Of a stretch of 64,000 bases of DNA, positions 1 through 64,000 are shown piece by piece; position 1 is the first letter of the stretch; the number at the start of each line of letters is the position of its first letter. The DNA is from Halostella salina. GTDB lineage: Archaea > Halobacteriota > Halobacteria > Halobacteriales > Natronoarchaeaceae. Under the pieces are notes generated by a model, which was not told the origin of the DNA, made no database searches, and saw nothing but the letters and a program-made list of their open reading frames with translations. A program made the translations under genes and the position numbers. The stretch covers positions 248,001 to 312,000 of the forward strand of contig NZ_RCIH01000004.1 of NCBI RefSeq assembly GCF_003675855.1, given 5' to 3'.

Positions 1-206
1 TTCATCACGATGTCGTCCGGGATCCCGAACGCGCCGGTCATCGACGCGAACGTGCCGGCGGTCGATTTGTTCGACTGGCGCGGGAACCCATCCTCGGGTT
101 CGGCCTCGAGGACGAGCACGTCGTAGTCCCGCTGTGCGAGGTCCCTGGCGCACTGTGCCCCCGCCGGGCCGGCACCGGCGACGACGACGTCGTAGCGTTC
201 AGGCAT
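1..206 (-). CDS. Geranylgeranyl reductase-like FAD oxidoreductase (5' part only)
   Basis: Only the first 68 codons lie in the window; the gene runs off the left edge. The product opens with the dinucleotide-binding fold (VVVAGAGPAGAQ, residues 7-18, with the acidic strand end at Glu34 in VLVLE), which binds the ADP part of FAD. The following stretch with SNKSTAGTF resembles the geranylgeranyl reductase/FixC-type flavoprotein family, which in archaea saturates isoprenoid chains of lipids; that substrate is an inference because the catalytic half is missing. The ATG at 206 follows closely on a truncated relative that overlaps it by 8 bases, so the two are read together. Confidence 0.75.
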   Translation of the reverse strand, partial: MPERYDVVVAGAGPAGAQCARDLAQRDYDVLVLEAEPEDGFPRQSNKSTAGTFASMTGAFGIPDDIVM

Positions 207-426
207 GGCAGGGGCTCTGGAACGACGCCTCGTTCAGGTTCGCTCGGTCTCCCGCGTCCGGGGACGTTCGGTTCCCCGTGCTCCCGTCCCCGAAGGCGAC
301 GTGGTCCGCCTCCCCGACGTTCCGTTCGAGTGGGGCGTGTCCGACCCCCCTGTCGGCCGCGGTCGCCGCCGCAAAACAGCCGGCGGTCCCGCCGCCCACG
401 ACGACGATGTCGTAAGTCGCTGCCAT
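199..426 (-). pseudogene. Truncated N-terminus of a second geranylgeranyl reductase-like gene
   Basis: A 75-codon reading frame starts with ATG and the FAD-binding motif VVVGGGTAGCFAAATAA, then continues with LER and a segment (HVAFGDGSTGN, then SPDAGDR) that lines up with the N-terminal region of archaeal geranylgeranyl reductases, where GHIACGD-like residues are usual. The frame ends at TGA inside the start of the next gene, so over 300 residues of the usual enzyme are absent and no intact domain remains. It looks like the leftover of a deletion between two neighbouring paralogues. A functional short protein cannot be excluded, but the truncation makes that unlikely. Confidence 0.65.
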
Positions 427-504
427 AGTTGTCGCCAGTTAACGGTCATTTCATAAAAAACAGACGGGAACGGTCGCAGCGGCGGGGGTGGGACGGGCGG
501 AAAG

Positions 505-511
505 TCTATAC
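505..511 (+). promoter_or_regulatory. TATA box of the lipoprotein gene at 537
   Basis: The sequence tctatac is centred about 29 bases before the ATG at 537. This spacing fits a leaderless transcript and supports that start over the ATG at 558. Confidence 0.5.
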
Positions 512-536
512 GCCAGCGGGCCACTGGCTATCAACA

Positions 537-1208
537 ATGAATCACATCGGGGCGGACATGTCGACCCGGAGAGGAGTGGCGACCGTCGTGGTCGCCCTGT
601 TGCTGGCGACGAGCGGCTGCATCGGTTTCGTCCTCGGCAACGCGCCGGCCGAGTTCACCGCCGCGAACGCGACGGCGAGCGAGGACGCGCTGGCAGAAAC
701 CGGCTACGGCCTGAACGAGTCGCGCACCGTCGTCGAGAACCGAACCCTCGACGATCTGGGCAACCGCACGGTCCGTGTCGAGGGCCACGCGAACCTCTAC
801 ACGAAAAGCGACGAGTTCCTCGACCGGCGACAGCAGGTCGGGATGTTTGCCGCCGTGTCCGTGCCCGAGGTCCAGATCGCGGACCGGTCGTTCAACCCGA
901 TCAGCAACCAGTCCAACGCCGAACTGGTTGAGCGATTCCAGTCGGAGATACCGCCCGAGTACCGCGATGTCGAACTCAGTCCGGCCGGGTCGAAAACCGT
1001 CGGCGGCGTCCTCGGCCAGCAGGCCAACGTGACGCGCTTTACCGGCACGGCGGAGTTTCAGGGACGGGAGATCGAGGTGGCAGTCTACGTCACGAAGGTC
1101 AAGCAGGACGGCGACTGGGTCGTGCTGATGGGCGCACACCCGACCCAGCGCCCGGAGGAGGAGTTCAACGTCGAACTTCTGATGCAGTCGGTGGAACTGG
1201 CGGAGTAA
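537..1208 (+). CDS. DUF6517-like lipoprotein
   Basis: A 223-residue protein with a short N-terminal signal (hydrophobic VVVALLLA) ending in a lipobox (ATSGC, Cys28), so it is probably exported and lipid-anchored at the outer face of the membrane. TRRG precedes the hydrophobic stretch and could mark Tat export. The mature part resembles the haloarchaeal DUF6517 family, with the pattern SVPEVQIADRSFNPIS followed by a VTRFTGTAEF segment and a final VLMGAHP strand. Function is unknown. The start at 537 is chosen from the TATA box at 505-511; ATG 558 is the alternative and would leave the lipobox intact. Confidence 0.75.
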   Translation: MNHIGADMSTRRGVATVVVALLLATSGCIGFVLGNAPAEFTAANATASEDALAETGYGLNESRTVVENRTLDDLGNRTVRVEGHANLYTKSDEFLDRRQQVGMFAAVSVPEVQIADRSFNPISNQSNAELVERFQSEIPPEYRDVELSPAGSKTVGGVLGQQANVTRFTGTAEFQGREIEVAVYVTKVKQDGDWVVLMGAHPTQRPEEEFNVELLMQSVELAE

Positions 1209-1280
1209 CGGCTCCGGCACACCGTTGACGGGAAAACGGAGCGACCGAGCGGGTCCTGCTGAGCGGGAATACGGTCGCAG

Positions 1281-2144
1281 TCAGTAGAACTCGCGGACGA
1301 GGTCCATCGCGTCCTCGGGCGCGCCGTCGGGGATCTCCGACATGTTCGCGTCGAGGCCGTGGAGGTCGCTGTAGGGAACGGAGTTCTCGTCCTCGTAGAT
1401 GACGCCCTGGTACTCCTTGTCGGCGTCGAGGATCTTCTCCTTGGCCGCATCGCGGTCCGAGGGGTCGTGGTCCTCGTCGTCGAGGTCGACGATGGAGTCG
1501 CGGAAGTAGTCGTACGTGTCCACGTCGTTGAACGTCACGCACGGGCTGTACACGTTGACGAAGCCGAAGCCGTCGTGCTCGACGGCGCGCTTGACGATCT
1601 CCGTGTGACGCTGGGCGTCCGAGGAAAAGGACTGGGCGATGAACGTGCCGCCGGCCGCCAGCGCGAGCGCGAGCGGGTTGACCGGGGGCTGTTTCGGCCC
1701 CTCGGGGGTGGTGCTCGTCTCGAAGTCCTCGCGGCTGGTCGGCGACGCCTGGCCCTTCGTCAGGCCGTAGATGCGGTTGTCCATGACGACGTACGTCATG
1801 TCGACGTTCCGTCGGACGGCGTGGATGAAGTGGCCCGCGCCGATGGAGTAGCCGTCGCCGTCGCCGCCCGCGACCATCACTTCGAGGTCGGGGTTGGCGA
1901 GTTTGACGCCGGTGCCGACCGGGAGCGCACGCCCGTGGACGCCGTGGAGGGCGTACGAGTGCATGTACGTCCCGATCTTGCCCGAGCAGCCGATCCCGGC
2001 GCAGACGAACGTGTTGTCCGGGTCGTTGCCGGTCTCGGCGAGCGCTTTCATCATCCCGTTCATCGTGCCGAAGTCCCCGCATCCGGGGCACCACGTCGGC
2101 TGCTTGTCCGATTTGAAGTCGGTGAATCTAACCTCTGAGCTCAT
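1281..2144 (-). CDS. korB: 2-oxoacid:ferredoxin oxidoreductase beta subunit (KorB)
   Basis: The 287-residue beta subunit binds thiamine diphosphate and an iron-sulfur cluster. It carries CPGCG (Cys19, Cys22), a second cysteine pair in CAGIGC, and the GDGDGYSIG thiamine-diphosphate motif followed by NVDMTYVVMDNRIYGLTKGQ. With KorA it oxidatively decarboxylates a 2-oxoacid to an acyl-CoA and reduces ferredoxin, replacing the 2-oxoacid dehydrogenase complex. The ATG overlaps the korA stop (ATGA), so the two are translated together. The alpha subunit sequence favours 2-oxoglutarate over pyruvate as substrate, which is an inference. Confidence 0.93.
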   Translation of the reverse strand: MSSEVRFTDFKSDKQPTWCPGCGDFGTMNGMMKALAETGNDPDNTFVCAGIGCSGKIGTYMHSYALHGVHGRALPVGTGVKLANPDLEVMVAGGDGDGYSIGAGHFIHAVRRNVDMTYVVMDNRIYGLTKGQASPTSREDFETSTTPEGPKQPPVNPLALALAAGGTFIAQSFSSDAQRHTEIVKRAVEHDGFGFVNVYSPCVTFNDVDTYDYFRDSIVDLDDEDHDPSDRDAAKEKILDADKEYQGVIYEDENSVPYSDLHGLDANMSEIPDGAPEDAMDLVREFY

Positions 2145-3895
2145 GCTGTAACCTCCGCTTCGAGTTCTGCCTTGATGTCGTCGGCCAGTTCGTCGGCCTT
2201 GAACCGCACGCCGGTGTACTTGTTCACGCGCTTCAGCCGCGTAAGGGTGTCGCGCTCCAGCAGGTCGGCGAACTGTCCCTGCTCGTTGCACTCCACCACG
2301 ATGACCTCCTCGGCCGCCTCGACGGCGTCGGTGAGGTCGGGCCGCGGGAAGATGTACGGCACCGAGATGAAGCGCACGTCGACCCCCTCGTCGTCGAGGT
2401 ACTCCATCGCCTCGACCATCGCGCCCTCGTTCGACCCCCACGAGATGACGAGCGTGTCGGCGTCCGCGTCGCCGTACTCGCGGTAGTCCCACGCCTCCTC
2501 GCGCTGTGCCGTCTCGACCTTGCGGTTGCGCTTGTCGACCTGTTTGACGCGCTCCTCGGTGTCCTCCGTCCGGCGGCCGAGCTCGTTGTGTTCGAGCCCG
2601 GTGGACATGTGTGCGCCGCCCTCGGTGCCCGGGAACGCACGGGGACTGACGCCGTCCGCGGCGTCGTAGTGGGGCTGGAAGCGGTCCTGCTCGTCGAGGT
2701 ACTGGTCGATGTCGTCCTCGTCGACGACGTTGCCCCGTTCGACCTCGACCTCGTCCATGTCGAACTCCTCGGGCCTGAACGTCTGCTCGGTGACGGCCAT
2801 CGCCAGGTCCGAGACCAGATACACCGGCAGCTGGTACTTCTCGGCGAGGTTGAACGCCTCGACCGTCTTGTGGAAACACTCCGCGATGGTCGTCGGCGCG
2901 AGGACGAACCGCGGCACCTCGCCGTGGCCGCCGTACAGGGCCATGTTGAGGTCGCCCTGCTCCTGCTTGGTCGGCATTCCGGTCGAGGGCCCCGAGCGCA
3001 TCACGTCACAGATGACCAGCGGCGTCTCGCTGGTCGCGACGAGGCCGAACGTCTCGGTCATCAGGTCGATGCCCGGCCCCGAGGTAGCCGTCATCGCGCG
3101 TGCGCCCGAGCGTGCCGCGCCGAGCGCCATGTTGATCGCCGAGAGCTCGTCCTCCGCCTGGACGACGTGGCCGCCGTACTGGTCGATCCGCCCGGTGAGG
3201 TACTCCATCACGTCCGTCGCCGGGGTGATCGGGTAGCCGGCGTAGAACCGACAGCCGGCGGCGATCGCACCCATGCCGATCGCCTCGTCGCCGTTCAGCA
3301 GGACGTAGTCCTCGTCGGTCTCCTCCAGGCTGTACTCGGGGATGTCCTCGGCGTAGTGCTCTTGGACGTACTCCTGCCCGAGCCGGGCCGCCTGCTTGTT
3401 GTTCTCGACGAGCTTCTCGCCCTTGCTGGAGAACCGTTTCGCGAGCGCCTCGTCCAGGTTCTCGATGGAGAAGGAAGCGATCTCACAGGCCGCGCCGAGC
3501 GCGACGACGTTGCGCATGATGGCACCGCCGGCGTCCTCCGCCAGGGACTTCAGCGGGACGTCGACGCCGACCACGCCTTCCGGGATCTCCGCGTCCCAGG
3601 AGCGCTCGCCGTCGTAGATGACGACGCTGCCGTCGTGGAGTTCGTCGACGTTCTCGTCGATGGTGCGCTGGGTCAGCGCCACCAGAATGTCGAGTCGGTC
3701 GACGACGCTCTGTACGCGATCCGTCGACGTGCGGATCTTGTACGCGGTGTACCCCCCACGGATACGGGACGCGAAATCCTTCGATGTGAACACGTGGCGT
3801 CCCGCTCGGGAGAGCGCCTGCGCGAAGATCTTGCCGGTGGAATCGATGCCGTCGCCGGCTTCCCCACCGATCGCCCAGTTCAGGTCCTCGGCCAT
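2141..3895 (-). CDS. korA: 2-oxoacid:ferredoxin oxidoreductase alpha subunit (KorA, gamma-alpha fusion)
   Basis: The 584-residue protein fuses the gamma domain (about residues 1-190, with GGEAGDGIDSTGK and SRIRGGYTAY) to the alpha domain (from about 205, with AGYPITPATD and SGPGIDLMTE). This layout is usual for haloarchaeal Kor and Por enzymes; the N-terminus is closer to Kor than to Por as I know the two families. It is the first gene of korAB and is divergent from a flavin reductase. A TATA-like CTTTTGATT (3921-3929, minus strand) lies about 29 bases before the ATG, consistent with a leaderless message. Confidence 0.92.
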   Translation of the reverse strand: MAEDLNWAIGGEAGDGIDSTGKIFAQALSRAGRHVFTSKDFASRIRGGYTAYKIRTSTDRVQSVVDRLDILVALTQRTIDENVDELHDGSVVIYDGERSWDAEIPEGVVGVDVPLKSLAEDAGGAIMRNVVALGAACEIASFSIENLDEALAKRFSSKGEKLVENNKQAARLGQEYVQEHYAEDIPEYSLEETDEDYVLLNGDEAIGMGAIAAGCRFYAGYPITPATDVMEYLTGRIDQYGGHVVQAEDELSAINMALGAARSGARAMTATSGPGIDLMTETFGLVATSETPLVICDVMRSGPSTGMPTKQEQGDLNMALYGGHGEVPRFVLAPTTIAECFHKTVEAFNLAEKYQLPVYLVSDLAMAVTEQTFRPEEFDMDEVEVERGNVVDEDDIDQYLDEQDRFQPHYDAADGVSPRAFPGTEGGAHMSTGLEHNELGRRTEDTEERVKQVDKRNRKVETAQREEAWDYREYGDADADTLVISWGSNEGAMVEAMEYLDDEGVDVRFISVPYIFPRPDLTDAVEAAEEVIVVECNEQGQFADLLERDTLTRLKRVNKYTGVRFKADELADDIKAELEAEVTA

Positions 3896-3920
3896 ATTGA
3901 CGTGGGAGTAGCCCCCACCA

Positions 3921-3929
3921 AATCAAAAG
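3921..3929 (-). promoter_or_regulatory. TATA box of korAB
   Basis: On the minus strand the sequence reads CTTTTGATT, centred about 30 bases before the korA ATG. Confidence 0.45.
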
Positions 3930-4049
3930 CCTTCTGAAACCCCTACCGTACAGGTCGATGATGAAAGATAGCTGGACCGACTGACCCCCCGAACGCCGGG
4001 ACCAGGCCCGAAAGGAAGGCATTTGTCCCGGCCGGCGTTACCGGAGCCT

Positions 4050-4673
4050 ATGGACGCAACTCAGGTGTCGGTCCGCGACGTTCGCTCCGTCGGTCCCGAC
4101 ACGGTCGCACTGCGACTGGAGACGCCGGACGAGTTCGACGCCAGGCCCGGGCAGTTCGTCCTTCTCCGGGCGACCGTCGACGGCGAAGAGGTCTCCCGTC
4201 ACTACACGCTCTCCTCGCCCGACGTGGACGAGACGTTCGAGATCACGGTCGGTGTCGACCCGGACGGCGACCTCAGCCCCTGGCTCGCCGACCTGTCGCC
4301 CGGCGAGACGGTGACGGTCGAGGGACCGTTCGGGACCGTGTTCTACGAGGACACCGACGTGGTCCTGCTCGCCGGCGGCCCGGGCGTCGGTCCCGCGGTC
4401 GGCATGGCCGAGCGCGCGCTGGCCGACGGCCACGAGGTCGCGGTCGTGTACCGCGACGAAGCGCCGGCACACGAGGACCGCCTCGCGGCGCTGTCCGCCG
4501 GCGGCGCGACGGTCGTTCTCACGACCGACGACCTGGCCGCCGGCGTCGCCGAGGCGACGGGGAACGGGCAGGTGTACGTGTTCGGCTTCCGCGAGTTCGT
4601 CGACGACGCGCTGGCGGCGGTCGAGGCGGCGGGCGGCGACCCGGACGACGCGAAGGTCGAGAACTTCGGCTGA
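4050..4673 (+). CDS. Ferredoxin reductase-type FAD/NAD oxidoreductase
   Basis: A 207-residue member of the ferredoxin-NADP reductase fold. The FAD-binding motif RHYTLSSP is at about residues 53-60, the phosphate-binding region EGPFGTVFYE follows near 92, and the nucleotide-binding half begins with LLAGGPGVGPAVGM. There is no iron-sulfur domain, so it must take or give electrons through a separate carrier. It is divergent from korAB, whose product reduces ferredoxin; a role in passing those electrons to NAD(P) is an inference from position only. ATG 4050 is preferred because an upstream GTG-type extension adds only non-conserved residues. Confidence 0.8.
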   Translation: MDATQVSVRDVRSVGPDTVALRLETPDEFDARPGQFVLLRATVDGEEVSRHYTLSSPDVDETFEITVGVDPDGDLSPWLADLSPGETVTVEGPFGTVFYEDTDVVLLAGGPGVGPAVGMAERALADGHEVAVVYRDEAPAHEDRLAALSAGGATVVLTTDDLAAGVAEATGNGQVYVFGFREFVDDALAAVEAAGGDPDDAKVENFG

Positions 4674-4757
4674 CCGTTTTTCCCCCGAAACCACCGGAAT
4701 GCGACGTGGTGAAAGAACGCCGGGAACTAAGTGCCGAACGGCCATTGGAAATTCTAC

Positions 4758-5312
4758 ATGTCTCTGACGGAGGAGACGCGGCGGGCGGTCAACGAGCGCG
4801 TCTCCAGGCTTCGGGAGGAGTACCAGGGGTTCAGCCTGTCGGGCGACACCGTCGAACTGCCGCGGGCGGAGTACGAACACGCCCGGGAACGGGCCCGGGC
4901 GAACCGGATCGGGAGCGCCAGCGCCTGTGTGTTCGACGGCAACCGCCTGCTTCTCGTCCGGACCCGGGAGACCGGTGACCTGTGGGGCGTTCCGGGAACG
5001 ATGACCGACGACGACGAGACGCTGGAGACGGCAGCCGTCCGCGCGGTCGACGAGGCCGCCGACGTTCGCTGTTCCGTCCGTGACCTCCGTCGGGTTCGCC
5101 GTCGGCAGGTCGTGCCCGCGGACGGCGACGACCGGGCGCTGCACACCCTCTGGACGCTGTTCGACGCGTACCACGAGTCGGGGGATCCCTCCGCCGACGG
5201 CGACACCGTGACGGACGCGAAGTGGTGGTCCGCGCCGCCCGACGCGGTCCACCCGAGCGTCCAGTCCCGCGTCGAATCGTGGGCGACCGCTACGGAGACG
5301 GCTTCTCGCTGA
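4758..5312 (+). CDS. Nudix-fold protein with degenerate Nudix box
   Basis: A 184-residue protein. After a basic N-terminal helix region it has the Nudix-fold pattern: strand SACVFDGNRLLLVRT, then WGVPGTMTDDDETLETAAVR, then a WTLFDAY strand. Where active Nudix hydrolases have RExxEExG, this protein reads RAVDEAAD, so the first catalytic glutamate and one of the paired metal ligands are gone. It is therefore likely a binding or regulatory protein, or a weak enzyme, rather than a normal nucleotide diphosphate hydrolase. The start at 4758 (MSLTEE) is preferred over an upstream in-frame ATG at 4731. Confidence 0.75.
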   Translation: MSLTEETRRAVNERVSRLREEYQGFSLSGDTVELPRAEYEHARERARANRIGSASACVFDGNRLLLVRTRETGDLWGVPGTMTDDDETLETAAVRAVDEAADVRCSVRDLRRVRRRQVVPADGDDRALHTLWTLFDAYHESGDPSADGDTVTDAKWWSAPPDAVHPSVQSRVESWATATETASR

Positions 5313-5381
5313 CGGGACGTCGATGACCCGGTCGTACAGTCTCCCAACTAGCCGCACGGCCGTCAGTTCGGCGGGCGACGC

Positions 5382-5765
5382 TCAGTGCTCGACGAACTCG
5401 ACCAGCGCCCCGCCCGTCGACTTGGGGTGGAGGAAGGCGACCTCGTGGCCCCACGCGCCCGGGCGCGGTTGCTCGTCGACGAGGTCGACGCCATGGTTCT
5501 GGGCGGCGTCGAGCGCGGTCGCGATGTCGTCGGTGGCCAGTGCGACGTGGTGGATGCCCGGCCCGTTTCGGTCGAGGTAGCTGGCAACGGTCCCGTCGCC
5601 GGTCGGTTCGAGGAGTTCGAAGTAGCCGTTGCCCAGGTCGAGGAAGACGACTCGCAGGTCGTCGAGTCGCTCCTCGTGGGCGACCGGCGCGTCGAACAGG
5701 TCGGCGTACAGGTCGGCGAGCGCGTCGGCGTCGTCGGTGGCGATCCCGGCGTGGTCGAACTGCAT
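5382..5765 (-). CDS. mce: Methylmalonyl-CoA epimerase
   Basis: A 127-residue vicinal-oxygen-chelate protein with two beta-alpha-beta-beta-beta modules. The metal-binding pattern is visible: FDHAGIA (His4) at the start, FELLEP (Glu) in the first half, GIHHVALATDD (His) and ALVEFVEH (Glu) in the second. It interconverts (R)- and (S)-methylmalonyl-CoA. It lies just downstream of the mutase on the same strand (167 bp gap), and the pair makes the propionyl-CoA to succinyl-CoA route. A TATA-like TTAGTGAT near 5790-5797 suggests its own promoter. Confidence 0.9.
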   Translation of the reverse strand: MQFDHAGIATDDADALADLYADLFDAPVAHEERLDDLRVVFLDLGNGYFELLEPTGDGTVASYLDRNGPGIHHVALATDDIATALDAAQNHGVDLVDEQPRPGAWGHEVAFLHPKSTGGALVEFVEH

Positions 5766-5932
5766 GGGCGGACCAACGCGGACCGATCACTAAGAAGATG
5801 CGAACAGGCGACGCGTCGTCGCACGCACGGCGGTGCGTCGCGCACCCGCCTCGGCCGCCGCGCGCCCGCGGTCAGGGCACGGCGGCGCTGGCCGCGGCTT
5901 CCGATAAAAACGTGGGGCCGTTCGGTCCGGCG

Positions 5933-7618
<1,686 letters not shown>

Positions 7619-7697
7619 TATTTAAAACGAGGATTCCCGGGGACTTAATCGTTGACGGAACGCGCCGGGGGCACGGCCTCGACCAGTGCGCCGACGG

Positions 7698-7973
7698 TCA
7701 CACGGCGTCGTCGGGGTCGTGCGTGGCCGCCATCCGGTCGGCCTCCGCGGCGTAGCGGGTCTCGGTCTCCGGGTCGTCGACGACGCCGAGTCGCTCGGAC
7801 TCCACGTCGAGCGCGGCCAGCGTCTCCGGGCCCGTGCCGTCGAAACTCGTCAGCGCGCGCTCCTTCCGGAGGTAGCGCTTCCCGTCCGGCGTCGCGTACA
7901 CGAGGATGATGATGTTCTGCTCGTCGTCGGAGTACGTCCGTTCGACCAGCCACACCCGCTCGGTGTCGTCCAT
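7698..7973 (-). CDS. Conserved haloarchaeal protein of unknown function
   Basis: A 91-residue acidic protein with no membrane segment. The N-terminal half is a beta-rich stretch (RVWLVERTYSDDEQNIIILV, then YATPDGKRYLRKERAL), the C-terminal half is helical and charged. I do not recognise a named family. ATG 7973 is preferred to the GTG-initiated extension at 8000, which would add a non-conserved nine residues. It is divergent from a small membrane protein at 8046. Confidence 0.6.
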   Translation of the reverse strand: MDDTERVWLVERTYSDDEQNIIILVYATPDGKRYLRKERALTSFDGTGPETLAALDVESERLGVVDDPETETRYAAEADRMAATHDPDDAV

Positions 7974-8045
7974 GTGTCCCCCTACGTGGAGACCGGGCAA
8001 ACGTCCACCGGTCAGTTTTTGCTTGTGGGGGCCTCACTGTCGGGT

Positions 8046-8345
8046 ATGTCGACGCCGATCCCCGACGAGGACTCGGCCGCCACCGACGACTCGCCGATCC
8101 CGGACGACGGCGGCGACGGGAACCGCAAGCGCGCGGCGCTGTACATCGCCCCGTTCGTGGTGCTCGGGGTCGGGAACCTGTTGCTCATCCTCACCTGGGG
8201 CGTCAACCCGCTGTGGGGCTTTGCGATCCTCCCGCCGATCCTCTTTATCAGCGTCATCGGCTGGGTCGCGTTCAAGGGCGGGTTCGTCCACGAGCGCGAC
8301 GACGCGGTCGACGGCGAGTACGACCACGAGAGCGCCTGGGAGTAG
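8046..8345 (+). CDS. Small two-helix membrane protein
   Basis: A 99-residue protein with an acidic N-terminal tail (about 30 residues), two transmembrane segments (ALYIAPFVVLGVGNLLLILT, about 34-53, and FAILPPILFISVIGWVAF, about 60-77) and a short acidic tail. Both tails carry the acidic bias expected for a cytoplasmic location in a halophile. No function is recognised. Confidence 0.7.
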   Translation: MSTPIPDEDSAATDDSPIPDDGGDGNRKRAALYIAPFVVLGVGNLLLILTWGVNPLWGFAILPPILFISVIGWVAFKGGFVHERDDAVDGEYDHESAWE

Positions 8346-8363
8346 CGTGACCGACGGGGTGTC

Positions 8364-8756
8364 TCAGTACGGTTCGACATCCACGCCGAGTGACCGGAAG
8401 TCTTCGACGTTCGCGGTGAGGACCGGTTCCCCGTACGCGTCCGCGACGGCGGCGACCATCGGATCTACCTTGTCGATCCCGCTTTCGCCGTCGGCCTCCA
8501 TATCCGCCTGTGCAAGCAACTCGCCCGCTCTGCGTGCCAGCGATGCGTCCTGCTCGACGACCGGATACATTCGGAGCGCGTTTCTGACCTGACGGCGCTC
8601 GTCGTCGGTTCCGAACGCCACGCCGTACGAAAGCTCCGAAACGACGGGCGACGGGATCCGCTGTACAGTTCCCCCGTCCACGAGTTCGTTCCCCTTCTCG
8701 AACGCCCCCGGCTCCCCGTCGAAGAGGTCGATGAGAAACGACGTATCGAGGATCAC
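8364..8756 (-). CDS. vapC: VapC-type PIN-domain ribonuclease toxin
   Basis: A 130-residue PIN domain. The acidic catalytic residues are visible: Asp4 in MILDTSFLIDLF, Glu in SELSYG near residue 41, and Asp in KVDPMVAAVADA near residue 95, with a final TANVEDF. Members of this family cut RNA, often tRNA, when released from the antitoxin. The ATG overlaps the stop of the upstream antitoxin by four bases (ATGA), the standard toxin-antitoxin layout. Confidence 0.9.
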   Translation of the reverse strand: MILDTSFLIDLFDGEPGAFEKGNELVDGGTVQRIPSPVVSELSYGVAFGTDDERRQVRNALRMYPVVEQDASLARRAGELLAQADMEADGESGIDKVDPMVAAVADAYGEPVLTANVEDFRSLGVDVEPY

Positions 8757-8983
8757 TCGAATCGCTCCCGGAGTTCGCGTTTTCCGTCCGACGATGTCGA
8801 CCGCTTCGCCTCCAGCCGCTCACGCATCGTTTCGGCGGTGTCGGACGACAGGATACCCGCGACCTCGTCCGGATGCGGACCGCCGATGAGCCGTCGCAGC
8901 GTCTCCTCCATGGTCTCGTCGTCGCGCTTGTGTGCTCGGATGAACTCGTGGAACTCCTCGGAGACCCGCACTGATTTGCTCAT
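8753..8983 (-). CDS. vapB: VapB-type antitoxin
   Basis: A 76-residue protein whose N-terminus (MSKSVRVSEEFHEFIRAHK) fits a ribbon-helix-helix DNA-binding fold, followed by a charged C-terminal helix rich in Arg and Glu (MRERLEAKRS), which in this type of antitoxin wraps the toxin. It is the first gene of the pair with the PIN toxin and overlaps it by four bases. By analogy it represses its own promoter together with the toxin. Confidence 0.8.
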   Translation of the reverse strand: MSKSVRVSEEFHEFIRAHKRDDETMEETLRRLIGGPHPDEVAGILSSDTAETMRERLEAKRSTSSDGKRELRERFE

Positions 8984-9052
8984 CCCTGTCGTATACTCGG
9001 ATCCACGGCTATATGAATGTCCGGCTGGAGCCCGCGATGAGCGCCTCCCTCC

Positions 9053-9631
9053 TCATTCTCCGGTGTCGTACTTGTACGACGCGCTGTCCGGGTCGATGCC
9101 GAAGTCCTCCGCCGACTCCTCTGGGTCCTCGTCCTCGTCGGGGGCCGCGCCCTTGAACCGCTGGCGGAGGCGGTCGGGCATCACGAACTCCGAGACGGAC
9201 AGCAGCATGGGGACCGTATCCGGTCGTCCCTCGCGCTTCCCCTCCATGCGTGCGTGGAGCGCGTCCGGTAGCTCCCCCTCCCCGATGCGCTCGAAGCCGA
9301 ACTGCGCGAGGTAGGACGGCTCGTCGACCAGCGCGTACACGAACGAGAACCCCTCGTCGCGGGCGTGTTCGACGAGGCGCTCGACGACGTGGGCCCCGAC
9401 GCCCTGGTCCCGCCAGCCGTCCAGCACGCCGATGCTGGTGAGTTCGCAGACGTCGTCGTCCCCCTCGGTCTTGTGGATCCGGATCCGGCCGAAGCCGGCC
9501 TTCGTGCCGCTCTCCTCGTCCAGGGCGATCACGTAGTCGCGGGACCGGAACGCCGTCTCGTCCAGCCCCATCGCCTCCAGGTGGTCGAGCAACCACACCT
9601 CCTCCCTGTTTTTCGCATCCCGGACGTACAT
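9053..9631 (-). CDS. GNAT-family N-acetyltransferase
   Basis: A 192-residue protein with the acetyl-CoA-binding core of the GNAT fold: ELTSIGVLDGWRDQGVGAHV (about residues 65-84), where RDQGVGA is the pyrophosphate-binding loop, then FVYALVDEPSYLAQFGFERI. A C-terminal acidic extension of about 30 residues follows. Substrate is unknown. The start is placed at ATG 9631 because a TATA-like TTTTTAC on the minus strand (9654-9660) is centred about 26 bases upstream; a GTG two codons earlier is possible. Confidence 0.85.
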   Translation of the reverse strand: MYVRDAKNREEVWLLDHLEAMGLDETAFRSRDYVIALDEESGTKAGFGRIRIHKTEGDDDVCELTSIGVLDGWRDQGVGAHVVERLVEHARDEGFSFVYALVDEPSYLAQFGFERIGEGELPDALHARMEGKREGRPDTVPMLLSVSEFVMPDRLRQRFKGAAPDEDEDPEESAEDFGIDPDSASYKYDTGE

Positions 9632-9724
9632 GAGCACGGCTTGGATCCCCGCGGTAAAAAGCGTGTGCAGTGCTCCGACCTCGGAACGTTCTTGGTTGAT
9701 CCTGCAAGACTTGCCAACGTGCCC

Positions 9725-11734
9725 ATGGAATCACTTGCCGACGTGGACGAGGTCGTCCACACGCCGAGCGAGGAGTTCGTCGAGTCAGCGAACGTCACGC
9801 AGTTCATGCGCGAGCACGGCATCGACGACTACGACGAGTTGATCCGGCGCACGACGACCGAGGTCGAGGGTGTCGAGGCCTCGGGCGTCGACTGGTTCTG
9901 GGACGAGATCGTCGACTACCTCGACGTGGACTTTTTCGAGCCGTACGATACCGTTCGTGACGACTCCGAGGGGCCGCAGTTCACCGACTGGTACCCCGGC
10001 GGGACGACGAACATCGCGCACAACACGCTCGACCGCCACGCCGCCATCGACAGCGGGACGCGCAACAGCGTCGCCTGCATCTGGGAGGGCGAACCCGGCG
10101 ACGTGCGGGAGGTCACCTACCACGAACTCCACCGGCAGTCGAACAAGGTGGCGAACGCCCTCGAAGCGCGCGGCGTCGGCACCGGCGACACCGTGGGGCT
10201 GTACATGCCGATGGTGCCCGAGGTCGTCAGCATCCTCTACGGCTGTTTCAAGGTCGGCGCGATCGCGGTCCCGATCTTCTCCGGGTTCGGCGTCGACGCG
10301 ACGGCGACACGCATTGAGGACAGCGAGCCGTCGGTGCTGTTCACCGGCGACGGCTTCTACCGCCGCGGCGACGAGGTGTTCCTGAAGGGGACCGCCGACG
10401 AGGCGGTCGCCGAGGCCGGCCACGTCGAGCACACGATCGTCTACGACCGCCTCGGGGCGAGCGATCCGGACGCCGACGCGTCGATCCCGTGGGACGATGA
10501 CCGCGACGAGTGGTGGGCCGACGCCGTCGCGACCGCGGACGACGCGTACGAGACGAAGGAGCTCCCCGCCGACCAGGAGTCGATGCTGCTGTACTCCTCG
10601 GGGACGACCGGCCGCCCGAAGGGGATCGTCCACACCCACGCGGGCGTGCTCACGCAGTGCGCCAAGGAGATCTACTTCGGCTTCGACCACAAGGACCACG
10701 ACCGCTTCTTCTGGGTCAGCGACATCGGCTGGATGATGGGGCCGTGGACGCTGATCGGCAACCATCACTTCGGCGGCACCGTGTTCATGTACGAGGGCGC
10801 GCCGGACCACCCCGAGCCGGACCGCTTCTGGGAGATGATCGACCGCCACGACCTGTCGGTGTTCGGCATTTCGCCGACGGCGATCCGCTCGCTCCGCAAG
10901 CGCGGCGACGAGTGGGTCGAGAACCACGACCTGTCGAGCCTTCGCATCCTCGGGTCGACCGGCGAGCCGTGGGACCCCGAGTCCTGGAAGTGGTTCCACG
11001 AGACGGTCGGCGGCGGCGACGCGCCGATCGTCAACATCTCCGGCGGGACGGAGATCTGTGGCTGTTTCCTCATGCCGATGCCGACCCAGCCGCTCAAGCC
11101 CTGCACGCTCGGCGGTCCCGGGCTCGGGATGGACATCGACATCGTGAACAGCGCCGGCGAGTCGGTCGCCGACGACAACGAACGGGGCTTCCTCGTCGCG
11201 CGGGACTCCTGTCCCAGCATGACGAAGTCGCTGTGGGAGGGCGACGAGCGCTACCTCGACGAGTACTGGTCGAACTGGGACGACCTCTGGGACCACGGCG
11301 ACTGGGCACAGCAGGACGCGGACGGCTTCTGGTTCCTGCACGGTCGCGCCGACGACGCGCTGAACGTCGCCGGGCGGAAGGTCGGTCCCGCGGAGGTCGA
11401 GGGCGCGCTCATCGACCACGACGCGGTGAACCAGGCGGCCGCCGTCGGCGCGCCCGACGACACCACGGGCACTGCGGTCGTCGCCTACGTCATCACCGAG
11501 GACGGCGTCGACGAGACCGACGACCTGCGCGAGGAACTGCGCGCACAGGTCGGCGCGGAACTGGGCAAGCCGTTCCGCCCGCGCGAGGTGCTGTTCGTCG
11601 ACGAGTTCCCCAAGACCCAGTCCGGGAAGATCATCCGCCGGGCCATCGAGGCGACGTACACCGGCGAGGACCTGGGCGACATGAGCAGCATCGAGAACCC
11701 CGACGCGCTGGACCGGATCGCCGACGCGCGGTAG
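9725..11734 (+). CDS. Acetyl/propionyl-CoA synthetase-like AMP-forming ligase
   Basis: A 669-residue adenylate-forming enzyme. The N-terminal acetyl-CoA-synthetase cap is followed by the P-loop-like YSSGTTGRPKGIVHTH (about 288-303), FWVSDIGWMMGP, STGEPWDPESWKW, NISGGTEICG and the C-terminal domain with GRADDALNVAGRKVGP and the catalytic lysine in KTQSGKIIRR (about residue 634). It activates a short-chain acid such as acetate or propionate to the CoA ester through an acyl-AMP. Which acid is not readable from sequence; the nearby methylmalonyl-CoA genes make propionate plausible but this is inference. Confidence 0.88.
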   Translation: MESLADVDEVVHTPSEEFVESANVTQFMREHGIDDYDELIRRTTTEVEGVEASGVDWFWDEIVDYLDVDFFEPYDTVRDDSEGPQFTDWYPGGTTNIAHNTLDRHAAIDSGTRNSVACIWEGEPGDVREVTYHELHRQSNKVANALEARGVGTGDTVGLYMPMVPEVVSILYGCFKVGAIAVPIFSGFGVDATATRIEDSEPSVLFTGDGFYRRGDEVFLKGTADEAVAEAGHVEHTIVYDRLGASDPDADASIPWDDDRDEWWADAVATADDAYETKELPADQESMLLYSSGTTGRPKGIVHTHAGVLTQCAKEIYFGFDHKDHDRFFWVSDIGWMMGPWTLIGNHHFGGTVFMYEGAPDHPEPDRFWEMIDRHDLSVFGISPTAIRSLRKRGDEWVENHDLSSLRILGSTGEPWDPESWKWFHETVGGGDAPIVNISGGTEICGCFLMPMPTQPLKPCTLGGPGLGMDIDIVNSAGESVADDNERGFLVARDSCPSMTKSLWEGDERYLDEYWSNWDDLWDHGDWAQQDADGFWFLHGRADDALNVAGRKVGPAEVEGALIDHDAVNQAAAVGAPDDTTGTAVVAYVITEDGVDETDDLREELRAQVGAELGKPFRPREVLFVDEFPKTQSGKIIRRAIEATYTGEDLGDMSSIENPDALDRIADAR

Positions 11735-11773
11735 GGGCGTCGACGCTCTGATTTCCACCGCGAACGCGCCACG

Positions 11774-12337
11774 CTACGACTCCCACTCGCGCCGCAGGAC
11801 GCTGAACTGGACGCCGTCGCGGTACGCGCCGTCGACGTACCACGCGTTCCGCAGGCGCGCCTCCCGCGTGAAGCCGAGCGACTCCAGCAGGGCCTGTGAT
11901 GCCTCGTTGTGGCCGAACGCGCCCGCGCTGACGCCGTGGACGGGATGCGACCGGAATATCTCGTCGACGACCAGTTCGACGGCCTCGCTGCCGTACCCTT
12001 CGCCGTGGTGTTCGGGAGCGAGCCAGTAGCCGAGCCACGCGTGCTCCCCGTCGAGATTTCGGGCGTGAACCGATCCGACGGGCGTCGTCTCGTCACCGTC
12101 GGGGTAGCCGGCGGGCGCGTCCGACTCGTCCAGACAGACGAGGAAGCCCAGCGTCCCCTCGCTCTCGGTGTCGTCCTCGATACGTTCCGCCGTTTCGGCC
12201 CCGGTCTGGTGGACTTTCATCCCGAGTGAGTGCCGGACACGGGGGTCCGTCGCGGCCGTCTGGAGGAACTCGGCGTCGTCGCGCTCCACGCTGCGGAGGA
12301 CGACGCGCTCGCCGGCGGCGACGACGGGGCCGGGCAT
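11774..12337 (-). CDS. RimJ/RimL-type GNAT acetyltransferase, copy 4 of tandem array
   Basis: A 187-residue GNAT of the RimJ/RimL type: VVLRSVERDDAEFL at the start, PVGSVHARNLD, WLGYWLAPEHHGEGYGSEAV (acetyl-CoA loop HGEGYGSE) and LLESLGFTREARLRNAWYVD. It is last in a row of four homologous genes. Its ATG shares one base with the stop of the preceding gene (TGATG), so translation is coupled. Substrate unknown; related enzymes acetylate ribosomal N-termini or small molecules. Confidence 0.88.
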   Translation of the reverse strand: MPGPVVAAGERVVLRSVERDDAEFLQTAATDPRVRHSLGMKVHQTGAETAERIEDDTESEGTLGFLVCLDESDAPAGYPDGDETTPVGSVHARNLDGEHAWLGYWLAPEHHGEGYGSEAVELVVDEIFRSHPVHGVSAGAFGHNEASQALLESLGFTREARLRNAWYVDGAYRDGVQFSVLRREWES

Positions 12338-12903
12338 CAGCCGTCCTCCCACTCGCGGCGCAGCAGGCCGTACTGGATCTCGTCGCGGTACGCGCCGTCG
12401 ACGTAGCGCGACTCCCGCTGGCGCGCTTCCTCGGTGAAGCCGAGCGACTCCAGCAGGGCGCGCGAGGCCTCGTTGAAGTCGTACGCCCCCGCGCTGATCC
12501 CGTGGATCGGGTACGAGGCGAACAGCTCGTCGACGGCGAGCCGAACCATCTCCGTCCCGTACCCCTGGCCCTGGTGTTCGGGCAGGAGCCAGTACGCCAG
12601 CCACGGTCGGTCGCCGTCGAGGTGTCGCGCGGTCGTCGCGCCGACGACGGTCGTGTCGTCCTCGTCGGGCTGGCCCGGCGGCGCGTCCGGGTCGTCGACG
12701 CAGGCGAGGTACGCGGCGACGGCGTCGGTCTCCAGCCACTCCTCCATCCCCTCCTCCTGCTCCGCCCGGCTGCTCGGGTACATCGCGCCGTACGGGAACC
12801 GGATCCGGGGATCCGTGTTCGACCGCTGGATCGTCGCGGCGTCGTCGCGCTCGACGGTCCGCAGGACGAGGCGGTCGCCGGACCTGAGGACTGGCCCGGG
12901 CAT
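12337..12903 (-). CDS. RimJ/RimL-type GNAT acetyltransferase, copy 3 of tandem array
   Basis: A 188-residue GNAT beginning MPGPVLRSGDRLVLRTVERD like its neighbours. The acetyl-CoA loop reads LLPEHQGQGYGTEMV (about 117-131), and the late strand is ALLESLGFTEEARQRESRYV. It starts in a TGATG overlap with copy 2 and ends in the same overlap with copy 4. It is closer to copies 2 and 4 than to copy 1 in length and in the inserted loop after residue 40, consistent with repeated duplication. Confidence 0.88.
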   Translation of the reverse strand: MPGPVLRSGDRLVLRTVERDDAATIQRSNTDPRIRFPYGAMYPSSRAEQEEGMEEWLETDAVAAYLACVDDPDAPPGQPDEDDTTVVGATTARHLDGDRPWLAYWLLPEHQGQGYGTEMVRLAVDELFASYPIHGISAGAYDFNEASRALLESLGFTEEARQRESRYVDGAYRDEIQYGLLRREWEDG

Positions 12904-13469
12904 CAGCGACCCTCCCACTCCTCGTGGAGGATACCGTACTGCGTCACGTCACGGTACGCGCCCTCGACGAAGGTCACCTCGCGGTTGCGCCCCTCGTCGA
13001 CGAAGCCGACCGCCTCGACGCGCTCGTGCCGCCGTTCGTCGCCCGCGACGACTTCCGTCCCGACGCTGTTCGGGTCGTACGTCCGGAACACGGTGTCGAC
13101 GGCGAGTTCGAGCGCCTCGACGCCGTGCCCCTCGCCGCGGAACTCGGGGGCGACCCAGTGGACGAATCCGGGGCGGTCGCGGTCGACGTGGGTGGCGACG
13201 ACCAGGCCGACCGGCGTCGCCTCGTCCTCGTCGGGGTGGTCCCAGGGGGCGTCCGGTTCGTCCACACAGGCGAGGTACGCCGCCGTGTCGCGCTCCTCGA
13301 ACTCGTCCTCTAGCACGTCCTCGACCTCCGCGCAGTTCTTGTGGCCGTGCTCGTGGAAGCCGGTCCGCGCCCACGGGTCGGTGTACAGGCGCTGGACGAA
13401 ATCGGCGTCGTCGCGTTCGACGGTCCGCAGGACGAGGTCGTCGCCGGTCTCGACGATGGGACCGGGCAT
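12903..13469 (-). CDS. RimJ/RimL-type GNAT acetyltransferase, copy 2 of tandem array
   Basis: A 188-residue GNAT beginning MPGPIVETGDDLVLRTVERD. The acetyl-CoA loop reads APEFRGEGHGVEALELAVD, where the usual Gly-Tyr-Gly is Gly-His-Gly. The late part is shortened and diverged (VEAVGFVDEGRNREVTFVEG) and lacks the NEASRALLESLGF signature of copies 3 and 4, so its substrate may differ. It starts and ends in TGATG overlaps. Confidence 0.87.
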   Translation of the reverse strand: MPGPIVETGDDLVLRTVERDDADFVQRLYTDPWARTGFHEHGHKNCAEVEDVLEDEFEERDTAAYLACVDEPDAPWDHPDEDEATPVGLVVATHVDRDRPGFVHWVAPEFRGEGHGVEALELAVDTVFRTYDPNSVGTEVVAGDERRHERVEAVGFVDEGRNREVTFVEGAYRDVTQYGILHEEWEGR

Positions 13470-14008
13470 CAGCGACCCTCCCACTCCTCCCGGAGCAGCC
13501 CGTACCACACCACGTCGACGTACTCGCCGTCGCGGAAGCGCGCGTCCCGAAGCGTCCCCTCGTGGCTGAACCCGAGGTTCTCCAGCACGCCGACCGACCC
13601 CTCGTTCGGCGCGAACGCCTGTGCCTGCAGGCCGTGGATCTCGTGGGACTCGAACGCGTAGTCGACGAGGACGCCGACGGCCTCGGTGCCGTACCCCTCG
13701 CCGTGGTACTCCGGCAGGATCCAGTAGGAGATCTCCGGCCGCGTGTGGTGGAGGTCCATCAGCGACACCTTCCCGATCGGCGTCGGGTCGTCGCCGTCCT
13801 CCAAGCAGACCAGCAGGCTGACGTTCAGCGGGTCGTCCTCGCTGCCCTCGATGTGGGCCTCCGCCTCGGCCTCGTTCTCGGGGCGGTCCAGCCCCAGCGA
13901 TACGCCGACTTCCGGGTGGTTGTGGCCGCGCTGGACGAACTCGGCGTCCTCGTGTTCGACCGTGCGGAGGGTGACACGGTCGCCGCGGCGAAACACTGCT
14001 CCGGGCAT
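13469..14008 (-). CDS. RimJ/RimL-type GNAT acetyltransferase, copy 1 of tandem array
   Basis: A 179-residue GNAT beginning MPGAVFRRGDRVTLRTVEHE. It has ISYWILPEYHGEGYGTEAVG (acetyl-CoA loop HGEGYGTE) and GVLENLGFSHEGTLRDARFR, the most typical RimJ/RimL profile of the four. It is the promoter-proximal gene of the array and overlaps the next gene through TGATG. No clear TATA box was found between it and the gene at 14069. Confidence 0.88.
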   Translation of the reverse strand: MPGAVFRRGDRVTLRTVEHEDAEFVQRGHNHPEVGVSLGLDRPENEAEAEAHIEGSEDDPLNVSLLVCLEDGDDPTPIGKVSLMDLHHTRPEISYWILPEYHGEGYGTEAVGVLVDYAFESHEIHGLQAQAFAPNEGSVGVLENLGFSHEGTLRDARFRDGEYVDVVWYGLLREEWEGR

Positions 14009-14068
14009 GTCACCCAGATCGAAAAGGGGGCCTAAATTCCTTCCGCGGGACTGATACGCATTCGCACG

Positions 14069-14797
14069 CTACGGCGCGGCGTCGTCCGGGTCGATCCGCC
14101 GCGGCTCGGGGGCGTCCCCGGCCGTCACCGCGACTGTGCCCGCCGCGTCCGCGTCCGGGCTGTCCGCGTCGGGCAACACGATCGCCGCACCCGCGAGCAG
14201 CGGCGCGACGACGCCCGCGACGACGGTGCCGGGGTGCGCCAGCGGCGTGCGGAGCGCGACGCGGTCCTCGGCATTGAGGTCGTGGTCCTCGACAACTGCT
14301 TCCGCCGCCGACAGTAGGTCGCGATGGGAGTACGTCGCTCCGTCGGCCGCCAGCACGGGCGAGTCCGGGTCGCGCTCGACCGGCGGGAACGAGGGGTTCT
14401 CGCTCCACACGTCCCGGCCGAAGTGGGCGACCGCCGGATCGTCGGGTTCGTCGCCGTAGCCGATGCGGTTCGTTCCGGGCGGGACCTCGGCGGCGTCGGC
14501 GTCCGTCGCCGGATACACCACCGCCTGTGCGTCGTCGTGCGACTCGGCCGGGTCGACGAAGCGCGTCACCCCGCCGAGCATCGCCGTCCCGAGGAACGTC
14601 AACAGCGGCTGGGAGGCCCGGTCGTCGGCGGCGGCGACCGTCGCGCCCTCCCGGACGCCGTGGTGTCGCAGGAAGTTGCCCGTCTTCCAGGCCGTCGTCA
14701 GAAAGCGGTGGTAGTCGTAGGTCGCTCCCCCTGCGACCGACAGCGCCGTCGCCTCGCTCCGCCGGTCGCGGGCGACGAGGTCGTCTACCGTCTCCAT
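14069..14797 (-). CDS. AMP-ligase-like protein, N-terminal region only
   Basis: A 242-residue protein that resembles the N-terminal part of acyl-CoA/AMP-forming ligases: a start like DDLVARDRRSEATALSV, then ATYDYHRFLTTAWKTGNFLR, and a second half-domain with SPVLAADGATYSHRDLLSAA and GTVVAGVVAPLLAGAAIVLP. The P-loop and the catalytic C-terminal domain are missing, so adenylation activity is not expected. It has a normal ATG and an intact frame with haloarchaeal codon use, so it may be a maintained accessory protein rather than a fresh pseudogene. Confidence 0.6.
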   Translation of the reverse strand: METVDDLVARDRRSEATALSVAGGATYDYHRFLTTAWKTGNFLRHHGVREGATVAAADDRASQPLLTFLGTAMLGGVTRFVDPAESHDDAQAVVYPATDADAAEVPPGTNRIGYGDEPDDPAVAHFGRDVWSENPSFPPVERDPDSPVLAADGATYSHRDLLSAAEAVVEDHDLNAEDRVALRTPLAHPGTVVAGVVAPLLAGAAIVLPDADSPDADAAGTVAVTAGDAPEPRRIDPDDAAP

Positions 14798-14872
14798 GGT
14801 CGCGGCTTGGGGCCGGCAGGGAAAAAGCCCGCCGGGTCGACGACGGCCGGCTCCCGCGGGCCGCCGGTCGTC

Positions 14873-16045
14873 CTACAGCGAACTCTTGATCTTCTCGAAG
14901 AACCCCTGCTCGACCTCGATCTCCTCGCCGCCGGCCTCGGCAAAGGCCTCCAGCGCCTCGCGCTGCTCCTCGTTCAGGTCGTCGGGGGTGACGACCTGCA
15001 CCGTGACGTGGAGGTCGCCGTGGCCGCGTCGGCGGAGGCGGGGCATCCCCTTCCCCTGCAGGCGGAACGTCTCGCCGCTCTGCGTGCCGGCCGGCACGTC
15101 GAGTTCGACCGACCCGTCCATCGTCGGCACCTCGACGGTGTCGCCGAACGTCGCCTGCGGGAAGCTGATCGCGTGCCGGTGGTGCAGGTCGTCGCCGTCG
15201 CGCTCGAACTCGGGGTGGTCCGTGATCGACACCTCGATGAGCAGGTCGCCCTTGGGGCCGCCGTTCTCGCCGGGCGCGCCCTCGCCCTCCATCCGGAGCG
15301 TCTGGCCGTCCTGGATCCCCGCCGGGATCTCGACGGAGAGCGTTGCCTCGCGACGGACCTGCCCCTCGCCGCCGCAGTCGCTGCAGGTCTCCTCGTACAG
15401 TTCGCCCTCGCCGCCGCAGCGACGACAGGTGCCGGTCTGCTGGACCCGGCCGAGCGGCGTCTGCTGGACCTGCGTGGTCTGCCCGCGGCCGTCACACTCC
15501 GGACACGTCCGGGCGTCGGTCCCGGGCGGGTGGCCCGAGCCGTCGCAGGTGTCACACCGTTCCGGGCGGCGCACGGTGACGCTTTTCTCCGCACCCTCGT
15601 ACGCTTCCGCCAGGTCGATCCGGAGACGCGTCCGCAGGTCCGACCCCTGCCGGGCGCGGTTGCGGCCACCGCCGCCGCCCCCGCCGCCGAAGAACTGCTC
15701 GAAGATGTCGCCCATCCCGCCGGCACCGCCGCCCCCGCCGAACGGCCCGCCGCCGCCGAACGGGTCGCCGCCAGCGCCGCCGGCTCCGCCGCGGCCGCCG
15801 TCGAACCCGCCGCGTTTCTCGGCCTGCTCGAACCGCTCGTGGCCCATGCGGTCGTACGCCTGCCGCTTCTCCTCGTCGGTGAGCACTTCCTTTGCCTTCT
15901 TCGCCTTCTTGAACTTCTCCTCGGCGTCGGGGTCGTCGCTCACGTCCGGGTGGTACTTGCTCGCCATCTCCCGGTAGGCCCGCTGTATCTCCTCCTCGGA
16001 CGCGTCCGAACTCACGCCGAGAACGTCGTAGAAATCCTCGCTCAT
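14873..16045 (-). CDS. dnaJ: Chaperone DnaJ
   Basis: A complete 390-residue DnaJ. The J domain (residues 1-70) carries the HPD triad near 33-35, the Gly/Phe-rich linker follows (about 80-135, with repeats of GGGG and FGGGG), then four CxxCxGxG zinc repeats (CDTCDGSG, CPECDGRG, CRRCGGEG, CSDCGGEG) and the substrate-binding C-terminal domains. It stimulates DnaK ATPase and delivers clients. It lies 19 kb from grpE-dnaK here. A TATA-like TTCAAGTAG on the minus strand near 16070-16078 is about 29 bases before the ATG. Confidence 0.96.
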   Translation of the reverse strand: MSEDFYDVLGVSSDASEEEIQRAYREMASKYHPDVSDDPDAEEKFKKAKKAKEVLTDEEKRQAYDRMGHERFEQAEKRGGFDGGRGGAGGAGGDPFGGGGPFGGGGGAGGMGDIFEQFFGGGGGGGGRNRARQGSDLRTRLRIDLAEAYEGAEKSVTVRRPERCDTCDGSGHPPGTDARTCPECDGRGQTTQVQQTPLGRVQQTGTCRRCGGEGELYEETCSDCGGEGQVRREATLSVEIPAGIQDGQTLRMEGEGAPGENGGPKGDLLIEVSITDHPEFERDGDDLHHRHAISFPQATFGDTVEVPTMDGSVELDVPAGTQSGETFRLQGKGMPRLRRRGHGDLHVTVQVVTPDDLNEEQREALEAFAEAGGEEIEVEQGFFEKIKSSL

Positions 16046-16170
16046 CAGTTATGCCACAGTACTGGGTTGAACTACTTGAAAAGCTTGGCTCGGGCGCGCC
16101 TCCGACGTGGCCCCGGTCCGGCACCGTTCGGAGCGACAGGCCTTACTCCCGCCGCCCCGACGAGCCACGT

Positions 16171-16380
16171 ATGCGCGTCCGCCTCCGCCGCGCCGCCGTG
16201 TCCCTGTACGTCCTGTGGCTCGTCGCCGTCGTCCTCCACGTCGCCGGGCGGTTCACGCCGTTCCCGACACTCCCGGGCGTCTTCGAGGGCGTCGTCGCAG
16301 GAGCGGTCGTCTTCACCGCGCTCGGCGCGGTGCAGATCGGCCGCAGAGGCGTCCGCACGTTGCGAGAACGAGCCGGCTGA
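16171..16380 (+). CDS. Small membrane protein
   Basis: A 69-residue protein with two predicted transmembrane helices (AVSLYVLWLVAVVLHVAG, residues 9-26, and VVAGAVVFTALGAVQIG, about 41-57) and basic ends (MRVRLRR and RRGVRTLRERAG), which suggests both ends are inside. No family recognised. ATG 16171 is chosen since the residues encoded upstream are not protein-like. Confidence 0.6.
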   Translation: MRVRLRRAAVSLYVLWLVAVVLHVAGRFTPFPTLPGVFEGVVAGAVVFTALGAVQIGRRGVRTLRERAG

Positions 16381-16437
16381 ATCCGGGGTCCTCCCCGGGC
16401 TGCCCGGCCGGCTCAGTCGCCGGTCGGTGACGGTCGC

Positions 16438-17982
16438 TCAGTCGTCGGCCGGTGCCGGCCGCTCCTCGCCGTGGACGGTGAGCAGGCGGTCGACCGCGTC
16501 GACCATCGCCTGCACGCTGGCGCTCGTGATGTCGGCGTCGCTGGCCGCAACGGCGACGCTGTGGTCGCCGCGGGTCATCTCCACCTCAACGGTGACGACG
16601 GCGTCCGTGCCGCCGGTGATCGCGTCGACGTGGTACGACTCCAGCGTGGCGTCGGCCGCCGCGCCAAGCGCCTCGCGCATCGCGGTGACGGCGGCGTCGA
16701 CCGGCCCGGAGCCGGTGCCGCTGGCGACGCGCTCCTCGCCGTCGACTTCGAGGCGGACGCTCGCAGTCGGCGTGCCGCCGCCGCTGGCCGCCGTGAGGTC
16801 CAGCAGTTCGACCCGGCGCTCGCGGTCACGGCCCGTGACCTCCTCGGCGATGGCGAGCAGGTCGGCGTCCGTGACGCGCTTGCCGCGGTCGGCGATCGCT
16901 TTCACGCGCTCGACGACCTCCGTGAGGTCGTCGTCGCTCACGTCGAGGCCGTGTTCTTGGAGCGCGGCCCGCGCGCCGGCACGCCCGGTGTGCTTGCCGA
17001 GCACGATCCGGCGCTCGCGGCCCACCTTTTCGGGCGGGTACGGCTCGTACATCGCCTCGTCCTTGAGCGTCCCGTCGGTGTGGATGCCGCTCTCGTGGGT
17101 GAAGGCGTTGTCGCCGGTGACGGCCTTGTTCGGCGCGGTCTGGACGCCCGTCGTCCGGGCGACGGTCTGCCCGAGTTCGTAGAGCCGCGTCGTGTCGAGC
17201 GTCTCCACGTCGTAGGCGTGGTCCAGCGCGATGGCGACCTCCTCCAGCGCGACGTTGCCGGCGCGCTCGCCCAGTCCGTTCACCGTCGCGTGGACGAGGT
17301 CGGCCCCGGCGGCGACGCTGGCCAGCGCGTTCGTCACGCCGAGGCCGAGGTCGTCGTGGGTGTGCGCGCTCACCGGCCCGAGTTCGGCCAGCCGGGAGAC
17401 CGCCTCGACGCAGCGCTCCGGTCCGGCGTGGCCGACCGTGTCCGCGAAGCAGACCCGGTCCGCGCCGGCGTCGAGGACTGCCTCCATGAGCCGTTCGAGG
17501 AAGTCGAGATCGGCCCGGGAGCCGTCCTCGCCGATCACCTCGACCCAGAGGCCGTGGTCCGTGGCGTACTCGACGAGTTCGACCGCGTCGCGGACCACCT
17601 CGTCGCGGGTGGTGTCTATCTTCGTCTCGACGTGGCGGTCGCTGGCGGGGACGACGAGGTTCACGCCGTCGACCCCGCAGTCCATCGCCAAGTCGATGTC
17701 GTTGCGGACGCCCCGCGCGAAGCTGGTGATCCGTGCGTCGAGACCGAGGTCCGTCACGCGCCGGATCGTCCGGCGCTCCCCCTCGCCCGTGCAGGCGCTC
17801 CCGGCCTCGATCGTCGAGACGTCCGCCCGGTCCAGCGCCGCGGCTATCTCCGCTTTCTCCTCGGGCGTCAGCGAGATACCCGGGGCCTGTTCGCCGTCCC
17901 GGAGCGTCGTGTCGAGAAGCTGTACGTCGGCACCGTCTGTGAGATTAGTTGATTCGGGAGGAACCCCGAATAAATCGGCCAC
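16438..17982 (-). CDS. leuA: 2-isopropylmalate synthase / (R)-citramalate synthase family enzyme
   Basis: A 514-residue enzyme with the HMG-CoA-lyase-like TIM barrel (LLDTTLRDGEQAPGISL near residues 22-38, SAHTHDDLGLGVTNAL with the metal-binding HTHDD, NGLGERAGNVALEEV) and a C-terminal LeuA regulatory domain (about 390-505), where branched-chain amino acids bind. It condenses acetyl-CoA with 2-oxoisovalerate (LeuA) or pyruvate (CimA); sequence alone does not let me separate the two. The GTG at 17982 is the only in-frame start, because a TGA lies two codons upstream. The promoter has a perfect palindrome at the predicted transcription start. Confidence 0.9.
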   Translation of the reverse strand: MADLFGVPPESTNLTDGADVQLLDTTLRDGEQAPGISLTPEEKAEIAAALDRADVSTIEAGSACTGEGERRTIRRVTDLGLDARITSFARGVRNDIDLAMDCGVDGVNLVVPASDRHVETKIDTTRDEVVRDAVELVEYATDHGLWVEVIGEDGSRADLDFLERLMEAVLDAGADRVCFADTVGHAGPERCVEAVSRLAELGPVSAHTHDDLGLGVTNALASVAAGADLVHATVNGLGERAGNVALEEVAIALDHAYDVETLDTTRLYELGQTVARTTGVQTAPNKAVTGDNAFTHESGIHTDGTLKDEAMYEPYPPEKVGRERRIVLGKHTGRAGARAALQEHGLDVSDDDLTEVVERVKAIADRGKRVTDADLLAIAEEVTGRDRERRVELLDLTAASGGGTPTASVRLEVDGEERVASGTGSGPVDAAVTAMREALGAAADATLESYHVDAITGGTDAVVTVEVEMTRGDHSVAVAASDADITSASVQAMVDAVDRLLTVHGEERPAPADD

Positions 17983-17989
17983 CGGTCAT

Positions 17990-18005
17990 GAGTAACCAGT
18001 TACTC
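17990..18005. promoter_or_regulatory. Perfect palindrome at the LeuA/CimA transcription start (candidate operator)
   Basis: GAGTAAC and GTTACTC form a perfect 7-bp inverted repeat with a CA spacer. A smaller inverted repeat, CTCG-TTA-CGAG (18003-18013), overlaps its right end. The palindrome sits about 27 bases downstream of the TATA box, so a bound protein would cover the transcription start and repress the synthase gene. An Lrp/AsnC-type regulator would be a natural candidate for such a gene, but no regulator is encoded here. Confidence 0.55.
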
Positions 18006-18020
18006 GTTACGAGCCACGCC

Positions 18021-18030
18021 GGTATAAACC
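18021..18030 (-). promoter_or_regulatory. TATA box of the LeuA/CimA gene
   Basis: The minus strand reads GGTTTATACC. The predicted transcription start falls near 17998, which leaves a leader of roughly 16 bases before the GTG. Confidence 0.6.
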
Positions 18031-18060
18031 GTCCTTTGTGACAGATATTGCTGTCGGCCT

Positions 18061-18414
18061 TCAGTCGACCACTCGGACGGTGTCGCCCTCGCTGACGCCG
18101 TCCGCGCCGCCGGCCGCCAGCTCGACCACGGTGTCGGCCCTCGCGGTCGCCACGCTCCGCCACGGCGCGAGCGTCTCGACCCGGGTCACGGTTTCGCCGT
18201 CGGTCCACACCACGTCGATGGGGACGCGGACGAAGACGGTGTGGATCCCGCGGCGCTTCGCCGCCCCGAACGGGAACACCAGCGCGTAGTCCGCCGGCAC
18301 CTCGCGCCGGAACATCAGGCCGCGCGCCCGGGCCAGCCACGAGTCGGCACGCTCCACGTCGCTGGCGAGCGTTCGCTCGTCACCCCCATCGGCGGGTTCG
18401 TGGACCAGTCGCAC
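18061..18414 (-). CDS. DUF192 family protein
   Basis: A 117-residue protein matching the DUF192 fold: ADSWLARARGLMFRREVPADY near residues 23-43, ALVFPFGAAKRRGIHTVFV and PIDVVWTDGETV. The family is widespread and its function is unproven. The start at GTG 18414 (VRLVHEP) is chosen because family members begin with a similar MRxVHE strand; the residues encoded further upstream are unlike protein. It ends about 80 bases from the LeuA/CimA start. Confidence 0.8.
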   Translation of the reverse strand: MRLVHEPADGGDERTLASDVERADSWLARARGLMFRREVPADYALVFPFGAAKRRGIHTVFVRVPIDVVWTDGETVTRVETLAPWRSVATARADTVVELAAGGADGVSEGDTVRVVD

Positions 18415-18529
18415 GGCCGAGTGGAGACGCGGCGGCGGCAAATGGGTTACCCTCCGCTCGCCCGCCGCCGGGTCGAAGCCCGCCCACCGCAGGCGCGGGA
18501 TTGAAGCCCGTCCGCGCCGATCCACGCCC

Positions 18530-19054
18530 ATGGAGAAGACGCCCTCCGGGACCTCCGTCGGCGTCGACGACCCGTACGAGCACGTCGAGGTCTGCGACCA
18601 CCTCACCGACGACGGCCGCTGCCGGTTCGCGTTCGAGCACCCGGAGCAGGACCGCGAGTTCGCCCGCGAGCGCCGCGAGGACGAGTTCGGCTGTCCGGTC
18701 GTGGCCGACGACGGCGGCGACGGGGAGGGCGACGACTGCCCGCAGTTCCGGTCGCGCAACCACGACCGTGAGTGCGTCCGCTGCGGGCTCGAAGAGCGCC
18801 GAATGGCCCACTCCGACGAGCGGCCGCTGCTGGAGGAACACCACCTCTCCTACGCGAGCGCCGGCGAGACGCTCTCCCACGAGATCACCGTGTACCTCTG
18901 TCGCTGGTGCCACGCGAAGGTTCACGACTCGTGGGCGCGGATCACGGACGACGCCGCGCCCGACCCCGAGGCGGTCGCGGCCGCCGAGGGCCGGCGGAGC
19001 CGAGAGCAGGAAGAACTGGGGTTCGAGTCGGCCGCCGACCGGTACGACCAGTAG
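18530..19054 (+). CDS. Cys/His-rich haloarchaeal protein, HNH-like
   Basis: A 174-residue protein with an N-terminal Cys region (VCDHLTDDGRCRF, and FGCPVV), then ECVRCGLEERRMAHSDERPL, LEEHHLSYASAG, and LCRWCHAKVHDSWARI. The order CxxC, then EHH, then CRWCHxxVH resembles the zinc-bound core of HNH nucleases such as McrA relatives, where the paired histidines sit on the catalytic strand. It is probably a member of a conserved haloarchaeal family (DUF7097, from memory). Nuclease activity is inference. It is divergent from the DUF192 gene. Confidence 0.65.
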   Translation: MEKTPSGTSVGVDDPYEHVEVCDHLTDDGRCRFAFEHPEQDREFARERREDEFGCPVVADDGGDGEGDDCPQFRSRNHDRECVRCGLEERRMAHSDERPLLEEHHLSYASAGETLSHEITVYLCRWCHAKVHDSWARITDDAAPDPEAVAAAEGRRSREQEELGFESAADRYDQ

Positions 19055-19086
19055 GTTGAAGCGCCGGGCGGCTGAACCCGGCCGTC

Positions 19087-19557
19087 GTGCTCCGTGAGCG
19101 CGTTCGCAGTCCGGTCTTCGTCGGTGGATTCGTGGCGTTCGCCGTGACCGTCGGCCTGTTCGTCCTCTCGACGCGGGCGGCCAGCGCATGGCTGTACGAG
19201 GCCACCGGCATCGCGGCGTTCGAGGATCCCGAGGGGCTGGGGAGCCTGTTCCTGCTCGGCGGGCCGCTCGGGGGCCTCGTCGCGGGCTACCTCGTCCGCG
19301 ACGGCTGGGACTACGGCCTCCCGGCCGGCGCTCGCGCCGGCGGCTGGGGGCTCGCGGCAGTTTACCTCGCGTACGCCGCCTACCACCTCACGTACTACCT
19401 GCTCGTCGGCCTGGTGCCGCCGCCCGCCTACGACGTCGTCGTGGTGCCACTGCTGTTCGTCGGTCCCTTCCTCCCAGTTCACCTGTTCGGCGGCGCGGTC
19501 GGCGGGGTGGTCGGCGACGCCGTCGGGCGCGTGCTGGCGGGCGAACGGCTGGTCTGA
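19087..19557 (+). CDS. Four-helix membrane protein
   Basis: A 156-residue protein with a GTG start and about four transmembrane segments: GGFVAFAVTVGLFVLST, SLFLLGGPLGGLVAGYL, GGWGLAAVYLAYAAY running into YYLLVGLVP, and VVVVPLLFVGPFLPVHLFGG, closing with a Gly/Val-rich helix (GGAVGGVVGDAVGRVL). It resembles small haloarchaeal DUF5518-type proteins in its glycine-rich helices, without a firm match. It starts 33 bases after the preceding gene and may be cotranscribed with it. Confidence 0.6.
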   Translation: MLRERVRSPVFVGGFVAFAVTVGLFVLSTRAASAWLYEATGIAAFEDPEGLGSLFLLGGPLGGLVAGYLVRDGWDYGLPAGARAGGWGLAAVYLAYAAYHLTYYLLVGLVPPPAYDVVVVPLLFVGPFLPVHLFGGAVGGVVGDAVGRVLAGERLV

Positions 19558-19604
19558 TCCGCCGCGCTGTGGCCGTCCGGCCTGCGCGGCGGTCGGCCCG
19601 TTCG

Positions 19605-19802
19605 CTATCGGAGGATGTCGTCGATCCGCCGCGGTTCGCCGTTCAGGTCCGGGTTCTTCTCGACTATCTTCAGCACCTCGTGGTCGGTCGTCTCGTGGTA
19701 CTCCTTGTCGATGGCCTCCTCGATCAGCGCCTTCTCCAGGCGGAACTCGGTGCCCTCGTACACCACGTCGACGCCGGTTTCGTCGAAGGAGAGCGTCGTC
19801 AT
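19605..19802 (-). CDS. DUF5800 family protein
   Basis: A 65-residue soluble protein (VDVVYEGTEFRLEKALIEEA, then ITDHE-like TTDHEVLKIVEKNPDL and EPRRIDDILR) that matches the small haloarchaeal DUF5800 family over its full length. Function unknown. TTTTTATT on the minus strand (19825-19832) sits about 26 bases before its ATG, so the message is probably leaderless. It is divergent from the bactofilin-like gene across a palindrome-rich spacer. Confidence 0.8.
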   Translation of the reverse strand: MTTLSFDETGVDVVYEGTEFRLEKALIEEAIDKEYHETTDHEVLKIVEKNPDLNGEPRRIDDILR

Positions 19803-19824
19803 GCCGCCGGATACGCCACAGTCG

Positions 19825-19832
19825 AATAAAAA
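19825..19832 (-). promoter_or_regulatory. TATA box of the DUF5800 gene
   Basis: The minus strand reads TTTTTATT, centred about 26 bases before the ATG at 19802. A CCCCG/CGGGG inverted repeat (19833-19847) lies directly upstream. Confidence 0.55.
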
Positions 19833-19870
19833 CCCCGCGAGACGGGGTGGCTGCGGCGGCGCTGCGCCGG

Positions 19871-19892
19871 GCGTCTGACGCCCGTCAGACGC
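19871..19892. promoter_or_regulatory. 22-bp perfect palindrome in a divergent promoter region
   Basis: GCGTCTGACG and CGTCAGACGC form a perfect 10-bp inverted repeat around a CC spacer. It lies between the two divergent TATA boxes (19825-19832 and 19902-19908), which suits an operator for a dimeric regulator acting on either gene. Cruciform or RNA hairpin roles are also possible. Confidence 0.5.
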
Positions 19893-19901
19893 TCGCGAGG
19901 G

Positions 19902-19908
19902 GTTTATT
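19902..19908 (+). promoter_or_regulatory. TATA box of the bactofilin-like gene, followed by a 7-bp inverted repeat
   Basis: gtttatt is centred about 28 bases before the GTG at 19933. TATCGCC and GGCGATA (19908-19925, spacer CAAC) form a perfect inverted repeat between the TATA box and the start codon. Confidence 0.5.
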
Positions 19909-19932
19909 ATCGCCCAACGGCGATAGTATCAC

Positions 19933-20787
19933 GTGCCGTTCAGTACGACGCCCCTCGACGAACTCGCCGTCCCGGACGGGACGACCGTCGAGGAGCACGA
20001 CCTCGTGACCGACGGCGACGTGGTCGTCGGGAGCCGCAGTACCGTCGAGTTCGGCGTCCGGGGCCGCAACGTCCTCGCCGGCGAGGGCGTCGAGTTCGGC
20101 GGCGACATCGAGGCCGAGGGCGACTGTCGGCTGGACATGTGGTGTGACGCCGCCGGCAACGTGCTCGTCGGCGAGGACGCCTACCTCGGCGAACGCGTCC
20201 ACGTCGGCGGCCAGCTGATGGTCAGCGGCGACCTGGACATCGGCGACGACGTGGAGATAGAGGAGGGGTTCGAGGCCAACGGCTGGATCGTCATCCGCAA
20301 CCCGATGCCGACGATCGTCTTCCTCTTCGTCTACCTCTCTCAGCTCCTCCGGATCGGCGAGGACGAGGCCGCACAGGAGCTGGTCGGCGAGGTGTTCGAC
20401 GACGGCGACCCCGAACACGAGCCGCTGGTGATCCCCAACTCCGCGACGGTGAGCGACGACGCCTGGCGCGTCTCCACGCCCGCGACGATCGGCGACGGCT
20501 GCCGGATCCACGGCAACATCCGCGCCGAGGAGATAACCGTCGGCGAGGACAACAACGTGTTCGGCAGCCTGCGCGCCCGCGGCGACATCCACGTCGGGCA
20601 GGGCACCCGGATCCACGGCGACGTGACGACCCGCAACGGGCAGGTCGAACTCGCGCCGGACGCCGAGGTGCTCGGCGACGTCTCCTGTGGCTCGCTCGAA
20701 CTCGCCGACGGCGCGGCCGTCGACGGGACGATGCGGGCGAGCGGCGAGATCCGGATGTTCCGGCCCGACGGCCGCGAAGTCGAGTAG
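19933..20787 (+). CDS. Bactofilin-like polymer-forming protein
   Basis: A 284-residue protein built mainly of short beta turns typical of a right-handed beta-helix (DGDVVVGSRSTVEFGVRG, GNIRAEEITVGEDNNVFG, GRIHGDVTTRN-like HGDVTTRNGQVEL). The helix is interrupted near residues 119-160 by a hydrophobic stretch (PTIVFLFVYLSQLLRIG) and an acidic loop, which gives two helix halves. Bactofilin homologues in haloarchaea (halofilins) polymerise and affect cell shape; membership is an inference. The start is GTG, supported by the TATA box 28 bases upstream. Confidence 0.75.
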   Translation: MPFSTTPLDELAVPDGTTVEEHDLVTDGDVVVGSRSTVEFGVRGRNVLAGEGVEFGGDIEAEGDCRLDMWCDAAGNVLVGEDAYLGERVHVGGQLMVSGDLDIGDDVEIEEGFEANGWIVIRNPMPTIVFLFVYLSQLLRIGEDEAAQELVGEVFDDGDPEHEPLVIPNSATVSDDAWRVSTPATIGDGCRIHGNIRAEEITVGEDNNVFGSLRARGDIHVGQGTRIHGDVTTRNGQVELAPDAEVLGDVSCGSLELADGAAVDGTMRASGEIRMFRPDGREVE

Positions 20788-20798
20788 CGAGCGCGTTC

Positions 20799-21185
20799 CT
20801 ACGACTCCGAATTGACGAGTTCGAACAGCCCGTCGAACTCCTCGGGGAGGTTGTCCCGCACGTCCGCCAGCTCCCCGCCCGGAACGCTCTCGCCGGCGAC
20901 GGCCACCACGACCTTCGCGTAGTAGTTCGCGTCCGACCTGTCGACGTTCGCGCGCTCCGCGACCCGGTCGAGGAACTCGTCCCAGTCGAACCGCTGGCCG
21001 GAGTCGGCCGACTCGACGTACCAGTCTATCTCCATCGGGAGCGGGCTCGCCAGGTCCGTCGCCTCGCCCTCGGGGAGGCGTTCGCCGAGCGTCGTCAGAA
21101 CCGCCCGACAGGCACGGACAGCCTCGCCCTGTCGCCCGAGTTCGAGCCGGTGCTGGACCGCGCCGATGAACTCGCTGTAATCCAT
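20799..21185 (-). CDS. DUF2267 family protein
   Basis: A 128-residue helical, acidic protein of the DUF2267 family: MDYSEFIGAVQHRLELG, RACRAVLTTLGERLPEGEA, then LASPLPMEI and DEFLDRVAERANVD. The family consists of repeated helical hairpins of unknown function and is often found near stress genes. Its 3' end is 11 bases from the convergent bactofilin-like gene. Confidence 0.8.
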   Translation of the reverse strand: MDYSEFIGAVQHRLELGRQGEAVRACRAVLTTLGERLPEGEATDLASPLPMEIDWYVESADSGQRFDWDEFLDRVAERANVDRSDANYYAKVVVAVAGESVPGGELADVRDNLPEEFDGLFELVNSES

Positions 21186-21357
21186 TGGTCTCCCCCACCG
21201 GACGCACGACGAACGCGGACAAAAGCGGGCGGGGAACCTCTCGGCCGGCCGACGTCAGCGACGGACCGATGCGACCTTCGATCGCCGGTCGCGGCGCTGC
21301 CGGCGGTCGGGTACGGACGACTTCAGAGAAAGTGTGACGCTGCCGACGCGGCGGGTA

Positions 21358-22344
21358 TCAGGCCGGGGCGATAGCGCCCTCGGCCTCCAGCAGCTCCTTG
21401 TAGCGGTTGCGGATGGTAACTTCGCTGATATCGGCCACGTCGCTGACCTCGCGCTGGGTGATCTGCTCGTTGGTGAGCAGCGGCGCGGCGTAGACGGCGG
21501 CGGCCGCGAGGCCGACCGGCGACTTGCCGCTGTGGACGCCCTCCTCCTTCGCGTTCTTCAGCAGCTCGCGGGCGCGACGCTCGGCCTCGTCCGAGATGTC
21601 GAGGTCGCTGGCGAAACGGCCGACGTAGCTCTCGGGGTCGGCCGGCTGGACCTCCAGCCCCAGCTCGCGGACGATGTAGCGGTACGTCCGCTTGAACTCC
21701 TGGTCGTCGATCCGGCTGACGTTGGCCACCTCGTCGATGCTGCGCGGCGTGCCGGCCTGCCGGGCGGCGGCGTACAGCGAGGACGTTGCGACGCCCTCGA
21801 TGGAGCGACCGGGCAGGAGGTCCTCCTCGAGCGCGCGGCGGTAGATGACGCTTGCCGTCTCGCGGACGTTCTCGGGGAGCCCGAGCGCGGAGGCCATGCG
21901 GTCGATCTCGCCGAGCGCCTGCTTCAGGTTTCGCTCCTGGGAGTCGCGGGTGCGGAACCGCTCGTTCCAGGTGCGCAGGCGCTGCATCTTCTGGCGCTGG
22001 CGCGAGGACAGGGAGTTGCCGTAGGCGTCCTTGTCCTGCCAGCCGATGTTGGTCGAGAGGCCCTCGTCGTGCATCATCTTCGTCGTCGGCGCGCCGACGC
22101 GGGACTTCTCGTCTTTCTCCTTGGCGTCGAACGCGCGCCACTCGGGCCCGCGGTCTATCTCGTCCTCCTCGACGACGAGGCCACACTCGGTACAGATGGT
22201 CTCGCCGCCCTCGGCGACGAGGTCGCCGCCACATTCGGGGCAGACGCGCTCCTGCTCCTGCTCTCGCTCGTCCGTTTTCTCCTCTGTTCGTTCGGGGGCC
22301 GTTACGCTCCCCTGCTCGGTCGTTCGGATGCTCGTATCAGTCAT
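21358..22344 (-). CDS. tfb: Transcription initiation factor IIB (TFB)
   Basis: A 328-residue TFB. The N-terminal zinc ribbon (CPECGG and CTECGL, residues about 34-58) recruits RNA polymerase; the B-finger region follows (EWRAFDAKEKDEKSRVGAPT); two cyclin-like repeats (about 125-210 and 220-310) bind TBP and the BRE, ending in a helix-turn-helix (LLTNEQITQREVSDVADISE). Haloarchaea carry several TFB paralogues; I cannot say which one this is. ATG 22344 is preferred because the promoter at 22441-22450 would put the transcription start near 22418, which is inside the alternative 28-residue extension. Confidence 0.95.
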   Translation of the reverse strand: MTDTSIRTTEQGSVTAPERTEEKTDEREQEQERVCPECGGDLVAEGGETICTECGLVVEEDEIDRGPEWRAFDAKEKDEKSRVGAPTTKMMHDEGLSTNIGWQDKDAYGNSLSSRQRQKMQRLRTWNERFRTRDSQERNLKQALGEIDRMASALGLPENVRETASVIYRRALEEDLLPGRSIEGVATSSLYAAARQAGTPRSIDEVANVSRIDDQEFKRTYRYIVRELGLEVQPADPESYVGRFASDLDISDEAERRARELLKNAKEEGVHSGKSPVGLAAAAVYAAPLLTNEQITQREVSDVADISEVTIRNRYKELLEAEGAIAPA

Positions 22345-22662
22345 TGGTATCACCGTGAGAGGGCGAGGACTACCGGTGGGGAAAAACCCGAAGAAGCCCG
22401 GAAGCCACGTCTTCCTGTGTCTGTACACACGACCGACAGCTACTTAAACCTTTCGCCGGTATTGCGCTGGTAGTGCAATTATCAGTTCCTGTCGTCCCCG
22501 CGAAAACCTCCGGATTTCGGGGTACCGATCCCCCAAAATCGGCCGTCATTCGGCCGGTGTGAGGCGACGCGGTATTGCTCTCCATGTACATTAGTGATTG
22601 ACAACCGTTCACACCCGACGGCGGACCGAAAGGCAGTTTTCGCCGTCGGCGGTACACCCCCT
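22345..22662. promoter_or_regulatory. Divergent promoter region of tfb and the YchF-type GTPase
   Basis: No gene is seen in these 318 bases. The minus strand has a strong tfb promoter: GGTTTAAGTA (22441-22450) with CGAAA just upstream as BRE. TGTGT and ACACA form a short inverted repeat (22416-22429) at the predicted tfb start. ATTGC and GCAAT (22461-22479) form another small inverted repeat between the promoters. On the plus strand, cagttttcg (22634-22642) is a weak TATA candidate for the GTPase. Confidence 0.5.
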
Positions 22663-23844
22663 ATGCTCTCCCTCGCGCTTGCCGGGAAGCCAAACGCCGG
22701 CAAGTCCACGTTCTACACCGCCGCGACCCGGGCCGACGTCGACATGGCGAACTACCCCTTCACCACCATCGACGCGAACCGCGGGGTCAGCCACGCCCGG
22801 ACGGACTGCCCTTGCCTCACTCGCGAGGAACGCTGTGGCGGCGACCGCTGTCGCGACGGCACGCGCTACGTCCCGATCGAACTGCTCGACGTCGCCGGCC
22901 TCGTCCCCGGCGCACACGAAGGGAAGGGGCTGGGCAACCAGTTCCTCGACGAACTGACCAACGCCGACGCGATCATCAACGTCGTCGACGCCAGCGGCGC
23001 GACGAACGCGGAGGGCGAACCCGTCGAGGTCGGCGAGCACGACCCGATGGACGACATCGACTTCGTCGAGGAGGAGATGGACCTCTGGCTCGCGGGCATC
23101 GTCGACCGCAACTGGGAGTCGGTGACGCGCAAGTCCCGCTCGCCCGATTTCGACATCGACGAGGCGCTCGCGGAGATGCTCACCGGCTTCGGCGCGACGG
23201 AGGCCGACGTGGCCGCCAGCCTCCGGTCGCTCGAATACCCCGACGACCCCCAGCAGTGGACCGACGAGCATCGCGAGGAACTCGCCCGCGACGTGCGCCG
23301 CCGCACCAAGCCGATCGTGGTCGCCGCGAACAAGATCGACGTGGCCCCCGAAGAGAACGTCGAGCGCCTGCTCGACCTGGACAAGCCCGTCGTCCCGACG
23401 ACCGCCGAGGGCGAACTCGCGCTCCGCAACGCGGCCGACGCGGGCGCGGTCGACTACGACCCCGGCGACGCGGACTTCGACATCGTCGGCGACGTGAGCG
23501 ACCAGCAGCGCGACGCGCTGGAGGGCCTCCGCGAGACCATGACCGAGTACGGCGGCACCGGCGTTCAGGCCGCACTCAACGAGGCCGTCTACGGCCTGCT
23601 CGACCGCGTCACCGCCTACCCCGTACAGGACGCGGGCAAGTGGACCGACGCCTCGGGCGACGTGCTCCCCGACGCCTTCCTGCTCCCCCGCGGGTCGACG
23701 CCGGTCGATCTCGCCTACGCCGTCCACAGCGACATCGGCGACGGCTACCTCCACGCGGTCAACGGCCGGACGGACCGCGAGGTCGGCGAGGGGTACGAAC
23801 TGGAGGAGGGCGACGTGATCAAGATCGTCAGCACGGCGACGTAG
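22663..23844 (+). CDS. YchF/Obg-type redox-regulated ATPase
   Basis: A 393-residue translation-associated NTPase. The G1 loop is GKPNAGKST (residues 8-16), G3 lies in LDVAGLVPGAHEGKGLG, and the base-specificity loop reads NKID. A cysteine-rich insertion (CPCLTREERCGGDRC) is present after the first strand, as in other archaeal members. A TGS domain closes the protein (about residues 310-393, PDAFLLPRGSTPVDLAY). YchF proteins bind ribosomes and often prefer ATP. Confidence 0.92.
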   Translation: MLSLALAGKPNAGKSTFYTAATRADVDMANYPFTTIDANRGVSHARTDCPCLTREERCGGDRCRDGTRYVPIELLDVAGLVPGAHEGKGLGNQFLDELTNADAIINVVDASGATNAEGEPVEVGEHDPMDDIDFVEEEMDLWLAGIVDRNWESVTRKSRSPDFDIDEALAEMLTGFGATEADVAASLRSLEYPDDPQQWTDEHREELARDVRRRTKPIVVAANKIDVAPEENVERLLDLDKPVVPTTAEGELALRNAADAGAVDYDPGDADFDIVGDVSDQQRDALEGLRETMTEYGGTGVQAALNEAVYGLLDRVTAYPVQDAGKWTDASGDVLPDAFLLPRGSTPVDLAYAVHSDIGDGYLHAVNGRTDREVGEGYELEEGDVIKIVSTAT

Positions 23845-23875
23845 AGCCGGCCGACCGACGCCGGTGGGCCGACGG

Positions 23876-24667
23876 CTATCCGAGACGGATCCCGAACTCC
23901 GTTTCCAGCACGTCGTCCCACGCCGCCGAATCAACGTCGTGCGTCCGCTCGTCGCCGCGCTCGACGCGAGTCAGCGCCTCCGGCTGCAGCTTCTTGTACC
24001 CGCGCTCGGTCGCCAGCGAGACGACCGGATCCCCGGTGAACGGCGACTCCGGCGCGGTCGCGAGGTAGTCGCAACTGGCCTCGAAGTACGCCGTCGCGCG
24101 GTGGCGGTCGTCGAACACGTAGCGGACGCGCCAGTCGTCGGCCCCGGGCGGGCGCTGCTGGACCGCGAAGTCGGAGTCGGGCCGGTCGCTCTCCCGGACG
24201 CGCCACGCGACGCCGGCGGCGTCGTCCACGACCGTGCCGTCGAGGGGGAGCGGGCGGCGCATCGGCGGCGTGCCGAGCCCCACGTCGACGACGTAGCGGC
24301 GGTCGAGCGAGACGACGTGCGTGAGATGGTTCGCGGGCGGGCCGGCGTCGCCGTCGCTCCCGACGACCATCGCGGGGACGCGGGCGGCGTCGAACCCGAG
24401 CGCGTCGAGCAGGCGGCCGAACGCGCCGTTGAGTTCGTAGCAGAAGCCGCCGCGTTCGCGCTCGACGACCTTTCGGTAGCAGGTCGCGGGGTCGACCGTG
24501 ACGCCCGCGCCGCCGCAGTCGGCGTGGGGGTGGCCGGCGACGGCGAGCGTCTCGAACGGCACGGAGCGGACGTGGGCGGACTGGAGGGCCGCGAGCGTTT
24601 CACGGGTGGGAGGACGGTCGGCGGCCGGGTCGCGACCGATCCGTTCGAGGTAGCGGTCGCGGTCCAT
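23876..24667 (-). CDS. Arylamine N-acetyltransferase
   Basis: A 263-residue NAT-family enzyme. The cysteine-protease-like triad is complete: Cys76 in RGGFCYELNG, His117 in NHLTHVVS and Asp128 in YVVDVGLG. The enzyme moves acetyl groups from acetyl-CoA to aromatic amines or hydrazines; in archaea the natural substrate is unknown. It starts two bases after the stop of the flavin reductase, so the two form an operon. ATG 24667 gives the usual family length of about 260-280 residues. Confidence 0.9.
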   Translation of the reverse strand: MDRDRYLERIGRDPAADRPPTRETLAALQSAHVRSVPFETLAVAGHPHADCGGAGVTVDPATCYRKVVERERGGFCYELNGAFGRLLDALGFDAARVPAMVVGSDGDAGPPANHLTHVVSLDRRYVVDVGLGTPPMRRPLPLDGTVVDDAAGVAWRVRESDRPDSDFAVQQRPPGADDWRVRYVFDDRHRATAYFEASCDYLATAPESPFTGDPVVSLATERGYKKLQPEALTRVERGDERTHDVDSAAWDDVLETEFGIRLG

Positions 24668-24669
24668 GG

Positions 24670-25269
24670 CTACTCGCCGGGCGCGCCCGCGACGGGGCCG
24701 GGCCGGTCCGATCGCCGGGCGGCCAGCTCCGGGTACTCCTCGACGCCGGCGTACTCGGCCATCTCCCGGCCCAGTTCCCGGACGCGGTCGCGGACCGCGT
24801 CGTCGCGGATGCCGTCCGTGCCGACCGTCGAGGAGGCGTTCGGGATGCCGACTTCGAGGGGGTGTGTCCACGCGTTCAGCGTCCGGCAGACGGCCCGGAG
24901 ATGCGCCAGTGCGGGCTTGGGGTAGCTGCCGCCGGCGACCTCCAGCAGGCCGACGAGTTTGCCGCCGAACTCGTCGCGGCCGAGGTGGTCGAGCGCGTTC
25001 TTCAGGTGGCCGGCGTACGAGCCGTGGTAGTTCGGCGTGCCGAGGACGACGGCATCGGCTGCCGCCACGGTGTCCGAGAGGGATTCGACGTCGGCGGGGG
25101 TCGGGGCGTCGGGGTCCAGCGGCGGCAGGTCGTACTCCCGGAGGTCGACCAGTTCCGTCGTCGCGCCGGCCGCGTCGGCGACGTTGAGCGCCGCGCGGAG
25201 GGCGACTCGCGTCCGGCTCGCGTCGCGGCGGCTGCCGCAGACCGCCACGACGTGGGTGTCGCGTTCCAT
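24670..25269 (-). CDS. NADPH-dependent FMN reductase
   Basis: A 199-residue flavodoxin-fold reductase: VVAVCGSRRDASRTRVALRA at the start (phosphate-binding GSxRxxS), VLGTPNYHGSYAGHLKNALD in the middle (the FMN isoalloxazine-binding TPNYHGSxxGxLKNALD motif), and GGKLVGLLEVAGGSYPKPAL. It reduces FMN or quinones with NADPH. It is the first gene of a pair with the arylamine N-acetyltransferase. ATG 25269 (MERDTH) is chosen over a GTG at 25281. Confidence 0.88.
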   Translation of the reverse strand: MERDTHVVAVCGSRRDASRTRVALRAALNVADAAGATTELVDLREYDLPPLDPDAPTPADVESLSDTVAAADAVVLGTPNYHGSYAGHLKNALDHLGRDEFGGKLVGLLEVAGGSYPKPALAHLRAVCRTLNAWTHPLEVGIPNASSTVGTDGIRDDAVRDRVRELGREMAEYAGVEEYPELAARRSDRPGPVAGAPGE

Positions 25270-25417
25270 CGTGTCCCTCACTTACGGGTACACCCACTAA
25301 AGCACACGCTGAACGCGATTTTCGTAGCGTTTCTTACACGTCCGCCACACCTGTCGGTCCGGTTACGGAAGCGCGCTCCCGGAAACCGTCTTGGTCCCCG
25401 CGGGGGAACGGGAGGGC

Positions 25418-26215
25418 ATGAGCGACCGGATCCCGGCCGTCGGCATCGGCACCTACGAGAACACGGACCCCGAGGTCTGCGCGGAGAGCGTCGCGACCGC
25501 GCTCGACGCGGGCTACCGCCACGTCGACACGGCCGAGATGTACGGCAACGAGGCGGCCGTCGGGGAGGGGATCGCCCGCGCCGACGTAGACCGCGAGGAC
25601 GTCTTCGTGGCGACGAAGATCGACACCGAGAACCTCGCGTACGACGACGCCCTGGCGAGTGCCGAGGGCTGTCTCGACCGCCTCGGCCTCGACGCCGTCG
25701 ACCTGCTGTACGTCCACTGGCCGATCCGGACGTACGACCCCGACGACACGCTCGCGGCGTTCGACGAACTGTACGACCGCGGCGTGGTTCGGCACGTCGG
25801 CCTGTCGAACTTCAGGCCGGACCAGCTGGACGAGGCGCTCGACCGCCTCGACGCGCCGCTTTTCGCCCACCAGGTCGAGTGCCACCCCTTGCTCCCGCAG
25901 GACTACCTGCGGGCGCACGCCGACGAACACGGCTACCGCCTCGTCGCGTACTCGCCGCTGGCGAAGGGGCGGGTCACCGAGGTGCCGGAACTGGTCGAGA
26001 TAGCCGAGGAACACGACGCGACGGCCGCGCAGGTGAGCCTCGCGTGGCTGCTGGCCCGCGACGTCGCGGTCATCCCGAAGTCGTCGTCGCCCGAGCGCAT
26101 CCGGGAGAACCTCGCGGCGCGGAACCTGACGCTCGGCGACGACGAACTGGCCCGGATCGACGCCATCGACCGGCGGGAACGGCAGGTCGACTTCGACGCC
26201 GCGCCGTGGAACTAG
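25418..26215 (+). CDS. Aldo/keto reductase
   Basis: A 265-residue TIM-barrel reductase. The catalytic tetrad is complete: Asp37 and Tyr42 in HVDTAEMYGNE, Lys67 in VATKID and His100 in YVHWPIR. The NADPH-binding IPKSSSPERIRENL follows near residue 220. It reduces aldehydes or 2,5-diketo sugar acids; substrate unknown. Its stop overlaps the stop end of the convergent UbiA gene by four bases. Confidence 0.9.
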   Translation: MSDRIPAVGIGTYENTDPEVCAESVATALDAGYRHVDTAEMYGNEAAVGEGIARADVDREDVFVATKIDTENLAYDDALASAEGCLDRLGLDAVDLLYVHWPIRTYDPDDTLAAFDELYDRGVVRHVGLSNFRPDQLDEALDRLDAPLFAHQVECHPLLPQDYLRAHADEHGYRLVAYSPLAKGRVTEVPELVEIAEEHDATAAQVSLAWLLARDVAVIPKSSSPERIRENLAARNLTLGDDELARIDAIDRRERQVDFDAAPWN

Positions 26216-27063
26216 GCCAGCGGCTCGAACCACACCGCCGCGACGAGGACCGCGAGGAACACGTACGACCCCCGGACCAGCAGCATCGTCGCCAGTTCGG
26301 GGTCGGCACGGCGGGCGACCAGCGCCACCGCGCCGAACGCGACGACCGACAGCGCGCTCGACGGCGGGAAGAGCTGCACCGCCGCGAACGCGACGACGGC
26401 GACGAGCGCGGCGGTCATGAGCAGGTACGCCAGCGTCCGCGCACGCCGCCGGCCGAGTACGACTGCGACGGTGCGCTTGCTGATAGAGCGGTCGTACGCG
26501 TAGTCCTGCGCGTCGTCGATCACCTTCACACCCGACAGCAGGACGAGGAACACGGCCGCGAAGGCGAGCGCCGTCGCGCCGACCGCCCCGGCCTGGACGT
26601 AGTGACCGCCGGCGACGCTCAGCGCGATGCCGAGCGGGTAGCCCGTCGTCGCCGTCACGGGGTTCGTGTCCAGTTGCGGCGCGTGGCCGTAGCCGATGAG
26701 CCACGTCGGGAGCGTGATCAGCGCCGCGCCGACGCCGGCGAGGGACCACAGCGCGGCGAGGCAGGCGGCGAACAGCGCCGTCGACCCGGCCAGCGCGAGC
26801 CGACAACCTCGCTCGGTGAGCGGGTGGTCGTCGTCCTCGCCGCGGACGTGGAAGTCGACGTAGCCGTCCTTCACGTGGGCCGTGTACACCGCCGCGAAGA
26901 TGGCCGTCGCGTGGATGGTGGCGGTCGTGGGGTCGAACGCGCCCGCCAACACGCCGCCGAACAGCGACGCGGCGATCGGCGGGAGCATGAAGACGGGATG
27001 CACCTGCGACAGGAGGGCACGGAGCGCCGGTTCCGGTCCGCGTCCGCGGCGCGAGAGTGGCAT
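26212..27063 (-). CDS. UbiA-family prenyltransferase
   Basis: A 283-residue membrane protein with eight or nine helices. The two Asp-rich metal sites are at about residues 65-77 (KDGYVDFHVRGED, a variant of the usual NDxxDxxxD) and about 184-195 (IDDAQDYAYDRSI). The family transfers prenyl groups to acceptors such as quinones, lipids or carotenoids. The first motif is unusual, so I do not assign a product. It converges on the aldo/keto reductase gene. Confidence 0.8.
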   Translation of the reverse strand: MPLSRRGRGPEPALRALLSQVHPVFMLPPIAASLFGGVLAGAFDPTTATIHATAIFAAVYTAHVKDGYVDFHVRGEDDDHPLTERGCRLALAGSTALFAACLAALWSLAGVGAALITLPTWLIGYGHAPQLDTNPVTATTGYPLGIALSVAGGHYVQAGAVGATALAFAAVFLVLLSGVKVIDDAQDYAYDRSISKRTVAVVLGRRRARTLAYLLMTAALVAVVAFAAVQLFPPSSALSVVAFGAVALVARRADPELATMLLVRGSYVFLAVLVAAVWFEPLA

Positions 27064-27165
27064 GGAATCACGTAACGGACGGCACGAGTATAACGTTCGG
27101 GGCGGGAGCGACGGGACTCTCGTCGCTCAGCTTCGCCTGCGTCGCTCCGGTGTGTCGCTTCGTGC

Positions 27166-28287
27166 CTACCGCACCGCCGCGGCCGCCTCGCCCATGATTT
27201 CGAGCGCTTCCTTCAGCGTCTCCATGTCCGTCGCGTAGGAGATGCGGGCGTACCCCTCGCCGCCGTCGCCGAACGCGCCGCCGGGGACGAGGACGACGCC
27301 GCGGTCGATGCACTCGTCGACGAACCCCTCGGGCACCTTCGGCATGGCGTAGAACGCGCCCTCCGGCGTCGGCGTCTCCAGGCCGACCTCGGCGAGGCCG
27401 TCGAGCAACACGTCGCGGCGCTCCTCGAAGGCGGCGACCATCTCGTCGACGGGGTCCTGCGGCCCGTTGAGTGCGGCCTCCGCGGCGTACTGGGCCGGTG
27501 CGCTGGCGCAGGCCTGGACGTACTGGTGGACGCGGAGCATGCGCTCGGTCCGGCGGTGCGAGCCGGTCACCCAGCCCAGCCGCCAGCCGGTCATCGAGTA
27601 GCTCTTCGAGCACGCGCCGACGACGACCACGTTGTCGGTTTCGGCGTAGGTCATCGGCGAGTGGTGCTCGCCGTCGAACACGATGTACTCGTACACCTCG
27701 TCGGAGATGCAGAGCACGTCGTGTTCGTCGGCGATGCGGGCGAACTCGCGCATGTCGGCCTCGCTCTGGACGGCCCCGGTCGGGTTCGCGGGGCTGTTGA
27801 CGACGAACGCGGCGGTGTCCTCGGTGATCGCGTCCTCGACCGCGGCGGGGTCCATCGTCAGGTCGTCGCGCAGGCCGACCGGCTTCGGCGTCCCGCCGGC
27901 GATGCGGGTGAGCGCGTCGTAGGAGACGAAGCCGGGGTCGGGGAAGATCACCTCCTCGTTGGGGTCGACGTGGGCCTCCATGGCGAGGTGGAGCGCCTCG
28001 CTCCCGCCGGCGGTGGCGATGACGTTCTCGGGGTCGACGGAAAACGTGCCGTCCCGGTCGTACTTCGCCGCGATCGCCTCGCGGAGCGACTCGGTCCCCT
28101 TGTTCGAGGTGTAGGCGTCCGCGTCGCCCCGCTCTATCGCGTCGACCGCAGCCTCGCGGGCGTGTTCGGGCGTCGGGAAGTCCGGCTGGCCGAGGCCGAG
28201 GTTGATCGCGTCCTCGCCCGCCGCCTCGAACACCTCGCGGATGCCGCTGATCGACACCTGCTCCACTCGCCGGGAAAAGTCCGTCAT
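27166..28287 (-). CDS. Class I/II aminotransferase (aspartate aminotransferase-like)
   Basis: A 373-residue PLP enzyme. Key residues are visible: NSPANPTG (Asn168), ISDEVYE (Asp196, Tyr199), the Schiff-base Lys228 in CSKSYSMTGWRLGW, and the substrate-binding Arg near residue 352 in YARISYA. It is of the AspB type that transfers amino groups between aspartate or aromatic amino acids and 2-oxoglutarate. Start ATG 28287 follows a GTTAAC TATA-like element about 30 bases upstream. Confidence 0.9.
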   Translation of the reverse strand: MTDFSRRVEQVSISGIREVFEAAGEDAINLGLGQPDFPTPEHAREAAVDAIERGDADAYTSNKGTESLREAIAAKYDRDGTFSVDPENVIATAGGSEALHLAMEAHVDPNEEVIFPDPGFVSYDALTRIAGGTPKPVGLRDDLTMDPAAVEDAITEDTAAFVVNSPANPTGAVQSEADMREFARIADEHDVLCISDEVYEYIVFDGEHHSPMTYAETDNVVVVGACSKSYSMTGWRLGWVTGSHRRTERMLRVHQYVQACASAPAQYAAEAALNGPQDPVDEMVAAFEERRDVLLDGLAEVGLETPTPEGAFYAMPKVPEGFVDECIDRGVVLVPGGAFGDGGEGYARISYATDMETLKEALEIMGEAAAAVR

Positions 28288-28388
28288 GTGAACTACCGGC
28301 ACCGCCGCCGTGTTAACTCTTGATGGTCGGCGGTCGTCGGTGTCACTGCGGCTGTCGGGCCGTCGACCGATTTCCCCGATCGGCCTCG

Positions 28389-28535
28389 CTACTCGCTGGC
28401 CTCGCGCAGCTCCTCGACGTGGGTCTCCAGCCGCGACAGCGCCGCGTCGGCGTCCATGTACCCCTGTTCGTACTCGCCGTACACCGTGTCGGCCTCGTCG
28501 AGAAACGCCTCGACTGCGGTTTCGAGTTCGCTCAT
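28389..28535 (-). CDS. Small acidic helical protein
   Basis: A 48-residue protein, MSELETAVEAFLDEADTVYG at the start and AALSRLETHVEELREASE at the end, predicted to be one or two amphipathic helices with a heptad-like Leu pattern. It lies on the same strand as the PAC2 gene upstream and the aminotransferase downstream. The composition (Glu/Asp-rich) fits a real halophile protein; function unknown. Confidence 0.55.
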   Translation of the reverse strand: MSELETAVEAFLDEADTVYGEYEQGYMDADAALSRLETHVEELREASE

Positions 28536-28615
28536 GGCTCCCCGTCCGACCGCCAGCGTGAAAGGCGGGTCGGTCGACGGCGACCGGCAACGGCCCGTCC
28601 CGCGGCGACCCGGCG

Positions 28616-29356
28616 CTACTGGAACATCCGGAGCGGCTGGGCCTGCGAGCTCTCGGCCTCGCCGGCCTCCTGCATCCGGCGTGCGAGTTCCTCCTTCTGC
28701 TGTCGGATCTCCTCGGCGCGGTCGACCAGGTCGTCGACCGACGGGTCGACGCCGGCGAGCGGCCCGATACCGTGGTCGATCAGCACCCGGGCGGCCTCGG
28801 GGTCGGGGAACTGCGGGTCGCTCTCGACGACCAGCGCGACGCTGTCGAGGTCGACCTCCGCCGCCTGCGCGACCAGCGCTCCGGTCGGGCCCGCGACCGC
28901 GCCGTTCTCCCGCGGGGTCTCGATCCCCTCGTCGTCCAGCAGCGCGCCGCCGTCGCCCGTCCCGACGCCGAACAGCGACGGGACGCCGTCCTTCTCCGCC
29001 GGGCGGCCGCTGAGGTACAGCGGCGTGACGCCGTTGTCGGCGATCCACGAGGTGACACAGGCCGCGAACTCGTGGGCGGCGTCGGCCGACACCGGCACGT
29101 CGCTCTGGAGCGCGAGCAGGTCGCGCTCCCCGTCGGCGTAGATGCGGACCGGCGGGCGGACCGACCGGTCGCCGTCGCCGTACACCGCGATCCGGGGGAT
29201 CCCGTCGCAGTGGACGCTCGCGTAGTACTCCATGTCGAACGCCTCGACCAGATGGTCGGTCGCTATCTTCCCCACCAGCCCGACGCCGGGCATCCCCTCG
29301 ACCAGCCACGGTTCGTCCAGGTCGACGCCGTCCCCGCGGAGTTTCACGTGCGCCAT
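28616..29356 (-). CDS. PAC2-family proteasome assembly chaperone-like protein
   Basis: A 246-residue PAC2-domain protein (PWLVEGMPGVGLVGKIATDH near residues 16-35, YYASVHCDGIPRIAVYG, VVESDPQFPDPEAARVLI). A C-terminal coiled helix (VDDLVDRAEEIRQQKEELAR) follows, as in archaeal PbaB-type homologues, which bind proteasome subunits. ATG 29356 is preceded by a GTTAAGCC element about 30 bases upstream. Confidence 0.9.
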   Translation of the reverse strand: MAHVKLRGDGVDLDEPWLVEGMPGVGLVGKIATDHLVEAFDMEYYASVHCDGIPRIAVYGDGDRSVRPPVRIYADGERDLLALQSDVPVSADAAHEFAACVTSWIADNGVTPLYLSGRPAEKDGVPSLFGVGTGDGGALLDDEGIETPRENGAVAGPTGALVAQAAEVDLDSVALVVESDPQFPDPEAARVLIDHGIGPLAGVDPSVDDLVDRAEEIRQQKEELARRMQEAGEAESSQAQPLRMFQ

Positions 29357-29488
29357 GTCCCGATAATCCCGTGGCGAGGGCTTAACCGTGGGGGTGAGTG
29401 AACTGGCTGGCACGGTCGTCACCCCCTCCATCGGCGACCCGCCGTCGCTCCGAAACCCACAAGCGACCGCCGGGCGAACGGCGGGGTA

Positions 29489-30397
29489 ATGGACACGCTG
29501 GAACGGTACCGCCCCCTCGTCGACGACTTCGACGCCTTCCTCGACGCCTGCCGGCGGCCGCTCCCCTCGGCCGTCCGGGTCAACACGATCAAGGCGTCCG
29601 TCGAGCGGGCGACCGCCGCACTCGACGCCGAAGGCGTCGGCTGGGAGCGGGCGGCCTGGAACGACCGCGTCATGACGGTGGACACGGACCGCCCGGGCAA
29701 CACGTGGCCGTACTACCACGGCTGGCTCCACGGGCAGGAGGAAGTGTCGGCGCTGCCCGCGAGCGCGCTCGACCCGGACCCTGGCGAGCGCGTCTGGGAC
29801 GCCTGCGCCGCGCCGGGGAGCAAGACCACCCACCTCGCCGCGCTGATGGACGACCGCGGCCTGCTGGTCGCCAACGACAGCAACCTCGGCCGCCTCTCGG
29901 CGCTGCGCTCGAACGCCGAGCGCCTCGGCGTCACGAACGTCGCCGTGACGAACCAGGACGCCCGCAACTTCTCGCTGAAGCCGTTCGGCGGCGAGGAGTT
30001 CGACCGTGCGCTCGTCGACGCACCCTGCTCCTGCGAGGGGACGATCCGCAAGAACCCCGACGCCCTCGACGGCTGGTCGCTGGACCACGTCCGCGGGGTC
30101 GCCGGCGTCCAGAAGGGGATCCTCCGCCGCGCCGTGCAGGCGACCCGCGAGGGCGGCACCGTCGTCTACTCCACCTGCACGTTCGCCCCCGAGGAGAACG
30201 AGGCGGTCCTCGACCACGTGCTCCGCGAGGCGGACTGCCGGATCGTCGACCACGGTCTCCCGGTCGACTGCGCCCCCGGCGTCACGGAGTGGGAGGGCGA
30301 GTCGTACGACCCGAGCGTCCGCAAGGCCGCCCGGATCTACCCGCACTTTCAGGACACCGGCGGCTTCTTCGTGGCGAAACTGGAGGTGGGCGCATGA
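29489..30397 (+). CDS. NOP/RsmB-type RNA m5C methyltransferase
   Basis: A 302-residue SAM-dependent methyltransferase. SAM-binding motif I is DACAAPGSKTTHLA (about 109-122), motif IV is DAPCSCEGTIRKNP with the release cysteine, and motif VI is YSTCTFAPEENE with the nucleophile cysteine. It methylates C5 of cytosine in rRNA or tRNA. The usual C-terminal PUA-like domain is not in this protein; it seems to be the next gene, whose ATG overlaps this stop (ATGA). Confidence 0.9.
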   Translation: MDTLERYRPLVDDFDAFLDACRRPLPSAVRVNTIKASVERATAALDAEGVGWERAAWNDRVMTVDTDRPGNTWPYYHGWLHGQEEVSALPASALDPDPGERVWDACAAPGSKTTHLAALMDDRGLLVANDSNLGRLSALRSNAERLGVTNVAVTNQDARNFSLKPFGGEEFDRALVDAPCSCEGTIRKNPDALDGWSLDHVRGVAGVQKGILRRAVQATREGGTVVYSTCTFAPEENEAVLDHVLREADCRIVDHGLPVDCAPGVTEWEGESYDPSVRKAARIYPHFQDTGGFFVAKLEVGA

Positions 30398-30909
30398 GCG
30401 GCGACGCCCCCACCAACGTCGGCCAGCGGTTCGACCGCCTCTCGGCGACCCCCGACGACCGCGAGGTGGAGGGGCGCGCCTCGCGCCGCGAGATCCTCGA
30501 CTGGTGGGACGAGCGCTTCGGCGTCCCGCCCGAGACGTTCGACGACCACACGCTCTGGGAGAAGGGCGCGGGGAAGATCTGGATATTCGCCGGCGACACC
30601 CCCTCGCCGGTCGAAATCGAGGGCCTCGGCATGACGTTCATGCGCACCCGGCAGGAGCACTGGAAGCCCACGACCGAGGCCGTCCAGCGCTTCGGCGACC
30701 GCGCCGAGCGCAACGTGATCAGCCTCTCCCGCGAGGCGGCCGAGCGGTTCGTCGCCGGCGAGGACCAGGCACTCGACTGGGACGGCGACTGGGGCTACCT
30801 GATCGCGGCCCACGAACTCGCGGGCGCGGACGCGCCGCTCGGCGTCGGCCTGTACGTCCACGGCGAACTCCGGTCGCGCGTGCCCAAGGGACGGCGGCGG
30901 GAGTTCTGA
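30394..30909 (+). CDS. PUA-like RNA-binding partner of the m5C methyltransferase
   Basis: A 171-residue protein with the pattern REILDWWDERFGVPPETF, KIWIFAGDTPSP, GMTFMRTRQEHWKPTTEAVQ and DWGYLIAAHELAGADAPLGV, closing with a basic tail (RVPKGRRREF). This resembles the C-terminal methyltransferase-associated PUA domain (also filed as DUF7122, from memory). Translation is coupled to the methyltransferase, so the two probably act as one split enzyme. Confidence 0.75.
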   Translation: MSGDAPTNVGQRFDRLSATPDDREVEGRASRREILDWWDERFGVPPETFDDHTLWEKGAGKIWIFAGDTPSPVEIEGLGMTFMRTRQEHWKPTTEAVQRFGDRAERNVISLSREAAERFVAGEDQALDWDGDWGYLIAAHELAGADAPLGVGLYVHGELRSRVPKGRRREF

Positions 30910-31013
30910 CCGCCACCGGTCGCGTTCGGACGGCCGTGGGGCCGGATGCACGCCCCGGGCGAGCACGGACGGGTTTCGACACGCATATCCGGCGTTTCCG
31001 ACAACTATCGCAC

Positions 31014-31517
31014 ATGTCCCCGGATACGAGCATCACCGTCGGGAACCGGGAGATCGACCCCGTTCGCGGCGGGCTACTGGTCATGCTGGTCAGCGTCGCG
31101 GTCATCGGGTACGGCGGCTTCGACTACTACCAGCAGCAACAGGCGGTCGCGGACGCGGAGCCGGTGAACGCGACGATCCTGGAGACGGGCGTCGACTCCG
31201 ACAGCTCCGGGTCGAGCACGGACGTCGACTACTACCCCACCGTCCGGTTCGAGTACACGTACGACGGCGAACGGTACACGTCGACCGACGTGTACCCGGC
31301 GTCGGTACGGCAGTCGTACGACACCGAATCCGCCGCGCGCGATGTCGTCGACGAGTACGAGGTCGACAGCACGGTCACGGCGTACACGGTCCCGTCGTCG
31401 CCCGGCGACGGCTTCCTCCGGAAACAGCAGTCCGACGGGCCGTTCACGGCGATGGGCATCGGTGGCGTGATGCTGCTGCTCGGCGGCTACTCGGTGCTGC
31501 GTGGCTACCGGTCGTAG
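31014..31517 (+). CDS. DUF3592-like membrane protein
   Basis: A 167-residue protein with an N-terminal transmembrane helix (GGLLVMLVSVAVIGYGGF, about 19-36), an external domain of about 90 residues (VNATILETGVD, YYPTVRFEYTYDGERYTSTD) and a second helix near the C-terminus (MGIGGVMLLLGGYSVLRG). This layout is the DUF3592 family. A TATA-like catatcc (30983-30989) lies about 29 bases before ATG 31014. Confidence 0.8.
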   Translation: MSPDTSITVGNREIDPVRGGLLVMLVSVAVIGYGGFDYYQQQQAVADAEPVNATILETGVDSDSSGSSTDVDYYPTVRFEYTYDGERYTSTDVYPASVRQSYDTESAARDVVDEYEVDSTVTAYTVPSSPGDGFLRKQQSDGPFTAMGIGGVMLLLGGYSVLRGYRS

Positions 31518-31524
31518 CGACGGG

Positions 31525-33036
31525 CTACCCCTCCCGTTCGCGGACAGTCCCGCCGCCCAGTCCCTCCCACTCGACGCGGTAGCCCAGTCGCGATAGCGTC
31601 GCGCTCGCGTCGTCGATCCCGTACCCATCGAGCACGGCCTCGGCCTCGGAGAGCGACATCTCCGCCTCGATCTCGTCGGCAAGCGCGTCCAGTACGTCGG
31701 GCCGCACCAGCGTCCGGCCGACCAGTTCGTGCTCCGGGAACGCCTTCGCCTCGACGGCGGCCTCGCTGACTCCATGACGCTCAGCGAGTTTGGCCAGCGT
31801 CACGGCGTCGTCCTCGGGCGCGAGTTCGCCGGGGAGCGCGGCGGCGCTTTCGGCGACCAGGTCGTCCTCGTAGCGCCGGAGCGCGTCGCGCACGTCCTTG
31901 ATCCGGACGCTCCCGGAGTAGGGGATGGCGCGGTGGTCGCGGGCGACGATCTCCTCGCCGACGCCGAGGCTCTCGTCGACGGCGACGAGCAGCTCCACGT
32001 CCTCGACGGCGTCGAGTTGCGAGAGCTTCTTCTCGACGTACTCCGGTGTCCAGAACCCCATGATCTCGAAGAAGACGCGGAAGTCCGCGTGCTCGTACTC
32101 GAACGCGAAGTCGGGGATCATCACCCGCGACCCGGCGGCGAGCGGTTCGGGTTCGCGGACCAGATTCCAGTCCAGGCCGAGCGACTCGAACCGTGCCGCG
32201 AAGTCGGCCTCGACGCCGCTGTCGTAGCTCACCTCCGCGACCGGTTCGGCGTCGGGCACCCTGACGGGGTCGTCGTCGGAGAGGCGCAGTTCGCGCTCCG
32301 TACCGCGGTCGTCGATGGTCGCCGTGAGCCGCCACTCCGACGCTTTCGCCAGCGTCCGCAGGAGCCGGGCGAACCGCGTCCCGTAGCGCCGCGTCGCGCG
32401 GAACAGCCGCGTCGGTCCCGTCACGACCACCTCGCGCTCGCCGCCGTCGAGCCGCAGGATCTCGTACATCAGCCGGAGGCGCTTGACCGCCGAGACGAGC
32501 GCCTTCGGGTCCGACGAGCGCGCGCGGATCTCCGTCGCGTCGAACAGCGCGGTCTGGGCCAGCGAGAGGTTGTACTGCGCGACCAGCTCGTCGGGCGACC
32601 AGCGCGCGTCGAAGGCGGCGAGCACCTGCCGGTCCTCCCGGTCGGCGTACAGCGCCGTCTCGACGGTGCCGGGGTCGGTCCCGAGCGCGTCGGCCGCCCG
32701 CGAGAGCGCCGTCTCGCGCTCGGCGTTGGTCACGACGCCGACCGCCTCGCCCGCGGCGAACGCCTCCTTCCGCGCCCGCTCCGGGTCGACGCCGGCGCGG
32801 GTCTCGAACCGGGCCTCCCGTTCCAGCAGGTGCGCGAACCCGCGAACGAGCTTGAAGTCGTCGCCCTCGCGCTCCAGCGCCTCCAGCGCGTCGTCCAGGT
32901 CGCCGCGTTCCTCGCCGACGTGGCCCTGGAACGTCCCGAGGGCCTTCGCCGCCAGCGGCCGGTGTTCGCGCCCGGCGAACTGCGGGTGGTAGCCGCCGCC
33001 GGCCCGCGAGACGCGCAGGAGGTCCTTCGTCAGCAT
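31525..33036 (-). CDS. DUF790 protein (Bax1-like nuclease, partner of XPB)
   Basis: A 503-residue DUF790 protein. The N-terminal half is helical (LLRVSRAGGGYHPQFAGREH), the central part holds the nuclease-like core (MIPDFAFEYEHADFRVFFEI, followed by MGFWTPEYVEKKL), and the C-terminus has an acidic helical tail. Proteins of this family bind archaeal XPB helicase and cut near bubble junctions in DNA repair. The XPB gene lies 594 bases upstream on the same strand, with a lipoprotein gene on the opposite strand in between. Confidence 0.85.
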   Translation of the reverse strand: MLTKDLLRVSRAGGGYHPQFAGREHRPLAAKALGTFQGHVGEERGDLDDALEALEREGDDFKLVRGFAHLLEREARFETRAGVDPERARKEAFAAGEAVGVVTNAERETALSRAADALGTDPGTVETALYADREDRQVLAAFDARWSPDELVAQYNLSLAQTALFDATEIRARSSDPKALVSAVKRLRLMYEILRLDGGEREVVVTGPTRLFRATRRYGTRFARLLRTLAKASEWRLTATIDDRGTERELRLSDDDPVRVPDAEPVAEVSYDSGVEADFAARFESLGLDWNLVREPEPLAAGSRVMIPDFAFEYEHADFRVFFEIMGFWTPEYVEKKLSQLDAVEDVELLVAVDESLGVGEEIVARDHRAIPYSGSVRIKDVRDALRRYEDDLVAESAAALPGELAPEDDAVTLAKLAERHGVSEAAVEAKAFPEHELVGRTLVRPDVLDALADEIEAEMSLSEAEAVLDGYGIDDASATLSRLGYRVEWEGLGGGTVREREG

Positions 33037-33119
33037 CTCCCCGGGAGTCGCCGTTCCAGCGACAAAAGCGGTCGGGGGATGTCACAAGACATACGTCCCC
33101 CTGCCCCGACCTGCCGGAT

Positions 33120-33596
33120 ATGCAACGGCGGACGCTCCTCCGGACGCTCGCCGCGCTCGGTCTCGCCGGTCTCGCCGGCTGCGGGCGCAACGAGGAGGGG
33201 TGGGACCGTCGGCAGGGACCGCCCGAGTCCGGCGACTACCCCACGGTGACGACCTCCAGGGACCTCGACCTCGGCGACATCGGCCTCACCACGACGCCCA
33301 ACCCCGGGAAGGGGTTTGCCTTCCGCGGGACGGAGTACGGCGAGACCGAGGACGGGTACATGACGGTCACGACGACCGTCGAGAACGTCACGAACGAGCC
33401 CCAGTCGGCGGTGCTGGTGTACGAGATCACCGTCGACGGCACCATCTACGCCGAACGCCGAACCGTCCGCCTCGACCCCGCCGAGCAGGTGACATACGAC
33501 CTGGTGTTCGACCTCACCCGGACGGAGTACTCGGAGGCGGACAGCCGGAGCATCAGCCCGCGCTGGGAGCCGGTCGACGGTGGGGACGAGGCGTAG
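33120..33596 (+). CDS. Tat-type lipoprotein
   Basis: A 158-residue exported protein. The N-terminus has a twin arginine (MQRRTLLRTLAALG) and a lipobox (LAGC, Cys21), so it is probably exported folded and lipid-anchored. The mature domain is beta-rich (DGYMTVTTTVENVTNEPQSA, RTVRLDPAEQVTYDLVFDL), resembling Ig-like binding domains. Function unknown. It is inserted between XPB and its Bax1 partner on the opposite strand. Confidence 0.75.
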   Translation: MQRRTLLRTLAALGLAGLAGCGRNEEGWDRRQGPPESGDYPTVTTSRDLDLGDIGLTTTPNPGKGFAFRGTEYGETEDGYMTVTTTVENVTNEPQSAVLVYEITVDGTIYAERRTVRLDPAEQVTYDLVFDLTRTEYSEADSRSISPRWEPVDGGDEA

Positions 33597-33629
33597 TCTC
33601 CCGACGGTGTTTGCCGGCCGCCGGACGGC

Positions 33630-35027
33630 TCACCGGCGGCGAGACGCGACTCGCGTTTCGGCGGTATCTGCGCTCACCACCTCGTACAGCAGCGCCCGCT
33701 CCCCGAGTCCGGAGCCGTCGTCCTCTTTCGGCCGGAGGACCCGGCCGAGCCGCTGGGTGAACTCGCGCTCGCTCCCGCTGCCCGAGAGGACGACGGCGAC
33801 GTTGGCGTCCGGCACGTCGACGCCCTCGTCTAACACGTTCGAGGTGACGATCCGCGAGTACGTGCCCTCGCGGAACCCCTCGATGACCTCGCGGCGCTCG
33901 GCGGCGCTCGTCCGGTGGGTGACCGCGGGAATCAGGAACCGCTCGGAGATGCGGTACGCCAGGTCGTTGTGGGCGGTGAACACGATGACGCGGTCGTCGC
34001 GGTGGTCGTCGAGGATGTCGGCGAGGCGGGCGACCTTGTTCTCGCTGCCCATCATGATCTCCCGGGCGCGCTGCTTCGCCAGCAGCGCCTCGCGGGCCTC
34101 GGGGTCGTTGCCCGAGCGCTTGACCAGTTCCTGGTAGTCGCTCCCGCTCCGCAGTTCGACGTTCGACCGCGCGAGGTAGTCGGTGAACGTCTCCTGGTTG
34201 CGCTCGTAGGCCTCGCGCTCGTCGTCGGTCAGGTCGACCGTGATCCGTTTCACGTCGTACGGCGCGAGATGCTCGCCCGCCAGCTCGTCGGCCGAGATCC
34301 GGTAGACGACCGGGCCGACGAGGTCCTCGACCACCTCGTGGGCGTCGTCCGGGCGCTCGAACGTCGCGGTCAGCCCCAGCCGGGCCGGCGCGGCGAGCAG
34401 GCGGGCGATCTCGCGGTACCCCTCGCCGCCGAGGTGGTGGACCTCGTCGAAGACGACGAGCCCGAACCGGTCGCCCAGGTCGTCGCTCCGGAGGTACGCC
34501 GAGTCGTACGTCGAGACGGTCAGCGCCTCGACCCGCTGCTCGCCGCCGCCCAGCTGGCCGACGGGTCGGTCGAACTCCCGTTCCAGTTCGGCCCGCCACT
34601 GCTGGAGCAGGTCGATCGTCGGGACGACGACGAGCGTCGACGTCGCCAGATCCTCCATGGCCGCGATGGCGATCACGGTTTTCCCGCTGCCGGTCGGCAG
34701 TTCGAGGACGCCACTGTGCGGACCGGTGCGGGCCGTCCCGGTCGCTCCCTCGCCGGCGCTCCCGCCGTCGCGCCACGCGTCGAGCGCGTCGGCCTGGTAC
34801 TCGCGGAGTTCGTACGTGGAGTCGAGTCCGGACAGCGACTCGCCGTCGAGGACGCGGTCGTCGTAGGCGACGCCGCGCTCGTCGAGCCAGTCCCGCAGGT
34901 CGGCGTAGCGGTGCGCCGAGGCCCGGCGGGTCCCCGACCGGGGGTCGCGCTCGACGAACGACGGGCAGTCGCCCTCGCCGTCGACGCGGACGGTCCCGTC
35001 CTCGAAGCGGAGCGTGAGACCGGTCAC
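33630..35027 (-). CDS. XPB/Rad25-type DNA helicase
   Basis: A 465-residue superfamily 2 helicase. N-terminal damage-recognition region, then ELPTGSGKTVIAIAAMEDLA (Walker A), VVFDEVHHLGGEGY (Walker B variant DEVHH), LTATFERPDD (motif III), and motif VI in FTQRLGRVLRPK. It unwinds DNA in repair and, in eukaryotes, transcription initiation. The GTG at 35027 is chosen as start because VTGLTLRFEDGTVRVDG matches the family N-terminus and no ATG is available nearby. The Bax1-like partner lies downstream. Confidence 0.9.
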   Translation of the reverse strand: MTGLTLRFEDGTVRVDGEGDCPSFVERDPRSGTRRASAHRYADLRDWLDERGVAYDDRVLDGESLSGLDSTYELREYQADALDAWRDGGSAGEGATGTARTGPHSGVLELPTGSGKTVIAIAAMEDLATSTLVVVPTIDLLQQWRAELEREFDRPVGQLGGGEQRVEALTVSTYDSAYLRSDDLGDRFGLVVFDEVHHLGGEGYREIARLLAAPARLGLTATFERPDDAHEVVEDLVGPVVYRISADELAGEHLAPYDVKRITVDLTDDEREAYERNQETFTDYLARSNVELRSGSDYQELVKRSGNDPEAREALLAKQRAREIMMGSENKVARLADILDDHRDDRVIVFTAHNDLAYRISERFLIPAVTHRTSAAERREVIEGFREGTYSRIVTSNVLDEGVDVPDANVAVVLSGSGSEREFTQRLGRVLRPKEDDGSGLGERALLYEVVSADTAETRVASRRR

Positions 35028-35140
35028 GCGCCGTGGTTGGTGGGCCGGGCATTTATCGCTCCCCCTTCGGACGGTCGGCTCTCCCCGACGGGGGCAACTC
35101 CGTCGGTGCGACGACGCGAGGCGGTACGGACGGTTGAAAA

Positions 35141-35148
35141 AAACTAAA
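35141..35148 (+). promoter_or_regulatory. TATA box of grpE
   Basis: aaactaaa, within an A-rich run, is centred about 28 bases before the grpE ATG at 35173. Confidence 0.45.
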
Positions 35149-35172
35149 CCCGCCGGCCGGCTTCCCTCTCCT

Positions 35173-36054
35173 ATGAGCGAGGACGAGGGCACGGACGCAG
35201 TGGCCCCGGAGGAAGACGCCGCCGCCGAGGCCGACGGCGACCCCGAGACGGAGGCCACGGCCGACGTGTCGGCGTCGGACGAGGAGCGACGGACGATCAG
35301 CGAACAGCTCCCGGAGGCCGTGTCGGAGCACGACGAGGAGCTGGGCGCGGACGTGCGCCGGCTGCTGGAGAAGGCCGTCGAACTCGACCGCCGGGTCGAG
35401 GAGCTGGAGGCCGAGCGCGACGAGTACGAGGACCGGGTCGAGGAACTGGAGGCCGAACTCGACGACCGCGACGAGGACGTCGAGGACCTCGAGGACCGCC
35501 TGAAGCGCAAGCAGGCCGACTTCCAGAACTACAAGAAGCGCGCCAAGAAGCGTCAGGACCAGATCCGCGACCGGGCGACGGAGGACCTCGTCGAGCGCCT
35601 GCTCGACGTCCGGGACAACCTGAAGCGGGCCGTCGAGGAGGACCACGACAACGTCGAGAGCATCCGCGAGGGCGTCGAGATGACGCTGTCGGAGTTCGAC
35701 CGTGTTCTGGACGGGGAGGACGTCGCGGAGGTCGACCCCGATCCCGGGACGGCGGTCGACCCACAGCGCCACGAGGTGATGATGCGCGTCGAGAGCGACC
35801 AGCCCGCCGACACGATCGCCGAGGTGTACACGCCCGGCTACGAGATGAGCGGCAAGGTGCTCCGGACGGCACAGGTGACGGTCAGCGACGGCACCGGCGA
35901 CGCCGAATCCGATGGGGACGAAGCCGAGGACGACGCCGAGAGCGACGGGGACGAGGCCGATGCGGACGGCGACGACGAGGCGATCGAACTCGACGGCGAG
36001 GTCGACGACGCGGCCGACGAGGACGACGCTGACGACGCCGCGACTGACGACTGA
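35173..36054 (+). CDS. grpE: Nucleotide exchange factor GrpE
   Basis: A 293-residue GrpE. A long acidic N-terminal tail (about residues 1-40), a coiled coil (about 60-115, with LDRRVEELEAERDEYEDRVE and a Lys-rich QNYKKRAKKRQDQ), and a beta-wing domain (PQRHEVMMRVESDQPADTIA, YTPGYEMSGKVLRTAQVTVS) that contacts DnaK. The C-terminus is an additional very acidic tail of about 70 residues, much longer than in bacteria. It opens the grpE-dnaK pair and exchanges ADP for ATP on DnaK. Confidence 0.95.
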   Translation: MSEDEGTDAVAPEEDAAAEADGDPETEATADVSASDEERRTISEQLPEAVSEHDEELGADVRRLLEKAVELDRRVEELEAERDEYEDRVEELEAELDDRDEDVEDLEDRLKRKQADFQNYKKRAKKRQDQIRDRATEDLVERLLDVRDNLKRAVEEDHDNVESIREGVEMTLSEFDRVLDGEDVAEVDPDPGTAVDPQRHEVMMRVESDQPADTIAEVYTPGYEMSGKVLRTAQVTVSDGTGDAESDGDEAEDDAESDGDEADADGDDEAIELDGEVDDAADEDDADDAATDD

Positions 36055-36255
36055 CGGCGACCCCGCGACCGACGCCTGACGGGCACCATCGCAACAGGTT
36101 CTCGGCGGCCACCCGAACCGGATCGATGACTGCCGGCGACGGACCGGCCCGTCGACACGGAGCTTATAAATCCGCCGCCGCTGTCGCCCCGAGGTTTCCT
36201 TTCATCCAGCGCCGGTCGCGTAGTTTTATTCGGGCCGTTCACTCCGTGTAGCAAG

Positions 36256-36263
36256 AGTTATAC
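36256..36263 (+). promoter_or_regulatory. TATA box of dnaK
   Basis: agttatac is centred about 30 bases before the dnaK ATG at 36290. Two further TATA-like stretches lie in the same 235-base spacer (near 36164 and 36224), so dnaK may use more than one start, as heat-shock genes often do. Confidence 0.5.
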
Positions 36264-36289
36264 CGCCGAACCGGCAAACAACGCTCAAG

Positions 36290-38209
36290 ATGGCGAGTAA
36301 CAAGATTCTCGGAATAGACCTGGGGACGACTAACAGCGCGTTCGCAGTGATGGAGGGCGGTGACCCGGAGATCATCGTCAACAGCGAGGGCGAGCGAACG
36401 ACCCCCTCAGTCGTCTCCTTCTCGGACGACGGGGAGCGCCTGGTCGGCAAACCCGCGAAGAACCAGGCCGTCCAGAACCCCGAGCGGACGTTCCAGTCGA
36501 TCAAGCGCCACATGGGCGACGAGGACTACACCGTCGAGATCGACGACGAGGAGTACACGCCCGAGCAGATCTCGGCGATGATCCTCCAGAAGATCAAACA
36601 CGACGCCGAGGAGTATCTCGGCGACGAGGTCGAGAAGGCCGTCATCACGGTGCCGGCGTACTTCAACGACCGCCAGCGCCAGGCGACCAAGGACGCCGGC
36701 GAGATCGCCGGCTTCGAGGTCGACCGCATCGTCAACGAGCCGACGGCCGCCTCGATGGCGTACGGCCTCGACGACGAGTCCGACCAGACGGTGCTCGTGT
36801 ACGACCTCGGCGGCGGGACGTTCGACGTTTCCATCCTCGATCTGGGCGGCGGCGTCTACGAGGTCGTCGCCACCAACGGCGACAACGATCTCGGCGGCGA
36901 CGACTGGGACCAGGCCATTATCGACTGGCTCGCCGACGAGTTCCAGGACGAGCACGGCATCGACCTCCGCGAGGACCGGCAGGCGCTCCAGCGCCTGAAG
37001 GACGCCGCCGAGGAGGCGAAGATCGAACTCTCCAGCCGGAAGGAGACGGAGATCAACCTGCCGTTCATCACGGCGACCGACGACGGCCCGATCCACCTGG
37101 AGCAGAGCCTCACCCGCGCGAAGTTCGAGTCGCTCACCGCCGACCTCATCGAGCGCACCGTCGGCCCGACCGAGCAGGCCCTCGAGGACGCCGGCTACGA
37201 GAAGGACGACATCGACGAGGTGCTGCTCGTCGGCGGCTCGACCCGGATGCCGCAGGTCGAGGAGCAGGTCGAGGAGCTGGCCGGCCAGGAGCCGAAGAAG
37301 AACGTCAACCCCGACGAGGCCGTCGCGCTCGGCGCGGCGATCCAGGGCGGCGTGCTCTCCGGCGACGTGGACGACATCGTCCTGCTCGACGTGACGCCCC
37401 TGTCGCTCGGTATCGAGGTCAAGGGCGGCATCTTCGAGCGCCTCATCGAGAAGAACACCACCATCCCGACCGAGGAGTCGAAGATCTTCACGACGGCCGC
37501 CGACAACCAGACCTCCGTGCAGGTCCGCGTGTTCCAGGGCGAGCGCGAGATCGCCGAGGAGAACGAACTGCTCGGCGAGTTCCACCTCACCGGCATCCCG
37601 CCGGCCCCCGCCGGAACGCCCCAGATCGAGGTGACGTTCTCCATCGACGAGAACGGCATCGTCAACGTCTCCGCCGAGGACAAGGGCTCCGGCGAGAGCG
37701 AGGAGATCACCATCGAGGGCGGTGCCGGCCTCTCCGACGCCGAGATCGACCAGATGCAGGCCGAGGCCGAGGAGCACGCCGAGGAGGACCAGCGCCGCCG
37801 CAAGCGCATCGAGGCCCGCAACGAGGCCGAGGCGGCGGTCCAGCGCGCCGAGAAGCTCCTCGACGAGAACGAGGAGGACGTGGACGACGACCTCCGCGAG
37901 ACCATCGAGTCCGAGATCGAGAACGTCGAGGCGGTCCTCGACGACGACGACGCGAGCAAGGAGGAGATCGAGGACGCGACCGAGAGCCTCAGCTCCGAAC
38001 TGCAGGAGATCGGCAAGCAGATGTACCAGCAGCAGGCCCAGGCCGGCGCAGGCGGTGCCGCTGGCGGCGCTGGCGGCGCGGCAGGCGGCGCTGGTGGCAT
38101 GGGCGGCGGCCCGGCCGGCGGTGCCGCGGGCGGCGCTGGCGGCGACGAGGAGTTCGTCGACGCCGACTTCGAGGACGTTCAGGAGGACGACGAGGAGTCG
38201 TCCTCCTGA
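36290..38209 (+). CDS. dnaK: Chaperone DnaK (Hsp70)
   Basis: A 639-residue Hsp70. The nucleotide-binding domain shows [52 protein letters not shown] and LVGGSTRMP; the substrate-binding domain begins near residue 380 ([17 protein letters not shown]) and is followed by an acidic helical lid. The C-terminal tail has a Gly/Ala-rich repeat stretch (residues about 585-620) before the acidic [17 protein letters not shown] end. It works with DnaJ (14873-16045) and GrpE. Confidence 0.97.
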
Positions 38210-38612
38210 GCCAACCAGAACGCTGCACGTTCTGGTGACGTGGACGTGGACTCGTCCTTACAGTCCTCGTCCGCTCGGGAGAGCGAAGTTCTCCCGGCGT
38301 CTTCGGGAGTGAGCGTAGCGAACGACCGAAGGTAGGAAGCGTCTCGACGCTTCCGTGTCTGGAAAAGCGAGCGAAGTGAGCGTTTTCGAACTGGACGACG
38401 ACGCGTAAGCGAGTCGTCTTCGTCGGCTCGATAGACGAGCGCAGCGATTTTTCGAGGCCGGCGAGAACGAGTCCGCCAGTGCGCCCGCCGTCCCTGTCGG
38501 TGCCGACCGTGCCGCGAACGGGGTCGTGATTTTCCGGGTGACTCACCCGTCACACCGCGGTCCACCCCGCCGTTTAACGGACCGTACGTGGTAGCTCGTT
38601 CGGCCGCTCTAA
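38210..38612. other. Hairpin-rich spacer after dnaK
   Basis: No gene is seen in these 403 bases. Three perfect inverted repeats occur: ACCAGAACG with CGTTCTGGT (38214-38236, loop CTGCA) directly behind the dnaK stop, CTCCCG with CGGGAG (38291-38309), and GGAAGCGTC with GACGCTTCC (38335-38354). Repeated words such as GAGCGAAGTGAGCG-like runs lie between them. The first hairpin is the best candidate for a dnaK terminator or 3' stability element. Confidence 0.5.
38214..38236 (+). terminator. Hairpin after dnaK
   Basis: A perfect 9-bp stem (ACCAGAACG / CGTTCTGGT) with a 5-base loop begins five bases after the dnaK stop codon. No T-run follows, so it may act as a stability or processing element rather than a classical terminator. 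Confidence 0.4.
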
Positions 38613-39629
38613 ATGTCGCTTGAAGTAAACGCCATCGGCAGTATCGAAGCGGCGAACCGGAACCAGTGGAACAACCTCGTCGAGCAGTCCGACCTCGGCT
38701 GTGCGTACCACCGCTACGGGTGGCTTCGTGCCGTCGAAGCCGGCACGACGTACGACCCGCAGCATCTCGTCGTCCGAAAGAAGGGGAATCCCGTGGCCGT
38801 CCTCCCGAACTTCGCCACCGACTTCGGTCCCGTCGAACAGTTGACGTCGATCAAACCGGGGTACGGCGGACCGGTCGCCATAACCGACGAGGCGGAGTCT
38901 CTGGACCTGTTGCTCGACGCCGTGAGGGATATCTGTGCGGGCCGGACACTGTTCAGCGCGATCAGGACGTACGACGAGAACTACGTCCGCTACCGGCAGT
39001 TGCTCAGGGCACACGGCTACGACGAGACCATCCTCTCCTGTCGGTTCACGCTCGACCTCACACGGGGGTGGGACGCGCTGTTCGACGACATGGACGGCGA
39101 GCGACGACGGGGGATCCGACGGGGCAACGAACAGGACGTCGAGGTCGTCGACGAAGCCATCACCGCGGCGGCGCTGTCGTCGTTCTACGAGGACTACGCG
39201 ACGGTGATGGAGCGGGTCGACCAGCCAACCCTGCCGCGGTCATTCCTGCTCGAACTCCGGCCCTTTGCCGACCGGCTGAAGCTGTTCACGCTCCGGGTCG
39301 ACGGCACGGAACGCGGGCAGTACCTCCACCTGCTGGACGACGAGCAGTCGACGGTCCAGCATCTGTTCACCGCGGTCACGGAGGCGCAGTTCGAGTACCA
39401 CGCCGCCGAACTCCTCCACGAGCACGCGATCAGGTGGGGGATCGACGAGGGGTACGCGACGTACGAACTCCGGGGCGCGCTCCCGGACTTCCGCAACGGG
39501 GTGTTCTGCTTCAAGCAGGGTTTCGGGGCGGACGCGAAACCGGTCGTCACCTGGGAGCGCGGCCATCCCGCCCCGGCGCTGTCGGCGCTCAACGCCGCCC
39601 GGAGCGCGTACGACATGTACTCGACGTAG
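38613..39629 (+). CDS. FemAB/BioF2-like GNAT-type acyltransferase
   Basis: A 338-residue protein in the FemAB/BioF2-like subgroup, with two GNAT-like halves. Features: WNNLVEQSDLGCAYHRYGWL at the start, TSIKPGYGGPVAITDE, a helical basic segment (GERRRGIRRGNEQDV), and the second half with LLHEHAIRWGIDEGYATYEL and FCFKQGFGAD. Family members transfer amino acids or acyl groups to cell-surface polymers or peptides. Substrate unknown. It ends exactly next to proline dehydrogenase, which is convergent. Confidence 0.75.
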   Translation: MSLEVNAIGSIEAANRNQWNNLVEQSDLGCAYHRYGWLRAVEAGTTYDPQHLVVRKKGNPVAVLPNFATDFGPVEQLTSIKPGYGGPVAITDEAESLDLLLDAVRDICAGRTLFSAIRTYDENYVRYRQLLRAHGYDETILSCRFTLDLTRGWDALFDDMDGERRRGIRRGNEQDVEVVDEAITAAALSSFYEDYATVMERVDQPTLPRSFLLELRPFADRLKLFTLRVDGTERGQYLHLLDDEQSTVQHLFTAVTEAQFEYHAAELLHEHAIRWGIDEGYATYELRGALPDFRNGVFCFKQGFGADAKPVVTWERGHPAPALSALNAARSAYDMYST

Positions 39630-40496
39630 CTACCGGCCGGCGACCGCGCCGGCGACGGCCCGGGCGGCAAAGCGCACGTCGTTTTTCGTCCTGTTCATGA
39701 CCCACCGCTTCCAGCGCGGGCCGTACGGGACGTACTGCCACACCGGCACCTCATCGGCGAGGGCGCGTTGAGCGTTCTCCCGGACGCCCATCAACATCTG
39801 CACCTCGTAGTCGGCCCCGTGACGGTCCGAGAGCGTCCGCGCGTACTCGATCATCCGTGGGTCGTGGGTCGTCACCGCGATCCCGTCGTCGCCCCGATCG
39901 AACGCGTCGGCCAGCAGGTCGCGGTACGCACGGTCGATCCGTGCGCCCCGCTCGAACGCGACGCCGTCGGGGCGGTCGTAGGCACCGCCCTTGACGTACC
40001 GTATCTTCCCGGGCACGTCGGCGAGGCGTTCGGCGTCGCGGCGGGTGCGTTTCAGGTCCGCCTGCAGACAGACGCCGACCCCGCCGCCGTGCTTCCTGGC
40101 GAGGGTCTCGTAGGCGTCGAGCGTCGCGTCCACGGCCCCGTGTTCCTCCATGTCGAACCAGACGAACACGCCCCGGTCGCTGGCGCGGTCGACGATCCGG
40201 TCGACCGTCTCCCGGAAGGCGTCTTCGCCGAATTCGAGACCGACCTGAGTCGGCTTGATCGTGACGGCAGCGTCGAACGACGCCTCGCCGAACAGGTCGA
40301 CCAGCCTGCGGTACTCCCCGGCGCTGGTCTCGACCGCGGCCCACTCGTCCTCGTGGGAGCCCAGGCGGTTGACCATCGGGTTGAGGCCGCGTCCGGCGAT
40401 CTGTCTCGCGCGCGAAACGGCTCCCTCCGGCGTTTCTCCGGCGACGAACTGGTTCGCTATCGGCGGAATCACGGCGTGTCCTGCAACGTCTGTCAC
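39630..40496 (-). CDS. Proline dehydrogenase
   Basis: A 288-residue monofunctional proline dehydrogenase TIM barrel. Family landmarks: LDAYETLARKHGGGVGVCLQ, RYVKGGAYD (FAD and substrate loop), TTHDPRMIEYARTLSDRHG, QMLMGVRENAQRALADE and the closing YVPYGPRWKRWVMNRT. It oxidises proline to pyrroline-5-carboxylate and reduces FAD. The P5C dehydrogenase partner is not in this window. The GTG at 40496 is used as start. Confidence 0.85.
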   Translation of the reverse strand: MTDVAGHAVIPPIANQFVAGETPEGAVSRARQIAGRGLNPMVNRLGSHEDEWAAVETSAGEYRRLVDLFGEASFDAAVTIKPTQVGLEFGEDAFRETVDRIVDRASDRGVFVWFDMEEHGAVDATLDAYETLARKHGGGVGVCLQADLKRTRRDAERLADVPGKIRYVKGGAYDRPDGVAFERGARIDRAYRDLLADAFDRGDDGIAVTTHDPRMIEYARTLSDRHGADYEVQMLMGVRENAQRALADEVPVWQYVPYGPRWKRWVMNRTKNDVRFAARAVAGAVAGR

Positions 40497-40643
40497 TAAA
40501 CGCTGTGGGGGTGGCGTGCGCGACCGGTGGGCGGTCGTCAGCGGCCGGTCCCCGTCGACTGGTAACTACCCTGCAACCGACTGGTCGCTTCTTGTGACGT
40601 ACTATCATACGCGTCGATGTTGGCACCTCCGACGAGGGATCAC

Positions 40644-41816
40644 ATGCAGTTAGCACTCATCGCAGTCGGGCAGGCGGGGGGAAAGATCGTCGACGAGTTC
40701 CTGGCCTACGAGCAGCGGGCCGACGCCGACTTCATCACGGCCGCGACGGCGATCAACACGGCCCGGTCGGACCTGCAGGGACTCCAGTACGTCCCGGAGG
40801 ACAACCGCGTCCTCATCGGCCAGTCCCGTGTCGGCGGCCACGGCGTCGGCGCGGACAACGAACTCGGCGCGGAGATCGCCGCCGAGGAGTCGACCGAGGT
40901 CGTCGCGGCGACCGACGGCGTCCCGGTCAGCCACATCGACGCGTTCCTCGTCGTCGCCGCGCTCGGCGGCGGCACCGGGAGCGGCGCGGGACCGGTCATC
41001 GCCAAGGAACTCCAGCGCGTGTACTCGACGCCCGTCTACGGGCTGGGCGTCCTCCCGGCGACCGACGAGGGCGGCATCTACACGCTGAACGCCGCCCGGT
41101 CGTTTCAGACGTTCGTCCGCGAGGTCGACAACCTCCTCGTGTTCGACAACGACGCCTGGCGGCAGTCCGGCGAGACGCTGACCGCCGGCTACGACGCGAT
41201 CAACGAGGAGATCGCCCGCCGCTTCGGCGTGCTGTTCTCGGCCGGCGAGACGGCCGGCGACGAGACCGTCGCCGAGAGCGTCGTCGACGCCAGCGAGATC
41301 GTCAACACCCTGGAGGCAAGCGGCGTCTCCGCCGTCGGCTACGCCTCCGAGGAACTCGCTCCCCAGGAGGAGGGCGGCCTGCTGTCGCGCTTCACCGGCG
41401 GCTCGTCGTCCGAACCGGACCCGAGCGAAGCGACGAACCGGATCACGAGCCTCGTCCGCAAGGCGACGCTCGGCCGGCTGACCCTGCCCTGCGACGTCGA
41501 GAGCGCCGAGCGATCGCTGACGGTCGTCGCCGGCCCGCCCGCCCAGCTCAGCCGCAAGGGGATCGAGGAGGGCCGCCGCTGGCTGGAGGAGGAGACCGGC
41601 TCGATGGAGGTCCGCGGCGGCGACTACCCGACCGGTTCGGACTCGGTCGCCGCGGCGGTCCTGCTCTCGGGGGTCACCGAGGTCCCGCGGATCAAGAAGC
41701 TCCAGATCATCGCCAACGAGACCCAGGACAACATCGAGGGGCAGCGCACGGGCGAGGAGAAAGCGGAGGAACAGCTGATCGGCGAGCAGGGCGAGGACCT
41801 CGACCCCCTGTTCTGA
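40644..41816 (+). CDS. cetZ: CetZ tubulin-like cytoskeletal protein
   Basis: A 390-residue CetZ. The GTP-binding loop GGGTGSGAGP is at residues 108-117; GQSRVGGHGVGADNELGAEI and ARSFQTFVREVDNLLVFDND are typical; the C-terminal conserved end reads DLDPLF. CetZ proteins are GTPases related to FtsZ and tubulin that control cell shape and motility in haloarchaea. The N-terminus and tail look closest to the CetZ1 group, which is a judgement from memory. Confidence 0.93.
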   Translation: MQLALIAVGQAGGKIVDEFLAYEQRADADFITAATAINTARSDLQGLQYVPEDNRVLIGQSRVGGHGVGADNELGAEIAAEESTEVVAATDGVPVSHIDAFLVVAALGGGTGSGAGPVIAKELQRVYSTPVYGLGVLPATDEGGIYTLNAARSFQTFVREVDNLLVFDNDAWRQSGETLTAGYDAINEEIARRFGVLFSAGETAGDETVAESVVDASEIVNTLEASGVSAVGYASEELAPQEEGGLLSRFTGGSSSEPDPSEATNRITSLVRKATLGRLTLPCDVESAERSLTVVAGPPAQLSRKGIEEGRRWLEEETGSMEVRGGDYPTGSDSVAAAVLLSGVTEVPRIKKLQIIANETQDNIEGQRTGEEKAEEQLIGEQGEDLDPLF

Positions 41817-41856
41817 CGTGTGCCGGCGACGCCCCGGCACGGCCCAACCGAGCACT

Positions 41857-41916
41857 GGCGAGTCGCTCCGCTCCCCGTCGTCGTTCGCCGAAAAGCGCCG
41901 AGGAGGAGATTTGAAC
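41857..41916. repeat. 60-bp direct repeat copy A (partial tRNA-Ser 3' end)
   Basis: This copy matches copy B (41975-42034) in 57 of 60 positions, offset by 118 bases. It contains the T-loop and acceptor 3' part of tRNA-Ser read on the minus strand, but not the rest of the tRNA. It lies immediately past the real tRNA in the downstream direction, the typical place of an attachment site left by an integrative element. Confidence 0.7.
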
Positions 41917-41974
41917 CACGCGGTCGGCGACGCCGTCCTCTACTTCGAATCTCCAGCTGTCGTTTCGGCGAACG

Positions 41975-42034
41975 GGCGAGTCGCTCCGCTCCTCGCCGTT
42001 GTTCGCCGAAAAGCGCCGAGGAGGAGATTTGAAC
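41975..42034. repeat. 60-bp direct repeat copy B (spanning tRNA-Ser 3' end)
   Basis: This copy covers the 3' end of the intact tRNA-Ser(CGA) plus 39 downstream bases. Three mismatches separate it from copy A. The 58 bases between the copies code for nothing recognisable. Confidence 0.7.
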
Positions 42035-42098
42035 TCCTGAGTCCTTACGGACAGTTGCTCTCGAAGCAACCGCCTTGGCCAGGCTAGGCTACCTCGGC
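42014..42098 (-). tRNA. trnS: tRNA-Ser (anticodon CGA)
   Basis: An 85-base class II tRNA. The acceptor GCCGAGG pairs with CCTCGGC (42015-42021 and 42092-42098), followed by the unpaired G at 42014. The anticodon stem GTTGC/GCAAC holds the loop TTCGAGA with anticodon CGA, which reads UCG. A long variable arm (GTCCG...CGGAC-type) and the T arm AGGAG-TTCAAAT-CTCCT confirm serine. No intron and no encoded CCA. Confidence 0.95.
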
Positions 42099-42175
42099 TC
42101 TACTCATCCGTTCATCGCTTGCGACTTTATGGATTTCGGTTCCGGCGCGCCGGCCGCCGCGGTCCGTCGATCATT

Positions 42176-42183
42176 ACAAATAA
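42176..42183 (+). promoter_or_regulatory. TATA box of the MoxR gene
   Basis: acaaataa is centred about 28 bases before the ATG at 42208, which suggests a leaderless message. Confidence 0.5.
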
Positions 42184-42207
42184 ACGGACCCCGTCCGGAC
42201 GGCAACC

Positions 42208-43158
42208 ATGGAAGTCCCCGATGCGAACGAGGAAGCACAGGCGATCCTCGACACGGTCGGCAACGCCGTCATCGCCGACCGCGAGTTCCTCGAAACGGTA
42301 CTGCTGGGCGTCATGGCCCGCGGCCACGTCCTCCTCGAAGACGTCCCCGGCACCGGCAAGACCCTCACCGCGCGGTCGTTCGCGACGGCCTTCGGCCTCT
42401 CGTTTAGCCGCGTGCAGTTCACGCCGGACCTCCTGCCGGCCGACGTGACCGGCACGCACGTGTTCAACGAGGACACCGGCGAGTTCTCGTTCAACGAGGG
42501 TCCGATCTTCGCCAACATCGTGCTGGCCGACGAGATCAACCGCGCGCCGCCGAAAACGCAGGCGGCGCTGCTGGAGGCGATGGAGGAGGGACAGGTCACC
42601 GTCGACGGCGACACCCACGACCTCCCCGACCCCTTCTTCGTCATCGCCACGCAGAACCCCGTCGAGCAGGAGGGGACGTTCCCGCTCCCCGAGGCGCAGG
42701 TCGACCGCTTCATGGTCAAGACCAGCCTCGGCTACCCCGACCTCGACGGCGAAGTCGAACTGCTCCAGCGGCGGCGCGCCCGGGACACGCAGAGCCCGTC
42801 GGCCGAGCGCGTGCTGACCGACGAGGCGGTCAAACAGCTTCGGTCGGTGCCCGAGTCCGTGCGCGTCGAGGACGAACTGCTGGAGTACGTCGCCAAGGTC
42901 GCCCGCGCGACCCGCGAGGACCGCCGCGTCGAGGTCGGCGTCTCGCCGCGCGGGACCCAGCGGCTGTTCGAGACGGCCCGCGCCGAGGCCGTGCTGGCCG
43001 GCCGAGAGTACGTCACGCCCGACGACATCAAGCGCGTCGCCGAGCCGGTGCTGGCCCACCGCCTCGTGCTGACGCCGGACGCGACGGTCAACGACGTGTC
43101 GAAGCGAGCGGTCGTCGAGAGCGTCCTCGACGAGGTGCCGGTGCCGACGCTGGAGTAA
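42208..43158 (+). CDS. MoxR-family AAA+ ATPase
   Basis: A 316-residue MoxR ATPase. Walker A is LLEDVPGTGKTLTARSFA (Gly48-Thr52 core), Walker B is IVLADEINRAPPKTQAALL, and sensor 1 is FFVIATQNPVEQEGTFPLPE. MoxR proteins work as chaperones that activate von Willebrand-type DUF58 proteins. Here the DUF58 gene lies in the convergent operon 43183-46599, so the two gene sets face each other with 24 bases between their ends. Confidence 0.92.
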   Translation: MEVPDANEEAQAILDTVGNAVIADREFLETVLLGVMARGHVLLEDVPGTGKTLTARSFATAFGLSFSRVQFTPDLLPADVTGTHVFNEDTGEFSFNEGPIFANIVLADEINRAPPKTQAALLEAMEEGQVTVDGDTHDLPDPFFVIATQNPVEQEGTFPLPEAQVDRFMVKTSLGYPDLDGEVELLQRRRARDTQSPSAERVLTDEAVKQLRSVPESVRVEDELLEYVAKVARATREDRRVEVGVSPRGTQRLFETARAEAVLAGREYVTPDDIKRVAEPVLAHRLVLTPDATVNDVSKRAVVESVLDEVPVPTLE

Positions 43159-43182
43159 CACCGGACGGCAGTCGCACCCGTC

Positions 43183-43683
43183 TCAGGTGCGCAGCAGCGA
43201 GGTCAGCGCGACGACACCGAGCAGGAGCAGGACCAGCGCCGACAGCGGCTGACCGCCGCCGGACACCCGGTAGAGCCCGTAGCTCACGACCGTGACGACC
43301 ACGCCGACGCCGACGCTACCGGCGGCGTGGGCCAGTTCCGCCCGGCTCGTGTCCGCTTCCCGACCGACCTGCTCGCCGAGACCGATGGCGTTGTCCAGCA
43401 GGTCCCAGGCGACGACCGCCCCGCCGGCGATGACCACGACGACCGCGTCCGGGGCGCTCAGGAACCCGGCGACCATCGCGGCGAGAAACAGGAGGACGCC
43501 GGTCAGCGCCGCCGCCCGCCGCCACCCGGCGAACGTCGTCACGGTCGCGGTGACGATCGCGAGCGCGGCGAAGGGGGTGGCGTACAGCGAGAACAGCCCG
43601 ACAACCGCCGTACAGAGGCTCGCGACGACGACCGCCGCGACCCCGCTGTGAACCGGCGGACGCCGGTCTATCTCCGCCGTCAT
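43183..43683 (-). CDS. DUF7519-like membrane protein
   Basis: A 166-residue membrane protein with about five helices (VAAVVVASLCTAVVGLFSLY, AALAIVTATVTTFAGW, ALTGVLLFLAAMVAGFLSAP, DAVVVVIAGGAVVAWDLLD, SALVLLLLGVVALTSLL). It is last in the operon with the DUF58 gene and overlaps it by four bases (ATGA). I recall this as the DUF7519 family found beside DUF58 in haloarchaea. Function unknown; the helices suggest a membrane platform. Confidence 0.7.
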   Translation of the reverse strand: MTAEIDRRPPVHSGVAAVVVASLCTAVVGLFSLYATPFAALAIVTATVTTFAGWRRAAALTGVLLFLAAMVAGFLSAPDAVVVVIAGGAVVAWDLLDNAIGLGEQVGREADTSRAELAHAAGSVGVGVVVTVVSYGLYRVSGGGQPLSALVLLLLGVVALTSLLRT

Positions 43684-45053
43684 TGTGACCACCGTTTCCC
43701 GGCGCGGGCGAGCGCCGCCTCGGTGCTCATATCAGCGGGCAGTTCGGCCACTCTGATGCCGGCCTCCCGGAGGCCGGTGATCCGGGCGGCGCGCTCGGCT
43801 CCAAACAGCCGGTTGCCCGCCGTCTCCGTCGACGACGGGTCGGGGCTGAGGACCGTGACGAGGTGGCCGTGGGCGTCGAGCAGGCGAGCCAGCCGGACCA
43901 CCTGGTCGTCGGCGAGCGGCGAGAACAGGATCACCTGCGCGTCGTCGGGGAAGCGCTTGCGGAGCCGTCGCAACCGGACCGAGAAGTAGAACGGCTCGTC
44001 GGGCACCTCGGGCGAGAGCGCGTCGTTCGAGGTGAACAGGTCCTGTGCCCTCGCACGGTGGTCGGTGCCCAGCCCCGGCGGGAGCCACACCTCCGTCGGG
44101 CCGAAGGCGGCGACGCCGACGCGGTTCCCCTCGTCGAGCAGCGCCGGGAACACGGATGTCGCGGCCGTCATCCCACGGTCCACAGCGTGGGGGCTGTCGT
44201 CGTCCGGGCGGACGTACGCCTCCTCACGCACGTCGAGCAGGAGGACGACCGTCGCCGACCGCTCCTTGCGGAACCGGAGCGTCGCCATCTCGCCGGTGCG
44301 GGCGTGGCGGTTCCAGTCGATCCGCGAGAGCGAGTCGCCTTTCCGGTACTCCCGGGTGGAGTGGAACTCGATCCCCTCGCCGCCCTCGTCGGTTTCGACC
44401 CGGCCGGCGTGGCGCGTCGTCAGCGCGCGGAGCGCGACGTCCGACACCGGGTCGAACGACGGCTGACACGAGACCACGTCGTCGGTCGGGATCCGGCTCC
44501 GTCGCTCGACCGCCCCGCTCATTCCCCGCGCGATGGCCAGGAGGTGGTCGAACTCGTGGGTGCCGCGGCTCGCGAGGACGGTGTACTCGAACGACGCCGA
44601 CTCCCCGGGGCGCAGGGCCGTCCCCAGCCGGGGCACGCCGTCGACGACCCCGAGCGTCCCCGGAACGCCGTCCACGATCCGGAGGCTTGGGAGCGTCGAC
44701 GACCCGGCGTTCGTGACGGTCACCGAGACGGTCACCTCGTCGCCGGGGTCCGGGTCGCGGTCGGCGATCCGTCGCGTCACGTCGAGCGACACCGCCGGCG
44801 CGCTGCCGGCCCTGGCGTAGGCTGCGTAAGCGACGCCGACGACGGCGGCGAGCAACAGCGACGGGCGTGAGAGGACGATCCCGAAACCGCCGGCAACGAA
44901 GGCGATTGCGCTGACGCCACGCCAGCGACGTGTCGGCATGGTGTCGGTCTCGACGGACCTGGTCTCCGTCCCCGCTGTCGTCTCGCTCTCCGACTCGTCG
45001 TCGCTCGCCACGGTCGCGTCCCCGTCGGCGGCACGGCTCGCGGCTGCCGTCAT
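43680..45053 (-). CDS. DUF58 (von Willebrand-like) membrane protein
   Basis: A 457-residue protein. After a variable acidic N-terminus it has two transmembrane helices (VSAIAFVAGGFGIVLSRPSL and LLLAAVVGVAYAAY, about 45-80), an Ig-like domain (VTVSVTVTNAGSSTLPSLRI) and the DUF58 core (GIEFHSTREYRKGDSLSRID, then WNRHARTGEM, VVLLLDVREEAY). The metal-site pattern DxSxS is replaced by VREEAY after LLLD. It overlaps both neighbours by four bases and is the likely client of MoxR. Confidence 0.85.
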   Translation of the reverse strand: MTAAASRAADGDATVASDDESESETTAGTETRSVETDTMPTRRWRGVSAIAFVAGGFGIVLSRPSLLLAAVVGVAYAAYARAGSAPAVSLDVTRRIADRDPDPGDEVTVSVTVTNAGSSTLPSLRIVDGVPGTLGVVDGVPRLGTALRPGESASFEYTVLASRGTHEFDHLLAIARGMSGAVERRSRIPTDDVVSCQPSFDPVSDVALRALTTRHAGRVETDEGGEGIEFHSTREYRKGDSLSRIDWNRHARTGEMATLRFRKERSATVVLLLDVREEAYVRPDDDSPHAVDRGMTAATSVFPALLDEGNRVGVAAFGPTEVWLPPGLGTDHRARAQDLFTSNDALSPEVPDEPFYFSVRLRRLRKRFPDDAQVILFSPLADDQVVRLARLLDAHGHLVTVLSPDPSSTETAGNRLFGAERAARITGLREAGIRVAELPADMSTEAALARAGKRWSQ

Positions 45054-45616
45054 TCCGCGTCCACCCCCTGGAGGTCGGCGATCGCGTGTGCGGCCCGCCG
45101 GGCGCGTCTGTCGAACGCCGGTTCCATGGAGAGCGTATCCCTGATCTTCGACCACACCGTTGCACTCTCCGGGTCCCCGTCGGAGAACAGCGCGGCGGCG
45201 ACCGGGTCGTCGGTCCACGTTCCCGCTTCGAGCGCATCGTGTGCGGCCGCCTCCGAACAGTCCTCGGCGTAGGTGATCGCGTCGATGGCCGCCTCCTCCA
45301 GCCGGGTCGCGACCCGGTGTCTCCGGGCGGCCCAGTGTTTGCCCCGCCGGGCGGTTATCGCCTCGTCGAAGTCGTCGCCCGGCGTCGGCAGTGGCTGTTG
45401 TGTCTCCGGGTCCGGCGTCTCGAACTCCCGAACCGACGTTCGCCGGCGGGCCCTCACGACGCGGTACCCCTGCAACAGCGCCAGGATCCCGATGACTGTC
45501 ACCAGGCTCTGGGTCGCGTCGATCCCCGCCGCGACCGCCGGGACGAACATCGCGAGGAAGCCGGCGACGGCCGCGAGTATCCCGACCGCCCCCACGATCT
45601 GGCGGAGGCGGCTCAT
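45050..45616 (-). CDS. DUF7269-like membrane protein
   Basis: A 188-residue protein with two N-terminal helices (IVGAVGILAAVAGFLAMFVP, LVTVIGILALLQGYRVV) and a cytoplasmic helical domain (AITARRGKHWAARRHRVATR, AIDAITYAEDCSEAAAHDAL). The pattern matches the haloarchaeal DUF7269 family that accompanies DUF58. It lies between the DUF4129 and DUF58 genes with ATGA overlaps on both sides. Confidence 0.7.
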   Translation of the reverse strand: MSRLRQIVGAVGILAAVAGFLAMFVPAVAAGIDATQSLVTVIGILALLQGYRVVRARRRTSVREFETPDPETQQPLPTPGDDFDEAITARRGKHWAARRHRVATRLEEAAIDAITYAEDCSEAAAHDALEAGTWTDDPVAAALFSDGDPESATVWSKIRDTLSMEPAFDRRARRAAHAIADLQGVDAE

Positions 45617-46599
45617 GGCGCACCTCCGTCGGCGTCGTCAGCGTCCGCGTACTCGTCCTCGATCCGCCTGAGCGCGGCGACGGCCCGTCGCTCGCGGTCC
45701 TCGGTCGGTGTCGCGCCGCCGTACCGGACCTCCTCGAACAGCCGCGTCAGTTCGCCGACCTCGCCCTCTGACATCCCGGCGTCGACGGCCGCGTCGGCGA
45801 ACTCCGACGGCGTGCTCGACTCGGGCCGGTCGACGTCCAGATGCTCGGTCATCTCGCGCCAGGCGCGGTACACCTCGTTTTCCACGTCGACGTCGTCCTC
45901 GATCCGGTCGGCCGCCCGGCCGGCGGCCCGGCCGATCGCCTGCCGCTGCTCGGCCGGCGTCTCGGCCTCGTCGTCCGGATCCTCCTCGTCGTCCCCCGTA
46001 TCGCTGTACAGGTACAGGCCGACGACGGCGACCGCCGCGACGCCGAGCACGAGCATGACGAGGGCGGTCGGCAAGGTCGGGTCGGTCATGCTGCCGCCGC
46101 CGCTACCCAGCGGCCCACTCGACCCGTTCCCCTCACCTGGCCCCGACCCCGACGTGATGTTCATCGGGGTGGCGTTCCCTCCCTGAAAATCGATCCCACA
46201 GCCGGCCGTGAGCAGGAGCACGAGTATCAGTAGCGGAAGCCCGGCCGCGAACGTCATCCCGAACGCGGTCAGCCCGCCGTATCGGGTGTAGAAGAACACG
46301 GCGATGGCGGCCAGGATCGCGGCCAAAGCCAGATACGGTCCCGGGCCCGAGAAGAGCTGAATACAGGGAGGGATCGGTACCCCGCCAGTGGTGTTGGGCT
46401 GCTGGCTTTCGTCACCGAGGCCGCCTCCCTGGGAGGGGTTATCGGTCGGCATCGGATTGATACCGCCACCTCCCCCGCCGGTGTCGACGGGAGAGGTGAG
46501 CGTGGACGCCGCCAGCGTGATGGCGAGCACGCAGACGATGCCGATCAGGACAGGGCGGAGGGCATCTCTATCCACAGGCGGTCTTGCATCATTGCTCAC
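45613..46599 (-). CDS. DUF4129 domain membrane protein
   Basis: A 328-residue protein with an N-terminal helix (PVLIGIVCVLAITLAASTLT), a low-complexity Gly/Pro/Ser region, further helices (YLALAAILAAIAVFFYTRYG, FGMTFAAGLPLLILVLLLT, ALVMLVLGVAAVAVVGLYLY) and a cytoplasmic C-terminal DUF4129 domain (VYRAWREMTEHLDVDRPESS, FADAAVDAGMSEGEVGELTR). In other organisms this domain sits behind transglutaminase-like enzymes. The start is GTG 46599; it is first in the four-gene operon. Confidence 0.8.
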   Translation of the reverse strand: MSNDARPPVDRDALRPVLIGIVCVLAITLAASTLTSPVDTGGGGGGINPMPTDNPSQGGGLGDESQQPNTTGGVPIPPCIQLFSGPGPYLALAAILAAIAVFFYTRYGGLTAFGMTFAAGLPLLILVLLLTAGCGIDFQGGNATPMNITSGSGPGEGNGSSGPLGSGGGSMTDPTLPTALVMLVLGVAAVAVVGLYLYSDTGDDEEDPDDEAETPAEQRQAIGRAAGRAADRIEDDVDVENEVYRAWREMTEHLDVDRPESSTPSEFADAAVDAGMSEGEVGELTRLFEEVRYGGATPTEDRERRAVAALRRIEDEYADADDADGGAP

Positions 46600-46679
46600 T
46601 TATGCTTTCCGTATCGGCGGGACGTGTCAGGAAAGAAGTGTACCGCGTGGGTGTCGCCGGGTCGACGGCCGAACGCACG

Positions 46680-46904
46680 CTATGCCAGTTCGGTCAGCGC
46701 GAGCAGGATCGACGGCGCGACCAGCAACACGACGCCGACGACCAGCAGCACCGCTGGCAGGACGAGCAGTCCCGAGTCCGTCAGGAGCCACAGCCCCAGG
46801 CCGGCCAGGACTGCGAGCACCCCGAGAAGCCGGAGGATCCAGGCGATCGCTTGTTCAAGCCCCGAGTCGACGACCAGTTCGACGACTTCGAGTGCTTCGT
46901 CCAT
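46680..46904 (-). CDS. Small two-helix membrane protein
   Basis: A 74-residue protein with an amphipathic N-terminal helix (MDEALEVVELVVDSGLEQAI) and two transmembrane helices (AWILRLLGVLAVLAGLGLWLL and VLPAVLLVVGVVLLVAPSIL). On the minus strand CATATACGG near 46930-46938 is about 30 bases before the ATG, so it is transcribed on its own. Function unknown. Confidence 0.65.
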   Translation of the reverse strand: MDEALEVVELVVDSGLEQAIAWILRLLGVLAVLAGLGLWLLTDSGLLVLPAVLLVVGVVLLVAPSILLALTELA

Positions 46905-47039
46905 GCTCGGCCGGGATATCTCGCGCTTGCCGTATATGTTCTGTGGGTCGCGGTTCGGCGCTCGTTCGGACGGCGACGGCGATCCTGAATTTCCACACAG
47001 AACTGAGATAATTCCTTGATTCTATTCCTCTATCAAAGC

Positions 47040-47046
47040 TTAAATA
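47040..47046 (+). promoter_or_regulatory. TATA box of the pilus operon
   Basis: ttaaata is centred 27 bases before the GTG at 47070. Together with the AT-rich region 46985-47040 this supports a leaderless start at 47070. Confidence 0.65.
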
Positions 47047-47069
47047 CAAAGCGGAGCCACACCTCGGGC

Positions 47070-49343
47070 GTGTCCGACTCACCCACGCTCGAACTGGCGA
47101 CGGAGGCCGAACGGACCCGCGACGGGGCCGGCGGCGCGGTGCCGCCGCCGCTCCCGCCGGACGACCCGGAAGCGTGGTACGCACCCGACGTGCAGGCCCA
47201 GTACGAACTCCGCCCGGACGTGGTTGCGACGGTCCGGGAGGCGGACGACGCGTTCGCGTACGACGTGCGCGAACCGCGCCTCTCGGCCGCGGACTGGCAC
47301 GCCGTCCGGTCGGTCGTCGACCACTTCGAGAGCGCCACGCTCCGCCGGCCGCTCACCCGGGAGGGAACCGCCGAGCGCATGCGGGAGGGGTTCGCGCCGA
47401 AGTACCGGCGCGCCATCGACCGGCTGACCGACGGCACCGCGGCCGCCCGCCGCCGGGTCGGGTACGTCGCCCTCCGGGACGTGCGCTGTCTCGGCGACCT
47501 GACGCCGCTGGCGCTCGACGACGACATCGAGGTGGCCGACACCGCAGGCGACCGACTGGTCGTCCACACGGCCGACTACGCGCCGGCCGAGACCGACCTA
47601 CCCGCGGACCCCGAGTTCATCGAGCGCTTCGTCAGCGAGCGCGTCGACACGTACACCGTCCCGTTCCGAGGGTTCGAGATACCCGTCGTCCTCTACCGCG
47701 AGCACCTGCTCGGCAACGACGCGTTCACGACGAAGTACGCCGTCGTCGAACCGGACCTCCTGCCGGGCGACGAGGCGCTGGTCGAGGAGTGCAAGGAGCG
47801 CGTCTGGGAGGCGAACGTCGGCGAAGTGATCGACGGTGCCCCGGCGGGGGACGGGGATGCCCGCGAGGCGTTCATCCGTAACCGGGCGTCGAAGTACCTC
47901 TCGCGGCAGCTCACGGCCCGGAACACCCGGGCGTGGCTCGACGCCGCCACGTACCGCACGAAGGCGGCCCTCGCGGAGTACGGCGTCGGCGTCCCGCCGG
48001 TCGACGACCGCTACGCCGAAGACCGGCTGTCGGACCTGGTGTACTACGTCCTGCGGGACTTCGTGGGGCAGGGCAAGCTGACGGTGCCCGTCCGCGACCC
48101 CAACCTGGAGGACATCGAGGCCAACCGCGTCGGCGAGCGCGTCAAGGTGGTTCCGCGCAGCGGCGTCGACGACGGGAGCCGGGTCCCGACGAACCTCGTC
48201 TTCGAGGACGAGCGGGAGTTCGTCAACGTCGTCACGCAGCTGGCGGCCGCGGACGGCACCGAACTCAACGCCAGCAACCCCAGCGCGAAGGTGAACCTGC
48301 GCCCCGCCGGCGTCGACGACGACGTGACGATCCGATGTGCCGTCGCGCTGCCGGTGATCAGCGAGGACGGCCCGCACGTCTCGATCCGCAAGCAAGCGCC
48401 CGACGCGATGACGCCGGTCGACCTCGTGGAGCGCGATAGCCTCCCGACGGAACTGGTGGCGCTGCTGTGGATGCTGTACGAGCACCACTGCGTCGTGCTG
48501 TTCTCCGGTCCGACGGGCGTCGGCAAGACGACGCTGATGAACGCGCACATGCCGTTCATTCCCTTCGAGGACCGCCCGATCAGCATCGACGAGGGGTCCC
48601 GGGAGGTTCGCCTCCCCCACGAGACCGGCGTCTCGCTGACGACGCGTGACCACGAGGACGAGTTCAAGCAGGTGTCGATGGCCGACCTGATGACCGAGTG
48701 CAACTACCTCAACCCCGACGTGGAGGTGATCGCGGAGATCAACACGCCCGAGAGCTTCGAGACGTTCGCGGAGACGCTGAACACCGGCCACGGGGTCATC
48801 GGGACGACCCACGCCGAGGACGTGGAAAAGCTGGTCAACCGCGTCGTCGAGCAGGGGCTGCCGCCGTACCTGCTGACCGAGATCGACCTCGTCGTGTTCC
48901 CGAAACACGTCGGGGGCGAGCGCTACGCCGGGCAGGTCGTCGAGTTCCTGAGCGAGGAGGCGTTCGAGCGCCTCGACGGCGGCGAGGGCCGCGGGACGAT
49001 AGCGAAGGGCGACACGACGGTCTGCTGGAACACGGTCGCCGAGCGCGAGAGCGACGGGTCGTTCAGCGTCGACTACGCCCACCCGGATATGCCCGGGACC
49101 GACGCGACGGCGAAACACAACGGCGTCCGCGTGTTCCACCGGCTGGCGGCCCGGACCGACCGACCGGTCGAGGCCGTCGAGGCGGAGTTCCACCGCAAAC
49201 ACGGCTACGTCCAGTACCTCGTCGACGAGGGCGTCCGCGACTTCGACGCCCTCTTCGACTTCCTCGCGGACCTGGAGTCCAACGAGGCGGCGACCGTCGA
49301 ACGGGCGACGAGCGAGCGCGGCCCCGTCGGTGGCGAGGGATGA
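47070..49343 (+). CDS. Type II/IV secretion system ATPase (TadA/GspE-like pilus ATPase)
   Basis: A 757-residue motor ATPase. The N-terminal half is the family-specific region; Walker A is SGPTGVGKTTLMNAH (about 479-493), the Asp box and Walker B appear in SIDEGSREVRLP and EVIAEINTPESFETFAETL, and the His box in TGHGVIGTTHAEDVEKLV. It powers assembly of type IV pilus-like filaments. The GTG at 47070 is supported by the TATA box 27 bases upstream and excludes the upstream extension. It is first in a seven-gene operon with four- to eight-base overlaps throughout. Confidence 0.93.
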   Translation: MSDSPTLELATEAERTRDGAGGAVPPPLPPDDPEAWYAPDVQAQYELRPDVVATVREADDAFAYDVREPRLSAADWHAVRSVVDHFESATLRRPLTREGTAERMREGFAPKYRRAIDRLTDGTAAARRRVGYVALRDVRCLGDLTPLALDDDIEVADTAGDRLVVHTADYAPAETDLPADPEFIERFVSERVDTYTVPFRGFEIPVVLYREHLLGNDAFTTKYAVVEPDLLPGDEALVEECKERVWEANVGEVIDGAPAGDGDAREAFIRNRASKYLSRQLTARNTRAWLDAATYRTKAALAEYGVGVPPVDDRYAEDRLSDLVYYVLRDFVGQGKLTVPVRDPNLEDIEANRVGERVKVVPRSGVDDGSRVPTNLVFEDEREFVNVVTQLAAADGTELNASNPSAKVNLRPAGVDDDVTIRCAVALPVISEDGPHVSIRKQAPDAMTPVDLVERDSLPTELVALLWMLYEHHCVVLFSGPTGVGKTTLMNAHMPFIPFEDRPISIDEGSREVRLPHETGVSLTTRDHEDEFKQVSMADLMTECNYLNPDVEVIAEINTPESFETFAETLNTGHGVIGTTHAEDVEKLVNRVVEQGLPPYLLTEIDLVVFPKHVGGERYAGQVVEFLSEEAFERLDGGEGRGTIAKGDTTVCWNTVAERESDGSFSVDYAHPDMPGTDATAKHNGVRVFHRLAARTDRPVEAVEAEFHRKHGYVQYLVDEGVRDFDALFDFLADLESNEAATVERATSERGPVGGEG

Positions 49344-51253
49344 CCGGGACGGAGCCCTCCGCACGGACGGACGTGTCGCTCCGGGGCGCGGCGCGGCCCA
49401 CCGCGGCGGTCGACCGCCTGCTGTACGCCCTGTTCTCCAGACACGCCGACGGGGCGCGCCACGCTGGTGACCGCAAGCAGTACCGCGGGACGGACATGCG
49501 GGTGAGCTTCGGCGTGTACGTCGCCCGGGTGTACGGGCTCTCGTGGTTCGTGTTCCTCGTGCTCGCAGCCCTCGGCTTCGCCGGCCTGCTTGCAGTCCCG
49601 GTCGGGACGATGTCGACGGCCGTCGCCTTCGTTCACGACGGCGTCCCGGTGCTGAATCGGGTCGCGGTCGGGCCGGTGCCCCGCGTCGCCCTCGCCGCGG
49701 CCGGCGGCGTGTTCGTCGGCGGGGTCGGGAAACGCGCCACGGTCGCGCTCGGCGGCCGGTATCTCGGCTGGCTCGCCCGCTCCCGGCGGTCGAACATCGG
49801 CCGGACCCTCCCCGGCGCGGTCCGGTACCTCCACGCCCTCTCGACCGGGAGCGACAGCCCGCGGGCGATGCTCCGAAAGGTGGCGGACAACCGGAGCGCG
49901 TACGGCGACACGGCCGTCGCGTGCCGGAAGGCGCTGAACAAGGCGGCGCTCACCGGGAGCCTGAGCGAGGGGCTCCGGATCGTCGCCCGCGACACGCCCT
50001 CGCGGGACACGCTGGCCCCGTTCCTGCTGAAGTTCCGCGAACACGCCGACCAGGGGGCCGAGGAGCTGACCTCCTACCTGCGGCTGGAGAGCCGGATGCT
50101 CTCCCACCGCCAGCAGCGCGCCCGCGAGCAGGCCGAGGGGTTTCTGGAACTGCTCGCTGAGCTGTTCATCGTCCTGCTCGTCCTCCCGTCGCTGCTCGTC
50201 ATCGTCCTCACCGTGATGAGCGTCCTCTCCCCCGAACTGAGCGACCCCGTGCAGACGCCGGTCGGGGAGACGACCGTCCGCGGGCTGCTGGTGTACGTGA
50301 GCGCGGGGTTCGTCCTCGCCACCGGCGCGATCGCAGCCTGGCTGGTGGGCGCGCTCAGGCCGCCCGGCCAGTCGCTCCCGGGGTATCGCCGTCCCGAGGG
50401 CGTGCTGGCGACGCTGCGCTCCGCATCGACCAACCCCGCGAGCGCGACGGTCGTTCTGGGACCGGTCGCGCTCGCCGTCGCCGGACTGCTCCGGACCGTG
50501 TCGTACGACCCGGTCAACGTCGCGCTGCTTGGTTACGCCGCGTTCGCGGTCCCGGTCGGGCTGGTCGCCGTGCGCCGGGCCCGGATCGACGACGCGAAGG
50601 ACAGGGAGATCAAGGACTTCGTCCACGCGGTGTCGAGCCACGTCAGCCTCGGACGCCCGTTCTCGGAGGCCGTCGCGGTCGTCGCCCGGGACGTGGACCT
50701 CGGGGCGCTCGACGAGGACGTGGCCGACCTGGCGTTCAACGCCAACCTCACCACGTACGAGGGCGACCTCCGGACGGCGGCGCTGGACCGGTTCGTCGAC
50801 CGCGTCGGGACGCCGCTGGCCGAGCAGACGATGGGGCTCGTCACCGGCGCGCTGGAGGCCGGCAGCGACGCGGAGGACGTGTTCGACACGCTCCAGACCG
50901 AGGTCGGGCGGCTCTACCACGAGAAGAAGGCGCTCCGGAACGCGATGCTCGTCTACGTCGCGGTCGGCTGGACGACGGCGCTGCTCATCGTCGGCATCGT
51001 CGTCGCGGTCGACGGCTACGTCATCGACGGGTTCGCACAGCTCTCGTCGGTGTCCGGCGTCTCGACGTTCGACCCGGACGCCATCCAGCCGGCCCGTGAG
51101 CGCCGCCGCTTCTACGTCGTCACGCAGGCGACGATGCTGGCCAGCGGCTGGTTCGCCGGCATGGCAAGTCGCGGCCGCTACGACGCTCTGCTGCACTCCG
51201 GCCTGCTCGTGCTGGTCGCGTACTTCGTGTTCGCGGGGGTGGGGATGACGTGA
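49340..51253 (+). CDS. TadC/GspF-like pilus membrane platform protein
   Basis: A 637-residue membrane protein with two related GspF-type modules. Each has a helical cytoplasmic domain (GAVRYLHALSTGSDSPRAML, and HAVSSHVSLGRPFSEAVAVV) followed by transmembrane helices (VLLVLPSLLVIVLTVMSVLS; FVLATGAIAAWLVGALR; AMLVYVAVGWTTALLIVGIV). It forms the inner-membrane base on which the ATPase acts. Its ATG overlaps the ATPase stop, and its stop overlaps the first pilin start (GTGA). Confidence 0.9.
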   Translation: MTGTEPSARTDVSLRGAARPTAAVDRLLYALFSRHADGARHAGDRKQYRGTDMRVSFGVYVARVYGLSWFVFLVLAALGFAGLLAVPVGTMSTAVAFVHDGVPVLNRVAVGPVPRVALAAAGGVFVGGVGKRATVALGGRYLGWLARSRRSNIGRTLPGAVRYLHALSTGSDSPRAMLRKVADNRSAYGDTAVACRKALNKAALTGSLSEGLRIVARDTPSRDTLAPFLLKFREHADQGAEELTSYLRLESRMLSHRQQRAREQAEGFLELLAELFIVLLVLPSLLVIVLTVMSVLSPELSDPVQTPVGETTVRGLLVYVSAGFVLATGAIAAWLVGALRPPGQSLPGYRRPEGVLATLRSASTNPASATVVLGPVALAVAGLLRTVSYDPVNVALLGYAAFAVPVGLVAVRRARIDDAKDREIKDFVHAVSSHVSLGRPFSEAVAVVARDVDLGALDEDVADLAFNANLTTYEGDLRTAALDRFVDRVGTPLAEQTMGLVTGALEAGSDAEDVFDTLQTEVGRLYHEKKALRNAMLVYVAVGWTTALLIVGIVVAVDGYVIDGFAQLSSVSGVSTFDPDAIQPARERRRFYVVTQATMLASGWFAGMASRGRYDALLHSGLLVLVAYFVFAGVGMT

Positions 51254-52008
51254 CCCGCCGGCGTGTTACCTCGGACTCCCGGACCGGCCGCGCCCAGTCG
51301 AACGTCGTCGGCGTCGCCGTCCTGCTGGGTATCACGGTGATCGCGCTTGGCGCGCTGACTGCGAGCATCGGCGCGGTCGTCCAGAGCAACGCGGCGACGG
51401 CCGACGCCGACCGCGTCGCCGCCGGGTTCGAGGAGGCGATCAGACCGGTCGAGGCGACCGGCCACCACCGCGGCCGGGTCGCCGTCTCCAGCGGCACGTT
51501 CTCGACGGCCGACCGCGACCTCCGGGTGCTGAACGCGTCGGGCGTCGTGGCGACGACGACCGTCGACGCGCTGGTGTACGAGTCCGGCGACCGGACGGTC
51601 CGGACCCTCTCGGGGGCTATCATCCGCGGCGACGACGGCGGCTCCCGGATGTACCGACCGCCGCCGATTACTGCGAGCCGACGGGCTGGCGGCGTCCTCG
51701 TCGTCGGTGCGGGCCGGCTGAACGCCTCGGCAGGGTCAGTCGGGGGCAACGGCGAGACGGAACTCGTCCTCCGGTCGAACGTCACGCATCACCGGCGGAG
51801 CCTCGGGAACGGCACGTACCGCGTCGCCGTCGAGACCGAGACGCCGGCCGCGTGGCGGTCGTACTTCGAGCGCCTGAACGCCACCGTCGTCTCAGAAGAC
51901 CGTGACTTCGACGGCGACGGCGTGGGGAGCGTCGTCGCCCGGTTCCCGGGCGACCGGACGGCGTACCTCGTCGTCCACGACCTGCGACTGGAGGTGGCGC
52001 ATGGCTGA
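51250..52008 (+). CDS. Pilin-like protein 1 (DUF7289-like)
   Basis: A 252-residue secreted filament-type protein. A short basic leader ends in GRA, then QSNVVGVAVLLGITVIALGA, which fits PibD prepilin peptidase processing after Ala. The outer domain is beta-rich and holds repeated VLVVGAGRLNASAGS-type and Asn-rich strands with several N-x-S/T sequons (NAS, NVT, NGT, NAT). The start is GTG in an overlap with the preceding stop. It is the longest of five pilin-like proteins in the operon. Confidence 0.8.
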   Translation: MTRRRVTSDSRTGRAQSNVVGVAVLLGITVIALGALTASIGAVVQSNAATADADRVAAGFEEAIRPVEATGHHRGRVAVSSGTFSTADRDLRVLNASGVVATTTVDALVYESGDRTVRTLSGAIIRGDDGGSRMYRPPPITASRRAGGVLVVGAGRLNASAGSVGGNGETELVLRSNVTHHRRSLGNGTYRVAVETETPAAWRSYFERLNATVVSEDRDFDGDGVGSVVARFPGDRTAYLVVHDLRLEVAHG

Positions 52009-52489
52009 CCGCGGCCCTCGAACGACCCATCGCCGCGGTCGCCCGAGCGACCGCGCCCTGACCCCGGTCGTTGGCAAGGCCCTGGAGATAGCGATCGTCG
52101 TCCTCTACGTCGCGCTGCTGACGGCGTCGCTGTACGGCAACGCTGTCCCCGAGTACCGGAGCGAAGCGGGCGCGGAGGTCGGCAACCGGACGCTGGCGAC
52201 GGCGGCCCACGGCGTGCAGCAGGCGGTGCCGGCCAGCCCGACGGTCGGGACGGCGCGAACGCGCGTCGATCTGCCCGAGCGGATCCGCGGCGCGACGTAC
52301 CGCATCCGTGCCGACGGCGAGATGCTGGTGCTCGACCACCCGGACGCCGCCGTCGGCGGCCGGGCCCGGCTCGTGCTTCCCGACTCGGTGGTGTCGGTGT
52401 CGGGAACGTGGCACAGCGACGGCGAGACGGCGGTCGTTGTCGAGCGCGTCGACGGCGGCTTCGCGGTCACGCTGGAGGGCGACTCATGA
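52001..52489 (+). CDS. Pilin-like protein 2 (DUF7266-like)
   Basis: A 162-residue protein with a 20-residue basic leader ending in DRA, followed by LTPVVGKALEIAIVVLYVAL, again a PibD-type site. The external part is small and beta-rich (TYRIRADGEMLVLDHPDA, ARLVLPDSVVSVSGTW). It overlaps the preceding gene by eight bases. I recall this type as DUF7266. Confidence 0.75.
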   Translation: MADRGPRTTHRRGRPSDRALTPVVGKALEIAIVVLYVALLTASLYGNAVPEYRSEAGAEVGNRTLATAAHGVQQAVPASPTVGTARTRVDLPERIRGATYRIRADGEMLVLDHPDAAVGGRARLVLPDSVVSVSGTWHSDGETAVVVERVDGGFAVTLEGDS

Positions 52490-53166
52490 GCCGCGCACAG
52501 GCGAACATGCCCGCGCTGCTGGTCGCCCTGATCGCGCTCTCGACGGTCGCCGGCGTCGGGCTGTTCGTCGCGGACGACGCGGTCGGGAGCGCGACGCGGG
52601 ACGCCGGCGAGCGCCGCGTCGCAGTCGGTCTCTCCGACCGCCTCGTGAGCGCCGACGGGCCGCTGGCGGTCCGCGCGAACGTGCTCGACGCCCGGGCGGT
52701 CGCGTCGCTCACGCCCGCGGCGTTCGAGTCGCAGTACCCCGTCGCGCGGGACCACGCCGTCCGCGTGACGCTCGACGGCGAACCGCTCGTCAGCACTGGC
52801 GACGCCGACGGCGGAACGACGATCCGGCGGGTCGTGCTCGTCGAGCGACGCGAGCGTGTGACCCGCACGCCGGCGCTCGGCGCGAACCGCGAACAGTCGG
52901 TGACGCTCCCGCGGCGGACGCCGAACGCGACGGTCGAACTGTCGCCGCCGAACGGCACGACCGTCACCACGGTCCGGGCGAACGGCCGCGTCGTGCTGCA
53001 CGACGACGCCGGCGTCGAGGGCACCGCGACCGTCGACCTGTCGCGGTTCGAGACGGCGACGCTGACGTTCGCGTCCAGCGACCGGCTCCCCGACGGGAGC
53101 GTGACCGTGACGTACTACCCCTCGCGGACCCGGAAGGCCCTCCTGGGGGTGACCGTCGATGGATAG
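52486..53166 (+). CDS. Pilin-like protein 3 (DUF7263-like)
   Basis: A 226-residue protein. The leader is only MSRA, followed by QANMPALLVALIALSTVAGV, so the cleavage site lies very close to the start, as in class III signal peptides with short leaders. The outer domain carries beta strands (TVELSPPNGTTVTTVRANGR, TVDLSRFETATLTFASSD). Its ATG overlaps the previous stop by four bases. I recall this type as DUF7263. Confidence 0.75.
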   Translation: MSRAQANMPALLVALIALSTVAGVGLFVADDAVGSATRDAGERRVAVGLSDRLVSADGPLAVRANVLDARAVASLTPAAFESQYPVARDHAVRVTLDGEPLVSTGDADGGTTIRRVVLVERRERVTRTPALGANREQSVTLPRRTPNATVELSPPNGTTVTTVRANGRVVLHDDAGVEGTATVDLSRFETATLTFASSDRLPDGSVTVTYYPSRTRKALLGVTVDG

Positions 53167-53566
53167 CAGGGCACAGCTGTCGCTGCCGGCCATCGAGGTC
53201 GGCGTCGGCGTCGTGCTGGTCGTCGGCGTCCTGACGACGTTCGCGCTCGGCGTCCCGGACGCCGACACCCGGGAGCCACAGCTGGACGCCTACGCCGAGG
53301 ACGCCGCGACGGTGCTGGCGGGCGAGTCGCCGCGACACGGCGGGGCGACTCGGCTCGCGGAGGTGGTTCGGACGCCCGAGCGCTTCGAGCGCGAGCGCGA
53401 CGCGCTGGAGCGCCGCGTCGACCGGATCCTGCCGGACAACCTGCTGTTTCGGGTCGAGACGCCACAGGGTGCGGTCGGCTACGAACGGCCGGCGGGCGTG
53501 ACCGTCGGCTCGGCGACCGTGACGACCGCCAGCGGCGACGTGACGATACGGGTGTGGTACGCATGA
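53159..53566 (+). CDS. Pilin-like protein 4 (DUF7262-like)
   Basis: A 135-residue protein. The leader MDSRA is followed by QLSLPAIEVGVGVVLVVGVL, a PibD-type site and hydrophobic helix. The mature part has a helical linker (ERERDALERRVDRILPDN) and a short beta domain (VTVGSATVTTASGDVTIRVW). It is the smallest of the five and overlaps its neighbours by eight and four bases. Confidence 0.75.
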   Translation: MDSRAQLSLPAIEVGVGVVLVVGVLTTFALGVPDADTREPQLDAYAEDAATVLAGESPRHGGATRLAEVVRTPERFERERDALERRVDRILPDNLLFRVETPQGAVGYERPAGVTVGSATVTTASGDVTIRVWYA

Positions 53567-54117
53567 GACGGCTCGGCCCCGACCGGAACCGCGGCCAGCT
53601 CGTTCTCGTCGCAGCGGGCGTGCTGGCGCTGGCGCTCGTCCCGATCGCCTTCGCGTACCTCCAGCTCGGCTACCACGCCGACGTTCGGGCGGGCGTCGAG
53701 TACGACGACCCGGGGCGCAACGCCGAGCGCCTGCTCGAACGCGGCGTCCACGACGCGAGCGCCGACGTGCGGGGCGAGTACGAGTGGTGGCAGCGCGAGG
53801 ACGCCGTCGCCGCGGTTCGGACGAACCTCGAACCGCGGCTCGAAACGCTCCGCGCGGCCCGCGTCGACAGCGGAACGGCCTACGAGGTGGCGTACAACGA
53901 CAGCGCCGCCGCGGCGTGGGCCGCCCGGAACTGCCCCAGTGGACCGGACCGACAGTTCGGTGACTGCGAGGCCATCGACGGCGTCGTCGTGCAGGAGCGC
54001 GCCGGCGAGGCGGCGGTGCTGGCGGTGGCGCTCGACGTTCGCGTGACGACGGCGGACGGGCGGTGGCGGGCGACGCCGGTTGTCGAGGCGACCGGGAACG
54101 CGACGGCGACGGCGTGA
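53563..54117 (+). CDS. Pilin-like protein 5 (DUF7261-like)
   Basis: A 184-residue protein, the last of the operon. The leader ends in NRG, followed by QLVLVAAGVLALALVPIAFA. The outer part contains ERGVHDASADVRGEYEWWQR and a cysteine pair (NCPSG, GDCEA), and ends in strands (VVVQERAGEAAVLAVALDVR). The ATG at 53563 lies in an ATGA overlap; a GTG at 53554 is an alternative. Confidence 0.75.
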   Translation: MRRLGPDRNRGQLVLVAAGVLALALVPIAFAYLQLGYHADVRAGVEYDDPGRNAERLLERGVHDASADVRGEYEWWQREDAVAAVRTNLEPRLETLRAARVDSGTAYEVAYNDSAAAAWAARNCPSGPDRQFGDCEAIDGVVVQERAGEAAVLAVALDVRVTTADGRWRATPVVEATGNATATA

Positions 54118-54185
54118 CCGGCAGGAACGCCGTTGTCTCCTTGCCTGTCCACAAAACATTTAGAAAACTCCGAGGGAAACCGGCC

Positions 54186-54818
54186 ATGGACCGCCTTCGT
54201 ACCCACCCGGCGTTCGCGCTGGTCGGTCTCGGCGTGCTCGCAGCGCTCTCCGGTATCATGCTCGGGGGCGACGTGTTCTTCGGGTACGGCAAGTTCGGCG
54301 AGGCGTACGTGTTTCACGTCGGCGTGTTCGCGTTCGCTTTGGCGGGGGCGATGACGCTCGTTCGTCGCACGTCATTGCAGGCTAGCTATCGGGCCGTAGC
54401 GACGGCTTCCCTCGCGCTCGTCGCGCTGTACCTGTGTGCGGTCGTGTTACTCTGGTACGACGTCATCGTCACGCCGCCGCCGATCTACAGCCCCGACCCC
54501 ACGCTGGCCGGCCTCGCGCTCGACCGAGTCTCGATGGCGCTCGCGCTGACGCCGCTCGCCGCGGGGTACGTGTTCGGAGCCGATTCGGTTACGTCGCCCG
54601 GTTCGAGAGGCGAAACTGTGCCGTCCGTCCTGGTGCTGTTCGTGCTCGGGTCGTTCGCGCTGGCCGCCCGGATCGACAGCAGCGGCGGTGCACATCCCGG
54701 TTTCGTCGGGCTGATCTATCAGATCGTTCTGGTCGTTGGCGTCGTCGCGGCGCTCCCGTTCTACGTCGTCGCCAGCTGGGAGTTCGCCGAGCGCAGTGAC
54801 GGGGCGTCGGCGACATAG
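54186..54818 (+). CDS. Six-helix membrane protein
   Basis: A 210-residue membrane protein with about six helices (FALVGLGVLAALSGIMLG, AYVFHVGVFAFALAGAMTLV, TASLALVALYLCAVVLLW, SMALALTPLAAGYVFGA, VLVLFVLGSFALAARI, LIYQIVLVVGVVAALPFYVV). No function recognised. acatttag near 54156-54163 is a TATA-like element about 28 bases before the ATG, so it is not part of the pilus operon. Confidence 0.7.
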   Translation: MDRLRTHPAFALVGLGVLAALSGIMLGGDVFFGYGKFGEAYVFHVGVFAFALAGAMTLVRRTSLQASYRAVATASLALVALYLCAVVLLWYDVIVTPPPIYSPDPTLAGLALDRVSMALALTPLAAGYVFGADSVTSPGSRGETVPSVLVLFVLGSFALAARIDSSGGAHPGFVGLIYQIVLVVGVVAALPFYVVASWEFAERSDGASAT

Positions 54819-54844
54819 CGCCGTCAGGCCCTCGGCCGTGACCG

Positions 54845-55003
54845 CTACGCTCTGCTCTCGCTCCACCGCGACGCGAGATACGAGAACGCCGCCAGCGCGA
54901 GCGCGAGGCCTAGTTTTCGGGCGACGCCCCGCTTCGTCGGCCGCGACGGGTCGTCAGTCGTCGTCTCCGAATCGCCGGTCGGCCGGGGGAGGAACCTGTT
55001 CAC
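54845..55003 (-). CDS. Possible 52-residue membrane-anchored peptide
   Basis: With a GTG start, the reading frame gives a polar N-terminal part (RPTGDSETTTDDPSRPTKRG) and one C-terminal hydrophobic helix (LGLALALAAFSYLASRW). No promoter is obvious and the family is unknown, so this is tentative. Confidence 0.4.
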   Translation of the reverse strand: MNRFLPRPTGDSETTTDDPSRPTKRGVARKLGLALALAAFSYLASRWSESRA

Positions 55004-55112
55004 GACTGTTCTACGGCCCACGGCCGCATACGTGTTCCGAGGCCACCGCCGTCGCCCGCGTGGGGCGTTCCAGGTACCCGTCCGAGGGCGTTGCACCACC
55101 TCTGCCTGTCAA

Positions 55113-55119
55113 CATTTAT
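55113..55119 (+). promoter_or_regulatory. TATA box of the LOV histidine kinase gene
   Basis: tttatat is a strong TATA element. Transcription would begin near 55143, leaving a leader of about 47 bases before the ATG at 55190. Confidence 0.55.
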
Positions 55120-55189
55120 ATCTGTGCCGCGAAACTACAACGGTATTGATGGACCGAGTCAACGGTCGCCCTCCGGCTGTCTCGGCAGG

Positions 55190-57127
55190 ATGAGCGGCGA
55201 GTACCGTGAACAGGTATACGACGCCTTCGCCGACCGAAGCCTCACGGCGGAGACGGCGATAGACAGGGCGCTGGAAGCCGGCAGGGAGCGGCTGGAGGTC
55301 GGAATCGGCTTCCTCACCTGCGTCGAGGACGGCACCCAGACCATCGAGCGGTCGGTCGGCTCGCACGACGCGATCGCTCCCGGCAACCGCTGTCCGCTCG
55401 ACGAGGCGTACTGTCGGCGGACCGTGGAGACGGAGGGATTGACGAGCGTCCAGAACGCGTCGGCGTCGGACCTCGTCGATGAGGTGGCGTACGACCGGTT
55501 CGGGCTGGGCTGTTACATCGGTGGGAAGGTGCTGGTCGACGGGTCGGTGTACGGAACGCTCTGCTTCGCCGACGAGGCGACGCGGGACCGGTCGTTCTCG
55601 GAGGCCGAACAGCTGTTCGTCGAACTGGTCGCCCGGCTGACCGGGAGCGCGATCGAGCGCCAGCGGTGGGACCGGACGCGCCGCGACCGGATCGAGCGCC
55701 TCGACGAGGAGCGCCGTCGCTTCGAGGGGATCGCCGACGCGAGCTCCGACATCATCTACCGGATCGGCTCGGACGGACGGTTCACCTACGTCTCCGCGGC
55801 GGTCGAACACGTGCTCGGCTACGAGCCGTCGGCGCTGGTCGGTGAGCCGCTGGAAACGCTCGTGGCGGCGGACGACCGCGACCGGATCACCGACGTGCTG
55901 GAGAACGTGTTCGAACGGCATCCGGTCAGGAACATGCAACTCGACCTGCTGGCTGCCGACGGCGAACGCGTCCCGGTGGAAGTCAACTCGACCGTCATCT
56001 CCCCGGCCGACGGGGAGTTCGTGGTTCAGGGGGTCGCACGCGACGTGAGCGAGCGGGAGGACCGGACGACCGAACTCCGCCTGAAAAACAGCGCGGTCGA
56101 CGCCGCCCGCGTCGGCATCACCATCGTCGACGTGCGGCAAGAGGACGACCCGGTTGTGTACGCCAACGACGCGTTTCAGGAGCTGACGGGGTACGACACC
56201 GAGACGATCCTCGGGGCGAACTGCCGGATCCTGCAGGGGAGCGGGACGGCCGAGGAGCCGGTGGCCAGACTGCGTGAGGCTATCGCCGACCGGGAGCCGG
56301 CGAGCGTTGAACTGCTGAACTACCGGGCGAGCGAGACCCCGTTCTGGAACAGGGTGTCGATCACGCCGGTCACCGACGACGCCGGTGAAGTCACGCATTT
56401 CGTCGGATTCCAGCAGGACGTGACCGCCGGGAAGCGGACGACGCGGCTCATCGAGGTGCTGAACCGCGTGCTCAGACACAACCTCCGCAACGAGATGAAC
56501 GCCGTCCGGGGGTACGTTGACCTCATCGAGTCCGGCGACGCCACGGCGGCCCACGCCGACCGGATCCGGGAGGCGACGGACGAACTGGTGAACCTGAGCG
56601 ATCGTGCACGTGAACTTGAGTCGTACGCGACCGCCGACCGCGCCCCCGAACGCATCGCCACCGCGTCGCTGCTGACCAGGGTCGCCGACGAGTACCGTGC
56701 CGTGGACGACGTGACCATCGCGGTCGACGCCGTGGACGACGTGTCCGACGTCTGTGCCGGGCCGGAGATAGAGCGTGCCGTCCGGGAACTCGTCGACAAC
56801 GCGATCTGTCACGACTCCGACCCGCCGACCGAGGTAACCCTCGACGCACGCGACGTCGGCGAGTGGGTCGAACTGACGGTCGTCGACGACGGTCCGGGCA
56901 TCCCGGCGGACGAGGCGGCGGTCATCGAGAGCGGCCGCGAGACCCCGCTGGAGCACGGGACGGGGCTCGGCCTGTGGCTCGTCAACTGGATCGCCACCAG
57001 ATACGGCGGGTCGTTCCAGACCGAGGCGACCGACGACGGGACCGTCGCGACGGTCCGGCTGCCGGCGATCGCCGCCGACGAATCAGTCGAGGACGCCGCG
57101 AAGCCGCCGACGACGCTGTTCCGATAG
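55190..57127 (+). CDS. GAF-PAS-LOV histidine kinase
   Basis: A 645-residue sensor kinase without transmembrane helices. Order: GAF domain (about 10-165), PAS (about 180-295), LOV-type PAS (about 300-415), phosphoacceptor helix with His430 (VLRHNLRNEM), and HATPase (VDNAIC, DDGPGIP, GTGLGLWLVN). The LOV domain has GANCRILQG with Cys345, plus LLNYRASETPFWNRVSI and VGFQQDV, the FMN-binding residues of photoactive LOV domains. It may sense blue light or flavin redox state. No response regulator is adjacent. The ATG at 55190 is supported by the TATA box 75 bases upstream. Confidence 0.88.
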   Translation: MSGEYREQVYDAFADRSLTAETAIDRALEAGRERLEVGIGFLTCVEDGTQTIERSVGSHDAIAPGNRCPLDEAYCRRTVETEGLTSVQNASASDLVDEVAYDRFGLGCYIGGKVLVDGSVYGTLCFADEATRDRSFSEAEQLFVELVARLTGSAIERQRWDRTRRDRIERLDEERRRFEGIADASSDIIYRIGSDGRFTYVSAAVEHVLGYEPSALVGEPLETLVAADDRDRITDVLENVFERHPVRNMQLDLLAADGERVPVEVNSTVISPADGEFVVQGVARDVSEREDRTTELRLKNSAVDAARVGITIVDVRQEDDPVVYANDAFQELTGYDTETILGANCRILQGSGTAEEPVARLREAIADREPASVELLNYRASETPFWNRVSITPVTDDAGEVTHFVGFQQDVTAGKRTTRLIEVLNRVLRHNLRNEMNAVRGYVDLIESGDATAAHADRIREATDELVNLSDRARELESYATADRAPERIATASLLTRVADEYRAVDDVTIAVDAVDDVSDVCAGPEIERAVRELVDNAICHDSDPPTEVTLDARDVGEWVELTVVDDGPGIPADEAAVIESGRETPLEHGTGLGLWLVNWIATRYGGSFQTEATDDGTVATVRLPAIAADESVEDAAKPPTTLFR

Positions 57128-57384
57128 GCGGGACTTCGGGACCCGCGGACTGTCGTACCCCCGTATCGATGGCCAGCGACCTGTCGGACGGTCATCGGTA
57201 GACCGTTCCAACAGTCCGTGCGATACTTCGTCACCGGCGACCTGTTCGGTGCGGGTGATCCACGCACTGGTGTCGCGGGTCCGATGCGCGCTGGGCGGCG
57301 GCGAACCCCGTCATCCCACCAGTAAACGCGCCTTGGCTGGCAATCCGCTGATACGGATACGAACGTTTCACCTAATTCGAGGTA

Positions 57385-57433
57385 GAAGCCCCACCCTCAA
57401 GGAGCGTGGGGCTTCCGACCCCAGCGGAAGCCC
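57385..57433 (+). other. Two mutually exclusive hairpins at the left flank of the tnpB element
   Basis: GAAGCCCCAC pairs with GTGGGGCTTC (57385-57415, 10 bp). GGGCTTCCG pairs with CGGAAGCCC (57409-57433, 9 bp). The two stems share the segment GGGCTTC, so only one can form. Stand-alone tnpB elements carry hairpins at their ends; a switch-like RNA role is also possible. Confidence 0.6.
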
Positions 57434-57502
57434 AAGCAAGTAGGACGGGGAGGAAACCGGCCCGGTACTAACCAGCCGCTAGACTGGCACCTGCTAACTC
57501 CA

Positions 57503-57528
57503 ATTATTAAGTAACTACAACTATATAT
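57503..57528 (+). promoter_or_regulatory. AT-rich promoter region of tnpB
   Basis: attattaagt (about 30 bases before the GTG) and ctatatatg (about 15 bases before) are TATA-like. The first has the right spacing for a leaderless transcript. Confidence 0.4.
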
Positions 57529-57539
57529 GTGAATGTATC

Positions 57540-58757
57540 GTGGAGTACCGTCGTACCGCCGTTATCAAGCTCGACACCCCCGAAGGTGCAGATACACTCC
57601 TTCGAGAGACAGTCGAGCAATTCAAATACTGCGCCAACACCGCGAGCGAGTGGTGCTGGCACGGCGACGACGGCTACCACGTCACTTCGAAAGCGAAGGC
57701 CGAACGCGCCCTGTACGACCAGCTCCGTGAGGACACGGAGCTAACCGCAAATCTCGTCCAGAAAGGGATTCGCCAAGCCGTCGAATCCGTCAAAAGCGGC
57801 GTCGAGCGGCTCAAAAACGACAAAGAATCATCTCGTCCGACGTTCACGGCGGATACCGCCGTTTACGACAAGCGAAGCGCCACCTTCCACCGTGACCACG
57901 TCTCGCTCTCAACACCGGACGGACGGATCGAGTGCGACTACATTCTGCCTGACGATGCCGAGACACCCCCGACAAAGTACGTCGCCAACGAGGAGTATGA
58001 GTTTCGGCGGGCGACACTCCATCGGCGTGACGGCGACTGGTATCTTCATGCGTCAATGCTCAAAGAGGAGGAGGACGGGGACGACACCGAACCCACCACC
58101 GGGCACAGAACAGTCCTCGGTGTGGACCTCGGTGTAAATCAACTCGCGGTTGCTTCGACCGGGCGGTTCTGGTCGGCAGACGAGTTCAACCACTGGAAAC
58201 GAGAGTACGAAAAGCGACGTGGCGACCTCCAGCAGTGCGGGACACACGCGGCACACGACGCGATAGCAGGTGTCGAGCGGAAGGAGGACGGACGCTTCGA
58301 GATATTCCTGCATCGGGTCGCCAATGAGATCGTGGCTGAAGCCGTCGAACACGATTGTTCGCATATCGTGTTCGAGGATTTGACGGACATTCGTGAGAAC
58401 GTGTCACAGGCGTCGTGGCACCATCTGTGGGCGTTCCGCCGCCTCTACGAGTACGTCGAATACAAAGCCAGAGCGCAGGACGTTGAAGCTGTTCAGGTGG
58501 ACCCACGGAACACGTCAAACCGGTGTTCGACCTGTGGGTTTACCCACGACGACAACCGCCACGGCGAGAACTTCGAGTGTCAGGATTGTGGCTACCAGAA
58601 CCACGCCGACTACAACGCTTCAAAGAACATCGGCTTGCAGTATCTCCGGCGTCGGCAAAACGCAGACGCCGGAGGCGCACCCGTAGACGTGCGCTTGAAT
58701 CGCGGGACACTGAACGTGAGTGGAGAGTACGAGCTTCCCGCCTCATCCAAGGCGTAG
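57540..58757 (+). CDS. tnpB: TnpB (IS200/IS605-type RNA-guided nuclease), stand-alone
   Basis: A 405-residue TnpB. RuvC-type catalytic residues are present: Asp196 in GVDLGVNQ, Glu279 in FEDLTD and Asp357 in HADYNASKNIG. The zinc ribbon CSTCG...CQDCG (about 332-354) is complete. TnpB proteins cut DNA guided by a structured RNA from the 3' end of their own gene. No TnpA transposase is near, so it is of the IS1341 type. Codon use is less GC-rich than its neighbours. The GTG start at 57540 lacks a nearer ATG. Confidence 0.93.
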   Translation: MEYRRTAVIKLDTPEGADTLLRETVEQFKYCANTASEWCWHGDDGYHVTSKAKAERALYDQLREDTELTANLVQKGIRQAVESVKSGVERLKNDKESSRPTFTADTAVYDKRSATFHRDHVSLSTPDGRIECDYILPDDAETPPTKYVANEEYEFRRATLHRRDGDWYLHASMLKEEEDGDDTEPTTGHRTVLGVDLGVNQLAVASTGRFWSADEFNHWKREYEKRRGDLQQCGTHAAHDAIAGVERKEDGRFEIFLHRVANEIVAEAVEHDCSHIVFEDLTDIRENVSQASWHHLWAFRRLYEYVEYKARAQDVEAVQVDPRNTSNRCSTCGFTHDDNRHGENFECQDCGYQNHADYNASKNIGLQYLRRRQNADAGGAPVDVRLNRGTLNVSGEYELPASSKA

Positions 58758-58860
58758 AACGGAAGTCCACGCGAAAGCCCTAGTGCAGGCTCACAGCCCG
58801 CACGTCGTCAGACCTCGTCTGACGGAACCCTCAACGAGCGAGCGAGGCAATTGCCTCCGA
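58758..58860 (+). ncRNA. Candidate guide-RNA 3' region of the tnpB element
   Basis: Behind the tnpB stop lie a perfect 8-bp hairpin (CGTCAGAC / GTCTGACG, 58806-58824, loop CTC) and a 14-bp palindrome (GAGGCAATTGCCTC, 58844-58857). TnpB guide RNAs overlap the end of the gene and extend to the right end of the element, so this is where one would be expected. Its exact 3' end is not readable. Confidence 0.4.
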
Positions 58861-58918
58861 GCGAAGTAGGGAAGGGTCGTTTACTCACCCCGGTATTCAC
58901 AACGGATGACGTTGAGAG

Positions 58919-60514
58919 GTGACGGTGACCCAGATGGGGGGATCCAGCCACGCCGACGACCGACTCGTATCGCTCGTCCTCGCGACCATCGCCGTCGCGG
59001 GGGCGCTGGCGGCGCTCCCGGCGGCCGGCGCGGTCGGCGCGCCCGGCCCGGCCGACGGACAGGAGCGCGACGCGCCGCCCGACGTCGACACCTACGCCGT
59101 CACCCAGGGGGGCAACTGCGTCGAGGTGACGCCGTTCGGCGACGACACCGAGAGCGTCGCGGCGTTCTACGAGTACGGGCTCCACACCGGGCTGTACAGC
59201 TCACAGGGGACCCGCGAGTACCAGGAGTTCGACGAGAGCCAGCTGTTCCTCTACGACGGTAGCGAGGGCGGCAGCGTCGTCTTCGTCCACGGCGAGGCCG
59301 GCAGCGGGGTCGGCGGCGGCGTCGCGACGATGCGGCTCTCCGGCGTCTCGCCGGCGGGCGAGTGGGCCGTCAGGGACGACAACTACACCACCCGGATGGA
59401 CAACTTCACGCACGACGGCACGTCGGCCCGGGCCGACTGGTGGTGGGGGAGCAACCGGACGGACGGCGGCGCGTTCCGCGGGCTGGAACGCGGCGACTAC
59501 GAGGCGGTCACCGTCGACCCGGCGTTCAATCAGGCGGCACCCTACTGGACGCTCGACACGCCGACGACGATAAACGACTGGCTGCTCCGGAGCGCCGACG
59601 GGCGGACGATCCAGTTGTCGAAAACCACCCCGGTGACGATACGGCCCGGGACGTGCAGCGGCGCATCGACCCACGTCACGGCCAACGGGACCGACGGCTT
59701 CGCCGCGACGGTTCGCAACGCTACGGCGGCCAACGGGACGACGTTTCGCCCCGCGCTGTCGTCTGACGCCGGCGTCGGCGTCGACCGGGTCGCCGTCGAC
59801 CACGGCGACGGCTCGTGGTTCCAGTTCGGCCTGAACCGGACCAACGCGAGCGCGGCGGCCGACACGGCGCTCCCGGCCGATCCGCTGTTCGCGGTCACGC
59901 CGGAGAGCGACGCCCTCGACGACGGCGGCCTCGACGGCGTCGAGTACACGTTCGCCGTCGACCGCGACCGGCTCGCCGACCGGCCGGTCCACCCGGGCGA
60001 CCTCGCCCTGTTCCAGTACCGCGACGGCGAGTGGCGACGACTCGACCGCGACCTGGAGCGTCGCGGCGGGGAGGTGCTGCTCCGCACGACCGACGCAGAG
60101 GGGACAGCGCCCGTCGCGGTCGGCGCGCTCCAGCCGTCGATCCGGGTGACCGACCTGTCGCTGTCGGCCGACACGGCGTCCCCCGGGGAGGACGTGGAGA
60201 TCACGGCAACGGTGACGAACGACGGCGAGGGCAACGGGACCTACGTGGCACGGCTCACCATGTTCGACCAGACGGTCGACCGGCGGTCGGTTCGGGTCCC
60301 GCCCGGTGCGGACCGGCGCGTGACGTTCACCCGATCCGTGGCGTCGCCGGGAACGTACACCGTCACGGTCGACGACGCCCGGACCGAACTCGTCGTCGAG
60401 GGAAGCGGCGGCGTGGCGGACCTGCCCTCCGACAGCTCAGTCCCGCCGACCCTGATCGTCGGCGCGGTCCTCGCCGTCGCCGTCGCCGCGGTCGTCGGCT
60501 ACCGCGCCCGGTGA
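58919..60514 (+). CDS. Secreted, membrane-anchored surface protein with CARDB-like domain
   Basis: A 531-residue extracellular protein. An N-terminal signal (DRLVSLVLATIAVAGALAAL then PAAGAVGAPG) is followed by a large beta-rich domain containing NxS/T sites (NYT, NFT, NRT, NGT, NAS), a CARDB/Ig-like module (about 400-480, TDLSLSADTASPGEDVEITA) and a C-terminal helix (PPTLIVGAVLAVAVAAVVGY). It belongs to the haloarchaeal surface proteins. GTG 58919 or ATG 58934 may be the start. Its last 78 bases overlap the 3' end of the opposing gene. Confidence 0.75.
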   Translation: MTVTQMGGSSHADDRLVSLVLATIAVAGALAALPAAGAVGAPGPADGQERDAPPDVDTYAVTQGGNCVEVTPFGDDTESVAAFYEYGLHTGLYSSQGTREYQEFDESQLFLYDGSEGGSVVFVHGEAGSGVGGGVATMRLSGVSPAGEWAVRDDNYTTRMDNFTHDGTSARADWWWGSNRTDGGAFRGLERGDYEAVTVDPAFNQAAPYWTLDTPTTINDWLLRSADGRTIQLSKTTPVTIRPGTCSGASTHVTANGTDGFAATVRNATAANGTTFRPALSSDAGVGVDRVAVDHGDGSWFQFGLNRTNASAAADTALPADPLFAVTPESDALDDGGLDGVEYTFAVDRDRLADRPVHPGDLALFQYRDGEWRRLDRDLERRGGEVLLRTTDAEGTAPVAVGALQPSIRVTDLSLSADTASPGEDVEITATVTNDGEGNGTYVARLTMFDQTVDRRSVRVPPGADRRVTFTRSVASPGTYTVTVDDARTELVVEGSGGVADLPSDSSVPPTLIVGAVLAVAVAAVVGYRAR

Positions 60515-61054
60515 GTCGGCAAGCTCGTCGGTCAGCCCCCACTCCTCGGCCCTGTCTCGCGCCTCGGCCCGCGCCTGTTCGCGGATCGCCGCGACCTTCT
60601 CCTCGTCGTCGAGGAACGCGGCGACGGGCGAGGACGCGTCCGCGGCCGTCCCGGTGCGGTCGTCCGGTGCGGCCGTCCGCGTGCGGTCAGCGAGGCCGGG
60701 GTCGCCGGCGAGGCGCTCCGCGGGGAGTCCCGGAGGCACTTGGAGCTCCGGGGTGTCGTGAAGGTCCGCGAGCGCCGTCCGGTCGAGTTCGAACACCTCG
60801 ACGCTGTACGGGCCGGGAACCGCGAAGTCGGCGATGGCGTCGGGACCGCCGGCGTCGGTGCCGGTGTGGTACGCCAGCACCGGCACGCCCGCCTCGAACG
60901 TGAGGACGCCGCGGCCGTCCGCGTCGAGCAACAGCGAGTCGGTCGGCTCGAACACGACGTACCCGGTCAGATTCCGGTCGAGCGCGGTCGACAGCGCCGT
61001 CGCCGGGTCGCCGACGACGCGGGAGCGCACCAGCTGGCCGCGGGGCAGCCTCAT
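60437..61054 (-). CDS. MinD-partner protein of unknown function
   Basis: A 205-residue protein: MRLPRGQLVRSRVVGDPATA at the start, LDRNLTGYVVFEPTDSLLLD and LTFEAGVPVLAYHTGT in the first half, then FAVPGPYSVEVFELDR and an acidic, disordered-looking tail. The family is conserved next to MinD in haloarchaea as I recall, but it has no known activity. Its ATG overlaps the MinD stop (ATGA) and its end overlaps the opposing surface-protein gene by 78 bases. Confidence 0.7.
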   Translation of the reverse strand: MRLPRGQLVRSRVVGDPATALSTALDRNLTGYVVFEPTDSLLLDADGRGVLTFEAGVPVLAYHTGTDAGGPDAIADFAVPGPYSVEVFELDRTALADLHDTPELQVPPGLPAERLAGDPGLADRTRTAAPDDRTGTAADASSPVAAFLDDEEKVAAIREQARAEARDRAEEWGLTDELADSPGAVADDRGDGDGEDRADDQGRRD

Positions 61055-61824
61055 GGCCGGTCGGGGACGACGGCGCTCCGGAAGCGGTCCGCGACGGCGT
61101 CCGAGTCGCCGGATCGGACGGTCAGCGCGTCGGCCGCCTCGCGGAACGCCGCGGCGGCGGGCGAGTCGGGGGCGTGTGCCAGCAGCGGCTCGCCGGCGTC
61201 CCGTGCGTCGTGGACCGCCTCGCTCTCCGGCACCGTCGCCAGCGTCGGCCCGTCGAAGTACTCCTCGGTGCGCTCGGCGACGCGCTCGACGCTTCCCTCG
61301 TCGCGCACCTTGTTGAACAGGACGCCCGCGCTCCCCGTGCCGTACGACCGGGCGTACTCGCCGACCTTCAGCGCGTCCGACAGCGCGGGGATCGTCGGCT
61401 GGAGGACGGTGACGATCCGGTCCGCGAGCACGACCGGGAGGACGGCGCTTTTCGACCCCAGCGCGGCCGGGGAGTCGAGCAGCAGCACGTCCGCGTCGGC
61501 TGCGAGCGCCGCCACCACGTCGCGGAGCCGCGTCGGGTCGGCCGCCTCGAAATCCGCGAGGCTCGTCCCACAGGGCACGACCCGCATCCCGAACCGGTCG
61601 TAGGTGGCGTCCTCGACCCCGGCGTCGGTCTCCGACAGCAGGAGGTCGTGGAGCGTCACGTCGACGTCGGCCAGTCCGGCGTGAAACAGCAGGTTCGCGA
61701 GACCGGTGTCGGCGTCGACGACGGTCACGTCGTGGTCCTCGGCCAGCGCCATCCCGAGCGCCAGCGTGCTCGTCGTCTTCCCGGTTCCGCCCTTCCCGCT
61801 TGCCACCGCGAACGCCTCGACCAT
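61051..61824 (-). CDS. MinD/ParA-family ATPase
   Basis: A 257-residue MinD-type ATPase with the deviant Walker A (SGKGGTGKTTST, Lys11 and Lys16), switch motifs VVDADTGLANLLFHAG and VLLLDSPAALGSKSA. There is no obvious C-terminal membrane-targeting helix, so it may need its partner to reach the membrane. MinD-family proteins position cell-division or motility machinery. ATG 61824 is chosen over a TTG at 61830; AATTTTAA on the minus strand (61852-61859) is about 30 bases upstream. Confidence 0.88.
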   Translation of the reverse strand: MVEAFAVASGKGGTGKTTSTLALGMALAEDHDVTVVDADTGLANLLFHAGLADVDVTLHDLLLSETDAGVEDATYDRFGMRVVPCGTSLADFEAADPTRLRDVVAALAADADVLLLDSPAALGSKSAVLPVVLADRIVTVLQPTIPALSDALKVGEYARSYGTGSAGVLFNKVRDEGSVERVAERTEEYFDGPTLATVPESEAVHDARDAGEPLLAHAPDSPAAAAFREAADALTVRSGDSDAVADRFRSAVVPDRP

Positions 61825-61875
61825 CAACAATCGATACAGTCGGTATCCGTGTTAAAATTTCTCCTCTACCGAGAC

Positions 61876-61906
61876 GAAACTCCCAACCGAAAGGAGCGTG
61901 GTGGGG
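61876..61906 (+). repeat. Diverged copy of the tnpB-element left-end hairpin
   Basis: GAAACTCCCA followed 15 bases later by AAGGAGCGTGG parallels GAAGCCCCAC followed 14 bases later by AAGGAGCGTGG at 57385-57409. The stem here is GCGTGG with CCACGC. It may be a remnant of an IS end or a small non-autonomous copy. Confidence 0.45.
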
Positions 61907-61931
61907 TCCCACGCCGAAAGGGGGTGGGGAA

Positions 61932-61945
61932 GGGGGGGGGGGGGG
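61932..61945 (+). repeat. Homopolymer run of 14 G
   Basis: The run follows two further G runs (gggggt and gggga), so a G-quadruplex is possible. It is also a likely site of sequencing error or slippage. Confidence 0.8.
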
Positions 61946-62067
61946 AACGATCCGGGGAACAGCCGGCCCCGGTGCCGTGGCGTCGCCGGGGGTGGGGGGA
62001 AGAACGGCGACGGCCACACTTCCACGGTAACCCGGATTTAGTGTAAAACTTTTGGCCGATCTCCCCC

Positions 62068-63564
62068 TCAATCGCCCTTCTGACGGCCGATCCCGAACCG
62101 GGCGGGCGGGAGGACGCTCCCGACCAGTTCGGCGGCGGCGTCGTACGGCGACTGTACCGGGGTGGGCGGGCGCTCGCCCTCGAACAGCGGGTCGACCAGC
62201 GCTGCCCGGGCGGCGGCGCTGTCGAACAGGCCGTGGAGATAGGTCCCGAGGACGCTCCCGCGTGCGGCACCGCGACCGTCGAACGGCCGCTCGACGGGGC
62301 CGACGGCACGGGTCTCGCCGGCGTGGATCTCGTACCCCTCGACCGTCGCGTTTGCGCCGGCGAGCGGCCCGACACCGTGGAGCCGGCGGGACACGCTGGT
62401 CACCCGCTTTTTCCGCGAGAACTCGGTGACGACCGGCAGGAGGCCGAAGCCGGAGACGGCGTCCGCGCCGTCGGTCGCCCGCTCGACGCCTGCGTTCTCG
62501 ATCCGCTCGCCGAGCATCTGGTAGCCGCCACAGAGGCCGACGACGGGGCCGTCGAACGCCGTCAGGGCCTCGCCAAAGCCCGCGTCGCGGAGCGTGAGCA
62601 GGTCGTCGACGGTGTTTTTCGACCCCGGGAGAACGACCGCGTCGGCGTCGGTCAGTTCCGCGTCCGGTGGGACGTAGGCGACGCGGACGCCGGGTTCGCG
62701 GGCGAGGGGTTCGAGGTCCGTGACGTTCGAGATCCGCGGCGTCCGTGGGACCGCGACGGTGACCGCCCGGGCGTCGGCGACGCCGTCGTCGGCCCCGCGG
62801 ACCGCGCGCTCGCCGACGGGCGGCAGCGAGAGGCTGTCCTCGGCCGGCAGGCCGGGGTCCTCGTACGGGAGGACGCCGAGTATCGGGACGTCGGTGCGCT
62901 CCTCGAACTCGTCGATCCCCGGGTCGAGCAGCGACTCGTCGCCGCGGAACTTGTTGATGACGCAGCCCACCACGCGCTCTCGCACGTCGACGGGGAGCAG
63001 TTCGAGCGTGCCGACGAGGCTGGCGAACACGCCGCCGCGCTCGATGTCCGCGACGAGGAGGACCTCGGCGTCGGCGAAGCGGGCGGTCTCGACGTTCGCC
63101 AGGTCGCGGTCGTGGAGGTTGATCTCGGCGATGGAGCCAGCGCCCTCCGCGACGACCACGTCGTGTTCGGCCGCCAGCCGCCGGTGGGACTCGACCGCGG
63201 CGCTCCGGGCGGTCTCCCAGTGATCCTCGTAGTAGTCGCCGGCCGCGTAGTGGCCGACCGCCTCGCCGTGGACGACGAGTTGGCTCTCGCCCTCGCCGCG
63301 GGGCTTCAGCAGGACGGGGTTGTGGTCGGTCGTCGCGGGCACCCCGGCGGCGCGGGCCTGCACCCACTGGGAGACGCCGACCTCGCCGTACCCGTCGGCG
63401 TCGTCGCCGGCGGTCGGCACCGCCCGGGCGTTGTTGCTCATGTTCTGGGCCTTGAACGGGGCGACGTCGATCCCGCGTTGCGCGAGCAGGCGGCAGAGGC
63501 CCGCAACGACCGTGCTCTTGCCGACGTGGGAGGCGGTGCCGGCGACGAGTATCGTCCGCGTCAT
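62068..63564 (-). CDS. cbiP: Cobyric acid synthase (CbiP/CobQ)
   Basis: A 498-residue glutamine-dependent amidase. The N-terminal ATP-binding part begins [20 protein letters not shown] and includes [13 protein letters not shown]; the C-terminal glutaminase part has the nucleophile in [10 protein letters not shown] and the later His in YEIHAG and YLHGLF. It amidates side chains b, d, e and g of adenosyl-cobyrinic acid a,c-diamide. It lies nine bases behind the cob(I)alamin adenosyltransferase stop, so they form an operon. Confidence 0.95.
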
Positions 63565-63572
63565 TCCTCGGG

Positions 63573-64000
63573 TCAGTACTCGGTTCCCTTCCGGGCCGGT
63601 TGCCCGGCGTCGATGGGGTGTTTCTCCTTCCCTATCTCCGTCACCAGGTCCGCGTGGTCGACGACGTAGTCCGGATGCTCGTGGCCGCCCGTCAGCACGA
63701 GTTCGAGGTCGTCGGGCTTGCGCTCGATCAGGTCGACCACGTCCCCCGGGTCGACGAGGCCCCGGTTCGCCGCGTACAGGATCTCGTCGACGATCAGCAT
63801 GTGGACGCGCTCGCCGTCGATGACGGGGTCGTCGACCAGTTCCCGTGCCCGGGCGAGACCGCCCTTCGCGCGGGCCTCGTGTTCGTCGTCGTCGCTGGTG
63901 CCGAAGCCGTGCCAGCCGTAGTGGCCGCTGTTCTCGAAGGAGTACCGCGGCAGCTCGGCGATCGCGTTGTACTCGCCGCGCACGTCCTCGACGGTGCTCG
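63573..64000 (-). CDS. cobA: Cob(I)alamin adenosyltransferase (CobA/BtuR type), start missing
   Basis: The C-terminal 142 codons of the gene are in the window; the start lies beyond the right edge. [20 protein letters not shown] and [39 protein letters not shown] (Walker B-like) and [20 protein letters not shown] are typical of the CobA/CobO family. It adds the 5'-deoxyadenosyl group to cob(I)alamin, making the cofactor of the mutase at 5933-7618. A GTG at 63983 could be mistaken for a start, but the reading frame is open and conserved further upstream. Confidence 0.9.

Follow-up and report, generated by a model that had tools for sequence, protein, structure and literature searches.

The seven genes at positions 47070-54117 of the window, i.e. 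the whole stretch of 64,000 nucleotides of Halostella salina DNA that was analysed, belong to an already known class of haloarchaeal type IV pili and do not represent a new system. They probably constitute an operon dedicated to the assembly of a type IV pilus, of the class known in haloarchaea as PilB1-C1, pil-2 or subclade 4C, and the predicted product is most likely an adhesion pilus. The preliminary description of this DNA had considered the product of the operon as not known. This view has to be revised, since the Haloferax volcanii ortholog, pilB1-C1, is needed for full adhesion (PMC6491452) and the class has been described (PMC4858521).

Organization of the operon

Direct reading of the sequence shows seven genes on the forward strand, with successive overlaps of 4, 4, 8, 4, 8 and 4 bases (Table 1). 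This agrees with the preliminary description, which had reported seven overlapping genes with junctions of four or eight bases and had interpreted their products as a pilus motor and five pilin-like proteins. The latter interpretation is supported by the Pfam domains of PilB and PilC and by the presence of class III cleavage sites in all five small proteins. Pfam assigns each of these small proteins to an uncharacterized family (DUF7289, DUF7266, DUF7263, DUF7262 and DUF7261).

Table 1. Features of the pilus operon in the window (^, predicted cleavage position)
Feature	Position	Strand	Characteristics
TATA-box-like promoter element ttaaata	47040..47046	+	~27 bases 5' of pilB start codon
pilB, assembly ATPase	47070..49343	+	GTG start; 757 aa; PF00437 T2SSE, E=4e-23
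pilC, membrane platform	49340..51253	+	637 aa; PF00482 T2SSF, E=2e-14
DUF7289 (PF23960) pilin-like protein	51250..52008	+	GTG start; site RA^QSNVVG
DUF7266 (PF23928) pilin-like protein	52001..52489	+	site RA^LTPVVG; candidate major pilin
DUF7263 (PF23924) pilin-like protein	52486..53166	+	site RA^QANMPA
DUF7262 (PF23923) pilin-like protein	53159..53566	+	site RA^QLSLPA; invariant Glu at +8
DUF7261 (PF23922) pilin-like protein	53563..54117	+	site RG^QLVLVA; invariant cysteine pair C124/C135

Elements resembling ttaaat are found at similar distances 5' of pilB in Halostella, Haloferax, Halobacterium and other relatives, and the position of the TATA-like element suggests that the pilB transcript may be leaderless or almost so. 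The next gene starts at position 54186, after a short gap that carries its own TATA-like sequence; hence, the operon probably ends at 54117. The motor genes and the five pilin-like genes are likely to form a single transcription unit.

The operon is adjoined by a divergent cluster on the reverse strand (43680-46599) that codes for DUF4129, DUF7269 and DUF58-like proteins. Genes for relatives of the DUF4129 and DUF7269 proteins also lie close to this operon in about 18 further loci, from several genera. Between the two divergent clusters, an ORF on the reverse strand (46683-46904) codes for a predicted membrane protein of 74 residues, which matches no Pfam family and lacks a relative in the other loci examined. 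Finally, the ORF at 57540-58757 resembles, as judged by eye only, an IS200/IS605-type TnpB, with zinc-ribbon CxxC motifs near the C-terminus.

Conservation among haloarchaea

Orthologous loci of haloarchaeal genomes were pooled with 80 named loci, and removal of duplicates yielded 104 distinct loci; the named loci had been found via PilC and are therefore not an unbiased set with respect to the presence of the operon. The seven-gene order is intact in 98 of these 104 loci, and the PilB protein of the window is 61-71% identical to its orthologs over the aligned part.

The Haloferax orthologs match published primers corresponding to the start of HVO_0620 and the end of HVO_0619 (PMC6491452) at homologous positions. 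Thus, the locus of Hfx. prahovense (L077) matches these two primers with 0 and 1 mismatches, respectively, and the pilC1/hvo_0618 junction primer with 2. Exact strings derived from the Hfx. volcanii primers, partly joined by ourselves, had no match in 392 haloarchaeal genomes, in the Haloferax genus or in the named genome collection. Because the Haloferax orthologs carry the HVO_0620 and HVO_0619 primer sequences, we identify the operon by sequence, through these relatives, as the pilB1-C1 operon of another genus, orthologous to HVO_0620-0619-0618 and the following genes of Hfx. volcanii.

In one large family (f4, probably Natrialbaceae), every genome gave at best weak DUF7261 matches, and the name Natrialbaceae appears in none of the 80 named loci; from this sample, the PilB1 operon seems to be absent from this family. 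pilB1C1 and its associated genes are present in one strain of Hfx. gibbonsii and absent from another (PMC7921747). In two loci (L042 and L043), foreign DNA is flanked by truncated copies of pilB and of pilC, for which reason an intein was rejected as the cause of the apparent gap in PilB, and in three others (L101, L102 and L107), 3-5 kb of other genes lie between pilB and pilC. Broken copies of pil-2 have been reported in Halobacterium salinarum, with an in-frame stop in pilC2 in strain R1 and an interrupted pilB2 in NRC-1 (PMC4292770). Together, these cases seem to reflect repeated decay of the system.

Predicted processing and folds of the small proteins

All five small proteins harbour a class III site, R-[A/G]^[Q/L], followed by a hydrophobic helix, and the genome has one gene for a PibD-like peptidase. 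Among the 104 distinct loci, Arg is found at position -2 in 94/103 DUF7289, 98/98 DUF7266, 102/104 DUF7263, 98/100 DUF7262 and 102/102 DUF7261 proteins, and, with few exceptions, position -1 is occupied by Ala or Gly in each family. Since both positions are near-invariant, the five sites did not arise by chance; a PibD-like motif (RA or RG, then Q or L and a hydrophobic helix) had already been noted in the preliminary description. The +1 residue in these loci is Gln in four families and mostly Val, Leu or Met in DUF7266.

Charged residues inside the N-terminal helix are conserved only in DUF7266 (K+7 and E+10) and DUF7262 (E+8). The comparison with Glu5 of bacterial pilins suggests that these residues may contribute to the docking of subunits.

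The Pilin_N family weakly matches the DUF7289 protein (E=0.002) and the DUF7266 protein, and none of the five small proteins passes its Pfam cut-off. In the structural model of the DUF7266 protein (pLDDT 88.9), seven strands come after a long N-terminal helix, a predicted layout as expected for an archaeal pilin. Foldseek searches of the PDB detected no solved structure significantly related to DUF7266 or to the globular domain of DUF7261, and profile searches of PDB sequences gave chance-level matches only, that of DUF7266 being a Natrinema pilin (E=0.23). Two candidate relationships were discarded: the weak Pfam matches of two DUF7263 members to GspH (E about 0.05) were judged chance-level, and DUF7261 has no match to bacterial TadE even at E values up to 5.

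Conserved gene overlaps

We determined the lengths of the overlaps in the 104 distinct loci using the start codon nearest to a 4-base overlap, a rule that biases the counts of 4 upward and leaves those of 8 unaffected. Overlaps of 4 bases are found at the pilC/DUF7289 (93/103), DUF7266/DUF7263 (85/103) and DUF7262/DUF7261 (88/103) junctions, and overlaps of 8 or 4 bases at the DUF7289/DUF7266 junction (97/103). The most striking case is that of DUF7263/DUF7262, with 8 bases in 95/104 loci. The pilB/pilC junction is more variable than the others, with 4 or 8 bases in 54/98 loci, and all six junctions have one of these two values in just 36/98 loci.

Outside the operon in the same genome, overlaps of 0-14 bases are found at ~1/5 of 48 same-strand neighbours, as determined with a crude gene caller. 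The packing of the operon is thus denser than the local background, yet it is of a common type, and a second pilus operon of the PilB4 type in this genome also has some 4-base overlaps. The conservation of the overlaps across loci makes translational coupling plausible, and the stop/start overlaps are predicted probably to couple the translation of these genes. However, the overlaps alone do not demonstrate a stoichiometry mechanism.

A related operon in the same genome

The PilB4-type operon (L037:5888-15138) codes for PilB, PilC and, according to Pfam, DUF7287, DUF7288, DUF7261, DUF7266 and DUF7289 proteins. Like the operon of the window, it thus comprises pilB, pilC and five pilin-like genes, with the DUF7289, DUF7266 and DUF7261 families common to both. 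In contrast, its gene order is rearranged, it has DUF7287 and DUF7288 where the window operon has DUF7262 and DUF7263, and its PilB is much longer, 1309 residues. The latter protein has a long C-terminal tail that is acidic and repetitive.

Profile comparisons paired the shared families with their namesakes (DUF7289, E=2e-24; DUF7266, E=8e-12; DUF7261, E=7e-10). The match between DUF7262 and DUF7287 is weaker (88% probability), and DUF7263 lacks a clear counterpart in the PilB4-type operon. As three of the five families recur, the two operons appear from their sequences to contain a duplicated pilin set, in agreement with published work that proposes duplication and diversification of such sets.

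The same genome has gene clusters for PilA-type proteins (PF07790) at G000:C7:257483-258447 and G000:C4:367172-367776, whose products are candidate shaft subunits in trans.

Proposed function and alternative explanations

In our model of an adhesion pilus, PibD would remove short leaders after R-[A/G] and expose the hydrophobic N-terminal helices, as judged from the conserved site. By analogy with other members of these protein families, PilB would then use ATP on the PilC platform to stack the helices into a surface filament, and the conserved overlaps of stop and start codons would couple the translation of the genes. The filament is proposed to help attachment on the basis of the Hfx. volcanii ortholog, not of Halostella itself: transposon insertion in pilB1 or deletion of pilB1-C1 causes a partial surface adhesion defect (PMC6491452). 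The effect of this loss may be partly indirect. In Hfx. volcanii, detection of the PilB1 and PilB4 proteins was restricted to cells grown in GMM (PMC7305310).

Our best candidate for the major pilin is the DUF7266 protein, a prediction to which we give about an even chance, and the other four small proteins are predicted to be minor pilins. Of the five, DUF7266 seems to fit best the description of arCOG06296, the PilA-related pilin that Makarova et al. proposed as the major one. Against a dedicated pilus, the overlapping genes suggest similar levels of expression, in poor agreement with a single major pilin of high abundance, and the failure of DUF7266 and DUF7261 to match a solved structure significantly also counts against it.

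Since genes coupled in this way would be expected to yield their products in comparable amounts, a tip complex or a pseudopilus on a PilA shaft is conceivable. In the first case, the five proteins would be minor pilins that make up a tip or initiation complex on a shaft of PilA-type pilins encoded elsewhere. We consider this rather unlikely. The six PilA-type (PF07790) genes elsewhere in the genome, the near-equal protein amounts suggested by coupling and the failure of all five proteins to reach the Pilin_N cut-off are in its favour, as is the rescue in trans of the Hfx. volcanii adhesion defect not only by pilB1-C1 but also by pilB3-C3, which codes for the PilA motor (PMC6491452). However, pilB1-C1 does not rescue a pilB3-C3 mutant (PMC6491452), and the PilB4-type operon has its own DUF7266 and DUF7289 members, one of which was judged PilA-related and major by Makarova et al. 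(PMC4858521). It is also doubtful that the five proteins form a fixed, approximately equimolar complex (a tip, an initiation complex or a short pseudopilus) devoid of its own major pilin, with a ratio set by coupled translation and a set duplicated as a unit for two motors.

A secretion pseudopilus, i.e. a short, periplasm-spanning piston that exports proteins with no surface filament, is improbable. A PilB/PilC-type motor and five pilin-like proteins are also parts of bacterial type II secretion systems, and the weak GspH matches of DUF7263 point in the same direction, but the host archaea have no outer membrane, no secretin gene was seen adjoining the operon, no substrate gene is linked to it, and the Hfx. 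volcanii mutants show an adhesion phenotype. A minor-pilin tip complex or a secretion pseudopilus had been suggested in the preliminary description; both are retained as rivals, and neither is our leading reading.

Lastly, that the operon represents a further PilB3-C3 or PilB4-C4 system is hardly conceivable despite the three pilin families that it has in common with the PilB4-type operon, as the sequence comparisons already contradict it: the window PilB shares only ~30% identity with the PilB3- and PilB4-type ATPases that this genome also encodes and has no PilB3_N or PilB3_C domain according to Pfam, whereas the PilB3-type ATPase has both, and gene order and primer match tie the operon to HVO_0620.

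DUF7261, DUF7262, DUF7263, DUF7266 and DUF7289, so far families of 'unknown function', become candidate pilins for which the partner motor is defined. Testable questions are which subunit forms the filament and whether subunit ratios in an archaeal pilus are fixed by conserved stop/start overlaps. Hfx. volcanii, which carries the orthologous motor, is a genetically tractable relative.

Comparison with known pilus systems

PilB3-C3, which assembles PilA1-6 in Hfx. volcanii and can stand in for PilB1-C1 in adhesion (PMC6491452), has a homologous motor and platform, but its operon contains no pilins. The resemblance with pilB1-C1 of Hfx. volcanii is much closer: both operons have the order pilB, pilC and a gene for a predicted pilin, which shares a four-base overlap with pilC, and the Haloferax relatives have all seven genes in the order of the window. 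They differ in that the operon is from another genus, with PilC proteins about 60% identical, as determined with the Haloferax relatives.

By its layout, the operon very probably also corresponds to pil-2 of Hbt. salinarum (OE1347R to OE1332R), described as seven co-transcribed ORFs spanning 6.9 kb and restricted to haloarchaea (PMC4292770). The published layout of pil-2, pilB2-pilC2 followed by predicted prepilins, is similar, and the Halobacterium loci that we examined (L139) show the seven-gene order. Finally, Makarova et al. (2016) described the haloarchaea-specific subclade 4C, with three pilins that also occur in the PilB4 system, a pilin of arCOG02911 and the PilA-related arCOG06296 pilin proposed as the major one (PMC4858521). 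Through its orthology to HVO_0620, on which this placement rests, the operon very probably belongs to subclade 4C.
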